DNA from: Phycisphaerae bacterium | GTDB taxonomy: Bacteria > Planctomycetota > Phycisphaerae > UBA1845 > UTPLA1 | Assembly (NCBI GenBank): GCA_019636475.1 | Contig: JAHBXN010000002.1 | Location: forward strand, 248,001 to 312,000 | Direction of reading: 5' to 3' | DNA length: 64,000 nt | Shown: piece by piece, positions 1-64,000 of the stretch | Layout of the letters: each line of letters opens with the position of its first letter | How positions within the stretch are numbered: the stretch's first letter is position 1 | The notes under the pieces: model-generated | What the model saw: only the letters and a program-made list of their open reading frames with translations | Told to the model about the DNA's origin: nothing | Database searches by the model: none | Program-made: the position numbers and the translations under genes

Positions 1-1055
1 ACGACAAAATCAGCATTCGCCTTCGGACCGGCCGAGTCATCGATACCAACCCAGCCGGTCAATCGTCGACAGCCGACCGGAACGCGCCATGTGGCCCGAC
101 AGGCCGAATGAAGTCCCAGCCCCCGGGCATATTCCCGTCCACTGAGCTGCAACGTGCCGCCGATTGCATTCTGGTCAATTCCCAGCGGCCACGAGGTATT
201 GAAGAAGGGAATGCTTTCGTATGACACAGGATTCACCTGCGACAACCAAACGCGATCAAGGCGCGCCGACTCAATCGCCAACATTCGATTGACCTCGACC
301 AACACTTCAACGCCGCCGCGCAGTTTCAGCCTGAACGACTTGCCATCGAGATCAATTGATTCACACGCCAGTTCCGCACCCTGGTCCATGCGGACCAGCC
401 AGCCGCCGCGCTCGTTCCTCTCGATGCCAGACCGATCGGATCCGCAGTTCAATGCCATGACGACATCCCACTCGAAGCGTTCCTCCGACTCGCCGTCATC
501 GCCGATGAATGTCACGCCTTCGGCATCAACAGCCGTCAGGATGCCGTACGCATTGTCGCCGTTTTGAAGCCGCACCCGGTCGATCGCGGAATCGGCACCC
601 AACTTCAATTCTTCGGCAGCGGTCGGGACAGGATTCGTGCCGGCGCGCATGACCGATCGGATCGCATCGATCGGCTGCCGGATTCCGCCGACCCCGTCAA
701 TCTGAAACAGTATGTGCTCGTCGTCCGCGCCCTCGATCATCGCGCCGAATCGGCTGCCGTCGACCAGCCGCACCTCCCACGCAGCCGCCGAACTCCGCCG
801 CTCAGCGCCAGCCATCTGCACCAGGTCGAGTTCATCGGCGCGCAGAATGACGCGAGAATGATCGGCGATGCGAATTTCAAGTTCCCCCTTCGCCGACCAG
901 CTTACCAGCGAGCCGTCGAACTCTCTGCCGTCGAGTGTCGTCACGATGACAGCGGGCGGATTGACGACGCCACGCGACGATACGTCGGCAGAGTCATTCA
1001 ACTGAGCCGGCCCCAGGAGGTTAAACATCAGAGTTAGAAGAAGAACTGAGCTCAT
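1..1055 (-). CDS. Secreted NPCBM-domain protein, C-terminus cut by window edge
   Basis: The frame opens with ATG at 1055 and stays open for 351 codons to the window edge, so the gene is partial. The first 17 or so residues (MSSVLLLTLMFNLLGPA) look like a signal peptide. The middle is a run of beta-rich segments around phrases such as TTLDGREFDG and VRLQNGDNAYG. From about residue 285 the pattern FFNTSWPLG, LSGREYARGLGLHS and GWVGIDDSAG is characteristic of the NPCBM domain (putative carbohydrate-binding, PF08305). It starts 21 bases after the stop of the upstream cyclase-fold gene, so it is probably the last or a late gene of the MoxR operon. A role in binding a surface glycan or glycoprotein is inference from the domain; no catalytic domain is visible in the part present. 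Confidence 0.8.
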   Translation of the reverse strand, partial: MSSVLLLTLMFNLLGPAQLNDSADVSSRGVVNPPAVIVTTLDGREFDGSLVSWSAKGELEIRIADHSRVILRADELDLVQMAGAERRSSAAAWEVRLVDGSRFGAMIEGADDEHILFQIDGVGGIRQPIDAIRSVMRAGTNPVPTAAEELKLGADSAIDRVRLQNGDNAYGILTAVDAEGVTFIGDDGESEERFEWDVVMALNCGSDRSGIERNERGGWLVRMDQGAELACESIDLDGKSFRLKLRGGVEVLVEVNRMLAIESARLDRVWLSQVNPVSYESIPFFNTSWPLGIDQNAIGGTLQLSGREYARGLGLHSACRATWRVPVGCRRLTGWVGIDDSAGPKANADFV

Positions 1056-1076
1056 CGTGACTTTGCTCGCAGCGGT

Positions 1077-2174
1077 CTACCGCTGAAAGATCGGCAAAGT
1101 CTGCTTGGGGATTTGCAAGATAATCAGCGCCATGGCCGTACCGTATTCGCTGCCGGCCTGTCCTCTCCAGGATCCGTCCGTCAGTTGTTTCGAAATCAGT
1201 TCGTCGCGAATTGCCGGCCACCAGCGATCCCAGTGCGAGCCGCCAGCCTGAAACATCGCCTGTGCCGCATAATAATGGCCGTAGAAGTAGTGCGTCTGCT
1301 CCTCCGTCAACCCCGGGGTGAAGCGTTCGAGGTACGCGATACCTCGCTGAATCGGCGCTGTATCGTACACGCCCGCGTATTGCAGCGCTGCCACCCCGGC
1401 CGCCGATCGAGCGAACATGGACCCCGACGAATCGAGCATGTACCGAAAACCACCGTCCGATTCCTGGCTGTCTTGAACATACTTGATGGCCCGGTCGATG
1501 GTGCTTTTTGGTACGGCGATTCCGGCATTGCGCGCCGCACGAAGCGCCATGATCTGGCAGATCGTGACGGAGATGTCCGCGTCCGCTCGGACCGGATGAT
1601 ACCGCCATCCGCCCTGCTCGTTCTGCGTTCGAACAATCAGCGCGACGGCCTTCTGAAGTTTCTCGCGAAGTTCCGAACGAGCGGACGTCCCGTACACTTC
1701 CGCCAGGAACAACGTCGCGAATCCGTGGCCGTACATTGGACCGTATGAAGTCTCCGCGGTGATCAGGCCGGACTGCTCCGAGCAGGAGTCCAGCACAAAT
1801 TTCAAGCAAAGATCCACGACGCGTGCATATCGACCGCGGCCGGGCAGGCTTCCTTCCGCGACAAACGCAATCCCGCCCAGTGACGTGATGCCGACATGTC
1901 GCCCATACTGCGATTGCCCTCCGAATGAACCATCCGGCAGTTGTTGCTTTTCGAGCCATTCGAGCCCCCGCGCGACGGCGGACTCGAGTTCCGGCGTGGG
2001 TTGTTCGATCGTCGTGGTCGTTTCCGAGTCGCCGGCGCCCAGGGATTTTCCGCGATTCGCGTCGGCCGGCTGGGAAGCGGGCGGCGCATCCTCCTCGACG
2101 CGCGAGGCGGCTTCACTCCGCGGCCATACGAATACCGGAAGCATGACAGCGACAGCGAGAATCACTCGGCGCAT
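1077..2174 (-). CDS. Secreted prenyltransferase/squalene-oxidase repeat protein
   Basis: This is a 365-residue protein with a signal peptide (MRRVILAVAVMLPVFVWP) and a low-complexity linker, followed by an alpha/alpha-toroid repeat region. Repeats of the type GLEWLEKQQLPDGSFGG, QNEQGGWRYHP, QESDGGFRYM and QLTDGSWRGQ are the QW-like motifs of the terpenoid cyclase/protein prenyltransferase fold. A frame opening with GTG exists at 2231, but I chose the ATG at 2174 because it gives a clean signal peptide and follows a GAAAGGGC-type ribosome site. I see no squalene-cyclase DxDD aspartates, so enzymatic cyclisation is doubtful. Secreted proteins of this fold often sit downstream of MoxR/VWA clusters in planctomycetes, where their role is unknown. 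The coding call is firm; the function is not. Confidence 0.85.
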   Translation of the reverse strand: MRRVILAVAVMLPVFVWPRSEAASRVEEDAPPASQPADANRGKSLGAGDSETTTTIEQPTPELESAVARGLEWLEKQQLPDGSFGGQSQYGRHVGITSLGGIAFVAEGSLPGRGRYARVVDLCLKFVLDSCSEQSGLITAETSYGPMYGHGFATLFLAEVYGTSARSELREKLQKAVALIVRTQNEQGGWRYHPVRADADISVTICQIMALRAARNAGIAVPKSTIDRAIKYVQDSQESDGGFRYMLDSSGSMFARSAAGVAALQYAGVYDTAPIQRGIAYLERFTPGLTEEQTHYFYGHYYAAQAMFQAGGSHWDRWWPAIRDELISKQLTDGSWRGQAGSEYGTAMALIILQIPKQTLPIFQR

Positions 2175-2233
2175 TGAGAGCCCTTTCAATTCAGCGCCCC
2201 GACCGCGAACGCAAACGAAACAGAGGCGCACGC

Positions 2234-2908
2234 CTACTCACGCGATGCTTCCACGGATAAATTTCGGTAATATCGCAGAATCTCATCGCGATACCTGGGC
2301 ATGAAATCTTCGTCGAACCCTTCCAGCACCGCGTCGCGATCCTGTTCCGGCAGGAACCCCCAGCGCCGCGCCAGATCAGCGCGTTCGGCATCCTTCGCCT
2401 GCTTCTCGACGCGACCGTCACTTTTCTCCGTGGTGCCACCGCCCTTCTGATTGGCCGCTCCGTCGGTGGATTTCTCGCGCGACTGCTCGCCTTTCTGCTC
2501 CGCTCGCCGCGGCTTCGCCGTCGACCGGCGTCTGGAAGCCTGCTTCGGGGACGATGCCGATTGCTCGGCCGCGGTGATCATCTGATCAATGCCTGCGATT
2601 GCGCGCTCCTGAAGCCTCTGTGTCATCGGTCCGGCATCATATTGATCGCGCAGGCGAATCGCGGCGGACTTCATCTGATCCAGCGTGGACTCCACCGAAT
2701 CACGCGCTGTCGTCCCCCCACCCGACAACTGCTCGACGAGTTCCGGGTCAATCAGATCGTCCGGCTCAACCATCTCATCGGACGACGCCGCCGGCCGGGT
2801 CGTCACCGTTGCCGGTGTGTCATCACCGACTGCCGGAAACCATGCGGTCGCTCCGGCCAACCCGGTCACGATGATGAGGCTTCCGACTCGGGTCGTGCGT
2901 CGCATCAT
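2234..2908 (-). CDS. Small secreted charged protein of the MoxR operon
   Basis: The product has 224 residues, an N-terminal signal/anchor segment (VGSLIIVTGLAGATAWF), a long Ser/Lys/Glu/Arg-rich disordered middle (about residues 120-170) and a conserved-looking C-terminal block ending WGFLPEQDRDAVLEGFDE. The start codon lies directly against the stop of the 1181-residue gene upstream, with no intervening bases, which argues for translational coupling and a shared pathway. The C-terminal WGxLPxxxR pattern recurs in short proteins next to DUF4175-like genes in planctomycete genomes, but I cannot assign a biochemical role. The disordered region suggests a tether or adaptor at the membrane. Confidence 0.8.
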   Translation of the reverse strand: MMRRTTRVGSLIIVTGLAGATAWFPAVGDDTPATVTTRPAASSDEMVEPDDLIDPELVEQLSGGGTTARDSVESTLDQMKSAAIRLRDQYDAGPMTQRLQERAIAGIDQMITAAEQSASSPKQASRRRSTAKPRRAEQKGEQSREKSTDGAANQKGGGTTEKSDGRVEKQAKDAERADLARRWGFLPEQDRDAVLEGFDEDFMPRYRDEILRYYRNLSVEASRE

Positions 2909-5900
2909 TCAATCTCCCTTCGCACTATCCACCATCCTCGACGACAGTTCGTACAGGGACCGCTGCTCGTCGCCGATCCGCTGGATTTCTCGAAGTTGTT
3001 CCTCACTTCGTTTGAGCGGCTCCGGCAAGGTTTCAGCCAGCGCCCGCGTGCGAGCCTTCAGGTCGACCTGCAACAGCTTCAACACGCGAAGCTCCGCCAG
3101 CGGCGGCACCGGCCGGCTCCTCGTTGGTTCGCCGGCGCCCCCGCCGCCACCGCCCTGTTCCGCTTCGACGAATCGATCATTCCGCTTTTCGGGTCGAATC
3201 TCCATGACGGCGATCAATCGATCGAGATGTGACAGCACCGCGGACTGCTCGGTCATCGCCGCATGCGACTCGCCGGAGGCCAGCTGCCGAGCCGCGATTC
3301 GGATGTGCTCTCCAATCCGATCGCACACCGCGCGGAAGACGATGCTCTCGGTGATTCGTTCCGTGATGCGCTCAAGCGGAGCAGCCAATTCCGCCTGCCG
3401 CGAGGCCAGCGCCTTGACCCTGATGCTCTCGACGCGACTGAGTCGCTCGGAGGAACCGGTCCGCGCCGCCACTGTTCCAGTTTCGCGATGCAGTTCGGAT
3501 TGGGACTCACGCAGTTCAATCAGTGCAACAAGAATGGCATCCATGGCCCGCTCGGCCATCGCGCGTTCAATTCGCTCCTGCATCGCTTGGAGCGACTCCA
3601 GCGCATCCATGAGCTGGAACCGGGCGTTTTCCTGCTCCTGTGTCCCCGCTCGAAGCTCGCCCAGATCGAACGCCTTGCCGGCTGTCTCCATGTGAGCGGC
3701 GGCCGTGAGCAATGCAAACTTCGCGGACATCGCTTCGTGGTCGACGCCGTTGACCCGGCCTGACACGCCCTCGGCAGTTTGTGCCAGAGTCCTTTGTCGA
3801 TCGGCGAGGCGCGGAGATTCCAGCGGCTGCGCGCTCTGTTCCGGCAGCGAATGCGCCTGCTCAATCAGCGCCTCCTGCGCGCGAAGCAGCTTTTCGACCG
3901 CGCCGGCAAGGTCGGATACGTCGCGCGACAGGTCTGCTAGTTCTCGGTCAATCCTCTGCTCCATCGAAGCCAGCACCCGGCGCAGTCCATCGGCCGCCGA
4001 AGCCTGGCTCTCCCGCGCGCCGCGGAGTCGATTTCGTTCGATCTCGGCCGATGCCGAAGCCATGTTTTCAATAATCGCCGACTCCGCCGCCATCGCCGCT
4101 GCGCGAATGAGGGTCGTTGCCGACGCGGGATCCGACGTCGCCAACGTCGCTGCGAGTTCATTCAACCCGCGAAAGGCCGCGACTGACTCCGAACGAAGCC
4201 GTGATTGTGACGCACCCAGATCGGCCAGTGCGTTCTGCTGGGCCGCGCTCAGTTCTTCGATCGAATTGGACAGGGTCTCGCGTGCCAGCGCACCGCTCTG
4301 CCTGATGAGTTCCTCCTGCCGATCGAGCAGATCGCGAATCACTCGCCCGGCATCCGCAAATTCGCTCCAGCGTTGCAGCGCTTCAAGGAAGTCAGCGAAT
4401 TCCGCCAGCGCCTGCCGCTGCGCCCCGATTGATTCTTCCAGGGCGGCATGCTGCTCTTCGGGACGTCGAGATTCCGACGCACGCTCCGCGGTCGACGCCG
4501 CGTCGAGCAGTTGCTCCCGCGACAACCGAGCGATGGACCGGCCCAGGCGCTCCGCCTGAGCCGCAACATCCAGACGCGCTGCCCGGTTTCGGTCGGCACG
4601 CCGCGCGACATCCAGCAACTGAGTCGCTGTCTCCGCGCCTGCTTCTGAAATGCGTCGAAGTTCCCGTGACAATTGCGCAGCCCGGTCGCGCTCACGATCA
4701 GACATCGCGCGACGAACCGCCGGACCTTCATCGACGGCTACTGATTCCCGTATCGACGCATGCAGGTCGCGGGCCAAACCGCGCAGCCGGGTCGCGGACA
4801 CATTGACAGATTGACGCAGCAACTCCGCCAAATCAGCCTCCGAGACGATTCGCACCCTGCGCGACGCAGACCGACGCACGTCGTGGCTGAGACCGTCCCG
4901 TTTGAATCCGTCTTGCGCCGCGGCCGCGAGAACCACGATGTCGCCTTCCTTCAACGGCGGTTCCATCGTGCGAGGCCGCCATGCTATTGAGCGTTCAGCG
5001 ACTGGAAGCGCCACGCTGACCACAGCCTCTGCCGCGACCGGAGAATCGGATTTGCCTTCGGCCAGTAGGTCGCAGATCGTGAGCCATTTGTTCTCCTCAA
5101 CAGCGGCACTAAGTACCAGAGCGGTCAAGCCCAGATCGTCTCGCGCTCGCGCGACGACATTCAGCGCGCCGTGGAGCGTCATCTCGGTATCCGCCGCCGG
5201 CTCCAGCAGCTCAACAGTCGGTGGTTCATCGTCTTTCACCACAAGCTCGTGACCGACTTCTGATTGAGACTCAAGCCCCCCTCGATCGATTAACCGAATC
5301 CGGAAACCTCCTCCCCGTTTGACTACAAAAGCCGCGCGAAGAATCGGCCTTTGAATTCCCTCGCCAACTTCCGCCAACGAGTCGTCCGCCGCGATGTGCA
5401 GCTCAATCGTGTCTCCGCTGTCGAAGACCACGCTGCCACCAATGGTCGGCGCGGAGGAGTCACCCGCCATGCGCGGCGACACCTCGATGGTCGCCCGCGA
5501 ACCTCGCACGGTCGTCACCGGCTCGGTTCCGAGCACATGGACGACGGCCGCGTCCGAACCGACGTAGTCCGGAGGTTGCACGATGAGCCGCGATTCTTCG
5601 GCTTCGGGCCGCCGCGCCACGGCGATGCGCGAGAACCGATCACGCGTGTCGTCGTCTCCCGCGACGAAGGCATATTCAATCGGCGACCAGACGTTATCAA
5701 ACGTGAATCGAAAGCAGCCGTCGGATTCTCGGCGCATCGGGCTGCGCCGTCGCTCACCGCCGACCGGTCCCCATTCGATAAAGGCACGCAGATACGGGTG
5801 GTCGCCGCGTTCGATGGACATGGCCGGCGTAGCGCTTTCACCGAGCGCCGCGGTCATGTCACCTGTCAAAGGGGCGATACGCACGCGCCGCGGCCATTCC

Positions 5901-6454
5901 GTCGCGAGCCAGGGTGTAAAGACGCGGGATCGCCCCACGTCGGCCAATTCCGGAAGCAGGATGCTCACGCTGATTGTTGCAATCATCAGCAAGAGTGCCG
6001 AGCCGACCGACCATGTAGCACGGTTCGCGTTGAGTCCGCGCCTGCGCGTCTGCCACGGACCATGCGACGATGCCTCACTGATCAATTGCTCCCACAACTC
6101 CGCTGAACCGCTGCCCCGACCGTCCATGAATTCGACCGCGCCGGCGATCTCGTCACGCTCAACGTCGGTAATCGCGCTCCAGCGTAGTGCGATCTGATCC
6201 AGGGGTATCGGCGCGACCAACGGGCGAAGCACGCGCCGCCAAACCGCGAGGGCCATCCAGAGGATACCGCCGGCCAATGCGCCAGCCCGCAGCAACCACG
6301 GAAAATTCACCCACCAATCAAGCACGGCCGTCAGCGCAACCGACGGAATCACAACGACGACGATACGGCCCAGCGATTCAAGCGCAAGCAGTGTCCGCAG
6401 CCGGCGCCTGACGCCCGCCAGATCTCGCAGAATGTCGCCGTGATCATTGGTCAT
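2909..6454 (-). CDS. Large DUF4175-like membrane protein with coiled coils
   Basis: This is a 1181-residue protein. Two or three hydrophobic segments near the N-terminus (about residues 30-70 and 150-172) are followed by an extracytoplasmic beta-rich region of Ig-like character (about 190-470). After that comes a very long Ala/Glu/Arg-rich helical region with many heptad-like stretches to about residue 1100, and a polyglycine spacer near 1120. The architecture matches the DUF4175-type proteins found with MoxR, DUF58 and VWA genes. It starts 29 bases after the VWA gene and is contiguous with the next gene. The likely role is structural, a long periplasmic rod or scaffold for the VWA proteins. 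That role is inference; the family has no established activity. Confidence 0.82.
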   Translation of the reverse strand: MTNDHGDILRDLAGVRRRLRTLLALESLGRIVVVVIPSVALTAVLDWWVNFPWLLRAGALAGGILWMALAVWRRVLRPLVAPIPLDQIALRWSAITDVERDEIAGAVEFMDGRGSGSAELWEQLISEASSHGPWQTRRRGLNANRATWSVGSALLLMIATISVSILLPELADVGRSRVFTPWLATEWPRRVRIAPLTGDMTAALGESATPAMSIERGDHPYLRAFIEWGPVGGERRRSPMRRESDGCFRFTFDNVWSPIEYAFVAGDDDTRDRFSRIAVARRPEAEESRLIVQPPDYVGSDAAVVHVLGTEPVTTVRGSRATIEVSPRMAGDSSAPTIGGSVVFDSGDTIELHIAADDSLAEVGEGIQRPILRAAFVVKRGGGFRIRLIDRGGLESQSEVGHELVVKDDEPPTVELLEPAADTEMTLHGALNVVARARDDLGLTALVLSAAVEENKWLTICDLLAEGKSDSPVAAEAVVSVALPVAERSIAWRPRTMEPPLKEGDIVVLAAAAQDGFKRDGLSHDVRRSASRRVRIVSEADLAELLRQSVNVSATRLRGLARDLHASIRESVAVDEGPAVRRAMSDRERDRAAQLSRELRRISEAGAETATQLLDVARRADRNRAARLDVAAQAERLGRSIARLSREQLLDAASTAERASESRRPEEQHAALEESIGAQRQALAEFADFLEALQRWSEFADAGRVIRDLLDRQEELIRQSGALARETLSNSIEELSAAQQNALADLGASQSRLRSESVAAFRGLNELAATLATSDPASATTLIRAAAMAAESAIIENMASASAEIERNRLRGARESQASAADGLRRVLASMEQRIDRELADLSRDVSDLAGAVEKLLRAQEALIEQAHSLPEQSAQPLESPRLADRQRTLAQTAEGVSGRVNGVDHEAMSAKFALLTAAAHMETAGKAFDLGELRAGTQEQENARFQLMDALESLQAMQERIERAMAERAMDAILVALIELRESQSELHRETGTVAARTGSSERLSRVESIRVKALASRQAELAAPLERITERITESIVFRAVCDRIGEHIRIAARQLASGESHAAMTEQSAVLSHLDRLIAVMEIRPEKRNDRFVEAEQGGGGGGAGEPTRSRPVPPLAELRVLKLLQVDLKARTRALAETLPEPLKRSEEQLREIQRIGDEQRSLYELSSRMVDSAKGD

Positions 6455-6483
6455 ATCGCGTGATCGGCCGATCGAAGGTCAAA

Positions 6484-8880
6484 TCAGGCCAGGCCCATCG
6501 CCTTTCTCGTCACCCATTCGGCCCCGATCAGGAGCGTGAACAGGATGAGCATGAACTTCGTGTCCCAGATGGCTTCCTCGATGTCCGCCGGTATCTGCAC
6601 GCTTCGATCCGGAATCGCATCGATCATTTCGGATAGATCATCACCAAGCCGTGCGGTGCGCCCACCGCCGGCGTGGGCAAGTCGCATCAGGAATTCGTCG
6701 TCCGCTTCCCGGCGGTCCATTTCACGATCGACCGCGCGTACAACGATCAGCCGGGACGGCGCCTCCTGATTTAGAGCCGATCGGAAGTCTTCCGCCTCGA
6801 CTTTTAGCGTGCCGGTACGGATGGCATTGAAGCTCCCGCGCGCGCGATCGACGCTTCCCTCAACGCGTCTCAGTTCCACGCGCTCGATCGGCGCGCCCGT
6901 GTCGTCTGTCACCACCACGCGGGGATAGACCGGGAGCGACGCCTCCTGCGAGTCGCCAGCGAGCAATTCGACCTGGACTTCGCTGCCCAGTTCATAGCGA
7001 CGGCGGTCTGTTTCGATCCGCCAGCCTCCTTGAGCGCCGAATCGTTTGCCACGCGCCAGCGTTCGGATTACCTGCAGCCAGAAATGCTGATGAAAGGCTT
7101 CCCCGCCATACTGCCGCCAACGCCATGCATCATCGCTGCCGAGATAGAATGTCCGCCCCGCGCCGAACCGCCCCAATACCACCAGCGGCATCGATTCGTT
7201 CTCCGCCTGTGCCGACGGATGCGTTGCCAGAACCACGGCACCCGGTGCAGCGCCGCGCACCGTCGAATACCAATACCAACCGGCCGTCATCGGCGCATCA
7301 CGCAAGGAGACGTCGGCATCCGCCAGACGGAAGATGGCGCTGTCGCGTCCCTCCGCTGTCAGCCGAAGTCGAAAAGGCTCCGTCATCTCGCGCCCATAGG
7401 ATCCATCAAACGTCGGCGACAGTCGGGCCGGCAACAGCCGCTCCAGCTTCGATCGTCGCAATTGCTGCGGCATGTGGCGTTCACCAGCGATAAATGCGAG
7501 TCCGCCCCCCTGATTCGACACGAAATCGACCAGCATGGATTCCTGCACCGGACTGATCCAGTCCCCATGCGGGTCGACGTCGCCAAGAATCACCACGTCG
7601 TAGCGTCCCAGTTCATCGATGCTCTGTGGAAACCGAGTGATCGGCCGAGTCCCTTCCTGAGCAAAGCCGGCCGTCGCGCTGAGCAGGAGGATCGAGCTGT
7701 CGAGCGTCGCCTCGCGAATCAGGAGATTCTTCAAGAAGCGATACTCAAAGCGGGGATCGCCTTCGACATACAGGACAGACACCGTCGCATCGTGGGCCTT
7801 GATCGTCAGGTCTGCCTCGTTGTTCTCCACATTCTCTTCGCCCGCGAGAGGCAGCGCCGCCACGGTAAGCGTTCGCAATCCCGGCGCATCGGCCGAGTAA
7901 AGCAATTCGCCGCGCCACGTCATCGCGCCGCCGGCGACATCCGCAGCGCGCTCCGCAAAGATCTGGCCGGTCGCCTTGTCTCGCAGTTGCAGCATCACAC
8001 GCAACGCTTCCACGACACCGCGCAGATCAAGTTGACACTGCACCCTGGCTGCGTCGCGCACAAACACGTCCGAGACTGCCCACACCGACGAGACCTCCAC
8101 ATCAGGACGCGCTCGGCTCGAACCCGCGGCGATCGTATAGATCCCCACGCCGCGGGCCTCGGCCACCGCAAGCGCTGACTCGACCGATTGATTAGCCGAC
8201 TGACGACCGTCGCTGAGAACAACGACGCCGGCAAGTCGTGTGCTGCGACCGGCGTCCATGACCTGGAGCAGGGATGATGCCAGATCCGTGGCGCCCCGAA
8301 CGATTGCGGATTGGTCAATCCGCCTGGCCAGTTCGTCCAGCTCGCTCGCATTCCTGGCCCGTCCGACGCGAGTCGCACCGGAGTTGAACGTCCACACATC
8401 CAGGTCGTGACGCGAAATCAGACGCGAAGCCAGGCCGCCCTGCGACGAAAACACGCTCTGCACCGCGGCAGACCAGCGACTCGCGGACTCCCGCCCGGCA
8501 CCGTTTGGCACATCCTCTTTCGCGGGACCGTTCGCCGATTGCGACTGCGGCACATCGGTCGTCAGCATGCTGCCCGACGAATCGATCATCACGGCAACGA
8601 CCGAACGCTCGACTTCATTCCGCTGCAGGACAATCACCGGCCGGCTCAACATGAACAAAGCCGTCATGATCACGCTGAATCGCAGGAACATCAGTCCCCA
8701 GCGCCATCGAGACGCCACGCGCTGGCGGCGATAGAGGCGATAAACGAGTACGGCCGCGACGACCGCGCCGATCAGCATGATCCAAGCAGCCGGCGGTGAT
8801 TCAAATCGCAATGAGAGCACCGAGTCGCCGTCGAGGCGGACTCGCTCCAGTCCCAGAAGCCATTCAATCGCCGATTTCAT
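6484..8880 (-). CDS. Membrane VWA protein with glutamine-amidotransferase-like domain
   Basis: The 798-residue product has two N-terminal membrane helices (about residues 30-48 and 62-82), a von Willebrand A domain whose MIDAS reads VMIDSSGSML, and a central class I glutamine-amidotransferase-like domain (about 390-500). In that central domain the nucleophile-elbow cysteine is not visible; the region reads GGGLAFIAGERH, so it is probably non-catalytic. A C-terminal membrane helix lies near 775-795. The start codon overlaps the stop of the BatA-type gene by four bases (ATGA), a sign of coupled translation. Together with MoxR and DUF58 partners this is a MIDAS-dependent complex that MoxR ATPases remodel or load. 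The substrate is unknown. Confidence 0.85.
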   Translation of the reverse strand: MKSAIEWLLGLERVRLDGDSVLSLRFESPPAAWIMLIGAVVAAVLVYRLYRRQRVASRWRWGLMFLRFSVIMTALFMLSRPVIVLQRNEVERSVVAVMIDSSGSMLTTDVPQSQSANGPAKEDVPNGAGRESASRWSAAVQSVFSSQGGLASRLISRHDLDVWTFNSGATRVGRARNASELDELARRIDQSAIVRGATDLASSLLQVMDAGRSTRLAGVVVLSDGRQSANQSVESALAVAEARGVGIYTIAAGSSRARPDVEVSSVWAVSDVFVRDAARVQCQLDLRGVVEALRVMLQLRDKATGQIFAERAADVAGGAMTWRGELLYSADAPGLRTLTVAALPLAGEENVENNEADLTIKAHDATVSVLYVEGDPRFEYRFLKNLLIREATLDSSILLLSATAGFAQEGTRPITRFPQSIDELGRYDVVILGDVDPHGDWISPVQESMLVDFVSNQGGGLAFIAGERHMPQQLRRSKLERLLPARLSPTFDGSYGREMTEPFRLRLTAEGRDSAIFRLADADVSLRDAPMTAGWYWYSTVRGAAPGAVVLATHPSAQAENESMPLVVLGRFGAGRTFYLGSDDAWRWRQYGGEAFHQHFWLQVIRTLARGKRFGAQGGWRIETDRRRYELGSEVQVELLAGDSQEASLPVYPRVVVTDDTGAPIERVELRRVEGSVDRARGSFNAIRTGTLKVEAEDFRSALNQEAPSRLIVVRAVDREMDRREADDEFLMRLAHAGGGRTARLGDDLSEMIDAIPDRSVQIPADIEEAIWDTKFMLILFTLLIGAEWVTRKAMGLA

Positions 8881-11126
8881 GCTCTCGGACCCGCCGCCGT
8901 AGCGACAAACGTCTCCGCAAGAACGAACACGACCAGCATATACACCGAATAACCCGCCAGTTCGCTCGGCGCGTTTGTGTCGCTGCGACTGACGATTTCG
9001 GCCGGATCTGAAACAATCAGGACGCCCGGGCCGAATGCCGCCATCACGGCATCGTCATCGGCCATACGAAGATCGCTTTCTCCGCTCCGGATATTCACGG
9101 CGAACCAGTGTTCACGACCTCCATTGCGCAATCGATACGCACCGGGAAGCGCCGTATCCGAACACACCGCCGCCAGCGAATTTCCAATCACTCCGATCGT
9201 CGCATCGACTTGGGCGCCGTCCGGACGAGTGACGCTCATCGACGTTGCTACCGCGCCGCTCAGCGATTGAATGAACGGTTCGCCCGTCTCGATATTCAGC
9301 CGCTCGCTCGAGTCGCCAATCGCTTGCGCGACCAGATTGAGGACGAACGGCACGAAATCGGGTCGCGACGGCAGCGACGATTCCGACATGGTCAGTCCCG
9401 TTGTCATGATCACGACACGTCCCGCGCCGATCCGTCGGCTGATAACCGCCGGGAGACCGTTCGAGTAGCGAAGCAGCACCTCCGCGGACGACGTCCCGGT
9501 GATTGTCGCGCTCTCCCGCGTGGTCGCACCCACCCCCGTCTGCGTGTCTGCGGAATCCCGCGTCAACGGCCAGACGCATCGAACCACCGCCCGCGTCAGT
9601 CCACCACCCTCGCGACCGATGAAATCCGAAAACACCTGCTGTCCTGGATCAGGCGCTTCGAAATGTATGTTGCAGGCTTCGAGATCGTCGACGCGCAGAG
9701 GGGCGCCGATCTCAAAATCGGGCAGGAACTCAGACCAGCCGGGTGACTCTGCGGCTTCCCGGATGTCCGGCTCCGCCGGCGTCGATGCGGCCGCTCCATG
9801 CGACATCGCCCGATCCAGACCTCGATCAAAATCCGCGCCCAGCGCGAGAATCAATCCACCGCCGTCAAATACGAACTTTTTCAAACGGGCCGCACTCCGG
9901 ACGGTCAATCGAGGAGAGCCGCCCCAGACGATGACGTGATGGGCGCCAAGAATTTCCGAATCCAGTTCGGCCGGCGATACCGTTCGAACCAGAATAGCGC
10001 GGTCGCCGGACCCGACGTTGCGCGATTTGAGTGCAACGCGAAGAAAGAAGAGGTCCTGTTCAGAAGCAGCCGCGAAATGATTCGATTCGATCAACAGCAC
10101 GCGCACGGATTCAGGCACATCCGCGACGCGATGAACCGCATCATCGGCAGAGAGCACATCCTTCTCGTTGTGGACAAGCTCGACGGTCACGAGATGCGGA
10201 CCCGCGCTTCCGAACGTCAGTTCATACCGCTCATCCACAAATTGGCCGGAAGCCAGACTGGGCACGACGGACTCATGCACCGAGCGGCCGTCGATCGAGA
10301 CGCGGGCACGGATGTTCTTCGCGTCGCCGGCTCCGTAATTCGTCACGCGATAGCGAATCGGCGTCGGCAGACTACCTCCGGGAATCGGACAATCGAATCG
10401 CAAATCTGTCACTGCCACATTCTCGCGACCGGCGGGCCCGACGTTCACAATCACAACGCGATCCGCCTTGAGCCGTCCGATCGCCTGATCCAAAGAGGCC
10501 GGCAATTCACCCGCGAGATCGGTGACGAAGTACAAAATGCGGCCCCCCTGCGCCGCGGGCACGCGCGAAAGCGCGTCGAAAATCTGTGCGGCTGCACCGG
10601 ACAGATCGAGTTGCTCATACGTCACAGTTGCGGCTTCGACTAGCGCAGCCACACTCGACGTGTCCCGTGTCGGGCGATCGGTCAATCCCCGCGCGGGCAT
10701 CGCCGCCGTCGCGAGGGTCACGCGATCCTGAGGCTGGATATCGGTCAGAATTCTCCTCACCGCGCGCCTGGCGGCTTCGAAGGATGTGGCGCCGTCTTCA
10801 CGTCGCGCCTGCATGGAAAGACTGTTGTCCAGGATGATCGCATGATCCACCGCCTTGGAAACGGAGGACAATGCGGATGCCGAGGATGAGACGTAGGGGC
10901 GCGCGATGGTAACACCGAGTACGATGAGCGCGATCGTACGCAGAACAAGCAGCAGCCAGTGATCCAGTCGAATCCGCCGCTGACTTCGTCGATGAGCCAG
11001 CAGGAGGAACTGCGTGGCGGCCCACGGCGCGCGGCGATGCCGACGGCGATTAATCAGATGAATCACCACGGGAATCAGTGAGATCCCCGCGGTCGCCGCC
11101 AGAATTCCCGGATGAACAAACCACAC
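8877..11126 (-). CDS. BatA-domain VWA membrane protein
   Basis: The 749-residue product begins with the BatA N-terminal signature (MWFVHPGILAATAGISLIP and the INRRRHRR stretch), then a second membrane helix near 55-75. A VWA domain follows whose metal site is ILDNSLSM, then a region similar to a class I amidotransferase fold (VIVWGGSPRLTV, GGGLILALGADF), and a final membrane helix close to the C-terminus. The start is GTG at 11126, supported by a GAGG ribosome site about eight bases upstream. It lies 41 bases after the DUF58 gene and overlaps the next VWA gene by four bases. It is the usual BatA-like partner of MoxR/DUF58 and acts in or at the cytoplasmic membrane. Confidence 0.87.
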   Translation of the reverse strand: MWFVHPGILAATAGISLIPVVIHLINRRRHRRAPWAATQFLLLAHRRSQRRIRLDHWLLLVLRTIALIVLGVTIARPYVSSSASALSSVSKAVDHAIILDNSLSMQARREDGATSFEAARRAVRRILTDIQPQDRVTLATAAMPARGLTDRPTRDTSSVAALVEAATVTYEQLDLSGAAAQIFDALSRVPAAQGGRILYFVTDLAGELPASLDQAIGRLKADRVVIVNVGPAGRENVAVTDLRFDCPIPGGSLPTPIRYRVTNYGAGDAKNIRARVSIDGRSVHESVVPSLASGQFVDERYELTFGSAGPHLVTVELVHNEKDVLSADDAVHRVADVPESVRVLLIESNHFAAASEQDLFFLRVALKSRNVGSGDRAILVRTVSPAELDSEILGAHHVIVWGGSPRLTVRSAARLKKFVFDGGGLILALGADFDRGLDRAMSHGAAASTPAEPDIREAAESPGWSEFLPDFEIGAPLRVDDLEACNIHFEAPDPGQQVFSDFIGREGGGLTRAVVRCVWPLTRDSADTQTGVGATTRESATITGTSSAEVLLRYSNGLPAVISRRIGAGRVVIMTTGLTMSESSLPSRPDFVPFVLNLVAQAIGDSSERLNIETGEPFIQSLSGAVATSMSVTRPDGAQVDATIGVIGNSLAAVCSDTALPGAYRLRNGGREHWFAVNIRSGESDLRMADDDAVMAAFGPGVLIVSDPAEIVSRSDTNAPSELAGYSVYMLVVFVLAETFVATAAGPRA

Positions 11127-11167
11127 AGTCTGACCTCAATCCAAGGCGCCCACGCGCAGAACGGCAT

Positions 11168-12088
11168 TCAACGCCGTCGAAGTCCGCGTTTTTTTCGCAT
11201 CGCAAGATATGAGCTGAGCACAACGCTCATCCGCTCGCGCGTATTGAGTAGCTCGTAATCGGCTTCCTGAGCGTGGCATCCCTGCCGCACCGTCCGGATG
11301 AATTTCCGAACCTCGTCGATATACCGCTCGCGCATCAGGCGTGGCTCGGCGAGAATCGGCCCCGCGCCTTCCAGACCGTCGAACCGCATGGCCTGCTCAA
11401 AAGGGAATGTCAACTCCGCGTCATCCATGACATGCAGAACAATCGGCTCGTGGCCCCGATGACGGAGGTGCTTCAGCCCGCGCAGGACGTCCTGCGGATC
11501 GCCCAGCAGATCGCTGAGCAGAATAATAAGATGGTGCAGATGCAGGCGCTCGGCGATTTCGTCCAGTACCCCGCGAATCGACGTCCGGCCTGAGCCATCC
11601 GCCAGTTCCAGTTCCCGCACGACCAGCCGCCACTTCCCCGGATGATTTGACGACCGGGTGAGCTTTCGCAGCCGAGTGTCGAATGTCGCCAGCGCGACCG
11701 AATCGGATTGCTGCAGGGCGAGGTATGCGATGGCCGCGGCGGCCGTCGTGGCATACTCGCGCTTTGACATCGGTGATTGTTCGTGGCGGTAGCCCATCGA
11801 CTCCGAACAATCCACGACGATCAGCACGCGCAGATTCGTCTCCTGCTCAAACTGCTTGATATAGTGCTTGTCGGTTCGACCATAGACTTTCCAGTCGAGC
11901 GTGCGCAGATCATCGCCTTGACAGTATTTTCGATACTCGGCGAACTCCACCGCGATGCCCCGCATCGGCGAATGGTGCATGCCGCTCATGAATCCCTGAA
12001 CCACAAGGCGGGCGCGCAGATCAAGTCCCTTGACGCGAGCCAGCGCGGTTGGATCGAGATAGGCGCTGTGGTCAGCTGAGCGTATCAA
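11168..12088 (-). CDS. DUF58 domain protein (MoxR partner)
   Basis: The 306-residue protein carries the DUF58 core: GMHHSPMRGIAVEFAEYR, then GDDLRTLDWKVYGRTD, followed by a VWA-like fold with a DxSxS metal site in VIVVDCSESMGY. The start appears to be TTG at 12088, preceded by a G-run; no ATG lies upstream within the frame. It sits 17 bases downstream of moxR and 41 bases upstream of the BatA-type gene. DUF58 proteins are the standard soluble or membrane-associated partners of MoxR AAA+ ATPases. The physical partnership is inferred from this conserved gene order. Confidence 0.9.
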   Translation of the reverse strand: MIRSADHSAYLDPTALARVKGLDLRARLVVQGFMSGMHHSPMRGIAVEFAEYRKYCQGDDLRTLDWKVYGRTDKHYIKQFEQETNLRVLIVVDCSESMGYRHEQSPMSKREYATTAAAAIAYLALQQSDSVALATFDTRLRKLTRSSNHPGKWRLVVRELELADGSGRTSIRGVLDEIAERLHLHHLIILLSDLLGDPQDVLRGLKHLRHRGHEPIVLHVMDDAELTFPFEQAMRFDGLEGAGPILAEPRLMRERYIDEVRKFIRTVRQGCHAQEADYELLNTRERMSVVLSSYLAMRKKRGLRRR

Positions 12089-12105
12089 AAATGGAATCCC
12101 CCCGT

Positions 12106-13176
<1,071 letters not shown>

Positions 13177-13437
13177 AATCCGTACTCCTCGGGAGAGCCG
13201 TCCATGGGATGGTATGCCGCGGGGCGCGCGGCCCAAAATGGAGCGATCCACTCACTGCTCCTGGATAAATATCGACCGTTATGCGAGCGCCAAGCCACAA
13301 GCCGTTTCGACAACTTCACCTACGGATGGACGGCACCACGGAACGCGAAACGATCGACAGCCGCGGGCAAAATTCGCCGATCAGATTGGATGAATTTCCA
13401 TGCCGGCGAATCCCAATGACGCGGACCTGAGGATGCG

Positions 13438-14517
13438 ATGGCGACTATCGGACACGCGCTGCTGGGACTTTCGATCGGCGAGATTGGCTTGCCTGCCGCG
13501 CGCGAAAGCCGATTGCGGTCGGTCTGGTTCGGTTTCGTCGTGGCGATGGCTTACCTGCCGGATCTCGTGGAGTGGGTCGCCCTCTTTGTGCGCAGTGATG
13601 AAGCCGACAGGCATTTCGTGTCGAATTCGCTCCCGATCGTGTGCGCGCTGTGCGCAGCCGTGATTTGCATCATGGCGTTAACAACGCGCATTCGCGACTT
13701 GCGCTCCTACCTGGCTATGGCATTGGCGATTCTGAGTCACTGGGCACTCGATACGATGGGGGCCCGAAAAATCCTCGCGGCCCTTTACGGTGCCGGCAGG
13801 AGCGACCACCTTGCATATCTCGATACCGCGATTGCAGAGTTATGGTTCTATGGGCTGATTTTGCTCATCACGGCGCTCGTCGTCGCCGCAAAAAAACCGG
13901 GGTGTCCGCCAAAGGGTGCCAAAGCAGCTTGGGTGATCGGTGTGGCTGCCGTCGCGGCCGCGGCAACGCGGTACACGATACTCTGGGTTCTGGTCTATGC
14001 GGTCGCGGCGACTCACGCCATGCTGCTCGGTCGCAATCGGTGGACCTGGCGGATGCTGTGGAACATCGCGCCGATTGCACCGCTGATGGTCATTCCCGTG
14101 ACGTCGTATCAGGCCAGGCGGCTGACGTTCGAGGCGATCGAGCGCCGCCAAGAGGGCGACCCGGCGGGCGCACTGGCAATTCATGCGCGAGTGATCAAAC
14201 TGCCCACACGCGATTCGGTCGTCCACAATTACATCGAAATGAGCCGGTGTTTCGAAGCGATGGGCGATCTGAAGCACGCGGAACAAGCGCTGCTCGATGC
14301 GGTTCGGATCTCTCGAAACACGAATCCACATGTCCCGAATTTGTGGCTGGCCAAGTTCTACATGTACCGCCCGTTCGAAGGGACGCCATATTATCAGCCA
14401 CGGAAGGCCGAGCAGATTTTGCGCGAAATTCTGAGGGAAAGCTCCGATCCGGATGATCAGCGTTGGGCCGGCGGCGTCCTTCGGGAATTGCTCTCCCGGA
14501 AGGACGAGACCCGGTGA
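13438..14517 (+). CDS. YdjM-like membrane metal-dependent hydrolase with TPR tail
   Basis: The 359-residue protein has an N-terminal region of the YdjM/LexA-binding membrane hydrolase type (PF04307): GHALLGLSIGEIGLPAA, AYLPDLVEW and ILSHWALDTMGA supply the His and Asp residues of the family. About six or seven membrane helices extend to residue 225. The last 130 residues are soluble and helical, with TPR-like repeats (AIHARVIKLPTRDSVVHNY, LKHAEQALLDAVRISR). A GAGG ribosome site precedes the ATG. It is divergent from the MoxR operon with a 261-base spacer. The substrate is unknown; the fusion of this membrane domain to TPRs is the unusual point. Confidence 0.82.
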   Translation: MATIGHALLGLSIGEIGLPAARESRLRSVWFGFVVAMAYLPDLVEWVALFVRSDEADRHFVSNSLPIVCALCAAVICIMALTTRIRDLRSYLAMALAILSHWALDTMGARKILAALYGAGRSDHLAYLDTAIAELWFYGLILLITALVVAAKKPGCPPKGAKAAWVIGVAAVAAAATRYTILWVLVYAVAATHAMLLGRNRWTWRMLWNIAPIAPLMVIPVTSYQARRLTFEAIERRQEGDPAGALAIHARVIKLPTRDSVVHNYIEMSRCFEAMGDLKHAEQALLDAVRISRNTNPHVPNLWLAKFYMYRPFEGTPYYQPRKAEQILREILRESSDPDDQRWAGGVLRELLSRKDETR

Positions 14518-14834
14518 TCTAAAATTCGGGTCGGTTGCCGGGTGATCTGAACGGCCGCCCCATCGAAGTGGAACGCCCTGCGCAAGCGGCAAGCACGGCC
14601 CTGCGTGGCAGGATCGGCCGATGCGAGAATTGCCACAGTACGGCTTTGCTGTAGGATTACCCAACCGGTTTGCGAGACTTCGAATCGATCCCGAGTGCTC
14701 GTCGGACCGATGATGGATACCGATACTACCGGTCTTCGACGGCCTTAGCGACTGATTCGTCGCCCCGTTTCCACGAACCTGACTGCGGTAGGGAGCGGCG
14801 GCCAGGAATCGGTCACTTCGGGAGATGGTTTTTC
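14518..14834 (+). other. 317-base intergenic spacer before the epimerase gene
   Basis: No credible gene lies here. The frame of the epimerase stays open upstream to 14670, but that leader lacks SDR similarity. A small imperfect hairpin with ACAG/CTGT arms lies near 14634-14652 and could end transcription of the preceding gene, but it has no T-tract. A GGAG ribosome site at 14821-14824 belongs to the downstream gene. Confidence 0.5.
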
Positions 14835-15818
14835 ATGAATGTGCTTGTCACCGGCGGCGGCGGCTTTATCGGCTCGCACCTTGTCGAAGGTCTTGTTCGT
14901 CGCGGTCATCGGGTTCGCGTGCTGGACAATTTCAGCACCGGTAAGACGTCGAATCTGGCCGCGCTGCGTGATGCGCACGGCGAGCCGATTTTCACGCCGG
15001 AAGGCAAAGCACACCGCGCAGAAATTGCCGAACTTCTTGTCGGCGATGCGGCGGATCCGGCGGTATGCCAATCGGCGTGTCGTGGAGTTGACGTCGTGCT
15101 GCATCAGGCGGCGGTACCCTCGGTGCCCAAGTCGATCGCCGATCCGGTCACGAGTCACCGCGCAAATATCGAGGCAACATTCCAACTGTTGCTGGCGGCC
15201 CGAGGGGCCGGGGTACGGCGGTTCGTCTACGCTGCAAGTAGTTCGGCCTACGGCGAGAGTGAGAAGCTCCCGAAGGAGGAATCAATGCCGTCGAGCCCGT
15301 TGAGCCCCTACGCGGTGCAGAAGCTGGCCGGCGAAAACTACTGCCGGGTCTTCTACGGCTGCTACGGTCTTCAGACGCTTTCGATGCGATACTTCAACGT
15401 CTTCGGGCCGCGACAGGACCCCAGGAGCCAGTACGCCGCGGCTATTCCGTCGTTCGTGACGTCCGTCCTCCGGGGTGATTCGCCGATTATTTATGGCGAC
15501 GGCGAACAGACGCGCGACTTCACATACATCGAGAATGTCGTTTCAGCGAACCTGATGGCGATCGACGCAAAGGAGACCCGCGGCGAGTCAATCAATATCG
15601 CTTGCGGGGAGCATGTGACCGTCAATGACATCATCGCCCGCATCAATCAAGCGCTGGGCAGGAGCGTGACACCGAAATACGTCCCGCCGCGGCCCGGCGA
15701 TATCAAGCATTCGTGGGCGGATATCTCCCTGGCCGAGAGAGTCATCGGGTATCGACCGGTCGTTCCGTTCGCTGAGGGACTGCGTCGAACCATCGAGTGG
15801 TATTCGTCAAATCAGTAA
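14835..15818 (+). CDS. NAD-dependent nucleotide-sugar epimerase (extended SDR)
   Basis: The 327-residue extended short-chain dehydrogenase has a Rossmann motif TGGGGFIGSH (about residues 6-15) and the acidic NAD-binding end of strand 2 (VLDNFSTGK). The catalytic serine is near 136 in AASSSAYGE, and the Tyr-x-x-x-Lys pair is YAVQK at 159-163. MRYFNVFGPRQDP and YGDGEQTRDFTY are typical of UDP-glucose/UDP-GlcNAc 4-epimerases and UDP-glucuronate relatives. The start at 14835 has a GGAG site about ten bases upstream. It most likely makes a UDP-sugar for surface glycan or lipid synthesis; the exact substrate cannot be read from motifs. It is followed 68 bases later by the glucan phosphorylase gene. 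Confidence 0.92.
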   Translation: MNVLVTGGGGFIGSHLVEGLVRRGHRVRVLDNFSTGKTSNLAALRDAHGEPIFTPEGKAHRAEIAELLVGDAADPAVCQSACRGVDVVLHQAAVPSVPKSIADPVTSHRANIEATFQLLLAARGAGVRRFVYAASSSAYGESEKLPKEESMPSSPLSPYAVQKLAGENYCRVFYGCYGLQTLSMRYFNVFGPRQDPRSQYAAAIPSFVTSVLRGDSPIIYGDGEQTRDFTYIENVVSANLMAIDAKETRGESINIACGEHVTVNDIIARINQALGRSVTPKYVPPRPGDIKHSWADISLAERVIGYRPVVPFAEGLRRTIEWYSSNQ

Positions 15819-15886
15819 TCCGCCGGCGCGAAAACCGGCGATCGGCCGGTTCCGCTCCAAAGGCGTCATCAGGCAAGGAAGCGATC

Positions 15887-18460
15887 ATGATGGAATCAAC
15901 CGGAATGTACCGACTCCGCACCTTCACGGTGGTGCCCGCCCTGCCGGAGACGCTATTGCGCCTCCGCGAACTGGCCTACAACATGTGGTGGAGTTGGAAC
16001 CCTGACTGCCGGGAGTTGATTCGGCGACTCGATCCGAATCTCTGGGACGAAGTCGGCGGCAATCCGGTGCAGTTTCTCGGGCACGTCTCGCAGAGACGTC
16101 TGGATCAGGCTTCCTCGGATTCGGCCTATCTGGCGGAATTGCAGCGCGTACTGAATAATTTCGACACCTATATGACCCGTCGCGGATGGTTCAGCGACAA
16201 GAATCCCGACCTCTCCAAGAGCACGATTGCCTACTTTTCGATGGAGTTTGGAATCCACGAAAGCCTGCCGGTCTATTCCGGCGGCCTGGGCGTGCTTGCC
16301 GGCGACCACCTCAAGAGCGCGAGCGATCTGGGCGTGCCGCTGGTCGGTGTCGGGCTTCTGTACCGGCAGGGCTATTTCCAGCAGCGGCTCGCGACCGACG
16401 GCTGGCAGCTTGAGGAGTATCCTTCACTCGATTTCTTCCAGATGCCCATCACGCAGATGAAACGGCCCGATGGCCAGCCCCACGTCATCAAGCTTCCGAT
16501 CGGGCCTCGCGACGTTCACGTGCACTGCTGGCGGGCCCAGATCGGGCGCGTGCCGCTCTATCTGCTCGATACAGACCTGGTTGAGAACGCACCCGAGGAT
16601 CGAGAAATCACGCAGCGGCTTTACGGCGGCAATGACGTGATGCGGATTCGCCAGGAGGTGCTGCTGGGCATCGGCGGAATCCGAATGCTGGATGCCATCG
16701 GCGTGGTGCCGGACGTTTGTCACATGAACGAAGGCCATGCTGCATTTCTCTCCATTGAGCGCATTGGCCTCTGCATGCAGAAAAGCGGCATGGATTTCGG
16801 CGAAGCGCGCGAGGCCGTTGCGCCGAGTCACGTCTTTACAACGCACACGCCCATTCCGGCCGGGATTGACCATTTCAGCCGAAAGCTGCTCGATGAGTAT
16901 CTCACTCCCTATCTGAAGGAGCTTCGGCTCTCGATGGATGAATTCGTCGCGCTCGGCAAGATCAACGCGGCCGACCCGCAGGAGCTGTTCTGCATGGCGG
17001 TGCTGGCACTTCGGCTGGCCGGTTCGGCGAACGGCGTCAGCGCGCTTCACGGCCATGTCTCGCGCAACATGTGGTACAACGTATGGCCGGGCGCGCCGCG
17101 CAATGAGGTGCCGATTACTTCAATCACAAACGGAATCCACACCGACACGTGGATCTCTCCGGAAATCTCCCATCTGCTCGATCAGTACGTCGGACCGCAG
17201 CGAATGCACACGCCGGAGGATCAGGACGCCTGGCGGCGCATTCAGGAGATTCCCGCGATCGAATTGTGGCGTGCGCACGAGCAGCGCCGATTCGCACTGG
17301 TGTCTTTTGCACGACGCAAGGCAAAGGAACAGCTCCGTAAACGCGGCGCGCCGCCATCGGAAGTGCAGTCCGCTGACGAGCTTCTGGACCCCGAAGCGCT
17401 GACGATCGGCTTCGCGCGACGCTTTGCACCCTACAAGCGGGGCGCCTTGCTCTTCCGGGATCCGGAGCGGCTGGCACGAATCGTTGAAAGTCGCGATCGC
17501 CCGGTGCAGTTCGTCATCTCCGGCAAGGCTCATCCCCGTGACGACAAGGGGAAAGAAATCATCAAGGAGCTGATGCGTTTCCTGCGAACCCCACAGTTTC
17601 GGCCCCATTTCGTATTCATCGAGAACTACGATATTTCGGTCGCCCGAATGCTGGTACAGGGTGTCGATGTGTGGCTGAACAATCCGATCAAGCCGCGCGA
17701 AGCGTCTGGTACGAGCGGCATGAAAGTCTCACCCAACGGCGGACTCAACCTGTCGATCCTTGACGGATGGTGGCCGGAAGCCTACGACGGTGAAAACGGC
17801 TGGGCGATCGACGAGGGGCACATCTACGAGGACGCCGAAGATCGCGATCATATCGAGTCGCAAGCCATCTACGAGCTTCTTGAGAAAGAGATCGTGCCAT
17901 TGTTCTACAACCGCGGGGCTGATGGAGTGCCGCGGGGCTGGGTCGATCGAATGAAGGCGTCGATGCGAACCATCACCCCGATGTTCAGTACGACGCGGAT
18001 GGTCAAGGAATACGCCACGGTGATGTACGCTCCAGCGGCGCGCCGACAACGCAAGCTGATGGACGACAGCTACGCCGCAGCCAAGTCGCTCTCCCATTGG
18101 AAACGCAACCTCGCCGGCAAATGGCACAGCATTCGAATCGATGAGGTGACCGCCAACGACGAGAAGGAGCTTCCCGTCGGCGCAACGGTCAACGTGCGGG
18201 CCAAGGTCGTGCTCGGGGCGATCAAGCCGGAAGACGTGTCGGTCGAGCTGTATCACGGACGCGTGGATGAATACGGACGGCTCGTCGAGGGGCACAGCGA
18301 GATCATGCAGATCGAGGAACGCTACGAGAACGACACTTTCCTGTTCAGAGGGCAGGTCCCGTGCCATCGCAGCGGACAGCACGGCTACGCCGTTCGCGTA
18401 TTGCCCAGAAATGCGGATCTCGCGCACAAATTCGACACCGGGCTTATTCTCTGGGGATAA
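15887..18460 (+). CDS. glgP: Alpha-glucan (glycogen) phosphorylase, GT35
   Basis: The 857-residue product is of the compact bacterial/archaeal phosphorylase type (TIGR02094-like). The N-terminal LAYNMWWSWNPD, then YFSMEFGIHESLPVYSGGLGVLAGD, and the pyridoxal phosphate motif EASGTSGMK with the cofactor lysine at about residue 613 identify the family. It removes glucose-1-phosphate from alpha-1,4-glucans using phosphate, in the cytoplasm. The start at 15887 follows AAGGAAG by a few bases; a longer in-frame extension to 15797 overlaps the epimerase gene and is less likely. No other glycogen gene is adjacent. The last 100 residues include a beta-rich domain found in this subgroup. Confidence 0.95.
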   Translation: MMESTGMYRLRTFTVVPALPETLLRLRELAYNMWWSWNPDCRELIRRLDPNLWDEVGGNPVQFLGHVSQRRLDQASSDSAYLAELQRVLNNFDTYMTRRGWFSDKNPDLSKSTIAYFSMEFGIHESLPVYSGGLGVLAGDHLKSASDLGVPLVGVGLLYRQGYFQQRLATDGWQLEEYPSLDFFQMPITQMKRPDGQPHVIKLPIGPRDVHVHCWRAQIGRVPLYLLDTDLVENAPEDREITQRLYGGNDVMRIRQEVLLGIGGIRMLDAIGVVPDVCHMNEGHAAFLSIERIGLCMQKSGMDFGEAREAVAPSHVFTTHTPIPAGIDHFSRKLLDEYLTPYLKELRLSMDEFVALGKINAADPQELFCMAVLALRLAGSANGVSALHGHVSRNMWYNVWPGAPRNEVPITSITNGIHTDTWISPEISHLLDQYVGPQRMHTPEDQDAWRRIQEIPAIELWRAHEQRRFALVSFARRKAKEQLRKRGAPPSEVQSADELLDPEALTIGFARRFAPYKRGALLFRDPERLARIVESRDRPVQFVISGKAHPRDDKGKEIIKELMRFLRTPQFRPHFVFIENYDISVARMLVQGVDVWLNNPIKPREASGTSGMKVSPNGGLNLSILDGWWPEAYDGENGWAIDEGHIYEDAEDRDHIESQAIYELLEKEIVPLFYNRGADGVPRGWVDRMKASMRTITPMFSTTRMVKEYATVMYAPAARRQRKLMDDSYAAAKSLSHWKRNLAGKWHSIRIDEVTANDEKELPVGATVNVRAKVVLGAIKPEDVSVELYHGRVDEYGRLVEGHSEIMQIEERYENDTFLFRGQVPCHRSGQHGYAVRVLPRNADLAHKFDTGLILWG

Positions 18461-18501
18461 CGAATCAGACCGCGAAAATGAGCGGAAACGCAAATGGCCG
18501 C

Positions 18502-19665
18502 TTACTGGTCGGGAAGGCTCTTCGGATCGGCCGGCTCCGGACCGGCGGCGGCATCGGAATTGGCCGGTTGCGCCGCTTGCGCCTGCTGACGTCGGGGCGT
18601 CGATCTCGCCAGGTAGCACAGCTTCATCAGCGATTCGACTTGCCGCTTCAGATCTGATTCCGACCCCCGTTCTATCAGCAGTTTCTCAACCTGTGCCGCG
18701 GCGGACGAGATCGGGTCAAAGCCGAACACACCGGCTTCGCCCTTGAGTCCCCGACAGAGCTTTTCGAGACCGCGCTTGTCGCCACCGCGCACGGCGTCCT
18801 CAATCATGCGAATTCGCGACGGCAGTTCCATAACATACTCGCGAACGGCATCCATCATCAGGGGGTCCTGCGCGAAGGCGCTGACCAGGGGTTCCTGCTT
18901 GAGCGACTCAATCAGCTCTCCGATACCATCTCGATCGAATGGTTTCGGCATGTAGCGATCGAAGCCCGCGTTCAGGCAGCGATCGCGGTCCTCGGGCTGC
19001 GTCATCGACGTGACAGCGACGATGACGCCGGAATATCCGTGCTCGCGAAGCTTCCGAACCGCGTCCAGTCCGCTGAGCACCGGCATGTCCACGTCCATGA
19101 GAATTGCGTCGTAGATGTTCTGGGATGCCAGATCGACGGCCAGCGCACCGTTCTCCACATAATCGACTTCGGCCTTGAGCTGTGAGAGGAACAGCTTCGC
19201 GATCTTTGCAACGGAAGCATCATCCTCCGCCAACAGCACGCGCGTCTTCACGGCCTGGGTACAGAATTCGGCGGGATCGATCTCTCCGGAAAACGCAACG
19301 CCGATCTCGTGGACAGCGCCAACGACGTAGTCGCACCGCGCCACGCGGGCTTCAACGTTCTTCCAGGATCCGAACTTGCTGATGAGTTGGATCACGCAAT
19401 GCGTGCCGGGATACACGAAGCCGCCGTGAAGGAATGCCATTCCGCCGGCACTGATATTTCGCGTGGGGACCAGATAGAAAGCCGCTGAGCCTGCGCCGGA
19501 GGAATGAAAGTTCACGACACAGTTCTTGACACGATAATCGAATCGTTCGCTTCGCCGTTTGCGCTTGACGGCCTGTGTCTCGGCCGCATCCAGGCGATCC
19601 AGAACCGCTTTGAGTTCTTCTTCATTGAGGCGAACCGTTTTGACTAAATTGGACTGGCCTGGCAC
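18502..19665 (-). CDS. PilZ-receiver-Hpt-like signalling protein
   Basis: The 387-residue protein has three modules. An N-terminal PilZ-like domain (about 38-135) carries the RxxxR region RSERFDYR and RNISAGGMAF, which fits the D/NxSxxG half of the c-di-GMP site. A receiver domain (about 141-258) has acidic residues in LLAEDDA, the phosphoacceptor Asp191 in LMDVDMP, Thr219 and Lys241. A C-terminal four-helix Hpt-like domain (about 265-355) follows. In that last domain the HxLKG phosphotransfer motif reads RGLKG, so the histidine is replaced by Arg305 and phosphotransfer is unlikely. The protein is convergent with glgP. It likely integrates c-di-GMP binding and phosphorylation, with the Hpt fold used as a docking module; that last part is inference. 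Confidence 0.9.
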   Translation of the reverse strand: MPGQSNLVKTVRLNEEELKAVLDRLDAAETQAVKRKRRSERFDYRVKNCVVNFHSSGAGSAAFYLVPTRNISAGGMAFLHGGFVYPGTHCVIQLISKFGSWKNVEARVARCDYVVGAVHEIGVAFSGEIDPAEFCTQAVKTRVLLAEDDASVAKIAKLFLSQLKAEVDYVENGALAVDLASQNIYDAILMDVDMPVLSGLDAVRKLREHGYSGVIVAVTSMTQPEDRDRCLNAGFDRYMPKPFDRDGIGELIESLKQEPLVSAFAQDPLMMDAVREYVMELPSRIRMIEDAVRGGDKRGLEKLCRGLKGEAGVFGFDPISSAAAQVEKLLIERGSESDLKRQVESLMKLCYLARSTPRRQQAQAAQPANSDAAAGPEPADPKSLPDQ

Positions 19666-19791
19666 GGGGCAACCTCAATACGCCGGGCGAGGGTTCCACC
19701 GCAATCGTGCGACCCTGGAATGCCCCCCGCGAATCAATTCGTGCGGTCATTATCGACCAACGCGCCGCCGATCAGGGTGAGAACCTGTCAA

Positions 19792-19821
19792 CTTATAATC
19801 ATCGACGCGACGTGATTACAA
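19792..19821 (-). promoter_or_regulatory. Possible sigma70-type promoter for the PilZ-receiver gene
   Basis: On the minus strand TTGTAA (19816-19821) and TATAAG (19792-19797) are separated by 18 bases and lie about 127 bases upstream of the start codon. The match is moderate, and planctomycete promoters are poorly characterised. The rest of the 271-base spacer (19666-19936) shows no gene. Confidence 0.3.
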
Positions 19822-19936
19822 TCGCACTACGCAAAGAATATTCGGTTGTCCGTTCAACCGGAATTAGGTAAGGATCGGTGCTGTTTTTTCACAACGCCCT
19901 CTCATCGCGGCCGCGACCGGAAACCGGGCCGTCCGA

Positions 19937-22219
19937 TTACTGCTCGAAGTCTGCCGCCTTCTCGGGCTTGCCCCATGTCCGATACATTTCAATGATGCGT
20001 TGCCGCGCGGCAATCACATCCGGATGCAATCGTCCCAACTTTGCTTGAAGGGCATCAAAGGAATCAATCAGGTACGGTTCCGCCTCGTCGAACCGGCCGG
20101 ACGCCGCAAGCGAAGCGCCGAGACGGCTCTGCGTGTCCACGACCTTCACGTGCGACCTGGGCAGTTTTTCGCCGAAGCAGTTCAGTGCTTCCCGGAAAGC
20201 CTCCGCGGAAGCATCGAAGCGGCCTTGGTCGAACAGAACCAGTCCGAGCGAATGCGCCGTCGCACCCGTGCGGCGGTCATCCGCGCCAAGGGCTTCTCGG
20301 CGACCCGCGAGCGCCCGCTGAAGCAGCGTCTCCGCCTCCGAAAGCTTCTTCTGAGGATAGAGCGTCATCGCAAGATTGTTCGCCGCAGTCAGTGTTCGAG
20401 GGTCATCCGCCCCGAAGGCGCTTTCGGTGGCAGCCAAGAGCCGTCGGCAGACGGGTTCCGCACTCGACGTGTCGCCGGTGGCGAACAATGCCGAGGCCAG
20501 ATTATTCATCGACTCAATGGTGTCTGCATTGGCTTCGCCGAGCGTGTCGCTGCGAATCGACAGTGCATCGTTGAGAAAGGCGGCGGCTCTCGTCGGATCG
20601 CCCGCTGCCGTCATCAGGCTGCCCAGGTCGTTCAGGAGTGTGGCACGACCAGCCGGGTTGTCTGAAAAGTCCCTCTCGATTCTGGACGAGGCCTGCTCCA
20701 GCATCTCGCCCAGTCCCGGCCATTTCACCGCGCCGCTCTTCGGCGACGACAACATCACAGCCCAGAAGCGGGAGATCGACTGCATCGCGTCGGCTCGCGC
20801 TTCGGCCGTCTCGGCCCGCCGGGTGAGTCGATCACGCAGAGCATCAAAATCCGCCAGTTGCGCCTGTACTTCTTGCATTCGTGCATTGATGGCCTCGCGC
20901 TCCGCACGCTCGGTCGCGAGTGCGGCCACCGCGGCTTCGCGTTCCCGGGCGGCAATGTCTCGCGCGGTTTTTTCGAGGGCAAGTTGCGTGCCCAGCTGCT
21001 GCTCAACTTCGACAACGCGCCGGTGGCCCGCCTGTCGAGTGGTCATGTGAATGTGCAAACCGAATGCCAGTACGGCCAGGGTCATGATAACGACCGAGAT
21101 GGTGCGCGACTTGTATCGCGTCGCCAGCTTCCGAAACTCATACATCGCCCCCGCGCGGCGAGCGCCGACAGGACGCCGGTCGAAGTAGTTCTCCAGATCG
21201 TGCAACAATGCGAGCACATTCTGATAGCGGTCGACCGGCTGTTTTTCCATCGCTTTCAGTACGATGGCTTCCAGATCGCCGCGCAGGCTGGCCTTGATGC
21301 TGCTGGGCTTGGGCGGCATCTCATTGCTGACCGCCTGAACAATTTCCCCGGCATTCTGAGAATCACAACTGTATGGCAGGCGGTCCGTCAGCAGTTCATA
21401 CAGAATCACGCCGAGTGTATAGACATCGCTGCGTACATCGAGATCGAAAAGCCGTCCCGAGACCTGCTCGGGACTTTTGTATACGAGGAACTCACGCAAT
21501 TCGCGTTTGGCGAAATCCTCACGGACCGGCACGATGTCCACATCGGTCACGCCGGCGACACCAAAGCCGACGAGCTTCGGGCTGCACTTGCCGTCAATCA
21601 GGATGTTGCTCGGCCGCAGGTCCCGGTGCAGAAGGCAGCGCTGATGAGCGTAGTGAACGGCCTCGCAGATTCGCGCGAAGATCGAGAGCCGATCGTCGAG
21701 TGACAGCTTGTGAATCGACAGGTACTCGTTGAGCGTGACGCCCTTGATGAATTCGCTCACGATGTAGCAGTGGCCTTCGCGTGTCGTTCCCGCATCCAGA
21801 AGCGCAGCCAATCCGGGATGGGCCAGATGGCGCAGTCGATCAATCTCGACGCGCGCGCGGTTGATTCGATCGAAGTCGGGTATGTCGCGATTGTAGATCA
21901 CCTTGATCGCAACGCGGCGTTTGGTTCGCGCGTCCTCGGCTTTGTACACGATGCTCGTGGACGTCTCGCTCACTGTGCGAATGATTCGGTAATCCTTGAT
22001 CATCGACTCGATATCGCAGTGGCCGACGGCTTCGCCATCGACTTCGTGCGCGGCGGTCGAATCCCAGGAGGCGGGTGCGACCGCAACGGAGGGCGTGCCC
22101 GCCTGCTTTGAAGGGGGATCGCCGATGACTTGCGTCTTGGTCGCGTCAGGCATGCTGAATGGATCGACACTCGTCTGATTGTTTGCGAACAATGATGATT
22201 CCTTTTCAGTCATTTTCAT
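19937..22219 (-). CDS. Ser/Thr kinase homologue with TPRs, probable pseudokinase
   Basis: The 760-residue protein has a Hanks-type kinase fold (about residues 77-350), a membrane helix (about 380-398), a coiled coil (about 410-475) and a C-terminal array of tetratricopeptide repeats (about 515-755, e.g. TLTAANNLAMTLYPQKKLSEAE). The kinase core keeps Lys106 in VAIK, Glu125 in helix C and His198-Arg199-Asp200. However, the glycine loop reads TVSETSTSIVY without glycines, and the DFG aspartate is glycine (VGFG at 217-220). HRDLK is HRDLR. Catalysis is therefore doubtful. The start is uncertain: ATG at 22219 or 22213, or a TTG at 22315 that adds 32 residues. It lies downstream of the secretin gene and may form part of that operon. 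Confidence 0.9.
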   Translation of the reverse strand: MKMTEKESSLFANNQTSVDPFSMPDATKTQVIGDPPSKQAGTPSVAVAPASWDSTAAHEVDGEAVGHCDIESMIKDYRIIRTVSETSTSIVYKAEDARTKRRVAIKVIYNRDIPDFDRINRARVEIDRLRHLAHPGLAALLDAGTTREGHCYIVSEFIKGVTLNEYLSIHKLSLDDRLSIFARICEAVHYAHQRCLLHRDLRPSNILIDGKCSPKLVGFGVAGVTDVDIVPVREDFAKRELREFLVYKSPEQVSGRLFDLDVRSDVYTLGVILYELLTDRLPYSCDSQNAGEIVQAVSNEMPPKPSSIKASLRGDLEAIVLKAMEKQPVDRYQNVLALLHDLENYFDRRPVGARRAGAMYEFRKLATRYKSRTISVVIMTLAVLAFGLHIHMTTRQAGHRRVVEVEQQLGTQLALEKTARDIAAREREAAVAALATERAEREAINARMQEVQAQLADFDALRDRLTRRAETAEARADAMQSISRFWAVMLSSPKSGAVKWPGLGEMLEQASSRIERDFSDNPAGRATLLNDLGSLMTAAGDPTRAAAFLNDALSIRSDTLGEANADTIESMNNLASALFATGDTSSAEPVCRRLLAATESAFGADDPRTLTAANNLAMTLYPQKKLSEAETLLQRALAGRREALGADDRRTGATAHSLGLVLFDQGRFDASAEAFREALNCFGEKLPRSHVKVVDTQSRLGASLAASGRFDEAEPYLIDSFDALQAKLGRLHPDVIAARQRIIEMYRTWGKPEKAADFEQ

Positions 22220-22371
22220 CACCCACGCGCAGAGGGCGAAGCCTTCAATCGCCGTTGAAGGCTTCACGTGCTCCGGAATGTCTGATTCAGGCCGGTTCGT
22301 CCACGCGGAGCGCAATACCAGCCTTGGCTCGATCGACCATGCAGATCGACCGGCAAGTCCGAATCGATCGT

Positions 22372-24645
22372 TCAGTCCGACAAAGCGCCCGGTTCACGCT
22401 CCTCAATCCCCCAGTTGCCCTGCAACCGGGAATGAATCGACCGCTTCGGCGCGGCATGCACGACTGTGCCGCTCGAGTTCTCTGATTGATTGCTGTCCGG
22501 TTTGCTGCTCTGCTGTCGATTGGGTGGAGCCGCGCCCTCAAGCATGCCCAGTCCGAAGAGCTCCCAATCGTCCGGATGTTGCATCAACTGGCCGGGAACC
22601 GGCGGAACCTGCCCCGGCTCGAGCGCTTCGACAAGATGCGGCGTCACGAGCACGACCAGTTCCGTATTGGAGCGTTGATAGTCAACTGAACTGAATAGCT
22701 GACCGAGGACCGGCACATCACCCAGTCCCGGAATCTTTGAGGCGATTGCGTTCACCGATTCGTTCAGCAGTCCGGCAATTGCAAAGGTCTTGCCATTCGG
22801 GCACTCAATGGTCGATTCGACGCGGCGCGTGCGGAACGTGAAAACGGGAATCGTGTCGATCTGGCGTGAACCCGGTACGGCATCACTCACCTCCGTCATC
22901 ACATGAAGCCGAATGATCTGGTCCGCGCCGACGGTTGGCGTGAATGCCAGGCGCACGCCGAATTCCTTGTACTCGATCGTGATTGCACCGGCGACCGCAC
23001 CGCCCTGGGCGACCGGAATCGGCACTTCGCCGCCCGCGAGAAACGTCGCCGTCTGACCGCTGATGGCTACAAGATTCGGCTCGGCCAGCGTTCTTGCCAG
23101 GCCGTTCGTACGGAGTGCGTTCATGAAGATCTGCAACTCGGCCTTTGGAAATCCGAACGTCACGTTGGTGTTCGTGCCGTTGCCGACTGCTCCGACACTG
23201 TAGAGCTGCTGACCGTTCAGAACATTGGCCAGTCCGCTCGAAGTGAATGTGGTCGGGTTCAAACTCCCCACGTTGTTCGCGAAGAAGAAGTCGCGCGACC
23301 AGTCCGATGCGCCAATCGCCCAATTGAACCCGAGATTCCGTAGCGCTTCCTTGTTGATCTCCGCGACGACCACCCGAAGGAGGGTCTGCTGCGTGCCGGA
23401 GACCGAGAGATGGTTTATCACATCGCGACCCTGGTAGGCGCGGGCAAGTTCCTCGATCTGACGCGCCGTGATCGGGTCCGATACGATTCCCTGAAGAACG
23501 AGTTGACCATTCAGAGAAGCAACGCGAACATCAGCCCGAGGTGCGAGCGAGCGGATCAGATCGGTCAGAACCAGAACGTTCGGCTCGACATATACCTGGA
23601 CCACGCGATGCTGCTGCGCCGCTCCCTGTCCAAGAGTGAGCACCAGCTGGGTGGTGCCGCTCGTTTTGCCAACGACGATCACGCGCGTCGGCGTCGGAAC
23701 AATGATATCCGCGATGTTCGGATCGACGATGTTCACCGCATCGACCGGACCGCTGAGATCAAGCTCGACGGACGTGTTCGTGCACAGTCGCACCAGCTCA
23801 GTCGGCCGATCGCGCTGTGTCATGTTGGTTATGGAAATCCCCGACTGCGACGTCCTCGTCAGCCCGACATCGCCGGCCGATGCAGCCGCTGAGGGCGTGT
23901 CCTGCCTGCCCGCCGTTGTCACGGTCGCCGCCTGGACGCCCGTCGCTTTGGATTGGTGAATGATCGGCTGCGGCTCAGAGGTGCGCGGCGCCGGCATCGT
24001 AAAATCCTGAAATCCCTCGGTTGAGTCAAAATCGTCCGACTCGGAGTCGGAATCGCCGAAGTCTGCGGGGTCGTCGGATCGGACTGGATCGTATCGCACA
24101 GTCGAGACCACCGGAGCGGTGTGAATGACGCTGATTCCCGATCGCTGCGGGGTTGCATTCAAGGCGTTCATGCTGATCTGCGAGTCGGCACCGGCCGCGC
24201 GATGGTCGACCGCTCGGGGCGTGGCGGACGGCTTCGCGAACGCGCCTGTGAGACATTCTGAAATGGGCGCGATGTCCCAACCATCGAAATCGTCGAGCGT
24301 CTCAGCGGAGTCGGCGCGATCGTTCGGCTCATCAGCGGCGGCTGCCGGAGTTGCAGCGGGACCGATGGCCCAGCCTTCGTAGTCGAAGTCGTCTGATTCC
24401 GATTGAGTTGCGGTATCAATCGAAGACCCGATGCCCGGCCGTTCTCCCGTCGCACCGTCGCCAGGATTGTACGGGCCGATCCGGCCGCGTTCGAACCCGG
24501 CTGCGGACACGATCCAGGCGGTTCGGGCACATTCGCATGCCAGGACCAGCTCCCGCGCAACCGCAACGCCACTCCATCCGCTGATCGGAGCCGAATTGGC
24601 ATTCATTAGCACCGACACACTGAAGAGAGAGATGTAAGATATCAT
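22372..24645 (-). CDS. Tad/type II-family secretin (CpaC/RcpA-like)
   Basis: The roughly 757-residue outer-membrane secretin has a signal-like N-terminus (MISYISLFSVSVLMNANSA) and a long acidic, probably disordered region (about 60-280). A pilus-assembly N-domain with VDPNIADIIVPTPTRVIV follows, then a BON-like segment (VASLNGQLVLQGIVSD) and the secretin core (FLAGGEVPIPVAQGG, IAGLLNESV, VPVLGQLFSS, NTELVVLVTPHLV). This order is that of CpaC/RcpA in Tad/Flp pilus systems. The ATG at 24645 is preferred; a GTG at 24660 is possible, and neither has a clear ribosome site. It follows a PilZ gene and lies opposite a CpaE-like ATPase, so the region is a split part of a Tad-like system without its CpaF ATPase, platform proteins or pilin. 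Confidence 0.92.
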   Translation of the reverse strand: MISYISLFSVSVLMNANSAPISGWSGVAVARELVLACECARTAWIVSAAGFERGRIGPYNPGDGATGERPGIGSSIDTATQSESDDFDYEGWAIGPAATPAAAADEPNDRADSAETLDDFDGWDIAPISECLTGAFAKPSATPRAVDHRAAGADSQISMNALNATPQRSGISVIHTAPVVSTVRYDPVRSDDPADFGDSDSESDDFDSTEGFQDFTMPAPRTSEPQPIIHQSKATGVQAATVTTAGRQDTPSAAASAGDVGLTRTSQSGISITNMTQRDRPTELVRLCTNTSVELDLSGPVDAVNIVDPNIADIIVPTPTRVIVVGKTSGTTQLVLTLGQGAAQQHRVVQVYVEPNVLVLTDLIRSLAPRADVRVASLNGQLVLQGIVSDPITARQIEELARAYQGRDVINHLSVSGTQQTLLRVVVAEINKEALRNLGFNWAIGASDWSRDFFFANNVGSLNPTTFTSSGLANVLNGQQLYSVGAVGNGTNTNVTFGFPKAELQIFMNALRTNGLARTLAEPNLVAISGQTATFLAGGEVPIPVAQGGAVAGAITIEYKEFGVRLAFTPTVGADQIIRLHVMTEVSDAVPGSRQIDTIPVFTFRTRRVESTIECPNGKTFAIAGLLNESVNAIASKIPGLGDVPVLGQLFSSVDYQRSNTELVVLVTPHLVEALEPGQVPPVPGQLMQHPDDWELFGLGMLEGAAPPNRQQSSKPDSNQSENSSGTVVHAAPKRSIHSRLQGNWGIEEREPGALSD

Positions 24646-24680
24646 ATTGCAATGACCCACTTGTCGTTTGGGGATCCATT

Positions 24681-25043
24681 TCAGGCGAACTTAAGCCTGA
24701 CTCCGATTTTGTAACCGCCCAGAGTTTGCGTGCAGTGACGGACCTCGCCGACGACATGGAACGGCTTGCCATCGGGATTGAGCTCAATCAAGACCGGCGT
24801 ACCGATCTCGATGTCTGTTTCGCCTTTCAGCATGATTCCGCTGTTCGATAAATTGACCACGCCCAGCCTTCGCCGCGATGTCTGGCCTTCGGCATCCAGC
24901 AGAACGACCGCTTCAAACTGGTAAGGGCTCCGTTCTTCCTGTCGGTGCGGGGCGGCCCGCACGGTGGCGCCGTTCGCCTCTCTGACGAATTTCATCCATT
25001 CGCCTCGTGTCGCGAAAACCACATCCAAGTTGCGTGAAGTCAT
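24681..25043 (-). CDS. PilZ-domain protein
   Basis: The 120-residue protein is essentially one PilZ domain. The RxxxR motif appears in APHRQEERSPY, and the second binding motif is represented by VVNLSNSGIML, where Asn replaces Asp in D/NxSxxG. The C-terminal strand VGEVRHCTQTLGGYKIGVRL is typical. PilZ domains bind cyclic di-GMP and pass the signal to a partner. It sits 35 bases upstream of the secretin start on the same strand, which suggests c-di-GMP control of the pilus or secretion machine. That connection is inferred from position. Confidence 0.85.
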   Translation of the reverse strand: MTSRNLDVVFATRGEWMKFVREANGATVRAAPHRQEERSPYQFEAVVLLDAEGQTSRRRLGVVNLSNSGIMLKGETDIEIGTPVLIELNPDGKPFHVVGEVRHCTQTLGGYKIGVRLKFA

Positions 25044-25372
25044 TTCAATCCACCAGGGTTACGCCGGAACGCACATACAGCCCTCGACGGTCGTCGCAGC
25101 TATATCGGAACCGGACCCAAGCCCCATAAGGGACAGTCCGAAACAATTTTGCGGACAAGCTGGTACGCAAATCCTTATAGGACGCCGCACGGTCCGGCAA
25201 AATCAGCCAAAGCCTCCGCCCTTCGGACACGATAGGTAAGAGACCGGACGCCCAATTCGAGGCATAGCCTGGCTTGGAAGCGGTGATGCGGTATTGCACT
25301 TCGGCCGTGCGCCGAAGCCTTGTATGAAGTCTTGCCGAGTTAACGATCCGGCACCCTGCGGAGGTAACGGCC
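25044..25372 (-). other. 329-base divergent spacer; holds a doubtful short frame
   Basis: This spacer lies between the PilZ gene (minus) and the CpaE-like gene (plus). A minus-strand frame ends at 25045 with TGA one base before the PilZ ATG. Its ATG at 25395 lies inside the CpaE-like gene, and an internal GTG at 25299 would give 84 residues. Third-position base use is mixed, there is no ribosome site and I recognise no domain, so I do not call it a gene. The region must contain promoters for both neighbours. Confidence 0.4.
25299..25317. repeat. Perfect inverted repeat upstream of the CpaE-like gene
   Basis: CTTCGGC and GCCGAAG form a perfect 7-base inverted repeat around the 5-base loop CGTGC. 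It lies about 56 bases upstream of the GTG start of the CpaE-like gene and 256 bases upstream of the PilZ gene, in their shared regulatory spacer. It could be an operator or an RNA hairpin; no T-tract follows on either strand. Confidence 0.4.
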
Positions 25373-26509
25373 GTGAGCGCGAAGAAGCTTTGCATCCACC
25401 AGATCGACGACCCGGTATTTCGTACGCTGACGGACTACAAGATCGTCGCGACTTCGAAGAACCGGGATGAGTTGCGCAACATCATCGGCGCGGAGCACGT
25501 CGCCGCGCTGATTATTGATCTCGATGCACAGGATGCATTTGATATCGTCGTGGAAGCACTGGAAATCAGGCCCGGCCTGGCCGTCATCGGGGTCACGGGC
25601 AGCAACGATGTGAACCGGATCATTCGGGCCCAACGCGCAGGCTGCCGTCAACTCACCTGCAAGCCGCTCGATGAAAACGACCTGCGCTCCGCGCTGAAGC
25701 GCGCCCTGGCGGAATCGGATGAGCGACCGGCCGTCGGCAAGACCATCGCCGTGATCGGAACACAGGGCGGCGCCGGCGCCACCACGGTGTCATGCTACCT
25801 CGCCATGTCGATCGCTGACTTCTCCCCGACACTCGCCTTCCTTGATCTCGATCTCGAATTCGGCACCGTCGCAAAGGCATGGGACCTCAGCCCACGATAC
25901 ACCATTGCCGACCTGCGCGAGCACGGCGAGATCGATCGCCACACGCTCGAAGAAACGCTGCTCGACCTGCCATCCGGAATATCAGTACTGCCAAGGCCGG
26001 AAGAGATCGAGCAATCCCACACGATCGACGAGACGCTCGTTCGAAATATTCTGAACACCGCCGGTTCAACTTTCCCGTATGTCGTGATTGATCTTCCACG
26101 CAAACTCGACGCGATAACCGGTGCGGCCATCGAAGCATGCCATAAACTGCTGATCGTGACACAACTGAATGTAACCGGCATTCTGAATGCGGGCCGCCTG
26201 CACGACGGCCTGACCCGCTTTGGTGTGCCGGCCGAGAAGATGGAATTCGCGATTAACCGCTTTTCGAAGGGAATCTCACCACTCGATGTGAAATCCCTCG
26301 AACAAAAGGTCCACAAGAAGTCAATTGGCGTGATTCCGAACCATTACAAGTCCCTTTCCGTGGCGAGCGACCTGGGGCAGCCGGTATCCGAAAGCAACCC
26401 CGTTCGAAAGGCAATCAACGAAATCGCTAACACACTTTGCGGGCGAGAGGCCGCGCCCGTGGCCACTGGCTGGATGGCACGACTCGGATTCGGTGGCTCG
26501 AAAGACTAA
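25373..26509 (+). CDS. CpaE-like receiver-ParA/MinD ATPase
   Basis: The 378-residue protein has an N-terminal receiver-like domain (about 1-112), with an unusually short first helix, an acidic pair (IDDP), Asp49/Asp51, Thr75 and Lys97. A ParA/MinD-type P-loop ATPase follows, whose Walker A is GTQGGAGATT (129-138). The lysine of the deviant Walker A is missing, as is usual for CpaE proteins, which place Tad pili at the cell pole. The GTG start is supported by GGAGG eight bases upstream. It is divergent from the PilZ-secretin-kinase block. It probably positions or organises the secretin complex. Confidence 0.9.
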   Translation: MSAKKLCIHQIDDPVFRTLTDYKIVATSKNRDELRNIIGAEHVAALIIDLDAQDAFDIVVEALEIRPGLAVIGVTGSNDVNRIIRAQRAGCRQLTCKPLDENDLRSALKRALAESDERPAVGKTIAVIGTQGGAGATTVSCYLAMSIADFSPTLAFLDLDLEFGTVAKAWDLSPRYTIADLREHGEIDRHTLEETLLDLPSGISVLPRPEEIEQSHTIDETLVRNILNTAGSTFPYVVIDLPRKLDAITGAAIEACHKLLIVTQLNVTGILNAGRLHDGLTRFGVPAEKMEFAINRFSKGISPLDVKSLEQKVHKKSIGVIPNHYKSLSVASDLGQPVSESNPVRKAINEIANTLCGREAAPVATGWMARLGFGGSKD

Positions 26510-26776
26510 TTCCGACCCGCTGGAAGCCATGTCGCACCGACCACCGCGCCAGCCCGACCACCAACGGGGACGCGCACTTTCTGCCGGTCCGTAATCTGGC
26601 GCATCGGTTTCAAGGCGCAAGAATCGCCGATTGAGCAGAATCGCCCCACGACAGGGATCACGCAACACAATCGAAACCGGTTTGATACGACTCTAAAATG
26701 GCGCAACAACCGGCAACAGCAGTCGCTTTGATCATCATGCCGTACGTCTGCATTGCCGTGTAGAATTCGCGATCAA

Positions 26777-27895
26777 ATGAGCCGAAAAACCACCATTCTC
26801 ATAACGGCCGGCACACGACCCGAAGCGATCAAGGTCGCCCCGTTGATCCGAACCCTTCAGGAGCGGGACTTCGCGCGCGTGAGGGTGCTTGCGACGGCAC
26901 AGCATCGCGACCTGCTGGATCAGGTCTTCCGATTCTTCAACATCCGGCCGGATGTTGATCTAAATATCATGCAGCCCGGACAGACGCTGGCCGAGCTGAC
27001 CAGTCGGCTCATTCCGGCGATCGACCAGGCACTTGCAATTGAGCAGCCCGACATCGTTCTCGCGCAGGGCGATACAACAACCGTCATGACGACGGCATTG
27101 GCGTGCTTTTACCGTCGAATTCCCTTCGGCCACGTCGAAGCCGGCCTGCGTACGAATGACCGGCATTATCCATTCCCTGAGGAGATCAATCGGGTCATCG
27201 TCAGCCGGCTGGGCGATCTGCACTTTTCTCCGACTGAACAGACCCGCGAGAATCTGTTGCACGAAGGCGTCAGCCCGGAGTCCATCTTCGTCACGGGCAA
27301 CACGGTCATCGACGCGTTGTTGTGGGCCGCCGCAAAGGCCGACCTCCCTCAGACGTTTCAGCCGTCGGGCGGCCGCCGAATGCTGCTGGTCACAGCGCAT
27401 CGAAGGGAGAATTTCGGCGAACCGCTTCGCGAAATCTGCCACGCCATCGCCGACCTCGTGAAATTGCGAGCAGTCGAAGTGGTCTATCCGGTGCATCCGA
27501 ATCCCAACGTCGTGCAAATGACAAACGAGATGCTGGGCGGCCTGCCCGGCGTACAATTGGTGCCGCCGCTTGACTATCCTCAATTCGTCGCGGCCATGAA
27601 GGCGGCGCATCTGATCCTCACCGACTCAGGCGGGGTACAGGAAGAAGCGCCCTCGCTCGGCAAACCGGTCCTGGTACTCCGTGACGAAACTGAACGGCCC
27701 GAAGGTGTCGCTGTGGGAACGGCCGCGCTGGTGGGCCCTCACCGCGAGCGCATCGTATCGAAAGCGATTGAGCTACTCGACAATTCAGCGTCTTATGAAC
27801 TCATGGCGCGGGCGCACAATCCATTTGGAGACGGCCGGGCATCGGAGCGAATCGCGGACGCGCTGGAGAAATTTCTGGCGGGCAACCGGGCCTGA
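26777..27895 (+). CDS. wecB: UDP-N-acetylglucosamine 2-epimerase (non-hydrolysing)
   Basis: The 372-residue protein has the full motif set of the non-hydrolysing family: TAGTRPEAIKVAP near the N-terminus, LAQGDTTTV, HVEAGLRTND, and TDSGGVQEEAPSLGKPVL near the C-terminus. It interconverts UDP-GlcNAc and UDP-ManNAc in the cytoplasm for cell-surface polysaccharide synthesis. I take the ATG at 26777; an in-frame start 24 bases upstream exists but gains nothing. The 267-base spacer upstream shows no gene. It is followed 41 bases later by a glycosyltransferase, with which it is probably cotranscribed. Confidence 0.95.
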   Translation: MSRKTTILITAGTRPEAIKVAPLIRTLQERDFARVRVLATAQHRDLLDQVFRFFNIRPDVDLNIMQPGQTLAELTSRLIPAIDQALAIEQPDIVLAQGDTTTVMTTALACFYRRIPFGHVEAGLRTNDRHYPFPEEINRVIVSRLGDLHFSPTEQTRENLLHEGVSPESIFVTGNTVIDALLWAAAKADLPQTFQPSGGRRMLLVTAHRRENFGEPLREICHAIADLVKLRAVEVVYPVHPNPNVVQMTNEMLGGLPGVQLVPPLDYPQFVAAMKAAHLILTDSGGVQEEAPSLGKPVLVLRDETERPEGVAVGTAALVGPHRERIVSKAIELLDNSASYELMARAHNPFGDGRASERIADALEKFLAGNRA

Positions 27896-27936
27896 CCGGC
27901 AGACTGGCGAATCATCGCGGAAATCGCGAGACTGTC

Positions 27937-29055
27937 GTGGTGGCGCGACCACTCACCATCCTGATGCAGAATCGGCCTGATTCGCTGACACATCCCGGCG
28001 GCGACACCGTGCAAATGGAGCGCACCGCGGCCTTTCTTCGCGACCAGGGCCACCGTATTGACATCTCTCTGGAATCAGCTCCGGACCTGCGAGCTTATGA
28101 TCTGGTACACATGTTCAATCTGACGCGGCCGCTGGAGACGCACGCGCAGGCAGTGAACGCCGTTCGACAGCGCAAGCCATATCTCCTCTCGTCGGTTTAC
28201 TGGAATCTTGAGTCGGCCGTCCCGTGGAGTGCGTACGAATTTCCGCGGAATTACTGGCGCCGGTTCGTCCCGGTCTCGGTGCGAAATGCCATTCATTCGG
28301 CACGCGGCCGGATTCGAGGCGTTGCAGCAACCAGCGGCGACGCCGCGACGCTTCAGGCCCAAATCGTGCGCGACGCGGCATTTATTCTGCCGAATTCGCA
28401 AGCCGAGAAGCGGCATCTGCTCGAACAATTCCCTTTCCTGCCGCACGATCGGCTCGTGGTCGTGCTGAACGGCATCGATCCACCCGAATCGGAATCATCG
28501 AGTCAATCGGAATCGGCTGATGACGGGGCATCAACCGGCGACGCCCGCGGCGCATTCGTTTGCGCCGGCGCAATCGGCCCGCGAAAGAACCAGCTCAACC
28601 TCGTCCGGGCATTTCGCGAATTGGGCGATGAGAGACTGGTGATCATCGGCAATCCCTCGCCCGGCAGCGATCGATATCTGCGGGCCGTTCAAGTCGCGAG
28701 CGGCGCGCACGTCACCATGCACAACGCAGTCGACCATGCCCGTATGCACGCGATTTTGCGCGGAGCGAAAGCGCTCGTGCAGCCGTCCTACATCGAAACG
28801 CCCGGTCTTGCGGCAATGGAGGCGGCTGCGATGGGTGTGCCGATCGTGGTCGGAGATTTACCGCCTGTTCGAGAGTATTTCGGCGAACTGGGATTCTATT
28901 GCAATCCGAACTCGACGCGAAGCATCGCCGAGGCCTGTCGCGCCGTGCTAGCGGCGCCGCGGCGCGGCGGCCAGGAATTCGCGGCACGATTTGAGTGGCG
29001 GACGGTGCTGCGGCCGCTGATTTCCGTCTGCGCCGAACTCGCGGATGCAGTCTGA
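27937..29055 (+). CDS. Family 4 glycosyltransferase
   Basis: The 372-residue GT-B glycosyltransferase starts at GTG 27937. The N-terminal domain has THPGGDTVQMERTAAFL, typical of acceptor-binding lobes in this group. The C-terminal GT4 domain has GAIGPRKNQLNLVRAF and the E-x7-E region ETPGLAAMEAAAMGVPIVVG. Between the lobes is an odd Ser/Glu/Asp-rich insertion (about residues 185-202). It adds a sugar from a nucleotide donor to a surface glycan; donor and acceptor are unknown. The gene ends one base from the end of the convergent metal ATPase gene. Confidence 0.9.
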   Translation: MVARPLTILMQNRPDSLTHPGGDTVQMERTAAFLRDQGHRIDISLESAPDLRAYDLVHMFNLTRPLETHAQAVNAVRQRKPYLLSSVYWNLESAVPWSAYEFPRNYWRRFVPVSVRNAIHSARGRIRGVAATSGDAATLQAQIVRDAAFILPNSQAEKRHLLEQFPFLPHDRLVVVLNGIDPPESESSSQSESADDGASTGDARGAFVCAGAIGPRKNQLNLVRAFRELGDERLVIIGNPSPGSDRYLRAVQVASGAHVTMHNAVDHARMHAILRGAKALVQPSYIETPGLAAMEAAAMGVPIVVGDLPPVREYFGELGFYCNPNSTRSIAEACRAVLAAPRRGGQEFAARFEWRTVLRPLISVCAELADAV

Positions 29056-29056
29056 C

Positions 29057-31186
29057 CTACACGGCCGACGTGGACGGCACCATTCGCACTGCGCGTTCGT
29101 TGGCGACGGCCTGATCGTGGGTTGCCTCCTCCTCACCGAATCGCACCAGCCGAGCCGAATTGAAGACGACCACGAAGCTGCTCGCCGTGTGGAGGAAAGC
29201 CGCAACGGTCGGCGGGATAATGTCAAACGCACCGAGTGCCATGACTGTGACAACGAACAACACGCCGAACACCAGATTCTGAACAACGACCCGGCGTGTC
29301 GCACGCGAGAGGCGAACAAGGAACGGAATGCGCGTGAGATCATTGTTCAGCAGCGCGATTGACGCAGACTTGATCGCGACGTCGCTGCCGGCCGCCCCCA
29401 TCGCCAGACCGAGATCGCCGGCGGCCAATGCCGGCGCATCGTTCACGCCGTCACCGACAACCATCACGCGATGGCCCTGCTTTCGCATCTGCTCGACGAG
29501 ATCGAGCTTTTCCTGCGGCAGACAATCCGCCTTGTATTCCGTGCACGCCATTTCGACGGCAACGCGTTTTGCGACAGCGGCTCGGTCGCCGGTCAGCATC
29601 GCCACGCGGCGCATGCCGATATCCCGCAGCGACTCGACGGCCGCTCTCGCCGCGGAACGGGTTTTGTCCTCCAGGCCGACCATGCCGAGTACATCATTCC
29701 CGCGAGCGACGAAGAGCTGACTCATGCCTTCGGTCTGCGCGATTGCATGGCTCATCGCGGAAACGTTGATCCCGTTTTCGGCGAGAAAGGTTTGACGGCC
29801 GACCAGAACGCGCTCGCCATTGACTTCCGCAATTACGCCCTTGCCGGGAACTTCCTGGAATTTTGACGGCTGCTCGAACGAGATGTTGGCTTCGCGGGCG
29901 ACATTAATGAGCGCGCGGGCCGCCGGATGATTGCTGTTCTGTTCGGCAGAGGCGGCAAGCGTCAACAAGGCCGCGCCGTCCGCGCCGGGGGCGGGAATCA
30001 GCCTTGTGACGGAGAGTTCACCGGTCGTGAGTGTGCCAGTCTTGTCGAAGATGACGGCCGTCAGTCGTCCAGCACTTTCGAGGTGGGACACATCCTTGAT
30101 GAGGATTCCAAGCCGTGCCGCGCAGCTCAGGCCGGCGACCATCGCCGTCGGCGTCGCCATGATGAGCGCGCACGGGCAACTCGCCACGAGCATGGTGATG
30201 GCCCGGCGAATTCCGTTGTCGTCCATGGTGAAGAACAGCACGAGTGCGGCGAGCATGAGCACGATCGGCGTGTACCAGACGACGTACTGATCGATCAGCC
30301 GCATGATCGGAATGCGGGTGCGCTCGGCCTGGAGAATGAGATCCTGAACCTGACCCAGCGTGGTTTCCTCGCCGACCTTGGTCACTTCGATTTCAAGGAC
30401 ACCCGTGAGGTTCGACGTTCCGCTGAAGACGGGATCACCGACGCGCTTGTCCACGGGCAGCGACTCACCCGTGATGTTGGCCTGGTTCACGGTCGAATCG
30501 CCGCGCAAAACTCGGCCGTCGGCGGGAATGTTATCGCCGGGACGAACCCGGACGACCTGCCCCTTGTTGAGTTGACCGGCGTCCACTTCCCGCTCGGCAC
30601 CATTCTCGATCAGTCGAGCGGTCTTCGGCGTGAGTTTGATGATCTCCTCGATACTTGCCCGCGCGCCGATGGCGGTTCGCGTCTCGATCAATTCCGACAG
30701 CAGGAGGAAAAAACCGATGACGCCTGCGGCGCGGTAGTCATTCGTCGCGATCGCCGCGACGATTGCGAGCGCCACCAGTTCGTCCATGTGCATGTGACCC
30801 GAAAAGAGATTGCGCAGGGCATGCCACAAAATGCGCGTCGCCAGCAGGATCGCACCGACCGCGGCCGCCAGGTCCATGTGAAATTCCCAGAGGATCGCCG
30901 GGGCGTATTGCCGGTCCCAGAACAACCATTTGAGACGATTCCATACAGACGCGTCGGCAATCACGCCGTCGGTGCTGACGAGCGGACTGAAGAACTGAAC
31001 GATGTAACTGGTGATGATCAGAATGCCGCCAAGCAGCGTGATAAACAACCAGAAGTTTGCAGATCGCGTCGCGGTTGCAGCTTCCTGGGCATGATCATGA
31101 AAATGGCTGTGATCGTGCCCGTGGTGGTGATGATGGGCGTGATGCTGTTCTTCGGTCTGACGAATGCCGAGGACTTGGTGTGCCAT
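29057..31186 (-). CDS. P1B-type heavy-metal-translocating ATPase
   Basis: The 709-residue P-type ATPase has the metal-binding membrane motif SCPCALIMATP, the phosphorylation site DKTGTLTTGE, the TGE(S) actuator motif (ITGESLPVDK) and the hinge VGDGVNDAPAL. The N-terminus lacks an HMA (CxxC) domain and instead has a His-rich stretch (HHAHHHHHGHDHSHFHDH). The last membrane segment reads HTASSFVVVFNSARL; it lacks the Asp of Zn/Cd exporters and the Tyr/Met/Ser set of Cu exporters, so the metal is uncertain. It acts in the inner membrane, exporting a transition metal. It lies 56 bases downstream of an ABC-2 permease gene on the same strand. Confidence 0.93.
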   Translation of the reverse strand: MAHQVLGIRQTEEQHHAHHHHHGHDHSHFHDHAQEAATATRSANFWLFITLLGGILIITSYIVQFFSPLVSTDGVIADASVWNRLKWLFWDRQYAPAILWEFHMDLAAAVGAILLATRILWHALRNLFSGHMHMDELVALAIVAAIATNDYRAAGVIGFFLLLSELIETRTAIGARASIEEIIKLTPKTARLIENGAEREVDAGQLNKGQVVRVRPGDNIPADGRVLRGDSTVNQANITGESLPVDKRVGDPVFSGTSNLTGVLEIEVTKVGEETTLGQVQDLILQAERTRIPIMRLIDQYVVWYTPIVLMLAALVLFFTMDDNGIRRAITMLVASCPCALIMATPTAMVAGLSCAARLGILIKDVSHLESAGRLTAVIFDKTGTLTTGELSVTRLIPAPGADGAALLTLAASAEQNSNHPAARALINVAREANISFEQPSKFQEVPGKGVIAEVNGERVLVGRQTFLAENGINVSAMSHAIAQTEGMSQLFVARGNDVLGMVGLEDKTRSAARAAVESLRDIGMRRVAMLTGDRAAVAKRVAVEMACTEYKADCLPQEKLDLVEQMRKQGHRVMVVGDGVNDAPALAAGDLGLAMGAAGSDVAIKSASIALLNNDLTRIPFLVRLSRATRRVVVQNLVFGVLFVVTVMALGAFDIIPPTVAAFLHTASSFVVVFNSARLVRFGEEEATHDQAVANERAVRMVPSTSAV

Positions 31187-31242
31187 TAGCGAATTCCCAG
31201 GGTGTATGCGCCGCGATCCGCGGCGCGGATATCTGCGAAACC

Positions 31243-32442
31243 TTATCCCAGTTCGCGTGTCTCAAAAAGCGACATCGCCAGCAACACGAAAGCCAGCGAA
31301 AACAACGCGGAATAGCCGAGCGAGGCAAACACATAATTCAAAGGAATCAGGCGGCTTTCTTCAAGGGCGTCCACCATCCAGAAGACCTGAAAATTCGGGA
31401 TGATCCGATAGACGATTGCAGCCCACCGCCGGCCGGTTTCGGCCAGGGGCCTGATCGACTGATCTGAGATCAGTCCCAGAATGACGACCGCGAAATTCAG
31501 CAGGAGCGTGGGGACGATCGGTAATCGCGTGGCCGCGGCCAACGCGACGGCCGCCATCATTCCGATCGCGCCGAAGATCAGCGCCGAGGCCTTGATCAGT
31601 TCGAATCCCTGCACCTCGCGCGTTTTCTTCACGAGGTAGTTCACGTTCTTGCGCCACTGCACATCGTCGACCAGGCTCAGCAGATAGGCACGATCCTCAT
31701 CGCTGATCGGACCCTTCCAGTTCGAACGAACCAGCTGGCCTTCGTGCCCGGCGAGCGCCGGTCCGGCGTCGGCCGGCCGGAATTCAACGATGTCCTTCAG
31801 GACTCCCGACTTGCCGGCAACCTCGGGGAGCGGCCCGATGTCCTGCGTCGTTTCGTACACCGCGAACTTGAAATCGCGATCGACGACGAGCAGTATTACC
31901 GCGCCGACGGTGAGCGCGGGAATTGCCAGGTTGACGACCGTTGGCAAAAACCGCCAGCCGTATATGAAATTCAGCACGCCGGCGGCGACCATGACCGCGA
32001 GCATCACGCCGGGTCCGAGAATCAGCACGGTTACATCAGATTTTTCAGCGGCCGTTTGCAGAACGCCATGCCGCATGCACATGAAAAACGCGATGCAGGC
32101 CAGATAATGCGCGGCTGCCAGCGAGCCGAGCAGACCGAAATACTTGCCGAGAATGAAGGTTGAACGCTGAATCGGCTTCGCTGCGACGGTGAGAACCGTC
32201 TTATCCTCGATCTCGGCGTCCAGGACGCCGGAGGCGGCAAAACAAGCCAGAACCAATCCTTGCAGGAGGAGCGTAGACAAGATGATGTCGCGCAGCATCT
32301 TGTTATCGTCGTCAAGCGTCCAGCCTGTCATGGTCGGCGCTAATGCGATGCCGCCCAGCATGACGAGCACAATGATGCCGAAGACCGGCTGTCGAACCGA
32401 TTGAAGAAAAGTGCCCTTGGTGATTGCCCAAAGTTGGTTCAT
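31243..32442 (-). CDS. ABC-2 type transporter permease
   Basis: The 399-residue membrane protein has about six to eight helices, with an extracytoplasmic segment of about 115 residues in the middle (about 185-300). The N-terminal AITKGTFLQSVRQPVFG and the LDAEIEDKTVLTVAAKPIQR segment are the signature of ABC-2/NosY-like permeases. It resembles the permease at 39038-40780, especially around KEIADRQIFGIASKP against AEIEDKTVLTVAAKP, so the two are probably paralogues. No ATPase gene is adjacent on its strand; it may use the ATPase at 37794-38978. It lies upstream of the metal ATPase gene. Confidence 0.85.
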   Translation of the reverse strand: MNQLWAITKGTFLQSVRQPVFGIIVLVMLGGIALAPTMTGWTLDDDNKMLRDIILSTLLLQGLVLACFAASGVLDAEIEDKTVLTVAAKPIQRSTFILGKYFGLLGSLAAAHYLACIAFFMCMRHGVLQTAAEKSDVTVLILGPGVMLAVMVAAGVLNFIYGWRFLPTVVNLAIPALTVGAVILLVVDRDFKFAVYETTQDIGPLPEVAGKSGVLKDIVEFRPADAGPALAGHEGQLVRSNWKGPISDEDRAYLLSLVDDVQWRKNVNYLVKKTREVQGFELIKASALIFGAIGMMAAVALAAATRLPIVPTLLLNFAVVILGLISDQSIRPLAETGRRWAAIVYRIIPNFQVFWMVDALEESRLIPLNYVFASLGYSALFSLAFVLLAMSLFETRELG

Positions 32443-33034
32443 GAATCGACCGTTCGGTGTGAATCGCGAATGCCGCCGCGAATCAGTGAATCAGAGGCAA
32501 TCGCTCTGCGGATGTCACCCGCGCGGCGGCATGCCACGCGCAGCAAAGGCAACTACGGCCGATTCCACCTGACGACATTTGCCGCGCGACCCATCGAATC
32601 GCCATCGCCCGGGATTCTGACAGTCTCGACCGAAACCGATAAGGCTTTTACGACTCCGCGTAAGATTGGGTCGCCGACGTCGCCAGATTCTTACTCTACC
32701 GATCCTTCGGCGGTATCCGCCGTTGGATGTTACGGTGAACCGCAGAGTGGTCAAGTCAGGATGCGGACCCTGAGCTTCCATTCCGCGATCCAACGCCCGG
32801 ATACGAGTGCTGCCACGTGATACGAAAAGCAGCTTCAACAATCCGGCCCGCACGGAGCGATGAGAACGTTTTTCCGCAAGGTTCATCCTTCGAAACGACT
32901 CCGCGGCGAATCCCCCCCTCATTGGGACTTGGCAGGGCACGCCGAGGTCCTACAATGGCGGGTCTTCCGAACAAGATGTGAACGAATTGGCGCGGCCGAT
33001 CGTCGTGCGAACTTTGAAGATACCAGAGTAAAGC
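32443..33034. other. 592-base divergent intergenic region
   Basis: This is the spacer between the ABC-2 permease gene (minus) and the SPFH operon (plus). Short frames exist on both strands, but their compositions are serine/arginine-rich without domain signals and without ribosome sites, so I call none. It contains a good promoter for the SPFH operon near 32929-32956. I see no RNA gene. Confidence 0.6.
32929..32956 (+). promoter_or_regulatory. Sigma70-type promoter of the SPFH operon
   Basis: TTGGCA (32929-32934) and TACAAT (32951-32956) are separated by 16 bases, each matching the consensus at five of six positions. Transcription would begin near 32963 and leave a leader of about 70 bases before the ATG at 33035. 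It is the best promoter-like pair I found in the window. Confidence 0.5.
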
Positions 33035-35161
33035 ATGGGAAAATTGAAATCAGTATCAGGAATTGATCGTCGCGGCGAATGGGTTGCCATTTTCGGTGCG
33101 GCGGTCAGCTTCCTTTTCGCCCTGCTCCTGGCCTGGCTGGCCATCTGGAGCAGCAGCACGAGCGCGTCGCTCTGGGCCGCGTCATTTCAGATGCTCGGTG
33201 TTGTGGGCATCTGGAGCCTTTGTTTTGTCCAGCTCCATCAGCAACGTTTGCTAGCGGAAGAGAAACTGGAGGTCGCAGAGTTGGAGCGTCTCCGCCAGGA
33301 AAAACTGGGCGGCGCGCAGACCATCTTCGACGAGGAAGACCTCGAGCAGATGGAATCGCTGGCCATGGGCCGCCGGCTTCGGTCGATTCAGCGGTTTCTG
33401 ATCCCGGTAATCGCCATTCTGATCGCGGTCTTCCATTTCATCGCCGGTTTTTCGATTTTTCCACAGGGCTGGCAATTCCCTCCGATCCGGGACAACGCTT
33501 CGACTGCCGGCGTGCCTCACGCGGAAGTCATCCTCTTCTTCACGGGCGGTTTCGCGTTCGTCGCGTTCATGATCTCGCGATATGCGCTGGGAATGAGCCG
33601 ACTTTCGCAATGGAGCGCGCTGCGGGCCGGCGGCAATTTCATGTTCGGTGCGAGTGCGTCCTGCCTTGGCGTGTCGATCGCGCTGCTCAGCGTCATTTCG
33701 GGCATCAAGGATGCGGACGACTGGCTCAGTTACGCGCTCGGCCTGCTGCTTATCACTCTGTCGATTGAAACGATTATCAACTATGTCCTCGACTTCTATC
33801 GGCCGCGCGTCGAAGGCGCGGATCATCGGCCGTTCTACGACAGCCGCCTGCTCGGCATGTTCAGTGAACCGGGCGGCATTCTACAGAGCGTCGCGAAGGC
33901 GATCGATTATCAGTTCGGATTCAAAGTCAGCGAGACCTGGTTTTATAGCCTGTTGCGGCGACAGGTTCCGTATCTGTTGCTTGCTCAGGCGGCGACCATT
34001 CTGGGCCTGACCTGCTTCGTTGTCGTGCCGCCGGGTCATCAGGCGGTCATGACGCATTTCGGCCAGGTCAGTCCGGTCACTGCGAAGCCCGGACTCCACA
34101 TCACCTGGCCGTGGCCGATCGACAGCTCAAAGATCATTCCCGTCGAGCGCGTGCAGCGAATGGTTCTCGGCTATGAGCACACAGACGTGGATGATGAACG
34201 ATTGAAGTCCCCGGTGATGGAGGACCGTGCTCCGATTCTGTGGACCAAGGAGCACTTCAAATCGGAATACAAACTGCTTGTGGCGGATCGTCTCGCGTCC
34301 GCCGATTCCAAGGTGCCGGTCAATCTCCTGAGTGTCAACATGCCTGTCCAATGGCGTGTCAAAGCCCACGATGATGCCCAGGTGATACGTTACGACATGC
34401 AGTCCGCCGACGTGAACAACATCATCGAATCGCTCGCATACCGTGAGTTGACGCGATACGCCGCATCGTCGGATATTCATGACCTGCTCGGTCGAGGAGG
34501 AATCGCCGCGGCCGATGTTCTTCGCGATCGCCTGCAAGCCGCATGTGATACGGCCGGGTACGACGGTCAGGGGCTCGGCGTGGAAATCGTGTATGTCGCC
34601 GTCGGCGGGGTTCATCCGCCGCGGGATGGGGAAGTCGCACAGGCCTACCAGGATGTCGTCAGCGCGATCGAAACGAAAGACGCCAGAATTAAACAATCCG
34701 AGGGCGATGCCACGCGCCTGCGCATTATGACCGCGGGTACCGAATGGGAGAGTGTCTACGACTCCATTATCGCAGAGGATCAAACACCCGAGGCTGACGT
34801 TGCGGCGCGGGCGCAGCGGCGTGCCGAGGTTGAGGCACTGCTGCGAACCGTGGCCGGCGGAGAGGCGCGGAAGATCACGTCCAAGGCGGAAGCGGGTTCG
34901 TACGGGCGGCTCTTTGCTGAAAGATCCGGCAGCGAACGCTATGCCATGCAGCTTTCGGCCTTCAACGCCGCGCCCCGAACTTACATGCTCTGGACTTATC
35001 TGCGCATGATGTCGACTTCGACGAAGGACATCCGCAAGTACATCATTGCGATGCGGGAACCTTCGAAGGTGCTGTACGAGATAGATTTGAAGCCGCCCGC
35101 TGCCGTGGATATCCTCGGCGCCGAGCTTGCGAATATTGAAAAGTCCGAAGCCAAGGAATGA
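33035..35161 (+). CDS. Polytopic SPFH/band 7 protein
   Basis: The 708-residue protein has about six membrane helices in its first 250 residues, another at about 310-330, then an SPFH/band 7 domain that starts at VVPPGHQAVMTHFGQVSP and includes LHITWPWPID. A long helical region rich in Glu/Ala/Arg follows (about 540-640). HflK/HflC normally have only one helix, so the polytopic N-terminus is an added module. It is the first gene of a plus-strand group of three SPFH proteins, an ABC ATPase and a permease. SPFH proteins form cage-like membrane assemblies that organise proteases or transporters. The role here is inferred to be a scaffold for the ABC system. Confidence 0.87.
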   Translation: MGKLKSVSGIDRRGEWVAIFGAAVSFLFALLLAWLAIWSSSTSASLWAASFQMLGVVGIWSLCFVQLHQQRLLAEEKLEVAELERLRQEKLGGAQTIFDEEDLEQMESLAMGRRLRSIQRFLIPVIAILIAVFHFIAGFSIFPQGWQFPPIRDNASTAGVPHAEVILFFTGGFAFVAFMISRYALGMSRLSQWSALRAGGNFMFGASASCLGVSIALLSVISGIKDADDWLSYALGLLLITLSIETIINYVLDFYRPRVEGADHRPFYDSRLLGMFSEPGGILQSVAKAIDYQFGFKVSETWFYSLLRRQVPYLLLAQAATILGLTCFVVVPPGHQAVMTHFGQVSPVTAKPGLHITWPWPIDSSKIIPVERVQRMVLGYEHTDVDDERLKSPVMEDRAPILWTKEHFKSEYKLLVADRLASADSKVPVNLLSVNMPVQWRVKAHDDAQVIRYDMQSADVNNIIESLAYRELTRYAASSDIHDLLGRGGIAAADVLRDRLQAACDTAGYDGQGLGVEIVYVAVGGVHPPRDGEVAQAYQDVVSAIETKDARIKQSEGDATRLRIMTAGTEWESVYDSIIAEDQTPEADVAARAQRRAEVEALLRTVAGGEARKITSKAEAGSYGRLFAERSGSERYAMQLSAFNAAPRTYMLWTYLRMMSTSTKDIRKYIIAMREPSKVLYEIDLKPPAAVDILGAELANIEKSEAKE

Positions 35162-35291
35162 AACGGCCGCGATGCGAACGCGTGGCGCCATTCAATCACC
35201 AAGACAGCCGGGGACCGGCAAACCCGTGCGAATTCATCGATATCGCTGATTTTGAAGACCGCCGGTCGGCTTGATAGAGGCAGTGAGGCAA

Positions 35292-36230
35292 ATGAGCAGA
35301 AATCTTCCGACGATCATCGTGGCGATGATCATCCTGGTGGTGATCGCAAGCATGATGTGCGCGTATCAAGTGCGATTCACCGAGACCGTCGTCATCACAC
35401 GATTTCACAAGATCATCGACGATCAGCCGAAGGATCCCGGGCTTCATTTCAAGTTGCCGTGGCCGATTGATCGGGTCAACCGCTACGACAGGCGCATGCG
35501 CTCGTTCGAAACGGAATTCAGCCAGGCCGCCACCGAAGACCAGAAAACCGTCATCCTGACAGCCTACGCCACATGGCGCATTGAGGACGCGGTAAAGTTC
35601 CTCACCGCGGTCGGTCCGGAGGATGCAGCCGGTCCGAAGATCCGCGACCTGCTCGCCAACCAGGTGCAGTTGGTGCTGCGCACCCACCCGCTCAGCGCAC
35701 TGGTCAACATCGATCCGAAAGAAATGCAGTTCGATGCCATTGAGAAGGCATTCCTTGACGGCATCAAGCAGTCCGCCCGCACGAACTACGGCATCGACAT
35801 TGTCAGCGTCGGCATCAAACGGCTCGGGCTGCCGGAGAGCGTCACGAAGGACGTCTTCGCACGCATGAAGGAAGACCGGCAGAAGGCGATCAAGCAGCTC
35901 ACAGCGGAAGGCGAGGCCAAGGCGACGGAAATCCGCGTCTCGGCCGAAGAAGTCTCTAAAAAGATCATCGCCAGGGCCGATGCCTACGCCAAAACCCTCA
36001 AGGGCCAGGGCGATGCCGAGGCCGCGAAATACTACCGAATCTTCTCCGAGAATCCCGAGCTCTCCGCGTTTCTGAAGAAACTGGAGACGGTCGAGCAGAT
36101 ATTCGAGTCCGGCCAGATCACCCTCGTCCTCGACGCGGACAAGTTCGTGCCGTTTGATGTCCTTAAGGCCATGACGGTGCCGGCCGCCGCAGTCACGACG
36201 CCGGGAGCGTCCCAACTCGACGCGGACTAA
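35292..36230 (+). CDS. HflC-like SPFH protein
   Basis: The 312-residue product has one N-terminal helix (LPTIIVAMIILVVIASMM) and an HflC-type SPFH domain: YQVRFTETVVITRFHKI, LHFKLPWPIDRVNRYDRR and ANQVQLVLRTHPLSAL. The C-terminal helical region (about 190-280) includes KTLKGQGDAEAAKYYRIF, similar to the end of HflC. A TTG start 21 bases upstream is possible; I chose ATG 35292, with GAGG just before it. It ends 19 bases before the next SPFH gene. HflC pairs with HflK in the periplasm-facing FtsH regulator complex, but no ftsH gene is present here. Confidence 0.9.
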   Translation: MSRNLPTIIVAMIILVVIASMMCAYQVRFTETVVITRFHKIIDDQPKDPGLHFKLPWPIDRVNRYDRRMRSFETEFSQAATEDQKTVILTAYATWRIEDAVKFLTAVGPEDAAGPKIRDLLANQVQLVLRTHPLSALVNIDPKEMQFDAIEKAFLDGIKQSARTNYGIDIVSVGIKRLGLPESVTKDVFARMKEDRQKAIKQLTAEGEAKATEIRVSAEEVSKKIIARADAYAKTLKGQGDAEAAKYYRIFSENPELSAFLKKLETVEQIFESGQITLVLDADKFVPFDVLKAMTVPAAAVTTPGASQLDAD

Positions 36231-36249
36231 GCGAGGGAGTTTGCACCCG

Positions 36250-37707
36250 ATGAAGACGTCTCCTGACGATCCGCGACACGTACACCTCCACGGCTCCGAA
36301 ATCGCCGCGCCCCCGCCGGATGAGTTTGATCCGGCCAATGCCGAGCTGGCGAACGCCTTGAGAAAGAGTTTTCGCGTCCTCAAGGTGATCATGTTCATCC
36401 TGATCGTACTCTACTTTGTCAGCGGCTTTTTCAGCGTGAAGCCTGGCGAGCAGGGTCTCGTCTTGCGGTTCGGCGAGATCGTCGGCGCGGTGGAAGGCGA
36501 TGCGATCCGGAAGCCCGGATGGCATTGGTCGCTGCCCTTTCCGATCGATCAGTGGATGACCGTCAAGGTCGAGGAGCGCGAGCTGGAGCTCTTCTTCACG
36601 CTGAAACTCTCGCCGGAAGAGGAAGCCACCGGCAAAATCCAGCAGAGGTTCAACAACCTGTCGCCCGAGCGCGATGATTATCTCGTCACCGGCGACGCCA
36701 ACATTCTCCACGCGACGATTCTGATCAAGTACAAGATCGAAAACATCGTGGACTATGTCTCGAACCTGCTTCCGGCGCCAAGCCCGCACTACGATCTTCG
36801 ATCCAAGCCGTATGAAGGCTTCCCTGAGTACACACTTCTTCGCAATCTCGCACGGGACGCGGTCATTGCGACAGCCGCCCGATACGGCGCGCTCGATATC
36901 CGTGGCAATCTGCAGAAGGAGTTTCTGCTGGCGGTCGGCGCCAAACTGAACGAACGCCTGAAGCAGTTCGCCGACGCCGGAAAGCCGCTGGGCATCTTTG
37001 TCGACCCGAACACCGGTGTAATCGCACCGAAATCGAAAACCGGCTCGCTTGAGGCCATCATGCCGCCTCGCCAGACGCAAGAGGTCTTCGATCAGGTCTT
37101 CAGCGCGCAGACCAATCGCGTGGTTGCAATTACGAAGGCACGATCCGAGGCCGAGACATTGCTCGTGAGTATGGTCGGGCCGGATTATCAGGAGCTGGCG
37201 GATTCCATCGAGCAGGAGTACGAACTCATTCGAAGGCTCTCGTCGCTCGAAGACGGAACAGTATCCACCGCGTCCGGCAAGCCTGACGCAGGCGAGACAG
37301 CCGAGTCGCTTCGCCAGAGTCTGGAGAAGCAGCGGGAGCGAACCGAAGCGTATCTCCGAGCCGCCTCGGGGGAAATTCGCTCGATCGTCAAGGACGCCGA
37401 AATCGAACGCGACCAGGTGATCCAGGAGGCCATCGGTGATTACAATCGTCTTCTCGCGGTGCTTCCTGAGTATCGGCGCAATCCGCAGATCTTCCTGTCC
37501 CGCCTGTTGGACGAATCGCGCGGCCGCGCATTGATGGGCAAGGACGTGGTGAAGGTGTACGTTCCCGAGGACGCCCTGCAATATCGCCTTCAGATTCCGC
37601 GAGCGGGCGGAAAGCTGCAAACGCCCGACCAGATCGCCAAACAGAAAGAGAAGGAACGCCGGGAAAATATCGGCACCATCCCGCAGCCTGAAATTCGCCG
37701 GCGCTAG
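36250..37707 (+). CDS. HflK-like SPFH protein
   Basis: The 485-residue protein has a hydrophilic N-terminus, one helix (about residues 45-62) and an HflK-type SPFH domain with GEQGLVLRFGEIVGAV, PGWHWSLPFPIDQW and ANILHATILIKYKIE. A long charged helical region follows (about 300-430). The start at ATG 36250 has GAGGGAG upstream; a TTG nine bases earlier is also possible. With the HflC-like gene just before it, it forms the canonical HflC/HflK pair in reversed order. The partner is probably the ABC transporter encoded next (86-base gap), not FtsH; this is inference from context. Confidence 0.9.
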   Translation: MKTSPDDPRHVHLHGSEIAAPPPDEFDPANAELANALRKSFRVLKVIMFILIVLYFVSGFFSVKPGEQGLVLRFGEIVGAVEGDAIRKPGWHWSLPFPIDQWMTVKVEERELELFFTLKLSPEEEATGKIQQRFNNLSPERDDYLVTGDANILHATILIKYKIENIVDYVSNLLPAPSPHYDLRSKPYEGFPEYTLLRNLARDAVIATAARYGALDIRGNLQKEFLLAVGAKLNERLKQFADAGKPLGIFVDPNTGVIAPKSKTGSLEAIMPPRQTQEVFDQVFSAQTNRVVAITKARSEAETLLVSMVGPDYQELADSIEQEYELIRRLSSLEDGTVSTASGKPDAGETAESLRQSLEKQRERTEAYLRAASGEIRSIVKDAEIERDQVIQEAIGDYNRLLAVLPEYRRNPQIFLSRLLDESRGRALMGKDVVKVYVPEDALQYRLQIPRAGGKLQTPDQIAKQKEKERRENIGTIPQPEIRRR

Positions 37708-37793
37708 TCGATGGCCAAACGGCCACGTTCCGCGCTCGGCATCAGTCGCAAATCGGCGGCACGCGCCGCGCGATCCCAACTGAATGGACGGCC

Positions 37794-38978
37794 ATGAAAG
37801 TCGTTGAGTGCATCGCACTGACCAAAACCTTCCAGGATTTCTGGGGGAGAGACCGCGTCCGAGCGGTCGACGCTCTCGATCTGGAGATCAACCCCGGTGA
37901 GATCTTTGGATTGCTTGGCCCTAACGGGTCAGGCAAGTCCACAACCATCAAGCTGCTGCTGGGGCTGCTGTACCCCACTTCCGGATCGGCCCGGGTCTTT
38001 GGTCGCGTCCCGACCGATACGGCGATCAAATCGCGCGTCGGCTTCATGCCGGAAGAGTCATACCTCTATCGATTTCTCAACGCCCGGGAAACGCTCGACT
38101 ACTACGGTCGCCTGTTCAAACTCGATCGACACGAACGCCGACGGCGAACCGAACAATTGATTGAAATGATCGGTCTCAAGCGCGCCGCGAGTCGCCCCGT
38201 CGGCACCTATTCGAAGGGCATGGCTCGCCGCATCGGATTGGCCCAGGCTCTGGTGAACGACCCTGATTTCCTCATCCTCGACGAGCCGACGACCGGCCTC
38301 GACCCCATCGGAACGCGACAAATCAAAGACGTGATCCGAATTCTAGGGGAGCGCGGCAAGACCGTGCTGCTCTGCAGCCACCTGCTCGCCGACGTGGAAG
38401 ATGTGTGCGACCGCATCGCGATCATGTACGGCGGCAGGCGAATGGAACTCGGCACCATCGGCGAACTGCTCACGCACAAGGACGAAACCCAGATCACCGC
38501 ACGCGGCATTCAGAACCAGCCGTCGGCGATCAAGCAGATCCGAGAGGCAATCTCCCGCGCGGGCGGAGAAATCGTCTCCGAGACTCAGCCGACGGACCGC
38601 CTGGAGGATTTGTTCCTGCGCGTGGTCGGCCGAGCCCAGCGCGACCAGCTTCAGACCAGCGGCGCGGAATCGACGGTCGGCGTCTCGGAATTCCTCGCCG
38701 GCGAGAAGAGCGGTGGTGTCGAACTCGTGGCATCGCTGATCGACGCCGGCAGACAGGTCGTCAGCCCCGCTGCCGATCGTGACCAGGCAATCGCCGCCGA
38801 TGCGGTCGCGGCCCGGACCGCGCCGAAAGGCGAAGTGCTGGATCGATTGACCCGGCGATCCGATGAACCCGCCGAGCCGCAGAAAGCGGCCGAGCCGACT
38901 GAGTCGCCGATCGCATCCCGGAAACCGAACAAGGACGTCATCAACCGACTGATTCAAGGCGGCGGGCAAGAGGATTAG
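37794..38978 (+). CDS. ABC transporter ATP-binding protein
   Basis: The 394-residue product has a standard ABC-2-type ATPase domain: Walker A GPNGSGKST (42-50), a signature region YSKGMARRIGLAQAL (139-153), Walker B LILDEPTTGLDP (160-171) and the switch histidine His196 in LLCSHLLAD. After residue 300 there is a long tail, acidic and proline/alanine-rich, without a recognisable domain. The Q-loop region GFMPEESYLYRFL is typical. It pairs with the permease at 39038-40780 (59-base gap), and possibly also with the permease at 31243-32442. The tail may bind the SPFH scaffold; that is a guess. Confidence 0.93.
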   Translation: MKVVECIALTKTFQDFWGRDRVRAVDALDLEINPGEIFGLLGPNGSGKSTTIKLLLGLLYPTSGSARVFGRVPTDTAIKSRVGFMPEESYLYRFLNARETLDYYGRLFKLDRHERRRRTEQLIEMIGLKRAASRPVGTYSKGMARRIGLAQALVNDPDFLILDEPTTGLDPIGTRQIKDVIRILGERGKTVLLCSHLLADVEDVCDRIAIMYGGRRMELGTIGELLTHKDETQITARGIQNQPSAIKQIREAISRAGGEIVSETQPTDRLEDLFLRVVGRAQRDQLQTSGAESTVGVSEFLAGEKSGGVELVASLIDAGRQVVSPAADRDQAIAADAVAARTAPKGEVLDRLTRRSDEPAEPQKAAEPTESPIASRKPNKDVINRLIQGGGQED

Positions 38979-39037
38979 GCGGCGACAGGCGCGCGTGCCC
39001 GATAGCATCCAGACATTCTGACCCCGGCGAACGCATT

Positions 39038-40780
39038 GTGAGCATCGAGAACTTTTCCCTGATTTTGATCGGCTTCGGCGGACTGATCGGCGTGGCCACG
39101 CTGATCTATGTGCTCCGCGTCGCATTCAGCCGGCAAGCCGGCGAAATGGGCGGCTGGCAGGTGGCCGGCGCTCGACAAATCATCACCGCCATCGCTCGCA
39201 CCACGATCGCCGAAGGCATGCGGACCCGCATCGCATCCGGCTTCATGCTGGTCATTCTCGCGATTCCCATATGGTGCTATCTGAACGCGGAAGGCGACGG
39301 CACGGTTAAAGGCCGCGTGCAGATGTTCATGACCTACACGATCGGCATCAGCTCGTTTGTGCTTTCGCTGCTGTCGATCCTGTTTGCATGCCGGTCGCTC
39401 TCGAAGGAGATCGCCGACCGTCAGATATTCGGAATCGCGTCGAAGCCCGTACCGCGCTGGCAGATTCTCATTGGCAAGTTCTCCGGCGTGATGTTTTTGG
39501 ACATCGTGCTCCTTGTTTATGTCGGCGTGACAGCTTACGTCGGAACAATCGCCATCGTGTCACAATTCAAATCCAATCTGCGACAGGAACTGGTCACCTT
39601 CGCGTCGTTCACGCCCCAGCAGGCCGAAGCCGCCGTCGTTGCGCTCGATCACGTAACCGGAGTCGGCAAGCAGGGCGAGGAGAGCCCGATCATCGCGGCC
39701 ATGTCCAGTGCGACCGGTCTCTCCAGGGAGAAGCTCGTCGATACGCTGATCCGATTGCCCGAGAGCACTCGCGCCGACCTTCGCCGATTTGACGAGCTAC
39801 GTCGCCAGGTCCTGACGTCCCGCGCATCGATCAAGCCTACAATTCCTGAAGAGCAGATTCGCGCCGAAGTCGAAAAACGATTGGCCCAGATGGCGGAAGA
39901 AGGCACTTTGCCGTCGCACATGTCCGATCGTGAGATTCGCGAAGAGCTCGATCGCCAGATGTACAGCAGCTACACAACGATTGGTCCGCTCGGGACGCGG
40001 GCGTGGTCGCTCAAAGGGCCGCCGCCACCGGAGGATCGCAAGCTCATCATGAGCGTGCGCTACAAGATGCACGTCCCGCAGACACTCGAAGCCATCGATC
40101 ATCCCACGATGGGTTTCAAGATCGAAGAGGATACGCTGCTCTGCATCTGGGGCGTCGGCAATCCGCTTAAGTCGACTTACTACGAAAATGTTGATGCCGT
40201 CCCGGCTCGAACCGTTCAGGAGATGGAATTCCCCGTCGATGCAGTCGAGCCCGACGGCACGATCCGCCTTGAGTTTGCCAATATCGACCCCCGCCGAGTC
40301 GATGTGGTCTTCGACGTCATGAAGGACGCCATCGAGGTGCTTTACGTCATCGGCAGCTTCGAATCCAACATGGCCGCGGCGTGTGCGGCCATCCTGATTC
40401 CGCTGGCATGCCTGACGGCCTTCGGTGTGTGCGCATCCACATTTCTCAGTTTTCCTGTCGGCGCGCTTTTTGTCCTCTGCCTCTTCCTGATCTCCGCATC
40501 GATGGGCTTTATTCGCGAATCAATGGCGATCACTGAAGACTATGTGCCGGAAGACGCCGGAGTTGATGTGCAGATTCGCCGCATTGCTGTGAACTCCATC
40601 GGTTGGCTGCTTTCAATCGGTGACATTTCGGTGACGGACAGCCTAATGGACGGTCGTGCGATCGGCTGGCACAACCTGTGGTCGGATGCCTGGCGCTACC
40701 TGCTATCGAAAACCGGCGCGACTCTGCTAATCGCCGTGCTGATTTTCCGGCGGCGCGAACTGGCTGCCATCGTCGTGTAG
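39038..40780 (+). CDS. ABC-2 type permease with large extracytoplasmic insert
   Basis: The 580-residue permease starts at GTG 39038. It has an N-terminal helix (SLILIGFGGLIGVATLIYVL), a further helical pair with the family signature SLSKEIADRQIFGIASKP, and a soluble extracytoplasmic insert of about 270 residues (about 185-455). The insert has charged helical and beta-rich parts, and the protein ends with several helices. The family is ABC-2/NosY-like. The insert could capture a periplasmic substrate or contact the SPFH cage. Its ATPase partner is encoded immediately upstream. Confidence 0.87.
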   Translation: MSIENFSLILIGFGGLIGVATLIYVLRVAFSRQAGEMGGWQVAGARQIITAIARTTIAEGMRTRIASGFMLVILAIPIWCYLNAEGDGTVKGRVQMFMTYTIGISSFVLSLLSILFACRSLSKEIADRQIFGIASKPVPRWQILIGKFSGVMFLDIVLLVYVGVTAYVGTIAIVSQFKSNLRQELVTFASFTPQQAEAAVVALDHVTGVGKQGEESPIIAAMSSATGLSREKLVDTLIRLPESTRADLRRFDELRRQVLTSRASIKPTIPEEQIRAEVEKRLAQMAEEGTLPSHMSDREIREELDRQMYSSYTTIGPLGTRAWSLKGPPPPEDRKLIMSVRYKMHVPQTLEAIDHPTMGFKIEEDTLLCIWGVGNPLKSTYYENVDAVPARTVQEMEFPVDAVEPDGTIRLEFANIDPRRVDVVFDVMKDAIEVLYVIGSFESNMAAACAAILIPLACLTAFGVCASTFLSFPVGALFVLCLFLISASMGFIRESMAITEDYVPEDAGVDVQIRRIAVNSIGWLLSIGDISVTDSLMDGRAIGWHNLWSDAWRYLLSKTGATLLIAVLIFRRRELAAIVV

Positions 40781-40873
40781 TGCCTCGGTGCAAGCGGTTT
40801 CCGCCGAATACGGAAACTGGAATCCGCGGGTTCAAGATTCAGAACGAGTCATACAGAGAGCTAAGAACGCGAG

Positions 40874-42634
40874 ATGCACCCTTCAACGAAAAGATGGCTG
40901 GCCTTCCTGCTGGGTCTTGCGGTCTGGTTCGTCGCGACCACCCGCCTGGAGTCGCTCAACTCCATGCGAAAGGAGTATCATCTCGTACTGCCTCCCATGC
41001 CCAGTGAGATGGGCTCCTCCATGGTAGCGACGCCGCTCATGGCGTTTGGCCGCGCGCCCTACGTCGATATTCTCTGGCTCCGCGCGACTAAGCTGAAGGA
41101 GGAGGGCCGATTCTTTGACGCTTTGCAGCTCTCGCAGCGCATTTGCGAATTGCAGCCGAAGTTCGGGGCGGTCTGGGCATTCCAGGCGTGGAACATGTCC
41201 TACAACATCTCCGTCACGCTCAAATCGCCTGAAGAGCGTTGGCGCTGGGTTCGCAACGGATACGAGCTACTGCGCGACAAGGGCATCCCACTCAATCCAA
41301 ACAACACCATGCTCTATCGCGAACTGGCGTGGATTCTCTTCCACAAAGTCGGCGATTTCATGGACGACTGGCATTTCTACTACAAGAACGAATTCGCCAA
41401 GCAGATGCAGGACATCCTCGGCGATCCGCCGCCGGGCTTTGTCATCCCCGGCCGGGTTCAGGGCGACTTTTACCGGGACTACGATTACAAGTCGCTCGCC
41501 GAAGCCCCCAGACAGTACGACGAGCTGTACAAGGAACCGGAAGTCAAAGCCTTCGCCGATGCGATCAAGCCGTTCGGTTTCGATTGCTCGGTTCCCCGTG
41601 TCTATCTCGGCCTGATCAAGACCGTCCGCGACAACCGGCTGCAGATATCCAACGTGCCGGAATACGAACAGGAAAACCGTCGGCAGGCGTTTCTGAAAAT
41701 ATGGAACGACCCGGCCTATTCCGAAGCCAGGACCAGGATGGAGCGGTTCTGGCGAAGCTACCTGCTGCGCAATGAAGTCAAGCTTGATCCTCAGCGCATT
41801 ATCGAACTACAGAACGCATTCGGCGTCACACTCGATTTCCGTCTCGCCGAAAGCCATGCCCTTTACTGGGCAAACCTCGGCCTTGAAATGGGCGTCGACA
41901 AACGCGAAGCGCTCGATATCCATAAGTTGAACACGAACCGAATCGAGTTCTACTGCCTCCAGAAAATGTTCCACCGCGGCCGGCTCACCATGAGTCCCAA
42001 CGCCGACAAGGGCGAAGTGCCGCTTCTGGAGCCGGATATCCGCGTGATTCCGTCGCTTTTCAAGGCCTTTCTCAACGACTCCGAGCAATATAAAGATATG
42101 GAGCGAGAGGATCAGGTCGTCTCAGAGAATTTCCGTACCGGCTTTGTAGGGTTCATGCGAGCGTCAATCCTTGCCTATCACGAAGCCGGCAAAGATGCTG
42201 AAGGGCGGGAGATGCTCAAGTTCCTGAACAACTCCTTCCCCGATCCCATGTATGCCGGCGGATATGATGCATTTCTCGCGCAGCAGATGATTCCCGACAA
42301 GGAGCTGGGCGACTACCGCGTCACCATCCGCCGCGTGCAGAACCTGATTAACCGCGGCCTGCAGAACTACGCCTATGACGAAGACGAGCAGGCCGTTCGC
42401 TATCTGACTCGCGCCCGCCAGATATTCGACCGGTATCGCGCGAACGCCGCATCGAAGCGATTAATCCCGCCGCCGACTGCCTTCGAGCAACTGGTGACCG
42501 AGGTGGCCCATGTTCTGGGCGGGGTCATGCCAAGAGACATGTACGAGCACCTCTGCGCCAAGTTGAAAATCGAGCCGTTGCCGCCACCCGAAGAGACGAC
42601 CGGCGAAGCTTCTGCGACACAACCCGCGCAATAA
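40874..42634 (+). CDS. Membrane-anchored helical repeat protein
   Basis: The 586-residue protein has a single N-terminal helix (LAFLLGLAVWFVATT). The rest is soluble, rich in aromatic and charged residues, with helix pairs of TPR-like character (FDALQLSQRICELQPKFGAVWAFQ; DEQAVRYLTRARQIFDRY near the end). A LysoM-like or catalytic motif is not visible. It is the last gene of the plus-strand SPFH/ABC group, 93 bases after the permease. The short N-terminal APYVDILWLRATKLKEEGRF segment resembles a conserved planctomycete family without assigned function. It is likely a periplasmic or membrane-facing accessory protein of the exporter. Confidence 0.82.
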   Translation: MHPSTKRWLAFLLGLAVWFVATTRLESLNSMRKEYHLVLPPMPSEMGSSMVATPLMAFGRAPYVDILWLRATKLKEEGRFFDALQLSQRICELQPKFGAVWAFQAWNMSYNISVTLKSPEERWRWVRNGYELLRDKGIPLNPNNTMLYRELAWILFHKVGDFMDDWHFYYKNEFAKQMQDILGDPPPGFVIPGRVQGDFYRDYDYKSLAEAPRQYDELYKEPEVKAFADAIKPFGFDCSVPRVYLGLIKTVRDNRLQISNVPEYEQENRRQAFLKIWNDPAYSEARTRMERFWRSYLLRNEVKLDPQRIIELQNAFGVTLDFRLAESHALYWANLGLEMGVDKREALDIHKLNTNRIEFYCLQKMFHRGRLTMSPNADKGEVPLLEPDIRVIPSLFKAFLNDSEQYKDMEREDQVVSENFRTGFVGFMRASILAYHEAGKDAEGREMLKFLNNSFPDPMYAGGYDAFLAQQMIPDKELGDYRVTIRRVQNLINRGLQNYAYDEDEQAVRYLTRARQIFDRYRANAASKRLIPPPTAFEQLVTEVAHVLGGVMPRDMYEHLCAKLKIEPLPPPEETTGEASATQPAQ

Positions 42635-42932
42635 CGTCTTGGAATACACCCCCCGGTCGCAGCCTGCCTTCGGCCTGCTCTACCCCGCCTGTGCAATTAA
42701 CACCTGAGCGATACTGCCCACTTCACGCGCCAAGACGAATGGGATGCCACGATCGGCGGAACACCCCTTTTTCACCTAAAATTAGGCAGACAGCTATGTT
42801 ACGCCAGACTCTCGTCCGACCGACTCGTGCTCGCCTGTCGCGCGGGCATGATGATTGCGACAAATCACCCACGGAGATTCAATCCTCCCACCGAGAATCT
42901 CGGCATCTCCTCGCTTATTTGAGTGATACGAA

Positions 42933-43325
42933 ATGCCCAATCGGCAACCAGCCAGGCCGCCAGGTCCGTCGACCTGTGATGACCTCACAGCAAGCGGCGA
43001 AACCGAGTACCTGCTTGCACGTTGGCGTATTTCTTTCTGGCCACAAGGCTGCTGCCGGATTCAGCCCGCCGGGCCCACCGTCAGCCCCGAGGAACTGGCC
43101 GGGCTCATCGCCCTGCTGGGGCGCTGCTGCGATGCGGAATCGCCCAAGCTCATCGTGTTTCGCTTCGGCCGAGCGAGGATCATCGGCGAGCAATGGACGC
43201 TTGTCATCGCGCTTTTGGAGCATTTCGCGGCGCAGTTAGGCGCGTTCTGTCGCGTTGTCTCCAATCGAAACGGCCGCGCGAAATCCGTGCTGATTCACCG
43301 CAAGCCCGGCGATCGGCTAGAATGA
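42933..43325 (+). CDS. Small orphan protein
   Basis: The 130-residue product has a mixed alpha/beta C-terminal part (SPKLIVFRFGRARIIGEQW, GAFCRVVSNRNG). The stop overlaps the ATG of the next gene by four bases (ATGA at 43322-43325), which supports real translation. Four cysteines occur, two of them adjacent (QGCCRIQP; RCCDAES). I recognise no domain. The 298-base spacer upstream (42635-42932) contains a small palindrome, CCTAAAATTAGG at 42775-42786, and no gene. Confidence 0.6.
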   Translation: MPNRQPARPPGPSTCDDLTASGETEYLLARWRISFWPQGCCRIQPAGPTVSPEELAGLIALLGRCCDAESPKLIVFRFGRARIIGEQWTLVIALLEHFAAQLGAFCRVVSNRNGRAKSVLIHRKPGDRLE

Positions 43326-44458
43326 CCCAGTCTGCCGCCCGCCTCGCGACGTCGTACAAGTTGGGACTCATGCGAAACCTCCACCGCCCGCGCGTTCGAA
43401 TCGGCTACCTCATTTCGCTGACTGTCTGCGTTGCCGCGGCGACGGGCTGCGAAGTCGATTACTACGCACACCTCGTCTTCGGTCAGATCGAGTCCGCGGC
43501 CAGGCTGCAACCCATCAATGATGCGATCGGTGATCCCTCCCTTACGCAGACCGAGCGTGATCGGCTGGTCCTGGTTAAGAATGTGCGCCGATTCGGCATT
43601 GACGTGATCGGATTGGCGGAAACCGACGCGTATACCGTTTTTGATCCGAACGGAACCACACCCGCGGCGTATGTAATCACAGCATCTGCGAAGGACCGGC
43701 TGGCCGCATACGAATGGTCGTTTCCATTCGTCGGCAACGCGCCTTACAAAGGCTATTTCGATCTGGAAATGGCCAGAACCGAAGCCAGAAGGCTGCAAGA
43801 CCTCGATTACGATGTGCAGCTCGGCGCGGCCGGCGGATTCTCGACGCTGGGTATCCTGCCAGACCCGGTGCGGCAGTCAAATCTTGCGCAGGACGAAATC
43901 GAGCTGGCGGAACTGATCCTTCACGAGATGCTGCATTCGACCATTTACAAACCCGGGGACGCGGACTTCAACGAATCACTGGCGACGTTTGTGGGGCGGG
44001 CCGCGGCCCAGCGATACTTCGACACGCAGTTCGGCGAAAATTCCGCCGAAGCGGTCGCGGCAGCATTGCGGTTTGCCGACAAGAGCGTCATCGACGGTTT
44101 CGTCGTCAGCCTCTATGACGATGCAAAAGCCTACTACGATGCAGCCGCGACCCGAAACGACGACCGAGCGACGATCATCGCGGGACGTGAAGAGGTTTTT
44201 GCGGCCTCATCTGCTCAGTATGCAACGGAGTTCGAACCACGACTGAACGATCCGACACGATGGGAAGGTCTGCGAACGCTCACAGTCAACAACGCAACCA
44301 TCCTTTCGGGTGTCCGATATCAATCTGGGCTTGGGATTTTCGCGGACGCGCTGGCCGCGGCGGGCGGCGATTTTCCCACGGCCATCCGAGTCTTCTCGGA
44401 TGCGGCTGGTGTTCCAGACAGCCGAAACTACATACAGAACTGGATCGCGGATCGCTGA
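43322..44458 (+). CDS. Predicted zinc aminopeptidase lipoprotein (COG4324-like)
   Basis: The 378-residue protein has an N-terminal hydrophobic segment ending in a lipobox-like AATGC (Cys43), then EVDYYAHLVFGQ, a pattern seen at the N-terminus of the predicted aminopeptidase family PF10023/COG4324. The zinc motif HEMLH is at 201-205, and a downstream NESLATF supplies the likely third ligand, Glu218. It would be an envelope-facing metallopeptidase. A second possible start is at 43370. It follows the small gene by a four-base overlap. It is the first of two probable cell-wall hydrolases in a row. Confidence 0.85.
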   Translation: MTQSAARLATSYKLGLMRNLHRPRVRIGYLISLTVCVAAATGCEVDYYAHLVFGQIESAARLQPINDAIGDPSLTQTERDRLVLVKNVRRFGIDVIGLAETDAYTVFDPNGTTPAAYVITASAKDRLAAYEWSFPFVGNAPYKGYFDLEMARTEARRLQDLDYDVQLGAAGGFSTLGILPDPVRQSNLAQDEIELAELILHEMLHSTIYKPGDADFNESLATFVGRAAAQRYFDTQFGENSAEAVAAALRFADKSVIDGFVVSLYDDAKAYYDAAATRNDDRATIIAGREEVFAASSAQYATEFEPRLNDPTRWEGLRTLTVNNATILSGVRYQSGLGIFADALAAAGGDFPTAIRVFSDAAGVPDSRNYIQNWIADR

Positions 44459-44565
44459 GCCGTGTCGAGGAAAATGCTCACTTGCCGGATGAGGCGAGCC
44501 GATGTTACCCTGACGACCGATCCAGTGTCGGGGTCAGATCAATCCGCTATCGACAGGAGCGCGTC

Positions 44566-45261
44566 GTGCGGCACCTCGCGGGAAAAAGCGTACGCTTCCA
44601 TATATTGATCAGTCTGGCGGGCTGCGCCGGTTTCGCTGCGCCCGGTTGCGCCACTCCGGAAACAACGATCGCCCAGATTCCGCCCTATGCCGGCTCAAGG
44701 CCCGGACGGGTCGAACCGCTGGCTCCGCCTCCGCCGAAGAATGTCATACCCCCGCCACCCCCCGCGACCGGCGAAGCCGCGTGGATGCCGAAGAACGGAA
44801 TCGTCAATCGCTGGAAGTACATCGTCGTCCACCATTCCGCCAACAATCGCGACACACCTGAAAAAATGCGAGACTGGCACATGCGCGGGCGCGGCTGGGA
44901 CGAGCTCGGTTACCACTTCGTGATCGGCAACGGTGTGGCCTACGGCGATGGGGCGATTTACGTCGGGAATCGCTGGAAAAAACAGATGCACGGCGCGCAC
45001 TGCAAAACGCCCGACAATCAGTACAACGAACATGGCATCGGCATCTGCCTGATCGGCGATTTTCAGACGAGCCGTCCCACGGCAAAGCAGATCGACTCAC
45101 TGGCCCGATTGATCACCTTTCTCTCAGGCCAATGCAACATCCCGCAGGGGCGGATCGTGACGCACGGCGGCGTCACTCACAAGACGGAGTGCCCAGGCCG
45201 CAACTTCTCGCTGAGCCCCGTCCTCAGGCAGATTAACCAGGTGCGCGCCGCTTCGCGCTGA
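44566..45261 (+). CDS. N-acetylmuramoyl-L-alanine amidase lipoprotein (Amidase_2)
   Basis: The 231-residue lipoprotein starts at GTG 44566, preceded by AGGAG. A strong lipobox LAGC (Cys20) follows a short hydrophobic segment, then a proline-rich linker (51-67). The Amidase_2/PGRP domain has IVVHHSANN (His89/His90), GYHFVIGNG, HGAHC and GICLIGDF, plus zinc ligands His205 and Cys209 in THGGVTHKTECPG. It cleaves the amide bond between muramic acid and the stem peptide. Upstream in-frame extension to 44260 overlaps the previous gene and lacks a signal. It acts on peptidoglycan at the periplasmic face. Confidence 0.93.
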   Translation: MRHLAGKSVRFHILISLAGCAGFAAPGCATPETTIAQIPPYAGSRPGRVEPLAPPPPKNVIPPPPPATGEAAWMPKNGIVNRWKYIVVHHSANNRDTPEKMRDWHMRGRGWDELGYHFVIGNGVAYGDGAIYVGNRWKKQMHGAHCKTPDNQYNEHGIGICLIGDFQTSRPTAKQIDSLARLITFLSGQCNIPQGRIVTHGGVTHKTECPGRNFSLSPVLRQINQVRAASR

Positions 45262-45262
45262 T

Positions 45263-45640
45263 TCAGTTCTTCGGTAATTCCGCCGAAATTTCCGCAGCGA
45301 TGGCCCGAGCCGCCTCCATCGCGGTCCGCGCGGCTTCGGAATCGCCGTGCTGACGAGCGGCGGCCGCATCCGCCAGAAGCGTTTCGATTCGCACTCTCTG
45401 CTCTCGCAGACACCGCAATTGCTTGCGGCATGCGGCCTGAGAAAACGCCCAGACCACACATCCGAGCCCGCCGGCCACCCCGCTAAGCCAAACTGGAATT
45501 GCGTCGGGAGCGATAACAAATCCGGCAATGGTGATGTTTACGCAAATCGCAAACAGCATCGCGACGGCCGCACCCAGCCATTCCTTGCGCAACAAGACCA
45601 GCCCGAGTCCGGGCAGTACGAGATTGATAATCTGAGCCAT
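45263..45640 (-). CDS. Small membrane protein with helical tail
   Basis: The 125-residue product starts at ATG 45640 (MAQIINLVLPGLGLVL). It has two or three helices in the first 75 residues and a soluble, alanine- and arginine-rich helix at the C-terminus (residues 80-120). It is convergent with the amidase gene, with the two stop codons one base apart. An upstream in-frame extension to 45709 is possible but adds a polar leader. The LVLPGLGLVLLRKEW pattern resembles small multi-helix proteins of the TM2 type. No function can be assigned. Confidence 0.65.
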   Translation of the reverse strand: MAQIINLVLPGLGLVLLRKEWLGAAVAMLFAICVNITIAGFVIAPDAIPVWLSGVAGGLGCVVWAFSQAACRKQLRCLREQRVRIETLLADAAAARQHGDSEAARTAMEAARAIAAEISAELPKN

Positions 45641-45724
45641 GAATGGTTCTAACGCGGCGGCCGATGGATCCTTCCGCGAATGTCCGAATGCTGACGGCAT
45701 CCCAAGCATGGAAACACAGGCGGG

Positions 45725-46102
45725 TCAGCCCGTGATGACGGTTTCGGCGAGCTTACTCCATGCGAATAGCAGCACGGCTCCCGCCGAAAACGAGATCGCC
45801 CCGGAAAGCAGACCGAGCCATGACAGATTCTGTTTGGAATTCCGCTTCTGGCCCAGACTGTTGAAGCCCATAATTCCCGCGAGTATGCCGACCAGAATGC
45901 ACGTTCCCGCCGCTGCCCGCACCATCCAGGGCCGCCACTTGCCAAGTCCGGCGTCCGCGTTGTAATAGATCGTCATCTCGTCGGCCTTGAATCCCTTGAA
46001 CACCAGAAAAGCCAGTCCGCAGGCCCCGACAATCCCGAGTACGCCCAGCATCGTCGCGAATTTTGCCTGGGTGTCGTAGAGACGAAAGTTCGGAAACTTC
46101 AT
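45725..46102 (-). CDS. Small three-to-four-helix membrane protein
   Basis: The 125-residue product has three or four helices: TMLGVLGIVGACGLAFLVF, WMVRAAAGTCILVGILAGIMG and the final GLLSGAISFSAGAVLLFAW. The pattern of a Gly/Ala-rich hydrophobic protein with a short cytoplasmic loop (NSLGQKRNSKQN) recurs in planctomycetes, without assigned function. It is 84 bases upstream of the next minus-strand gene and divergent from the thioesterase gene. Coding potential is supported by the ATG start and consistent hydrophobic periodicity. Confidence 0.7.
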   Translation of the reverse strand: MKFPNFRLYDTQAKFATMLGVLGIVGACGLAFLVFKGFKADEMTIYYNADAGLGKWRPWMVRAAAGTCILVGILAGIMGFNSLGQKRNSKQNLSWLGLLSGAISFSAGAVLLFAWSKLAETVITG

Positions 46103-46332
46103 ACCAACCTCTGCTCAAGCCAAATTACCGAAGACTGAGGAGTCTTGAGAATCGCCACTCGATCGATTCTCAGACAGCGCGAAAGATTGTAACCCGCTGG
46201 ATCACGATCTGCGAGTTCTCCAGGACATGGGAATAACACGGTATCCGGACTAGAATGCTCGAGACTTCCACCGGCGCCGGCCGCATTTCTTGCGCACGCG
46301 CGATACTTCAAAGCGACCCAGGAGCAAGCCCG

Positions 46333-46758
46333 ATGATGGCTTCGGATTCCGATCGACCCGGCTCAAAGCGTGATCCCGCCATTCGCGTGATGATGATGCC
46401 GCGCGACACCAATGCCCACGGCACCATCTTCGGCGGCGTGATACTCAGCTACCTCGACCAGGCCGGCGCGATCGAAGCGCGAAAGCTCGGCTGTTCGCGA
46501 ATCGTGACGGTTGCGATGGACCGCGTGGAATTCAAGCATCCGGTCTACGTCGGCGACCTGCTCAGCTTCTACGCGGAGGTAATTCACATGGGCACGTCGT
46601 CGGCTCGCTTACGAGTCACCGTCGAGGCTGAACGATTCGAACCGCCCTGCCAGACCGAACACGTGACCAGCGCCGAAATGGTCTATGTCGCCATCGGCGA
46701 GGATCGACGCCCGATCCCTTTCGCCGTCTGTCGGACGCGGGAGCAGTCCGCCAAATGA
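46333..46758 (+). CDS. Acyl-CoA thioesterase, hotdog fold
   Basis: The 141-residue protein has the YciA/BFIT-type hotdog signature: MMMPRDTNAHGTIFGGVILSYLD. The catalytic Asp lies in the SYLDQAG helix, and EFKHPVYVGDLL is typical of the second half. It hydrolyses acyl-CoA thioesters in the cytoplasm. I chose ATG 46333, which has AGGAG eight bases upstream, over the in-frame start at 46255. A TAGAAT sequence at 46251-46256 resembles a promoter -10 box but has no good -35 box. It is convergent with the GntR-family regulator gene. Confidence 0.92.
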   Translation: MMASDSDRPGSKRDPAIRVMMMPRDTNAHGTIFGGVILSYLDQAGAIEARKLGCSRIVTVAMDRVEFKHPVYVGDLLSFYAEVIHMGTSSARLRVTVEAERFEPPCQTEHVTSAEMVYVAIGEDRRPIPFAVCRTREQSAK

Positions 46759-46797
46759 CGTCGTGCCACCTCCCCTTCTCCGCGCGACGAAATGAAG

Positions 46798-46833
46798 GAA
46801 GCCGGCTCATGAGCCCCATCATGAACCGGCTTC
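46798..46833. terminator. Long imperfect inverted repeat between convergent genes
   Basis: GAAGCCGG pairs with CCGGCTTC and TCATGA pairs with TCATGA, with one mismatch between the two arms and a six-base loop GCCCCA. The total stem is 14 pairs. It lies between the stops of the thioesterase (46758) and the regulator (46872), which fits a bidirectional terminator, although no T-tract follows. Confidence 0.5.
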
Positions 46834-46871
46834 GCATCAATTCAATCTGATATCTGGTGGAACCGCCAGCG

Positions 46872-48131
46872 CTAGATCGCCACCTCGATTCCACCCGCCC
46901 GCGGTGATTGAGATTCCCCGATCCCCGTGCCACCGCCATTAGCCGCCGTCGCACGAGGCGATCCGGCATGGGGCGCCTCAGGCGAAATGCTATTGCGAAC
47001 CTTCAGTACCCCCGGAATCAACACCTCGACCGGCCGCTGCCCCGATGTCACCTCGCCGATCAGCTTGATTCCCCATGCGGCGATGCGGTCGGTCGGGATT
47101 TCATACGCGGTCATTTCCATGTCGGCCGCCAATGTGTCACCCGGGTCGAGCACGGTCGTCAGTGCGATTTCGCCCGACCTCCACCGTTTCATCAGCCGTT
47201 CATTGGCTCGAGCAAACCGCAAAGCTTCCAATCCGATCAGCACAATGCCGACAGTCGGCCCGACCGTGCCGCGATCCCGCGCGGCGGCCGCCTCGCTATA
47301 GCAGGTGTCGATGCACATGTCAGTCGCGACGCCGGCTTCCATCGAACGGAGAGGACAGGTCTTGAAGCTTCCGCTGTAGCGACCTGCCGCGGTCCGGCAG
47401 CCATTAATCACCGCCTCGACCTCCCGGCCGCAGAACCCGTGAACAGCCACGACTGTATCGCAGCCGAGACGATAAAGATGCTCGCAGAGCCGGAATCCCG
47501 CATCGACGAAATCAGGCACCACGGCGTTGAGCTTCGATTCGGAGGCGCACGCGCCCAGCACGACAATCTGCACGCGCCGCCGATGCGCTTCCAGCATCAG
47601 ACCCTCGCTGATATGACCCGACTGACCGGACAGAGGCGAACCCGGAATGCAGAGAATGCCCTCGGAGCATCGCCGCATGGCGGTCGTCCAATCGCGCAGT
47701 TGCACAGCCCCGGTCTCATCGTAGGTAGCGCGCTCGATGCGATGTCCCTCGACCACAGCGTCTTTCTGGACAGCGTCAAAAATTCGCTTCTGCAAATAGG
47801 TCTCCGCGCCCGGCTCGGGCATGAAACACGTCAATCGCATCAGTCGACGGGCACGCTCGCCACCATGATGTGGTGCAACAAATGTCCCACGTCCAATCTG
47901 TCGAACAAGAAGGCCCTCGCTTGTCAAATCGCACAACGCTTTGTTTATTGTCTTCGCATTGGCCTCGAACATCCGCCCCAGTTCACGCTCGCCCGGAAGA
48001 CGATCGTGAAATTGGCCGTTCACTACGGCCGATCGAATCTGTTCGCGAAGTCGTTGAAATTTGTAGCTCAGCCGCGTCGACTTGCTCTTCGTTCCTTGAT
48101 TTCTGCCGTTTCCATTCCCAGGCTGCATCAT
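46872..48131 (-). CDS. GntR-LacI hybrid transcriptional regulator
   Basis: The 419-residue protein has an N-terminal GntR winged helix (LSYKFQRLREQIRSAVVNG, LPGERELGRMFEANAKTINK, GLLVRQIGRGTFVAP). It is followed by a periplasmic-binding-protein-like effector domain of the LacI type (about 90-390): PGAETYLQKRIFDAVQKDA, GILCIPGSPLSG and GCDTVVAVHG. This AraR-type fusion usually senses a sugar. The start at 48131 is one of two adjacent ATGs after GGAGAG. It is divergent from the isochorismatase gene with a spacer of 531 bases and may regulate it or itself; no operator could be recognised. Confidence 0.9.
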   Translation of the reverse strand: MMQPGNGNGRNQGTKSKSTRLSYKFQRLREQIRSAVVNGQFHDRLPGERELGRMFEANAKTINKALCDLTSEGLLVRQIGRGTFVAPHHGGERARRLMRLTCFMPEPGAETYLQKRIFDAVQKDAVVEGHRIERATYDETGAVQLRDWTTAMRRCSEGILCIPGSPLSGQSGHISEGLMLEAHRRRVQIVVLGACASESKLNAVVPDFVDAGFRLCEHLYRLGCDTVVAVHGFCGREVEAVINGCRTAAGRYSGSFKTCPLRSMEAGVATDMCIDTCYSEAAAARDRGTVGPTVGIVLIGLEALRFARANERLMKRWRSGEIALTTVLDPGDTLAADMEMTAYEIPTDRIAAWGIKLIGEVTSGQRPVEVLIPGVLKVRNSISPEAPHAGSPRATAANGGGTGIGESQSPRAGGIEVAI

Positions 48132-48662
48132 CGAACTCTCCACGCCACACGCGAGGCAATCGCACAGACAGTCGGCACACGGACGGATCGGCCGCGCGAA
48201 CCGGGCCCTGCCCGACGCAATCCTTCGCCAACGCCGAAAAACCGGGTGCTGTCGCGCCGGCACGGCCAGCGCGCAATCACCCGCACGCATGAAAAAGCGA
48301 GGTGGACAACCGAGCTGCGGCTGCGATTCTCAACGGGCGGAAACCGTCAAGTGCCGCACAGGAGAGGTATTCGAGGCGCGAAATCCACGATTTCGACCCG
48401 GAACGCCCGGCAAAAGTCCTATCTCATTGTTCCCCGCACCCAAAAGAGGTCAAATCAAATTCGCCGGTTTTACAAAAATTTCCAGCGGCCCGGTTCCAAA
48501 CCCCAAAAGGCAACCCGGAACAGCCCAGCCTCGCCGTGCCCGACCGATCGGCCACTGCCGCGGCCTCACCGGCGGCACTTTTCACATGGGAATACCGACC
48601 CTAGAGTACGGCCGCAGGACCAGCCCCCGACTACGGGAATGCACCCCAAAGGAGCCGCCGAC
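48132..48662. other. 531-base divergent regulatory spacer
   Basis: No gene is supported. Long open frames cross it in both strands but give low-complexity arginine/serine-rich translations. A weak promoter-like pair reads plus: TTTTCA at 48579-48584 and TAGAGT at 48602-48607, 17 bases apart, 55 bases upstream of the isochorismatase start. The ribosome site AAAGGAG at 48649-48655 defines that start. An AT-rich patch lies near 48465-48485. Confidence 0.4.
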
Positions 48663-49241
48663 ATGTTCCAGTCCGACGCACGGTCCATCGAAGCGTCATC
48701 CTCCGTCCTCGTTGTGATCGACGTGCAGAAGAAGATGACCGCCGCCATCAACAGCGATCCGCCCGAGGAGATCATCGCTCGAATCGAAAAGTTGGTTCGG
48801 GCCGCCGCCATTCTGGAGATACCGATCCTATGCACCGAGCAGTATCCAGCCGGCCTCGGCGAAACGGATGACGGGCTGCGGTCCACCCTTGCAACGGCGG
48901 GCGCCCGCCGGGATCCGATCATCAAGAACACATGCAGTTGCTGGCGGGACGAGACGTTTCGCCTGGCACTTCAACAGTCTGGTCGCGAACATGTGATTCT
49001 GGCGGGCATGGAGACTCACGTCTGCATTCAGCAAACCGCCCTGGACCTGCTCCGCGTGGACTATGCAACCTTTATCGCAGCCGACGCGTGCGGATCACGA
49101 CGGCTGCGTGATGCCACGATCGCGCTCAATCGAATGGCATCAGCCGGTGCGGCCGTGACAAGCACCGAGTCGATCATTTTCGAGTGGATTGAGCGATGCG
49201 ATCACCCGCGATTCAAGGACATCATCAAGCTGGTGAAGTGA
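48663..49241 (+). CDS. Isochorismatase-family hydrolase
   Basis: The 192-residue protein has the cysteine-hydrolase triad Asp20 in LVVIDVQ, Lys88 in PIIKNTCSCW and Cys121 in ETHVCIQQTALD. A cis-peptide neighbourhood of the form GMETHVC is typical. It resembles the YcaC/RutB-like subgroup, not pyrazinamidases, because no metal-site His/Asp set is visible. The substrate is unknown. AAAGGAG eight bases before the ATG fixes the start; the frame is open for hundreds of codons upstream, but that stretch is antisense to the regulator gene. The last 17 bases overlap the convergent HD-GYP gene. Confidence 0.9.
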   Translation: MFQSDARSIEASSSVLVVIDVQKKMTAAINSDPPEEIIARIEKLVRAAAILEIPILCTEQYPAGLGETDDGLRSTLATAGARRDPIIKNTCSCWRDETFRLALQQSGREHVILAGMETHVCIQQTALDLLRVDYATFIAADACGSRRLRDATIALNRMASAGAAVTSTESIIFEWIERCDHPRFKDIIKLVK

Positions 49242-50946
49242 GTGCGACCGTGGCCCCACCGTGCATCGAGGAGATTCCCGCGCGTTCACGATACTGCCGA
49301 AGCCGCTGCTGCTCGATCGGCAATGGGTCGGAATCGGTTGCGTCGGCAAGTTCTTTCGCGAGAAGTTCGAACTCAACCTCTACCTTCAGGAAAGCCTTGA
49401 TGAGGTCCGGGTCGAAATGGCTGCCGGACTCACTGACGATGATCTCCAGCGCTTTTCTGTGAGACATCGCGTCCTTGTAGACGCGCTTGGTTGTGAGGGC
49501 GTCATACACATCCGCAATCGAAACGATGCGCGCCGCAAGCGGAATCTCATTACCCCGCTTGCCGCTCGGATAGCCGCTGCCATTAAACCATTCGTGGTGA
49601 TTCTCCGCGATTTCCTCGGCCATCTTGAGAAAGCTGGAATCGGGTGACCGCTCCCGCAGAGATCGCAGCGTCTCGGCGCCAACGCGCGTATGCGTGCGCA
49701 TGACGGCGATTTCCTCCATGTTGAGTTTGCCGGGTTTGAGCAGGATTGCGTCGGGAATCGCGACCTTGCCGATGTCATGCAACGGCGCCGCCCGCTCCAG
49801 ATTGTGCATGAACTCGGCGTCGATCATTGAGGCATGAACCGGGCTGTTCTTCAGTTCCTTCGCGATGCGCATGCAATAGCGCGTCACGCGATCGAGATGC
49901 GTCCCGGTGTCGTCATCCCGATGTTCCGCCAGTTTCGCAAGCGCCACGACGATTGAATCTCTTGCCTCATCGCGCGCCTTGCGGGAGCGGTTACTCTGTA
50001 TCGCGGTCGCCGCATAGTTGGTCAATAGATTAATGAAGCCCTGTTCGGAGACATCGAACGGACGAGTACCGATACGGGCCGTGAGATTCAAGACTCCGAC
50101 GATCTTCTCAGATGCCCGCATCGGCGTCGACAACATCGGCAGCCCTTCGAAGATCCGTACATCCCCCGGATCAAGTGTCGCCGCCGCGTCCTGCTGACTG
50201 TTGATCAGCACCGGCTGACCCGACGCAAAGACTCGACCGGCGATTGATCGACCGATCTCCATCCGTACGTTCTTAACAACCTGGTCCGGGATTCCCATCG
50301 CAGCGGCGATGATAAGATGCTCCTCGTTCTGATCCGGCAGCATGATCGAAACCCGCTGACACGTCGTCATCTCCGCGCTGACTTCGATTGTCTTCTGGAG
50401 AATCGAGTGCAGATCCTCCTTGTGTGAGAGCGCCATGCTGAAGTCGAGCAGCAGGCTCAACGAGCGGGTTTGTTCTCCCAACAAAGCCCGGCCTTCCTGC
50501 ATGGCCCTCCACGCTCGACGAAGCCGTGTCAGTGATCGGAGCCGAAGATTAAACTCTCTCTCGCGAATCGGCTTCTCGATATACCCGTCGGCGCCGGCTT
50601 CGAGCCCTTCCAGAACGATCGGCGCGTCGGCATCGCCCGTCAGCATGATGATCGGAACATCCTCGCTGGCGGGCGTCGAACGCAATCGGCTCGTGGTCTG
50701 AAGCCCGTCGAGCCCCGGCATGTTCAAGTCAACAAGCACTACGTCAGGCTTGAAGTCCTCAAAACAATCGACGGCGGCGTGCCCGTCAGATACTTCATGA
50801 ACCAGCCATCCTTGCGCTTCGAGCAACTGACGGCAGACCGCGCGTATCGACTCGTCATCGTCGACGACGAGCGCCACCGGCGACGCATCGACTGACAGTG
50901 CATGAGAAAGAATCGACGCGATGGATGTATCGATGTGCGAATGCAC
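49225..50946 (-). CDS. Receiver-GAF-HD-GYP cyclic di-GMP phosphodiesterase
   Basis: The 573-residue protein has a receiver domain (about 24-145, phosphoacceptor Asp73 in VLVDLNMPGLD, Lys in YIEKPIRE), a GAF domain (about 170-315) and an HD-GYP domain (about 335-520). The catalytic motifs are HDIGKVAIPD, AENHHEWFNGSGYPSGKRG and AARIVSIADVYDALT. Such proteins hydrolyse cyclic di-GMP to GMP. The start is GTG 50946; no ATG is available. It overlaps the isochorismatase gene by 17 bases at the tail. It could lower cyclic di-GMP for the PilZ proteins encoded in this window, though they are 25 kb away. Confidence 0.93.
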   Translation of the reverse strand: MHSHIDTSIASILSHALSVDASPVALVVDDDESIRAVCRQLLEAQGWLVHEVSDGHAAVDCFEDFKPDVVLVDLNMPGLDGLQTTSRLRSTPASEDVPIIMLTGDADAPIVLEGLEAGADGYIEKPIREREFNLRLRSLTRLRRAWRAMQEGRALLGEQTRSLSLLLDFSMALSHKEDLHSILQKTIEVSAEMTTCQRVSIMLPDQNEEHLIIAAAMGIPDQVVKNVRMEIGRSIAGRVFASGQPVLINSQQDAAATLDPGDVRIFEGLPMLSTPMRASEKIVGVLNLTARIGTRPFDVSEQGFINLLTNYAATAIQSNRSRKARDEARDSIVVALAKLAEHRDDDTGTHLDRVTRYCMRIAKELKNSPVHASMIDAEFMHNLERAAPLHDIGKVAIPDAILLKPGKLNMEEIAVMRTHTRVGAETLRSLRERSPDSSFLKMAEEIAENHHEWFNGSGYPSGKRGNEIPLAARIVSIADVYDALTTKRVYKDAMSHRKALEIIVSESGSHFDPDLIKAFLKVEVEFELLAKELADATDSDPLPIEQQRLRQYRERAGISSMHGGATVALTSPA

Positions 50947-51219
50947 GAACCGCTTGCCTCAGTTCCATGCCCAAAGTGCCATCCCCAAAACCTGCCTCAA
51001 AGATCGGACAGCTTGTGCAGGCCGATGAGTATCTTCCTCTATTAATTGAACTTAGTGACCCAAACCGCGCGACATGCGTCTTAATTCGCCCCCAAAAGGG
51101 CATCCGGCCCGACCCGGTCGGACTCCGGACCGAGGCGCGGCGCTCACGAGCGTATTGTGCTTTTCGGACCTTCTGCGGGCCGTGCGGCCTTGCTCCGGCG
51201 CCCCAACATAATCGGACAG

Positions 51220-51978
51220 TCACTGGGGCTTCATACCGATAGCGGCGCGGAATGGACCGGACAATTTCGCCGGCCGGGACATAATCTCACGCAGGTGATA
51301 ATCCAGCAGATCAAACGCCTGCATCAGATCAGCACGAGCGACCGGTTGCGAACGCCCGCCGCCGGTCTCATCGGACGCCTCAATCACGAGAAGTTGTCGA
51401 AGCGACAAGGCGTCGATTCGTCGCTTCTCGACCATCGCCGGTTCGCAATCGCGGCAGATGACACCGCCCTGTCGCGAACTGAAGTAGATCATCGAATCGC
51501 CCAAGACCTCTCGCCCGCAGTTGGTGCAACGGAGCCATTGTGGACGAAGTCCGACCTCACGAAGCAGTACGAGCAGGAACTCGATGAGTGACGCAAGCGG
51601 ATCATGGCCCGCGAAGCGCCTCATCAATTCGACCAACCCATCAAAAAGCACCGAATGCGCGTCGTGGACTTCCGTTAGTTGGGAAGTCACCTCAGCCGCA
51701 TACTGCGCTGCATAAAGCCGTGCCAGATCGCCGCGAAGATGCGGAAACGAATCAATCTGCCGCCATTCCGTCAGAACCCCGAGAACCTCGGCCTTGTTCG
51801 GATTGGACGAGTAAACGAGTTGGCCCAGCTCAAGCAGATCGACACCCACGGCCACGCGCGATCTGGTGCCGCGCTTGATGCCCTTGGCGATGAGCCGCTC
51901 TTGTCCGTGTTCACGGGTGAAGACGGCGATGACCTGCGAGGTCTCGCTGTAATCCAGCCGCCTCAACACAATCGCCAT
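51220..51978 (-). CDS. recO: DNA repair protein RecO
   Basis: The 252-residue product has the N-terminal OB fold (AIVLRRLDYSETSQVIAVFTREHGQ), helical middle and zinc ribbon C151-C154...C175-C178. RecO loads RecA with RecR/RecF in gap repair. I chose ATG 51978, which is at the usual family boundary; an in-frame extension to 52104 overlaps the corC-like gene. It follows corC in the conserved order ybeY-corC-recO. The 273-base spacer upstream of 51220 (to 50946) contains no gene. Confidence 0.93.
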   Translation of the reverse strand: MAIVLRRLDYSETSQVIAVFTREHGQERLIAKGIKRGTRSRVAVGVDLLELGQLVYSSNPNKAEVLGVLTEWRQIDSFPHLRGDLARLYAAQYAAEVTSQLTEVHDAHSVLFDGLVELMRRFAGHDPLASLIEFLLVLLREVGLRPQWLRCTNCGREVLGDSMIYFSSRQGGVICRDCEPAMVEKRRIDALSLRQLLVIEASDETGGGRSQPVARADLMQAFDLLDYHLREIMSRPAKLSGPFRAAIGMKPQ

Positions 51979-52033
51979 GTCTTTCTGAAGGCTCAATCCC
52001 GTTTTCTCGCAGGTCCTGAATTCCGCTCCGACG

Positions 52034-53293
52034 TCATTCGCCGACAGCCGACGGTTCGGGCAGGTGGACACGGACTTTTTCGATGCTTCGATCGCACGCT
52101 GCAAGCACTTCTATTCGCACGTCGCCCTCGTCGGCCACATCGCCGATGGCCGGAATCCGGCCCAGCTTACTGAAAATATAACCAGCAATCGTGTCATACG
52201 AATCATCAACGGGCAGTTCGATTTCGAGCGATTCGTTAAGGTCCTCGACGCGAACCCGCGCTTCGACATCGACGGTGCGTTCGTCGATTCGGGAAATCGG
52301 CGGCGAGGGCGGTTCCTCGTGTTCGTCGGCGATGTCGCCGATCAATTCCTCCATGATGTCCTCGAGCGTCACAAGTCCGGCGGTCCCGCCATATTCGTCC
52401 AGCACGATCGCAATATGCACCCGATTGATCTGAAACTCCCGGAGAAGTGAGGACAGGTCCTTCGTTTCCGGAACGAACATGACCGTTCGCATTGTCCGGC
52501 GAATTTCAAAAGCAAGGGAGTCCGTAATCTGCAGCATATCCTTCGCATAGAGCATGCCGATTACATGATCGAGTGACTCTTCGTAGACCGGTATGCGGGA
52601 ATGCCCCTCGCTCAGCAGTTTCTCGCGAACCTCCGCGAATCCGGCCGAGACATCGACCCCGACGATGTCCGTCCGAGGCGTCATGACCTCGCCCACTGAC
52701 TTCTCATCGAGCGACAGCGCCGATTTGATGATCTCCTTCTCCGCCGGATTCATCATGCCGCTCACTTCGCCCTGGGTCACGGCATCCATGATCTCCAGTT
52801 CAATCTGCTGATTGCGATCCACGGCATCCTTCGGCGCCCCAGACAGCCGGCGAATGATCTCGTCGACAACATTCACCATGGATAGAATCGGCCGCATGAA
52901 TCGCCGTAGAAAGTCGAGCGGCCGAATCACCGCACATAGGAATCTGTCGCCGGTGTAGTGCGCCCATCCGACCGGCACGCCGACGCCGAAACAGAGGATC
53001 CAGGCTGCGCCCGACACCGCCACCATGACCCAGCGCGCCGCCGGCGGGTTGATGTCCGAAGTGGAATTCACCAGCAAAATCGCGAAAGCCACGTGCACGG
53101 CCTGCTGCAGAATCAGCACTGATCGCGTGTATTGACGGCGCAGCCGAAAGAACCGATCAATGATCTTATCGCTTTCGGCGCAGTCCATCACATCCGAGAG
53201 CTTCGTGCGCGACGCACCGCGAACCGACGCGACCGCCGTCCCGAAGAATATCGATAACGCCGTCAACAAAATGGCCAGCAAGGCAATTAACAA
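52034..53293 (-). CDS. CorC/HlyC-type CBS-domain membrane protein
   Basis: The 419-residue protein has a reduced DUF21-like membrane region (three or four helices in residues 1-140), then the linker MNPAEKEIIKSALSLDEKS, a CBS pair (VGEVMTPRTDIVGVDVSAG... and MRTVMFVPETKDLSSLL), and the C-terminal transporter-associated domain (TVDVEARVRVEDLNESLEIE). The family includes the CorC and YtfL/HlyC-like proteins, proposed to act in Mg2+ efflux; a hemolysin role is unproven. The start appears to be TTG 53293. It follows the nitrilase-like gene by nine bases and belongs to the ybeY-corC-recO operon. Confidence 0.9.
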   Translation of the reverse strand: MLIALLAILLTALSIFFGTAVASVRGASRTKLSDVMDCAESDKIIDRFFRLRRQYTRSVLILQQAVHVAFAILLVNSTSDINPPAARWVMVAVSGAAWILCFGVGVPVGWAHYTGDRFLCAVIRPLDFLRRFMRPILSMVNVVDEIIRRLSGAPKDAVDRNQQIELEIMDAVTQGEVSGMMNPAEKEIIKSALSLDEKSVGEVMTPRTDIVGVDVSAGFAEVREKLLSEGHSRIPVYEESLDHVIGMLYAKDMLQITDSLAFEIRRTMRTVMFVPETKDLSSLLREFQINRVHIAIVLDEYGGTAGLVTLEDIMEELIGDIADEHEEPPSPPISRIDERTVDVEARVRVEDLNESLEIELPVDDSYDTIAGYIFSKLGRIPAIGDVADEGDVRIEVLAACDRSIEKVRVHLPEPSAVGE

Positions 53294-53302
53294 GTCAGAT
53301 TC

Positions 53303-54058
53303 TCATTCCACATCCGGGGATGCCGCCGATTCAGCAACTCGAAAACGGATCGACGCGGTTCGAACCGAAGACGAATGACGAACCGGTCGATCAATCGGTT
53401 CTCCACTCGCATCGAAGATCATCGACGCACGATCGATTTCGGTCGCGTCGCGACTGCCGCCGGGATGTTCCACCAATCCGGCGCACGCAAAGGGCATGCC
53501 CAGACGCTTCAATGTGACGCCCAGTGCCGCCGCTCGCTTCGGATTCATGACGGCCTTCGCGCCGAATGTCGCGATCACAAGCCCGGCCCCACCTCTGGCG
53601 GCGTTCTCCCACGCTGCCAATCGATCAATTCCGGCGTCCCCCATCAATGCGATTCGTCCGAAAATTGTGTCAGTCATCTGGCAAGCGGGCACGTCCTTCA
53701 AACCGGTCGCAGCCGCGTCGATCGCACTTCGGTGTGCAGCAATCATGTCACCATCGGAATCCAGCAGGATCGTTGCAGCGATTATCCGGTCGCCTTCACG
53801 CGCCGCCATTCCAAATGAAACAAAAACCCCCCAACTACGGCCGCGCTGTCCGATGGCGGCGGACGTCTGGCCGATGATTCGCTCGATGTGCTCCGAATTC
53901 CCCGCGCGCACACGATCGAGGTCCGCAAACGCCGGCAGCACGATCAAATCCGGTGCGGGATCCAGTTCCGCCGCAATATCGATTGACGTCAACGCGCCCT
54001 GGAGCATCGCGGTGCGCGAGCCGCAGCGGGCATCCAGTTCCACCACGGCGATGTTCAT
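53303..54058 (-). CDS. Nitrilase-superfamily homologue lacking the catalytic triad
   Basis: The 251-residue protein follows the carbon-nitrogen hydrolase fold: DLIVLPAFADLD, WGVFVSFGMAAREGDRIIAA, LLDSDGDMIAAHRSA, GRIALMGDAGIDRLAAWENA. The expected Glu of LPE is Ala43, the Lys of YRK is Ser111 and the Cys of ICYD is Gly140. It therefore cannot be a standard amidase. It overlaps the ybeY stop region by four bases (ATGA) and sits nine bases before corC, so it is in the translation/repair operon. Function is unknown; it may be a binding or structural protein. Confidence 0.8.
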   Translation of the reverse strand: MNIAVVELDARCGSRTAMLQGALTSIDIAAELDPAPDLIVLPAFADLDRVRAGNSEHIERIIGQTSAAIGQRGRSWGVFVSFGMAAREGDRIIAATILLDSDGDMIAAHRSAIDAAATGLKDVPACQMTDTIFGRIALMGDAGIDRLAAWENAARGGAGLVIATFGAKAVMNPKRAAALGVTLKRLGMPFACAGLVEHPGGSRDATEIDRASMIFDASGEPIDRPVRHSSSVRTASIRFRVAESAASPDVE

Positions 54059-54612
54059 TTCGCTCCCTCACGCCGGCCGCCGCGGCGCTTCGAAGGTCGC
54101 CGGCCGGTCTCACCCGACGAGAAGACGGCGCCCCAGCCAAGCTTTGCCAGAATCCGGTCTTCCGCCGCGTGCATTCGCTTGTACTCCGCCGCCGAATGGT
54201 CGTCATGACCGCACAGGTGCAGACAACCATGCACGACATAAAGAAGCAGCTCGGCCCGCCAGTCGCCGCCATGTTCGCGCGCCGCTCGGCGCGCCTCCGG
54301 CAGACAGACGAGAATCTCGCCGTCCACGCGGCGTCCGATCGGCTCGTCGCGCAGATCGAAGGTGAGCACGTCCGTCGTCGTGCCGTCATTCATCCAGCGA
54401 AAGTGCTGCCGTTTCATCTCGGCGTCACCGATAATCGTAATGTGAACCCGGCCGCGCGCGTATCGCTGAGACGTCAATGTGGCAACGGCCGCATCGCGAA
54501 TATCGCCAAGCAGACCCTTCGGCGCGTTCATAACGGTCACGATCAGATCGGCTGGTTCGCGAGGCTGCGTGGATCCGGCCCGGGCCGGTGAAGTTCGCCG
54601 TCTGGCGCTCAT
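54055..54612 (-). CDS. ybeY: Endoribonuclease YbeY
   Basis: The 185-residue protein has the family core TDVLTFDL and the zinc motif HGCLHLCGHDDH with His128 and His132 followed by His136, Asp138 and His139. The canonical third ligand is ten residues after the first, which here is Asp138. YbeY acts in 16S rRNA 3'-end maturation and ribosome quality control. The start overlaps the pgpH stop by four bases (ATGA). The C-terminus has an arginine/glycine-rich tail (GRRPSKRRGGRREGAK) beyond the usual end. Confidence 0.93.
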   Translation of the reverse strand: MSARRRTSPARAGSTQPREPADLIVTVMNAPKGLLGDIRDAAVATLTSQRYARGRVHITIIGDAEMKRQHFRWMNDGTTTDVLTFDLRDEPIGRRVDGEILVCLPEARRAAREHGGDWRAELLLYVVHGCLHLCGHDDHSAAEYKRMHAAEDRILAKLGWGAVFSSGETGRRPSKRRGGRREGAK

Positions 54613-56903
54613 GCGGTGCGAACCTGCGGTGCGTCGTTGGAATCCGACTGTTTTGGATAGGCAATGCGCCCATGGTGAATGGCGCGAAGGCTGCGAACAA
54701 GGCTCTGTTCGACCTTGGCGAGTTCCTTCAAGGTGATCTCACAGTCGTCAAACTGTCCATCCATCAGGCGTGCCATGGCAATGTCATGCACCACGGCCTC
54801 GATTCGGCCCGGCGTCGGTTCCTGCAAAGACCGCACAGCGCCTTCGACTCCGTCGCAGAGCATGAGTATCGCAGTCTCTCGCGATCGCGGCTTGGGACCG
54901 GGATAGCGGAACTCCGTATCACTGATCTCCCGGCCGCGGATGCCCGACGCCTTCGCCTCCTGCGTCGCCATGTGATGGAAATACTTGACAAGCGTGGTGC
55001 CGTGATGCTCCGCAATGAATGGGTGCAACACGGGCGGCAGCCCATGCTCGCGGGCCAGCGCGATCCCGTCCTTCACATGCGCGAGAATCACGAGCAGACT
55101 CATCGTCGGCGCAAGGCCCTGATGCGCGTTGATCCGCGCCTCCTGATTCTCCACGAAATAGTTTGGTTTGCAGGTCTTCCCGATATCGTGGTAATACGCA
55201 CCGACCCGAACCAGAAGCCCGTTCGCGCCGATCTCCTCCGCGGCCGATTCCGCCATGCTGCCCAGCAAATGGCTGTGCTGCCACGTCCCCGGCGCCTTCT
55301 CAATCAACTGCCGCAGCAGCGGCCGGCTGGTGTCGGCCCACTCCAGCAACGTCTGGCTCGTCGTCACTTTGAAAGCCCGCTCAATCAGCGGCAAGAGAAC
55401 CTGCACCATGCTCAGCCCGGCCATGGCGGCGATGGCGGCATAGAGCGGATCACCGAAGAAGTTCACCTCGCCGTCATTCAAATACACCAGAAACGTACTC
55501 AGATACGCGGACACGGACGCCGCCGCGCCGACTTCCAGCATCTTCATCCGGGTACGGATTTCGCGGAGCATCAGTATCGTCACGACGATGACGGAGATCA
55601 GAACAACCATCATGCCGTACGGCGTGCCCAGCATCAATGACGTGATCAGCGCCAGCGCCCCGGCAACCCCCAATGCGAAAAGCTGCGAATAGGCGATGGC
55701 CAGTACGCCCGCGGTCATTGCAACGGGAAGTACGCACCAGATCGGCGAATCCGCAACGCGAATCAGTATAAACCGCTCGGCGAACATCACGCCGAGCAGA
55801 AGCGCGCCCAATCCGACCGCGCGCGGCAGCTTTTCAGCGATTCGAGGCTGCGTGCGAATCGTGAATGCCGAGAGACCAACCGTGACCAGAAAGATTATTC
55901 CCGCCAGGCCCAGCCGCCTGTTCCGCCACTGTCGCTGAAGTATGGGGTCCTTCCCGCGCTGTTTCAGATACTCCTCGTGCTCGGCCTTCAAGAGCGAAAG
56001 CGATTCTTCGGTGATCTTGTCAGGTCGGAGCAGGCGATCGCCGACGGCGTACACCACCTTGACCGGCTCGACGTTTCCTGCTTCTTCAATTCGTAATCGA
56101 GTCTGCGCCGCATCGAACACATAGGCCGGCGTGAACTGGCTCTGGCCTTCCGGCGAAATCGTTCGAGCGACAATCAATCGAAAAATCGGCTGCACGCGGC
56201 GAACGCCGTAGAACACACGACCGGCGATCCGCTCCGAAGTGGCATCCACCTGCTCTTTATTGATTGCATAGGTCAGCTTCGTCGTCGGGACCTGACGGTA
56301 ATTGCCCGATCCATCCCCCAGTATCACATAATCAGCCGTGCTGCGGATCTCGCGGTCCACCCGGTCCCGCTCAATCAGATTTTCTTCAAGCAGCAGCTTG
56401 GTGAGGCGGTCAAGATTCTGTTTGTAAGGATCACCCGACGAGGTGTCGGCCGTCGTTTTCAGTTCGGCGAAAGAATCCGCATCCAAAGGCCACCGCGCCG
56501 CATGCTGCGCAAGAAAAGATTCAAGGCTCTCGGCGGCTTTCACCGCCGCTCGCAACTCTCGAAACTCAGTCAGAATCGCTTCAACCAGCGACGTGTTGAA
56601 TCGGAAGTAATTCGGAACGGCGTGCTGAGAATCCAGCCGGAGCTTTTCGGTCGCCAGTTCATCCACCCGCGCGAACGAGACACGCGACAGAACCGGTTGC
56701 TTCAGAACCTTCCCGACTGAATATGGCAGCGGCTCGTCACCGACAACCATGATGATCGTGGCACAGAGCCAGAATACGATCGCAACCGCCAACGGCCACC
56801 TAAGTGCCGAACGGAGGCGAATCGACCAACGTCCGGCGCCGTTGCCCAGCTTGCGACGATTGTCAGCTGTCCGACCGGCGCGGGCATTTCCGAAGTTCAG
56901 CAT
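54609..56903 (-). CDS. pgpH: PgpH-family 7TM-HD phosphohydrolase
   Basis: The 764-residue protein has an N-terminal helix (about residues 32-50), an extracytoplasmic 7TMR-HDED-type domain (about 55-330), seven helices (about 330-505) and a C-terminal HD domain (SHLLGSMAESAAEEIGANG, VGAYYHDIGKTCKPNYFVEN, AEHHGTTLVKYFHHMA). PgpH proteins degrade cyclic di-AMP in Gram-positive bacteria; activity here is inferred. The start is uncertain between ATG 56903 and ATG 56963. It is the head of the group with ybeY, where phoH is often found but is not present in this window. Confidence 0.92.
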   Translation of the reverse strand: MLNFGNARAGRTADNRRKLGNGAGRWSIRLRSALRWPLAVAIVFWLCATIIMVVGDEPLPYSVGKVLKQPVLSRVSFARVDELATEKLRLDSQHAVPNYFRFNTSLVEAILTEFRELRAAVKAAESLESFLAQHAARWPLDADSFAELKTTADTSSGDPYKQNLDRLTKLLLEENLIERDRVDREIRSTADYVILGDGSGNYRQVPTTKLTYAINKEQVDATSERIAGRVFYGVRRVQPIFRLIVARTISPEGQSQFTPAYVFDAAQTRLRIEEAGNVEPVKVVYAVGDRLLRPDKITEESLSLLKAEHEEYLKQRGKDPILQRQWRNRRLGLAGIIFLVTVGLSAFTIRTQPRIAEKLPRAVGLGALLLGVMFAERFILIRVADSPIWCVLPVAMTAGVLAIAYSQLFALGVAGALALITSLMLGTPYGMMVVLISVIVVTILMLREIRTRMKMLEVGAAASVSAYLSTFLVYLNDGEVNFFGDPLYAAIAAMAGLSMVQVLLPLIERAFKVTTSQTLLEWADTSRPLLRQLIEKAPGTWQHSHLLGSMAESAAEEIGANGLLVRVGAYYHDIGKTCKPNYFVENQEARINAHQGLAPTMSLLVILAHVKDGIALAREHGLPPVLHPFIAEHHGTTLVKYFHHMATQEAKASGIRGREISDTEFRYPGPKPRSRETAILMLCDGVEGAVRSLQEPTPGRIEAVVHDIAMARLMDGQFDDCEITLKELAKVEQSLVRSLRAIHHGRIAYPKQSDSNDAPQVRTA

Positions 56904-57253
56904 TCTAATACTCGCCGGTTTCGGCGAGTCCCAAGCCAGGGGCTTCTCACGCAACCGCCGCATGGGCGGAAGGATTCCGCCTTGCCGCTGCGTGCGGGGA
57001 TGTCCGCATCCCCATGCCCGTCATTCAACGCTCTATCGCCCTCGATTCAGCAGCGGCTGACCAATTTCAACAAAGTATGTGGACAGCATGCTGATAAGAA
57101 AGTCTTAATGTTGCAAGAGTATAGCGGCGAACGCATCCAGGTTCCAACCACACAAACAACTGCCAACAATAAGGTTATAATCTGAATTCGCGTTGCACCA
57201 GGCTTCTCGATCGTCACCCGCTCACCAAGCGACCGACCGATAACGAGTCAGAT
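56904..57253. other. 350-base intergenic region
   Basis: It separates the pgpH start from the queG stop, both on the minus strand. It contains a modest AT-rich stretch (57050-57185) but no convincing gene, tRNA or terminator. A short plus-strand frame ending at 57185 has no ribosome site or recognisable motif. Confidence 0.5.
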
Positions 57254-58264
57254 TTATCCTGATGGATCGCGCTGCTTATGAATCAGCGACGCATTTCGCT
57301 TCCACATGTCCAATCGCGCCCGCCCGGTCGCTCGGCCCGCGACCGCCCTCTCATACGCCGCCCGATCCCACGAATCGATATCCGATAACCGGGGAAACGC
57401 CGCATCGACGCTGGCCTCCTGACTCGGCGGTCGAAAACGCAGCTCGTGACTCTCAGGCGCATGCCGGTTGTGCGGGCAGACGTCCTGACAGACATCACAT
57501 CCGAACACCCAATCCCCTGTTCTCGTCGAGAGGGTCGGATCAATCTCACTCCGGTGCTCGATCGTCAGATACGAGATGCATCGGCTCGCATCCATAACGT
57601 ACGGAGCGACAAAGGCCTGAGTCGGACAGGCCTCCAGACAGCGCGTGCATGTTCCGCAGTGATCGACCGCAGGCGAGTCCGGAGCAAGTTCAAGGTCAGT
57701 GATCAACTCTCCCAGAAAGAAGTAAGACCCGAGCGATTCGTGCATCACCAACGTGTTCTTGCCGATCCAGCCGACGCCCGACACCGCCGCCAACTCGCGT
57801 TCGAGGATGGCCGAGGTGTCGACGCAGGACTGAACCCGCGGCGCGATCGCCAAGTCAGCCGTATCCGGCGCGTCGATGAAAAATTCCGCCTGAATCCGCC
57901 CCGCCATGCGATCCAGCTTCTCGCGAATGACATCGTGGTAATCTTCGCCCCAGGCATACATCGCCACGCGGCCGCGCGGCTCGTCTATGGGTTTCTCGCG
58001 CGGCGCCTGACGATAGTTCAAAGCAACGACAATGATCGATCGCGCCCAGGGAAGCCACGAACGCACATCAATCCGCGATTCGACATGCCGATGAAGATAG
58101 CCCATCGTCCCGGCATAGCCGCGGGAAAGCCATTCACGAAGGAAATCTGCACGACCGATCGGGGAAGCGGTCGTCACGCCGCAGCGATCGAAGCCCAAAT
58201 CGGCCGCAATTGCCTTAACCCGATTCGAACGGAAAACCGGCGAGTTCGGAGGTTCGTTTGACAT
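57254..58264 (-). CDS. queG: Epoxyqueuosine reductase QueG
   Basis: The 336-residue protein carries the family motif VDTSAILERELA with catalytic Asp149, and two 4Fe-4S clusters from CGTCTRCLEACP (203-213) and CDVCQDVCPHN (256-263), plus Cys229. It is a cobalamin-dependent enzyme that performs the last step of queuosine synthesis in tRNA. Its length and motif order are those of the core family, without the extra HEAT-repeat domain of longer QueG proteins. It is divergent from the next gene with a 69-base spacer. Confidence 0.95.
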   Translation of the reverse strand: MSNEPPNSPVFRSNRVKAIAADLGFDRCGVTTASPIGRADFLREWLSRGYAGTMGYLHRHVESRIDVRSWLPWARSIIVVALNYRQAPREKPIDEPRGRVAMYAWGEDYHDVIREKLDRMAGRIQAEFFIDAPDTADLAIAPRVQSCVDTSAILERELAAVSGVGWIGKNTLVMHESLGSYFFLGELITDLELAPDSPAVDHCGTCTRCLEACPTQAFVAPYVMDASRCISYLTIEHRSEIDPTLSTRTGDWVFGCDVCQDVCPHNRHAPESHELRFRPPSQEASVDAAFPRLSDIDSWDRAAYERAVAGRATGRARLDMWKRNASLIHKQRDPSG

Positions 58265-58333
58265 GGACTACCCGACTTCCTAAATTGAGCCCGAATCGTA
58301 GCGGACGGATCGCGCCGCGTTCAAGGAAGGCAC

Positions 58334-58786
58334 ATGGTATTCAATTACGATTGGTGGAACTTCGGCGCCTATCAGGATCGGCTCCAGGAGGCCAAGCGTC
58401 GCTGCGCGAGCAATCATTTTCCTGATCTGCCGCCGGAAAAGGCCGAGAAGGACTCCCGCTATAAGAAGTTCTTCAAGGAGCTGGAAGCTCGCACCATCGT
58501 CTATCTGCGCGATGGATTTTCCTATGAGATCAAGGATATCGTCCAGCATCAATCCACTGAGACGCTGACGTTTGAGTGCATGGCCGCCGACGAGGCCTAC
58601 AAGGTGGGGAGCTTCGTTGTGACGGTTCCATTTGAGGATATGGTGCGCGTCGAAGTCTTCGCGGTCCATCCGCATGAAAAACCCGAAGACATGCCCTCGA
58701 TCAAGGGCTTCGCCAGTTCAACCGCTCCGCCAACACCTCAGAAACGCGTCGACGATCGCCCCGGCCGCCCTGAAGGGTCCGACTGA
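58334..58786 (+). CDS. Conserved small protein of unknown function
   Basis: The 150-residue product begins MVFNYDWWNFGAYQDRL, has a charged helix with KAEKDSRYKKFFKEL, a beta-rich central part (ARTIVYLRDGFSYEIKDIV) and a proline-rich tail. AAGGAAGG just before the ATG supports the start. I recognise no domain. It is on the same strand as the selenoprotein gene, whose start lies 120 bases downstream, so the two could be cotranscribed. Confidence 0.75.
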   Translation: MVFNYDWWNFGAYQDRLQEAKRRCASNHFPDLPPEKAEKDSRYKKFFKELEARTIVYLRDGFSYEIKDIVQHQSTETLTFECMAADEAYKVGSFVVTVPFEDMVRVEVFAVHPHEKPEDMPSIKGFASSTAPPTPQKRVDDRPGRPEGSD

Positions 58787-58906
58787 TTGTCCTCGCTCGG
58801 CGAAGGTGGCCAAGCTGTGGGTCCGCCAGGTCGCGAACCCCCGCGCGCCATCCAACAAGGGCTTCGCGCGTTCATGCCAACGGATTTTTCCATTCTGGAG
58901 GGAAAC

Positions 58907-59152
58907 ATGACTCACATCACGATTACATATTGCGGCATGTGAAACTACGCTCCGCAAGCTGCCGGTCTGGTAGCGGAATTGGAGGCGAAGTTCGGAAAAG
59001 AGAATCTTCGAGCGGAAACGATCGTTGGATCAAAAGGTGTGTTTGATGTCGTCGTCAATGGCGACCTGATATACAGCAAACACCAAACCGGCACCTTCCC
59101 AAGACTTGGCGAGATTCCCTCCATCCTGCAGATGAAGGGCCTGGCCCCCTAG
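58907..59152 (+). CDS. SelW/Rdx-family selenoprotein (in-frame UGA read as selenocysteine)
   Basis: The frame runs from ATG 58907 to TAG 59150-59152, with one TGA at codon 12 (58940-58942). Read through as selenocysteine (U), the 81-residue protein begins MTHITITYCGMUNYAPQAAG. The CxxU motif sits after a first beta strand, as in SelW and the SelT/SelW/SelH (Rdx) thioredoxin-like family (PF10262). The second half, GVFDVVVNGDLIYSKHQTG followed by TFP, is the conserved C-terminal block of that family. GGAGG lies five bases before the ATG. The frame resumes in the same register after TGA and keeps family similarity to its end, which argues strongly against a pseudogene. The likely role is a small redox protein; the partner is unknown. 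Selenocysteine insertion needs selA, selB, selC and selD, which are not in this window. Confidence 0.88.
58940..58987 (+). promoter_or_regulatory. Bacterial SECIS-like hairpin downstream of UGA
   Basis: Immediately after the UGA, a two-tier stem can form. The lower stem pairs 58948-58953 (CGCTCC) with 58981-58984 plus 58986-58987 (GGAG, CG), with one bulged G. The upper stem pairs 58958-58963 (GCTGCC) with 58969-58974 (GGTAGC), including one G-T pair. The apical loop is GGTCT (58964-58968), the same GGUCU as in the E. coli fdhF element, and begins 21 bases after the UGA. It lies inside the coding region, as bacterial SECIS elements do. Confidence 0.75.
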
Positions 59153-59231
59153 CGGCCGTTCGTCGCGCCGAGCGGCCGGAGCCTCCGGACACCGCCGCGA
59201 TCAAGCGAACCGGTGCCATGCCACCGTCGAG

Positions 59232-59259
59232 GTGAAAATTCTCCACGGGACGCTAGAAT
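59232..59259 (+). promoter_or_regulatory. Possible promoter before the 201-residue orphan gene
   Basis: GTGAAA (59232-59237) and TAGAAT (59254-59259) are 16 bases apart and about 49 bases upstream of the ATG at 59308. The -10 box matches five of six consensus bases and the -35 box four of six. It lies downstream of the selenoprotein stop. Confidence 0.3.
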
Positions 59260-59307
59260 TCCGCGAGGCCAGACCGATCTCTAACCCTGATCGAAGAAAC
59301 ACCATCT

Positions 59308-59913
59308 ATGAGCGATTTCGAGATATCCCGACCGACCGGCAAATGCTGCGTGACCCAGGCGGCATTTGTCGAAGAGCAGGAATTTTTCACTGTCGTGGTC
59401 GAAACCGAATCAGGCCTTGAACGCCGCGACTACTCACTCGATGCGTGGACCGGACCGCCCGATGGCGCGTTGTGCTATTACAAGACGCGCATGCCAAAGC
59501 GAGATCAACCCAAACGCCTGCTCGTTGATGACAGCGCGCTCGTGAGCTTCTTCAAGGCATTGGCGGACGCGTCCCACCCGACAAAGCAACGATTTCGATT
59601 CGTGCTGGCACTCATACTCCTCCGCAAGAGATTGCTGAAGTACGAACGCACAATCCGCGAAAACGACACGGAAATCTGGGAAATGCGGCTCGTGCGCGAA
59701 AAAACCAGTCATCGGGTCCATAATCCGGTGCTTCGAGAAGATGAAATCGCAGCTGTCAGCGCCGAGCTTGGCTCAATCCTTCACGGGTTCGCCGTCGAGG
59801 CCATCGAATCAGAATCGACTGCACCCGTTGATGACTCGCCCTCCAATGAAGCGACGGATCGACTTTCCTGCGATCAGGAAATGGAACCGTCGCCGGAAGG
59901 GACATTGATATGA
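59308..59913 (+). CDS. Conserved orphan protein
   Basis: The 201-residue product begins MSDFEISRPTGKCCVTQAAF. The GKCCVTQ pair of cysteines, the ALCYYKTRMPKRDQPK segment and a helical region with FRFVLALILLRKRLLKYER suggest a small soluble protein with a zinc-ribbon-like start. The tail is acidic and disordered. It overlaps the next lipoprotein gene by four bases (ATGA at 59910-59913). I recall similar proteins in planctomycete genomes next to a lipoprotein and RDD membrane protein, but there is no known function. Confidence 0.75.
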   Translation: MSDFEISRPTGKCCVTQAAFVEEQEFFTVVVETESGLERRDYSLDAWTGPPDGALCYYKTRMPKRDQPKRLLVDDSALVSFFKALADASHPTKQRFRFVLALILLRKRLLKYERTIRENDTEIWEMRLVREKTSHRVHNPVLREDEIAAVSAELGSILHGFAVEAIESESTAPVDDSPSNEATDRLSCDQEMEPSPEGTLI

Positions 59914-60848
59914 GCAGCATTCGACAAACATCGACATCCAATCGCACTCTCGGTCGTGCCGGCGGATGCGCCGGCTTGCTCCTGGGCATGGTTTTCTTTC
60001 TCGGAGCCGCTTGCAATCCTCCCGAGGGCGGCCCCGTCCGCCAGAGCGGCAGACAAAAGCCCTCGCGAAATCTCAGCGAAATCGTCAGCACCATCGAGGA
60101 AAATGCGTCGCGACTCGATCGGGCCCTGTGGTCCAAGTCCGTTCGAGTCACCGCGCGCATCGCCGATCGAAAAGGCAAGGAGCATGTCTATTCCTTCGAC
60201 GGCAGCCTGCTGTTCCGCCATCCGCGCTCGCTCAACATGAGCATGCGCCACGGGCTGGGCGGGAACACGGTGATGCAGGTCGGCTCAAACGATGGAGAGT
60301 ATTGGGCCTGGATCGAGCCGGAGATACAACAGATGTGGTGGGGACATCACAGTAACTCCGGTCGCGATTGCGTGGAGCGCATCTCATTCCGCCCGGAGCA
60401 AATGGTTGCAGCGCTGGGCATCGGCGGCCTGCCCACCGGCGATCCCAACTTGTCGGGACCGACACTCGAAGCGGGCAAACAGTACGACATTATTAACTAT
60501 ACGTCGCCGTCCGTCGGCGGCGATTCTTATGTCTCGCGGCAGTACTACGTCGATCGGAGACCGCCCTATCAGGTTCGCCTGATCGCCGCGCTCGACCACC
60601 GTGGACGCAAGACGATGACCGCTTACCTGGACGACTACAAACCCACTTGGAACGGCGGCCCGGTCGTGCCGAGCGGCATCAGCATCTTCTGGCCTGAGGA
60701 AGGCGGAAAGTTCACGATCAAACTGAACGGCGTCACAGGCAAGTCGGACGGCGAAATCTCCAACTCAGCGTTCATCAGACCGCAAGGCGACCAACTGCCG
60801 GCCCGCGTTCGCTCGAACATCGTACAAATTGACGCCGCCTGCAATTAA
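59910..60848 (+). CDS. Outer-membrane-type lipoprotein of unknown function
   Basis: The 312-residue protein has a signal segment (GLLLGMVFFLGAACNPP) with a lipobox-like GAAC, then a beta-rich body with LolA/LppX-like character: VRVTARIADRKGKEHVYSFDG, SLNMSMRHGLGG, VMQVGSNDGEYWAWIEP and PYQVRLIAALDHRGRKTM. This pattern is typical of the lipoprotein-carrier fold, which holds lipid or lipopeptide in a half-barrel. It overlaps the previous gene by four bases and is followed by the RDD gene, so the three form an operon. Confidence 0.82.
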   Translation: MSSIRQTSTSNRTLGRAGGCAGLLLGMVFFLGAACNPPEGGPVRQSGRQKPSRNLSEIVSTIEENASRLDRALWSKSVRVTARIADRKGKEHVYSFDGSLLFRHPRSLNMSMRHGLGGNTVMQVGSNDGEYWAWIEPEIQQMWWGHHSNSGRDCVERISFRPEQMVAALGIGGLPTGDPNLSGPTLEAGKQYDIINYTSPSVGGDSYVSRQYYVDRRPPYQVRLIAALDHRGRKTMTAYLDDYKPTWNGGPVVPSGISIFWPEEGGKFTIKLNGVTGKSDGEISNSAFIRPQGDQLPARVRSNIVQIDAACN

Positions 60849-60972
60849 GCCGGGAACGGGCTGCCCGGCTCCGAAACTGAATCGCGATCTTCGTTTTTCA
60901 AGAAACCATCAATTCGGCGCCGGCAGCTCATCGCGCTTGGCGTCGAGGCGGGAATCCGCTCTGATACTGAGA

Positions 60973-62739
60973 ATGATTAATCATCCCAACTTACGCCGTC
61001 GGCTGCTTCTTACTCTTTTTCTGACCGTCACGATGACGGGTACACAAACCCGGACGGCTCAAGCCCAGCAGTCTGAATGGAAGCCCGTCCGCCTGTGGGT
61101 TTCCGGAAGCAAGGAACAGGTCTGGGTCGTCGCGTCAAACACCGTCAAGTCCGGGGATACTTCGGGGGAATATCGGTTCTGGTGGACCAGCAACCAATCG
61201 GGCGCCCAGGATCGCATTCCGACTTCCTCGATTTTTCTTCAACCCTTTCACGGCGAAATTCTCGCCTTGGGTACCGATTCGGATGGTGCCAAGGTGCTCG
61301 CGTCGAATTTCAACATATACAGCTACGCGCCAGGCAAACCTGAGGAAATTGCAGCGCTCTGGCGAGCCGTCGCCAATGATCCGCCCCTGGCATGGGCGGG
61401 GGACGATTCACAGCCGATCACCCTCGCCGTGGTCAAGACAGCCTCGCTTGTCCCCATCACGAGAGAGTCAAATGCTCCGGCAGCGGAACAGCCCGCAACA
61501 AAGTCGGCGTCAGGCGGGGAGGACGCGCTGCCTGAATGGTTCGCTCCCTACAAAGGCGATACGGAAACGCCCGAGACGCCCTACACCCTGCTCACCTTGC
61601 GGCGCGGATTCTGGCGCAGGCTTGCAGTCCCCATCGAATCCGACCAGCGCATTCAGTTCTGGATTGCCGGCCGATCCGACCGCGTCTTTCTGTTCTGGCG
61701 AGGTCCGGACAATGTCGTCCGATTCATCGAACACTCGGCCGGTGAATGGTCCGCTCCCAGAACTGTCACCAGTGATCCCGACCTCCGCCAGGCGTGGGCG
61801 GGCAGCACGCCGAATGGCCCCATCTTCATTGCCGGCATCGGTCCCGATGTAAGGTCCGTCAAGCTGGAACTCCACACCCTCGGCGCGAATGACCAATGGT
61901 CAGCCATCGGAACCGCGCGCGAAGGAACGGACTATCTCACGGTTGACGCGCTCACCACGGGTGTCGGCCTGGCGATGGGCCGGATCGCGGTGGCCCGCGT
62001 CGGCGATCTCGACCAGATCCAGTTCGCATGGGCGGATGCCGAAGGATCACCCGTGCTGCGCTTCGAGACGCTGACCTCGCAAGTGGATACAGGGACCGCC
62101 ACCACCACATGGCGATCAATGATCTTCCCGTTTGTCGTCCTCATCCTCATGACTTCCATCCTGGTGATGCGCCGCGAACAGGTGATGCAGCCCGCCGTAC
62201 TGCCGCAGGGGCTGGCGATCGCTCCGGTCTGGAAGCGCGTCGCGGCGACGTTTTTTGATTTCATGCCGGCGATGTTCGCGGGCAGCTTCGTCATGGCATC
62301 GCTGCAACAGGAGCTGGGATTGCCGTCTGATCCATCGCTCATCCTCGAGTATCTTCAGAACAACCCCGAAGCGCTCGGAAGCACGATTCCAGTGTACCTC
62401 GTCGTGACGCTCGTCTACAGCCTCTGGTGTCTGGGTTGGGAACTGGCGTCGGGCACTACACTCGGCAAGCGAGTCTTCGGCTGCCGTGTCATCAGCCTCA
62501 GCGGCGGCGCTGCGAGCGCACGGCAGATCATCGTTCGAAACGTCATCCGCATGTTGATGGTGTCAATGGGAGAAACCGGCTGGCTCATCACCCTACTGAC
62601 GATGATCATGCTGACTCGCAATCGTCAGCGTCTGGGCGATGTGCTTGCCGGAACGCTCGTCGTCCATCGCGGTCCGCCCGGCCCCATCCCGATCGCTCGT
62701 ACGACAGACCAGCGCGACGACGAAACGCCGCGCGTCTGA
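60973..62739 (+). CDS. Secreted sensor-like protein with C-terminal RDD membrane domain
   Basis: The 588-residue protein has a signal peptide (LRRRLLLTLFLTVTMTGTQTRTAQA) and a large extracytoplasmic beta-rich part (about 30-415) with propeller-like repeats (LWVSGSKEQVWVVASN; FWIAGRSDRVFLFWRGPDN). A helix follows (about 430-447), then an RDD domain (about 460-575): WKRVAATFFDFMPAMFAG, SGTTLGKRVFGCRVISL and RNRQRLGDVLAGTLVVH. RDD proteins have been linked to transport, but this fusion is unassigned. The ATG at 60973 gives a signal peptide; the in-frame 60829 start overlaps the preceding gene. Confidence 0.85.
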   Translation: MINHPNLRRRLLLTLFLTVTMTGTQTRTAQAQQSEWKPVRLWVSGSKEQVWVVASNTVKSGDTSGEYRFWWTSNQSGAQDRIPTSSIFLQPFHGEILALGTDSDGAKVLASNFNIYSYAPGKPEEIAALWRAVANDPPLAWAGDDSQPITLAVVKTASLVPITRESNAPAAEQPATKSASGGEDALPEWFAPYKGDTETPETPYTLLTLRRGFWRRLAVPIESDQRIQFWIAGRSDRVFLFWRGPDNVVRFIEHSAGEWSAPRTVTSDPDLRQAWAGSTPNGPIFIAGIGPDVRSVKLELHTLGANDQWSAIGTAREGTDYLTVDALTTGVGLAMGRIAVARVGDLDQIQFAWADAEGSPVLRFETLTSQVDTGTATTTWRSMIFPFVVLILMTSILVMRREQVMQPAVLPQGLAIAPVWKRVAATFFDFMPAMFAGSFVMASLQQELGLPSDPSLILEYLQNNPEALGSTIPVYLVVTLVYSLWCLGWELASGTTLGKRVFGCRVISLSGGAASARQIIVRNVIRMLMVSMGETGWLITLLTMIMLTRNRQRLGDVLAGTLVVHRGPPGPIPIARTTDQRDDETPRV

Positions 62740-62748
62740 CATCCTGCG

Positions 62749-64000
62749 TCAGGCCGTTCTCTCCGATTCGGCTCCACGTGCGCCCATCCTCGCCGACCTT
62801 CGCTGGTACAACAGCGATGCGCTGAGTAACAGGACGCCCAGGACGACGAACGAGACGATTCGAAAAACCATCTCCAGGTAGGAAAGGTCGACCAGCACGA
62901 CCTTCAGCAGCGTCAGTCCGAAGCAGGTGATCGCCATGAAGCGGAGCGATGAATTCGTGCTGACAAATCCGACGATCAGAATCGCCGTCGCGCCGAGGCT
63001 CCAATACACCGACAGAATCATGTGCATCGTGCGGCGAGGATCCGCAAACGATCGACCCCAGTCTTCGTGCTCAAAAATGCGCACGATCTCGAATGAACCG
63101 CTGGCGAGTATCGTCAACGCGCAGAAAAGCGGCATCGCGTAAACCAATCTGCGACACGCCGCCCCACCCGGAGAAGCCGAATCATCACATCGAAGGAACC
63201 GACCGCAGACCAGCGTCGCCAGCGCCACAAGTAAGCCGGTGATGACCGCCCGATTCAGCACGATTCCGCTCAAATTCACGATCGAGCCGTCGTCCCACGG
63301 CGCGGCGAGATCGAAAAACAGGAACTTAAGGCAACTGGTCAGCACGATCGCAGCCGGTACAACCGACAGCGTCACATCGCGCTGGGTGATTCCCAGCCAG
63401 AATGCCGCCAGCCCCAGCCAATGACACGTCGCCAGATACCGATCGTAGTGTGACGCGGTGATCGTGAAGAATATCACACAGCCGACGAAGACAACCGATG
63501 CGGCCATTCGCCGATCCATGTCGCTCGACGGACGATTCAGTCGTAACAGGGCCCCCGATCCGAAGGCACAGGCAACAAGAAAATACGAAAGAACAATTGA
63601 CTTTGAAAGATACCAGTCACCGAATGTGACAAATGCCGCCCGCAACGATTCGTTCACCATCTCCAGGCCGATCAGATGCACGGCGGCAGCAACAAGAACG
63701 GCGAATCCCTTTACGCGAATCCAGGCAGTCGGGTAACGTCGGCAGAACGCGAATGTGATCACGCCCTGCATTCCCCACGCCGCCACCACCCACTCATGGT
63801 CAAACTGAATGGGAGCAAACAGCGCCAGAATCCACGCACCATCAAGCCAATGCGCAAGCCGGGCGGACTTCGCGGCCTCATTCGCGCCGGCCAGTCGCCA
63901 TCCCGCCATCCAATTCAAGCCCGCCAGCGCGAGACAAAGGCCCCCCATGTAGCGGGAGTAGCTCGGCTCAGCCAGAAGATAGAACACGGTGAAGTATGCG
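62749..64000 (-). CDS. DUF2339-like polytopic membrane protein, N-terminus beyond the window
   Basis: The frame is open from the right edge and ends at 62749, giving at least 415 residues. It has about 10 to 12 hydrophobic helices. The short hydrophilic loops, the WLDGAWILALFAPIQFDHEW and VYWSLGATAILIVGFVSTN segments and the C-terminal FGLTLLKVVLVDLSYLEMVFR-type pattern are those of the C-terminal half of DUF2339 proteins, which usually have about 900-1200 residues. It is convergent with the RDD gene. The function of the family is unknown. Confidence 0.8.
   Translation of the reverse strand, partial: AYFTVFYLLAEPSYSRYMGGLCLALAGLNWMAGWRLAGANEAAKSARLAHWLDGAWILALFAPIQFDHEWVVAAWGMQGVITFAFCRRYPTAWIRVKGFAVLVAAAVHLIGLEMVNESLRAAFVTFGDWYLSKSIVLSYFLVACAFGSGALLRLNRPSSDMDRRMAASVVFVGCVIFFTITASHYDRYLATCHWLGLAAFWLGITQRDVTLSVVPAAIVLTSCLKFLFFDLAAPWDDGSIVNLSGIVLNRAVITGLLVALATLVCGRFLRCDDSASPGGAACRRLVYAMPLFCALTILASGSFEIVRIFEHEDWGRSFADPRRTMHMILSVYWSLGATAILIVGFVSTNSSLRFMAITCFGLTLLKVVLVDLSYLEMVFRIVSFVVLGVLLLSASLLYQRRSARMGARGAESERTA

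Follow-up and report, generated by a model that had tools for sequence, protein, structure and literature searches.

The window, a stretch of 64,000 nucleotides of planctomycete DNA, almost certainly carries a genuine selenoprotein W-type gene in which an apparent stop codon, UGA, is read as selenocysteine. The preliminary description of this DNA had proposed such a gene, and its coordinates proved exact when the start codon (ATG, 58907-58909), the UGA at codon 12 and the terminal TAG (59150-59152) were re-read directly in the sequence; the strong ribosome site that it had placed before the ATG was also found, as GGAGGG, 4 nt upstream. The features of the locus are as follows.

58907-59152, plus strand: selW-like gene of 81 amino acids with Sec as residue 12, matched by PF10262, NF041051 and TIGR02174
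58897-58902, plus strand: GGAGGG, Shine-Dalgarno-like, read directly in the sequence
58931-58942, plus strand: codons TGC GGC ATG TGA of the C-G-M-U redox motif, the CxxU of which is kept in relatives of the same bacterial family
58940-58942, plus strand: in-frame UGA, codon 12, predicted to be read as selenocysteine from its conservation as TGA in relatives and the Sec machinery in the genome
58958-58974, plus strand: very probable bacterial SECIS hairpin, GCUGCC-GGUCU-GGUAGC, with covariation in 24 sequences and the sole strong covariance-model match in the window and the genome

With TGA translated as U, the frame yields a product that begins MTHITITYCGMUNY and ends QMKGLAP before the TAG. 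The PF10262 (Rdx) match runs across the UGA, covering residues 3-72 (E 2.7e-18, 66.4 bits against a cut-off of 22.6), and the CxxU motif follows the first beta strand, in YCGMUNY. Two NCBIfam models for SelT/W/H proteins were also matched: TIGR02174 at 55.9 bits (E 3.9e-15), above its cut-off of 34.2, and NF041051 at 82 bits (E 2.7e-23), slightly below its cut-off of 88. The latter model, named for the Campylobacter group, gave the best score for the product, yet membership of that equivalog is not supported at 82 against 88 bits, and the gene is therefore filed only under the broader SelW-like family. Cysteine homologues have CxxC at the same place, as in an archaeal locus (L034), in L083 and in Agrobacterium Atu0228 (PDB 2fa8), which bears out the assignment to the SelW/Rdx family with CxxU over CxxC. 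Atu0228 belongs to the same family by sequence (residues 3-70, E 7.2e-6); this and the other solved Rdx proteins have CxxC, whereas the product described here has CxxU. The gene shares with the bacterial SelW-like family (PF10262, TIGR02174, NF041051) its profile, a Sec as the second redox residue in CxxU, a SECIS directly downstream and a genome with SelA, SelB, SelC and SelD; it shows no essential difference from the published members and is another of them (PMC1794560, PMC1088965, PMC2398784).

The preliminary description had advised a search for the Sec machinery elsewhere in the genome, and all four components were found. There is one strong tRNA-Sec gene (selC; anticodon TCA, 66.1 bits), selA (511 bits) and selB (337 bits, joined) adjoin one another on contig 4, and selD (371 bits; L018) lies on contig 2, the same contig as the window, at 328684-329607 on the minus strand, about 16.7 kb past the window end. 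Genes with strong matches, selA and selB among them, have no in-frame TGA. The selD gene has an in-frame TGA of its own, in the context A-N-C-A-G-U-A-G-K of the reverse-strand translation, and selenophosphate synthetase thus appears to be itself a selenoprotein in this genome. A selenoprotein formate dehydrogenase was also sought in the genome, with matches that fell below the cut-off and were without in-frame stops. When the genome was scanned for other selenoproteins with a SECIS covariance model, too SelW-specific to find others, only the selW-like gene stood out and the next matches had E of at least 0.2. A codon-usage scan of the window for more TGA-containing genes, insensitive in that the selW-like gene itself fell outside its top 40, returned only weak scores, mostly from shadow or antisense-like frames, and no second convincing candidate.

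The UGA is conserved. An Rdx gene is present in all 17 genomes of the bacterial family to which the window belongs (12 genera), that is in 16 of 16 sampled relatives; 22 of the 23 Rdx matches in this family contain exactly one TGA, and in the 21 of these 22 that were read, the TGA was at the CxxU position every time. Loci of less closely related bacteria, in Planctomycetota, Acidobacteria and Acidimicrobiia, likewise have CxxU. The frame downstream of the UGA is under strong purifying selection: in three close pairs within the family dN was 0-0.015 and dS 0.17-0.68, with differences almost only at third codon positions. Values of dN/dS against distant relatives were discarded, as the sequences had been compared without gaps and were in part out of register. 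According to the preliminary description, homologues with a sense codon other than Cys at the Sec position would speak against the proposal. Taken literally such homologues do exist, as four divergent second copies of Rdx, but all four genomes also keep a TGA copy (E ≤1e-13), so the four do not count against the gene in the window. At the corresponding place they read C-E-V-G (L086), C-V-P-G (L087), S-E-P-A (L085) and R-R-V-P (L088), so that Gly, Ala or Pro replaces Sec and the redox pair is absent; they have the look of separate second copies with no redox function.

A hairpin behind the UGA had been claimed, and one is present at 58958-58974. Six pairs are formed between 58958-58963 and 58969-58974 around the 5 nt loop GGUCU, which begins 21 nt after the UGA, and the energy is -10.7 kcal/mol. 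This satisfies every constraint of a bacterial SECIS model with an apical loop of 3-9 nt, an upper stem of 4-16 pairs, a G in the first two loop positions, a UGA-to-loop distance of 16-37 nt and an energy of at most -7.5 kcal/mol (PMC13188914). Folding energy alone was unremarkable (z -1.27 against shuffles of a 54-nt stretch), and an Rfam scan of the hairpin at gathering and permissive thresholds gave no family match. Across 24 distinct relatives, 95.1% of cells were paired compared with 85.3% in shuffles, and the covariation score of 0.329, against a shuffled value of 0.132, was reached by none of 500 shuffles; as kinship can lift related sequences above shuffles without any structure, it is the slide control and a synonymous pair that bear the SECIS argument. 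When the partner strand was moved by 1-3 columns every measure fell, and covariation reached at most 0.188. Two pairs show compensatory changes on both sides, and columns 21 and 33, each a third codon position, were paired in 24 of 24 sequences as CG, GC, GU or UA. A covariance model built from the relatives scored 54.4 bits at the hairpin and found nothing comparable elsewhere in the window or genome; the hairpin was among the sequences from which the model was built, and the match shows only that no other place resembles it. This comparative evidence makes a genuine bacterial SECIS very probable.

The reading of the in-frame UGA as a Sec codon, which the preliminary description had put forward, is thus supported by the full Sec machinery, the conserved UGA and the covarying hairpin. 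One alternative is that a CxxC gene was broken by mutation or sequencing error, and in one sequence a single-base change of TGC or TGT to TGA would look just the same. However, TGA stands at the same codon in relatives of 12 genera and in other lineages, from independent assemblies, purifying selection acts downstream of it and the hairpin covaries, and we regard a pseudogene or an error as extremely improbable. The preliminary description had likewise thought it a poor explanation, and the recurrence of the UGA in independent assemblies upholds that judgement.

Two further alternatives accept the UGA as real and deny that it encodes Sec. It might be a true stop, with a second start codon giving a shorter protein, but the shorter product would have neither the first beta strand nor the Cys, conservation extends jointly over both sides of the UGA, and the conserved hairpin would be purposeless; there is very little chance that this is the case. 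It might instead be decoded by a recoded tRNA as Trp, Gly or Cys, and genomes with reassigned UGA are indeed known. The present genome, however, has tRNA-Sec, SelA, SelB and SelD, its selA, selB and similar strong matches do not contain in-frame TGA, and a SECIS-type hairpin follows the UGA directly, which makes this no less remote than the other two.

We propose that ribosomes initiate at 58907 and come to the UGA at 58940, where SelB, carrying Sec-tRNA(Sec) and docked on the GGUCU hairpin (58958-58974), would insert selenocysteine, and that translation would then continue to the TAG at 59150. By analogy with the family, the 81-amino-acid product is predicted to adopt the Rdx thioredoxin-like fold, with Cys9 and Sec12 forming the CxxU active site, and to act as a small thiol/selenol redox protein, probably by way of a Cys-Sec bond that glutathione or a thioredoxin resolves.

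Standard gene prediction cuts short or discards genes with an in-frame UGA, and the selW-like gene was probably missed by ordinary gene callers; it provides a clean, cross-checked case of a gene that they lose. SelW-like CxxU proteins form a classical, long-known family of bacterial selenoproteins, among the commonest, and outnumber all other selenoproteins in marine metagenomes (PMC1794560, PMC1088965, PMC2398784). Sec use has been published for several Planctomycetes (PMC4807772). In Campylobacter jejuni, an organism distant from the present one, a SelW likewise of 80-81 amino acids (CJnc60) is made by means of UGA and tRNA-Sec, and ribosome profiling and proteomics demonstrated translation past the UGA (PMC11955535). 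Given these precedents the finding is correct and ordinary, and it alters no concept. The preliminary description rightly treated the family as known; the occurrence here and the planctomycete context, which it had offered as the new points, are only weakly new in view of the classical family and the earlier report on Planctomycetes (PMC4807772). The limited literature covered yielded no study of SelW for this group.

In a sample of 199 genomes from the phylum, Rdx was present in 85, and 84 of these had at least one TGA-containing match, the position of the TGA having been read for this genome and four fetched loci (L089-L092), all CxxU. The gene thus adds to the evidence for common Sec use in the phylum (TGA-containing Rdx in 84/199 sampled genomes). 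A selA of at least 263 bits accompanied the TGA-containing Rdx in 76 of the 84 genomes, and seven of the remaining eight hold selB above the cut-off, so that a strong selA or selB occurs in 83 of 84. Co-occurrence of TGA-containing Rdx with selA was strong (counts 76, 8, 60 and 55; Fisher p 4.6e-9, for genomes that are not independent). The single exception, G077 (L091), is about 90% complete and carries Rdx in the CxxU form, yet it lacks both a strong selA and a selB above the cut-off; either contigs are missing or the gene is a relict. The one Rdx-bearing genome of the sample that lacks a TGA copy (G020), the source of the CxxC locus L083, was without any selA match or any selB above the cut-off.

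Twelve sampled genomes from other families of the same class contained neither Rdx nor selA, compared with Rdx in 17 of 17 for the window's family, and Sec use within the class looks patchy. In this bacterial family SelW is perhaps a core selenoprotein, kept as Sec with hardly any reversion to Cys while the other sampled families of the class are without Rdx or selA, and the entire Sec machinery may owe its persistence to one or two small selenoproteins (SelW, SelD); we consider this rather unlikely and advance it tentatively.

No promoter or terminator pattern stood out at the selW-like gene, and it has no conserved neighbours in common with its relatives. Among the relatives the neighbours of selW differ by sub-lineage, being a nitroreductase, a UDP-glucose/GDP-mannose dehydrogenase or a pyruvate kinase, with no common partner. 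In one sub-lineage (L065, L067, L073 and L074) selW lies beside a nitroreductase-family gene (PF00881), an arrangement not seen in the window, and this nitroreductase is a possible redox partner of selW in that sub-lineage.
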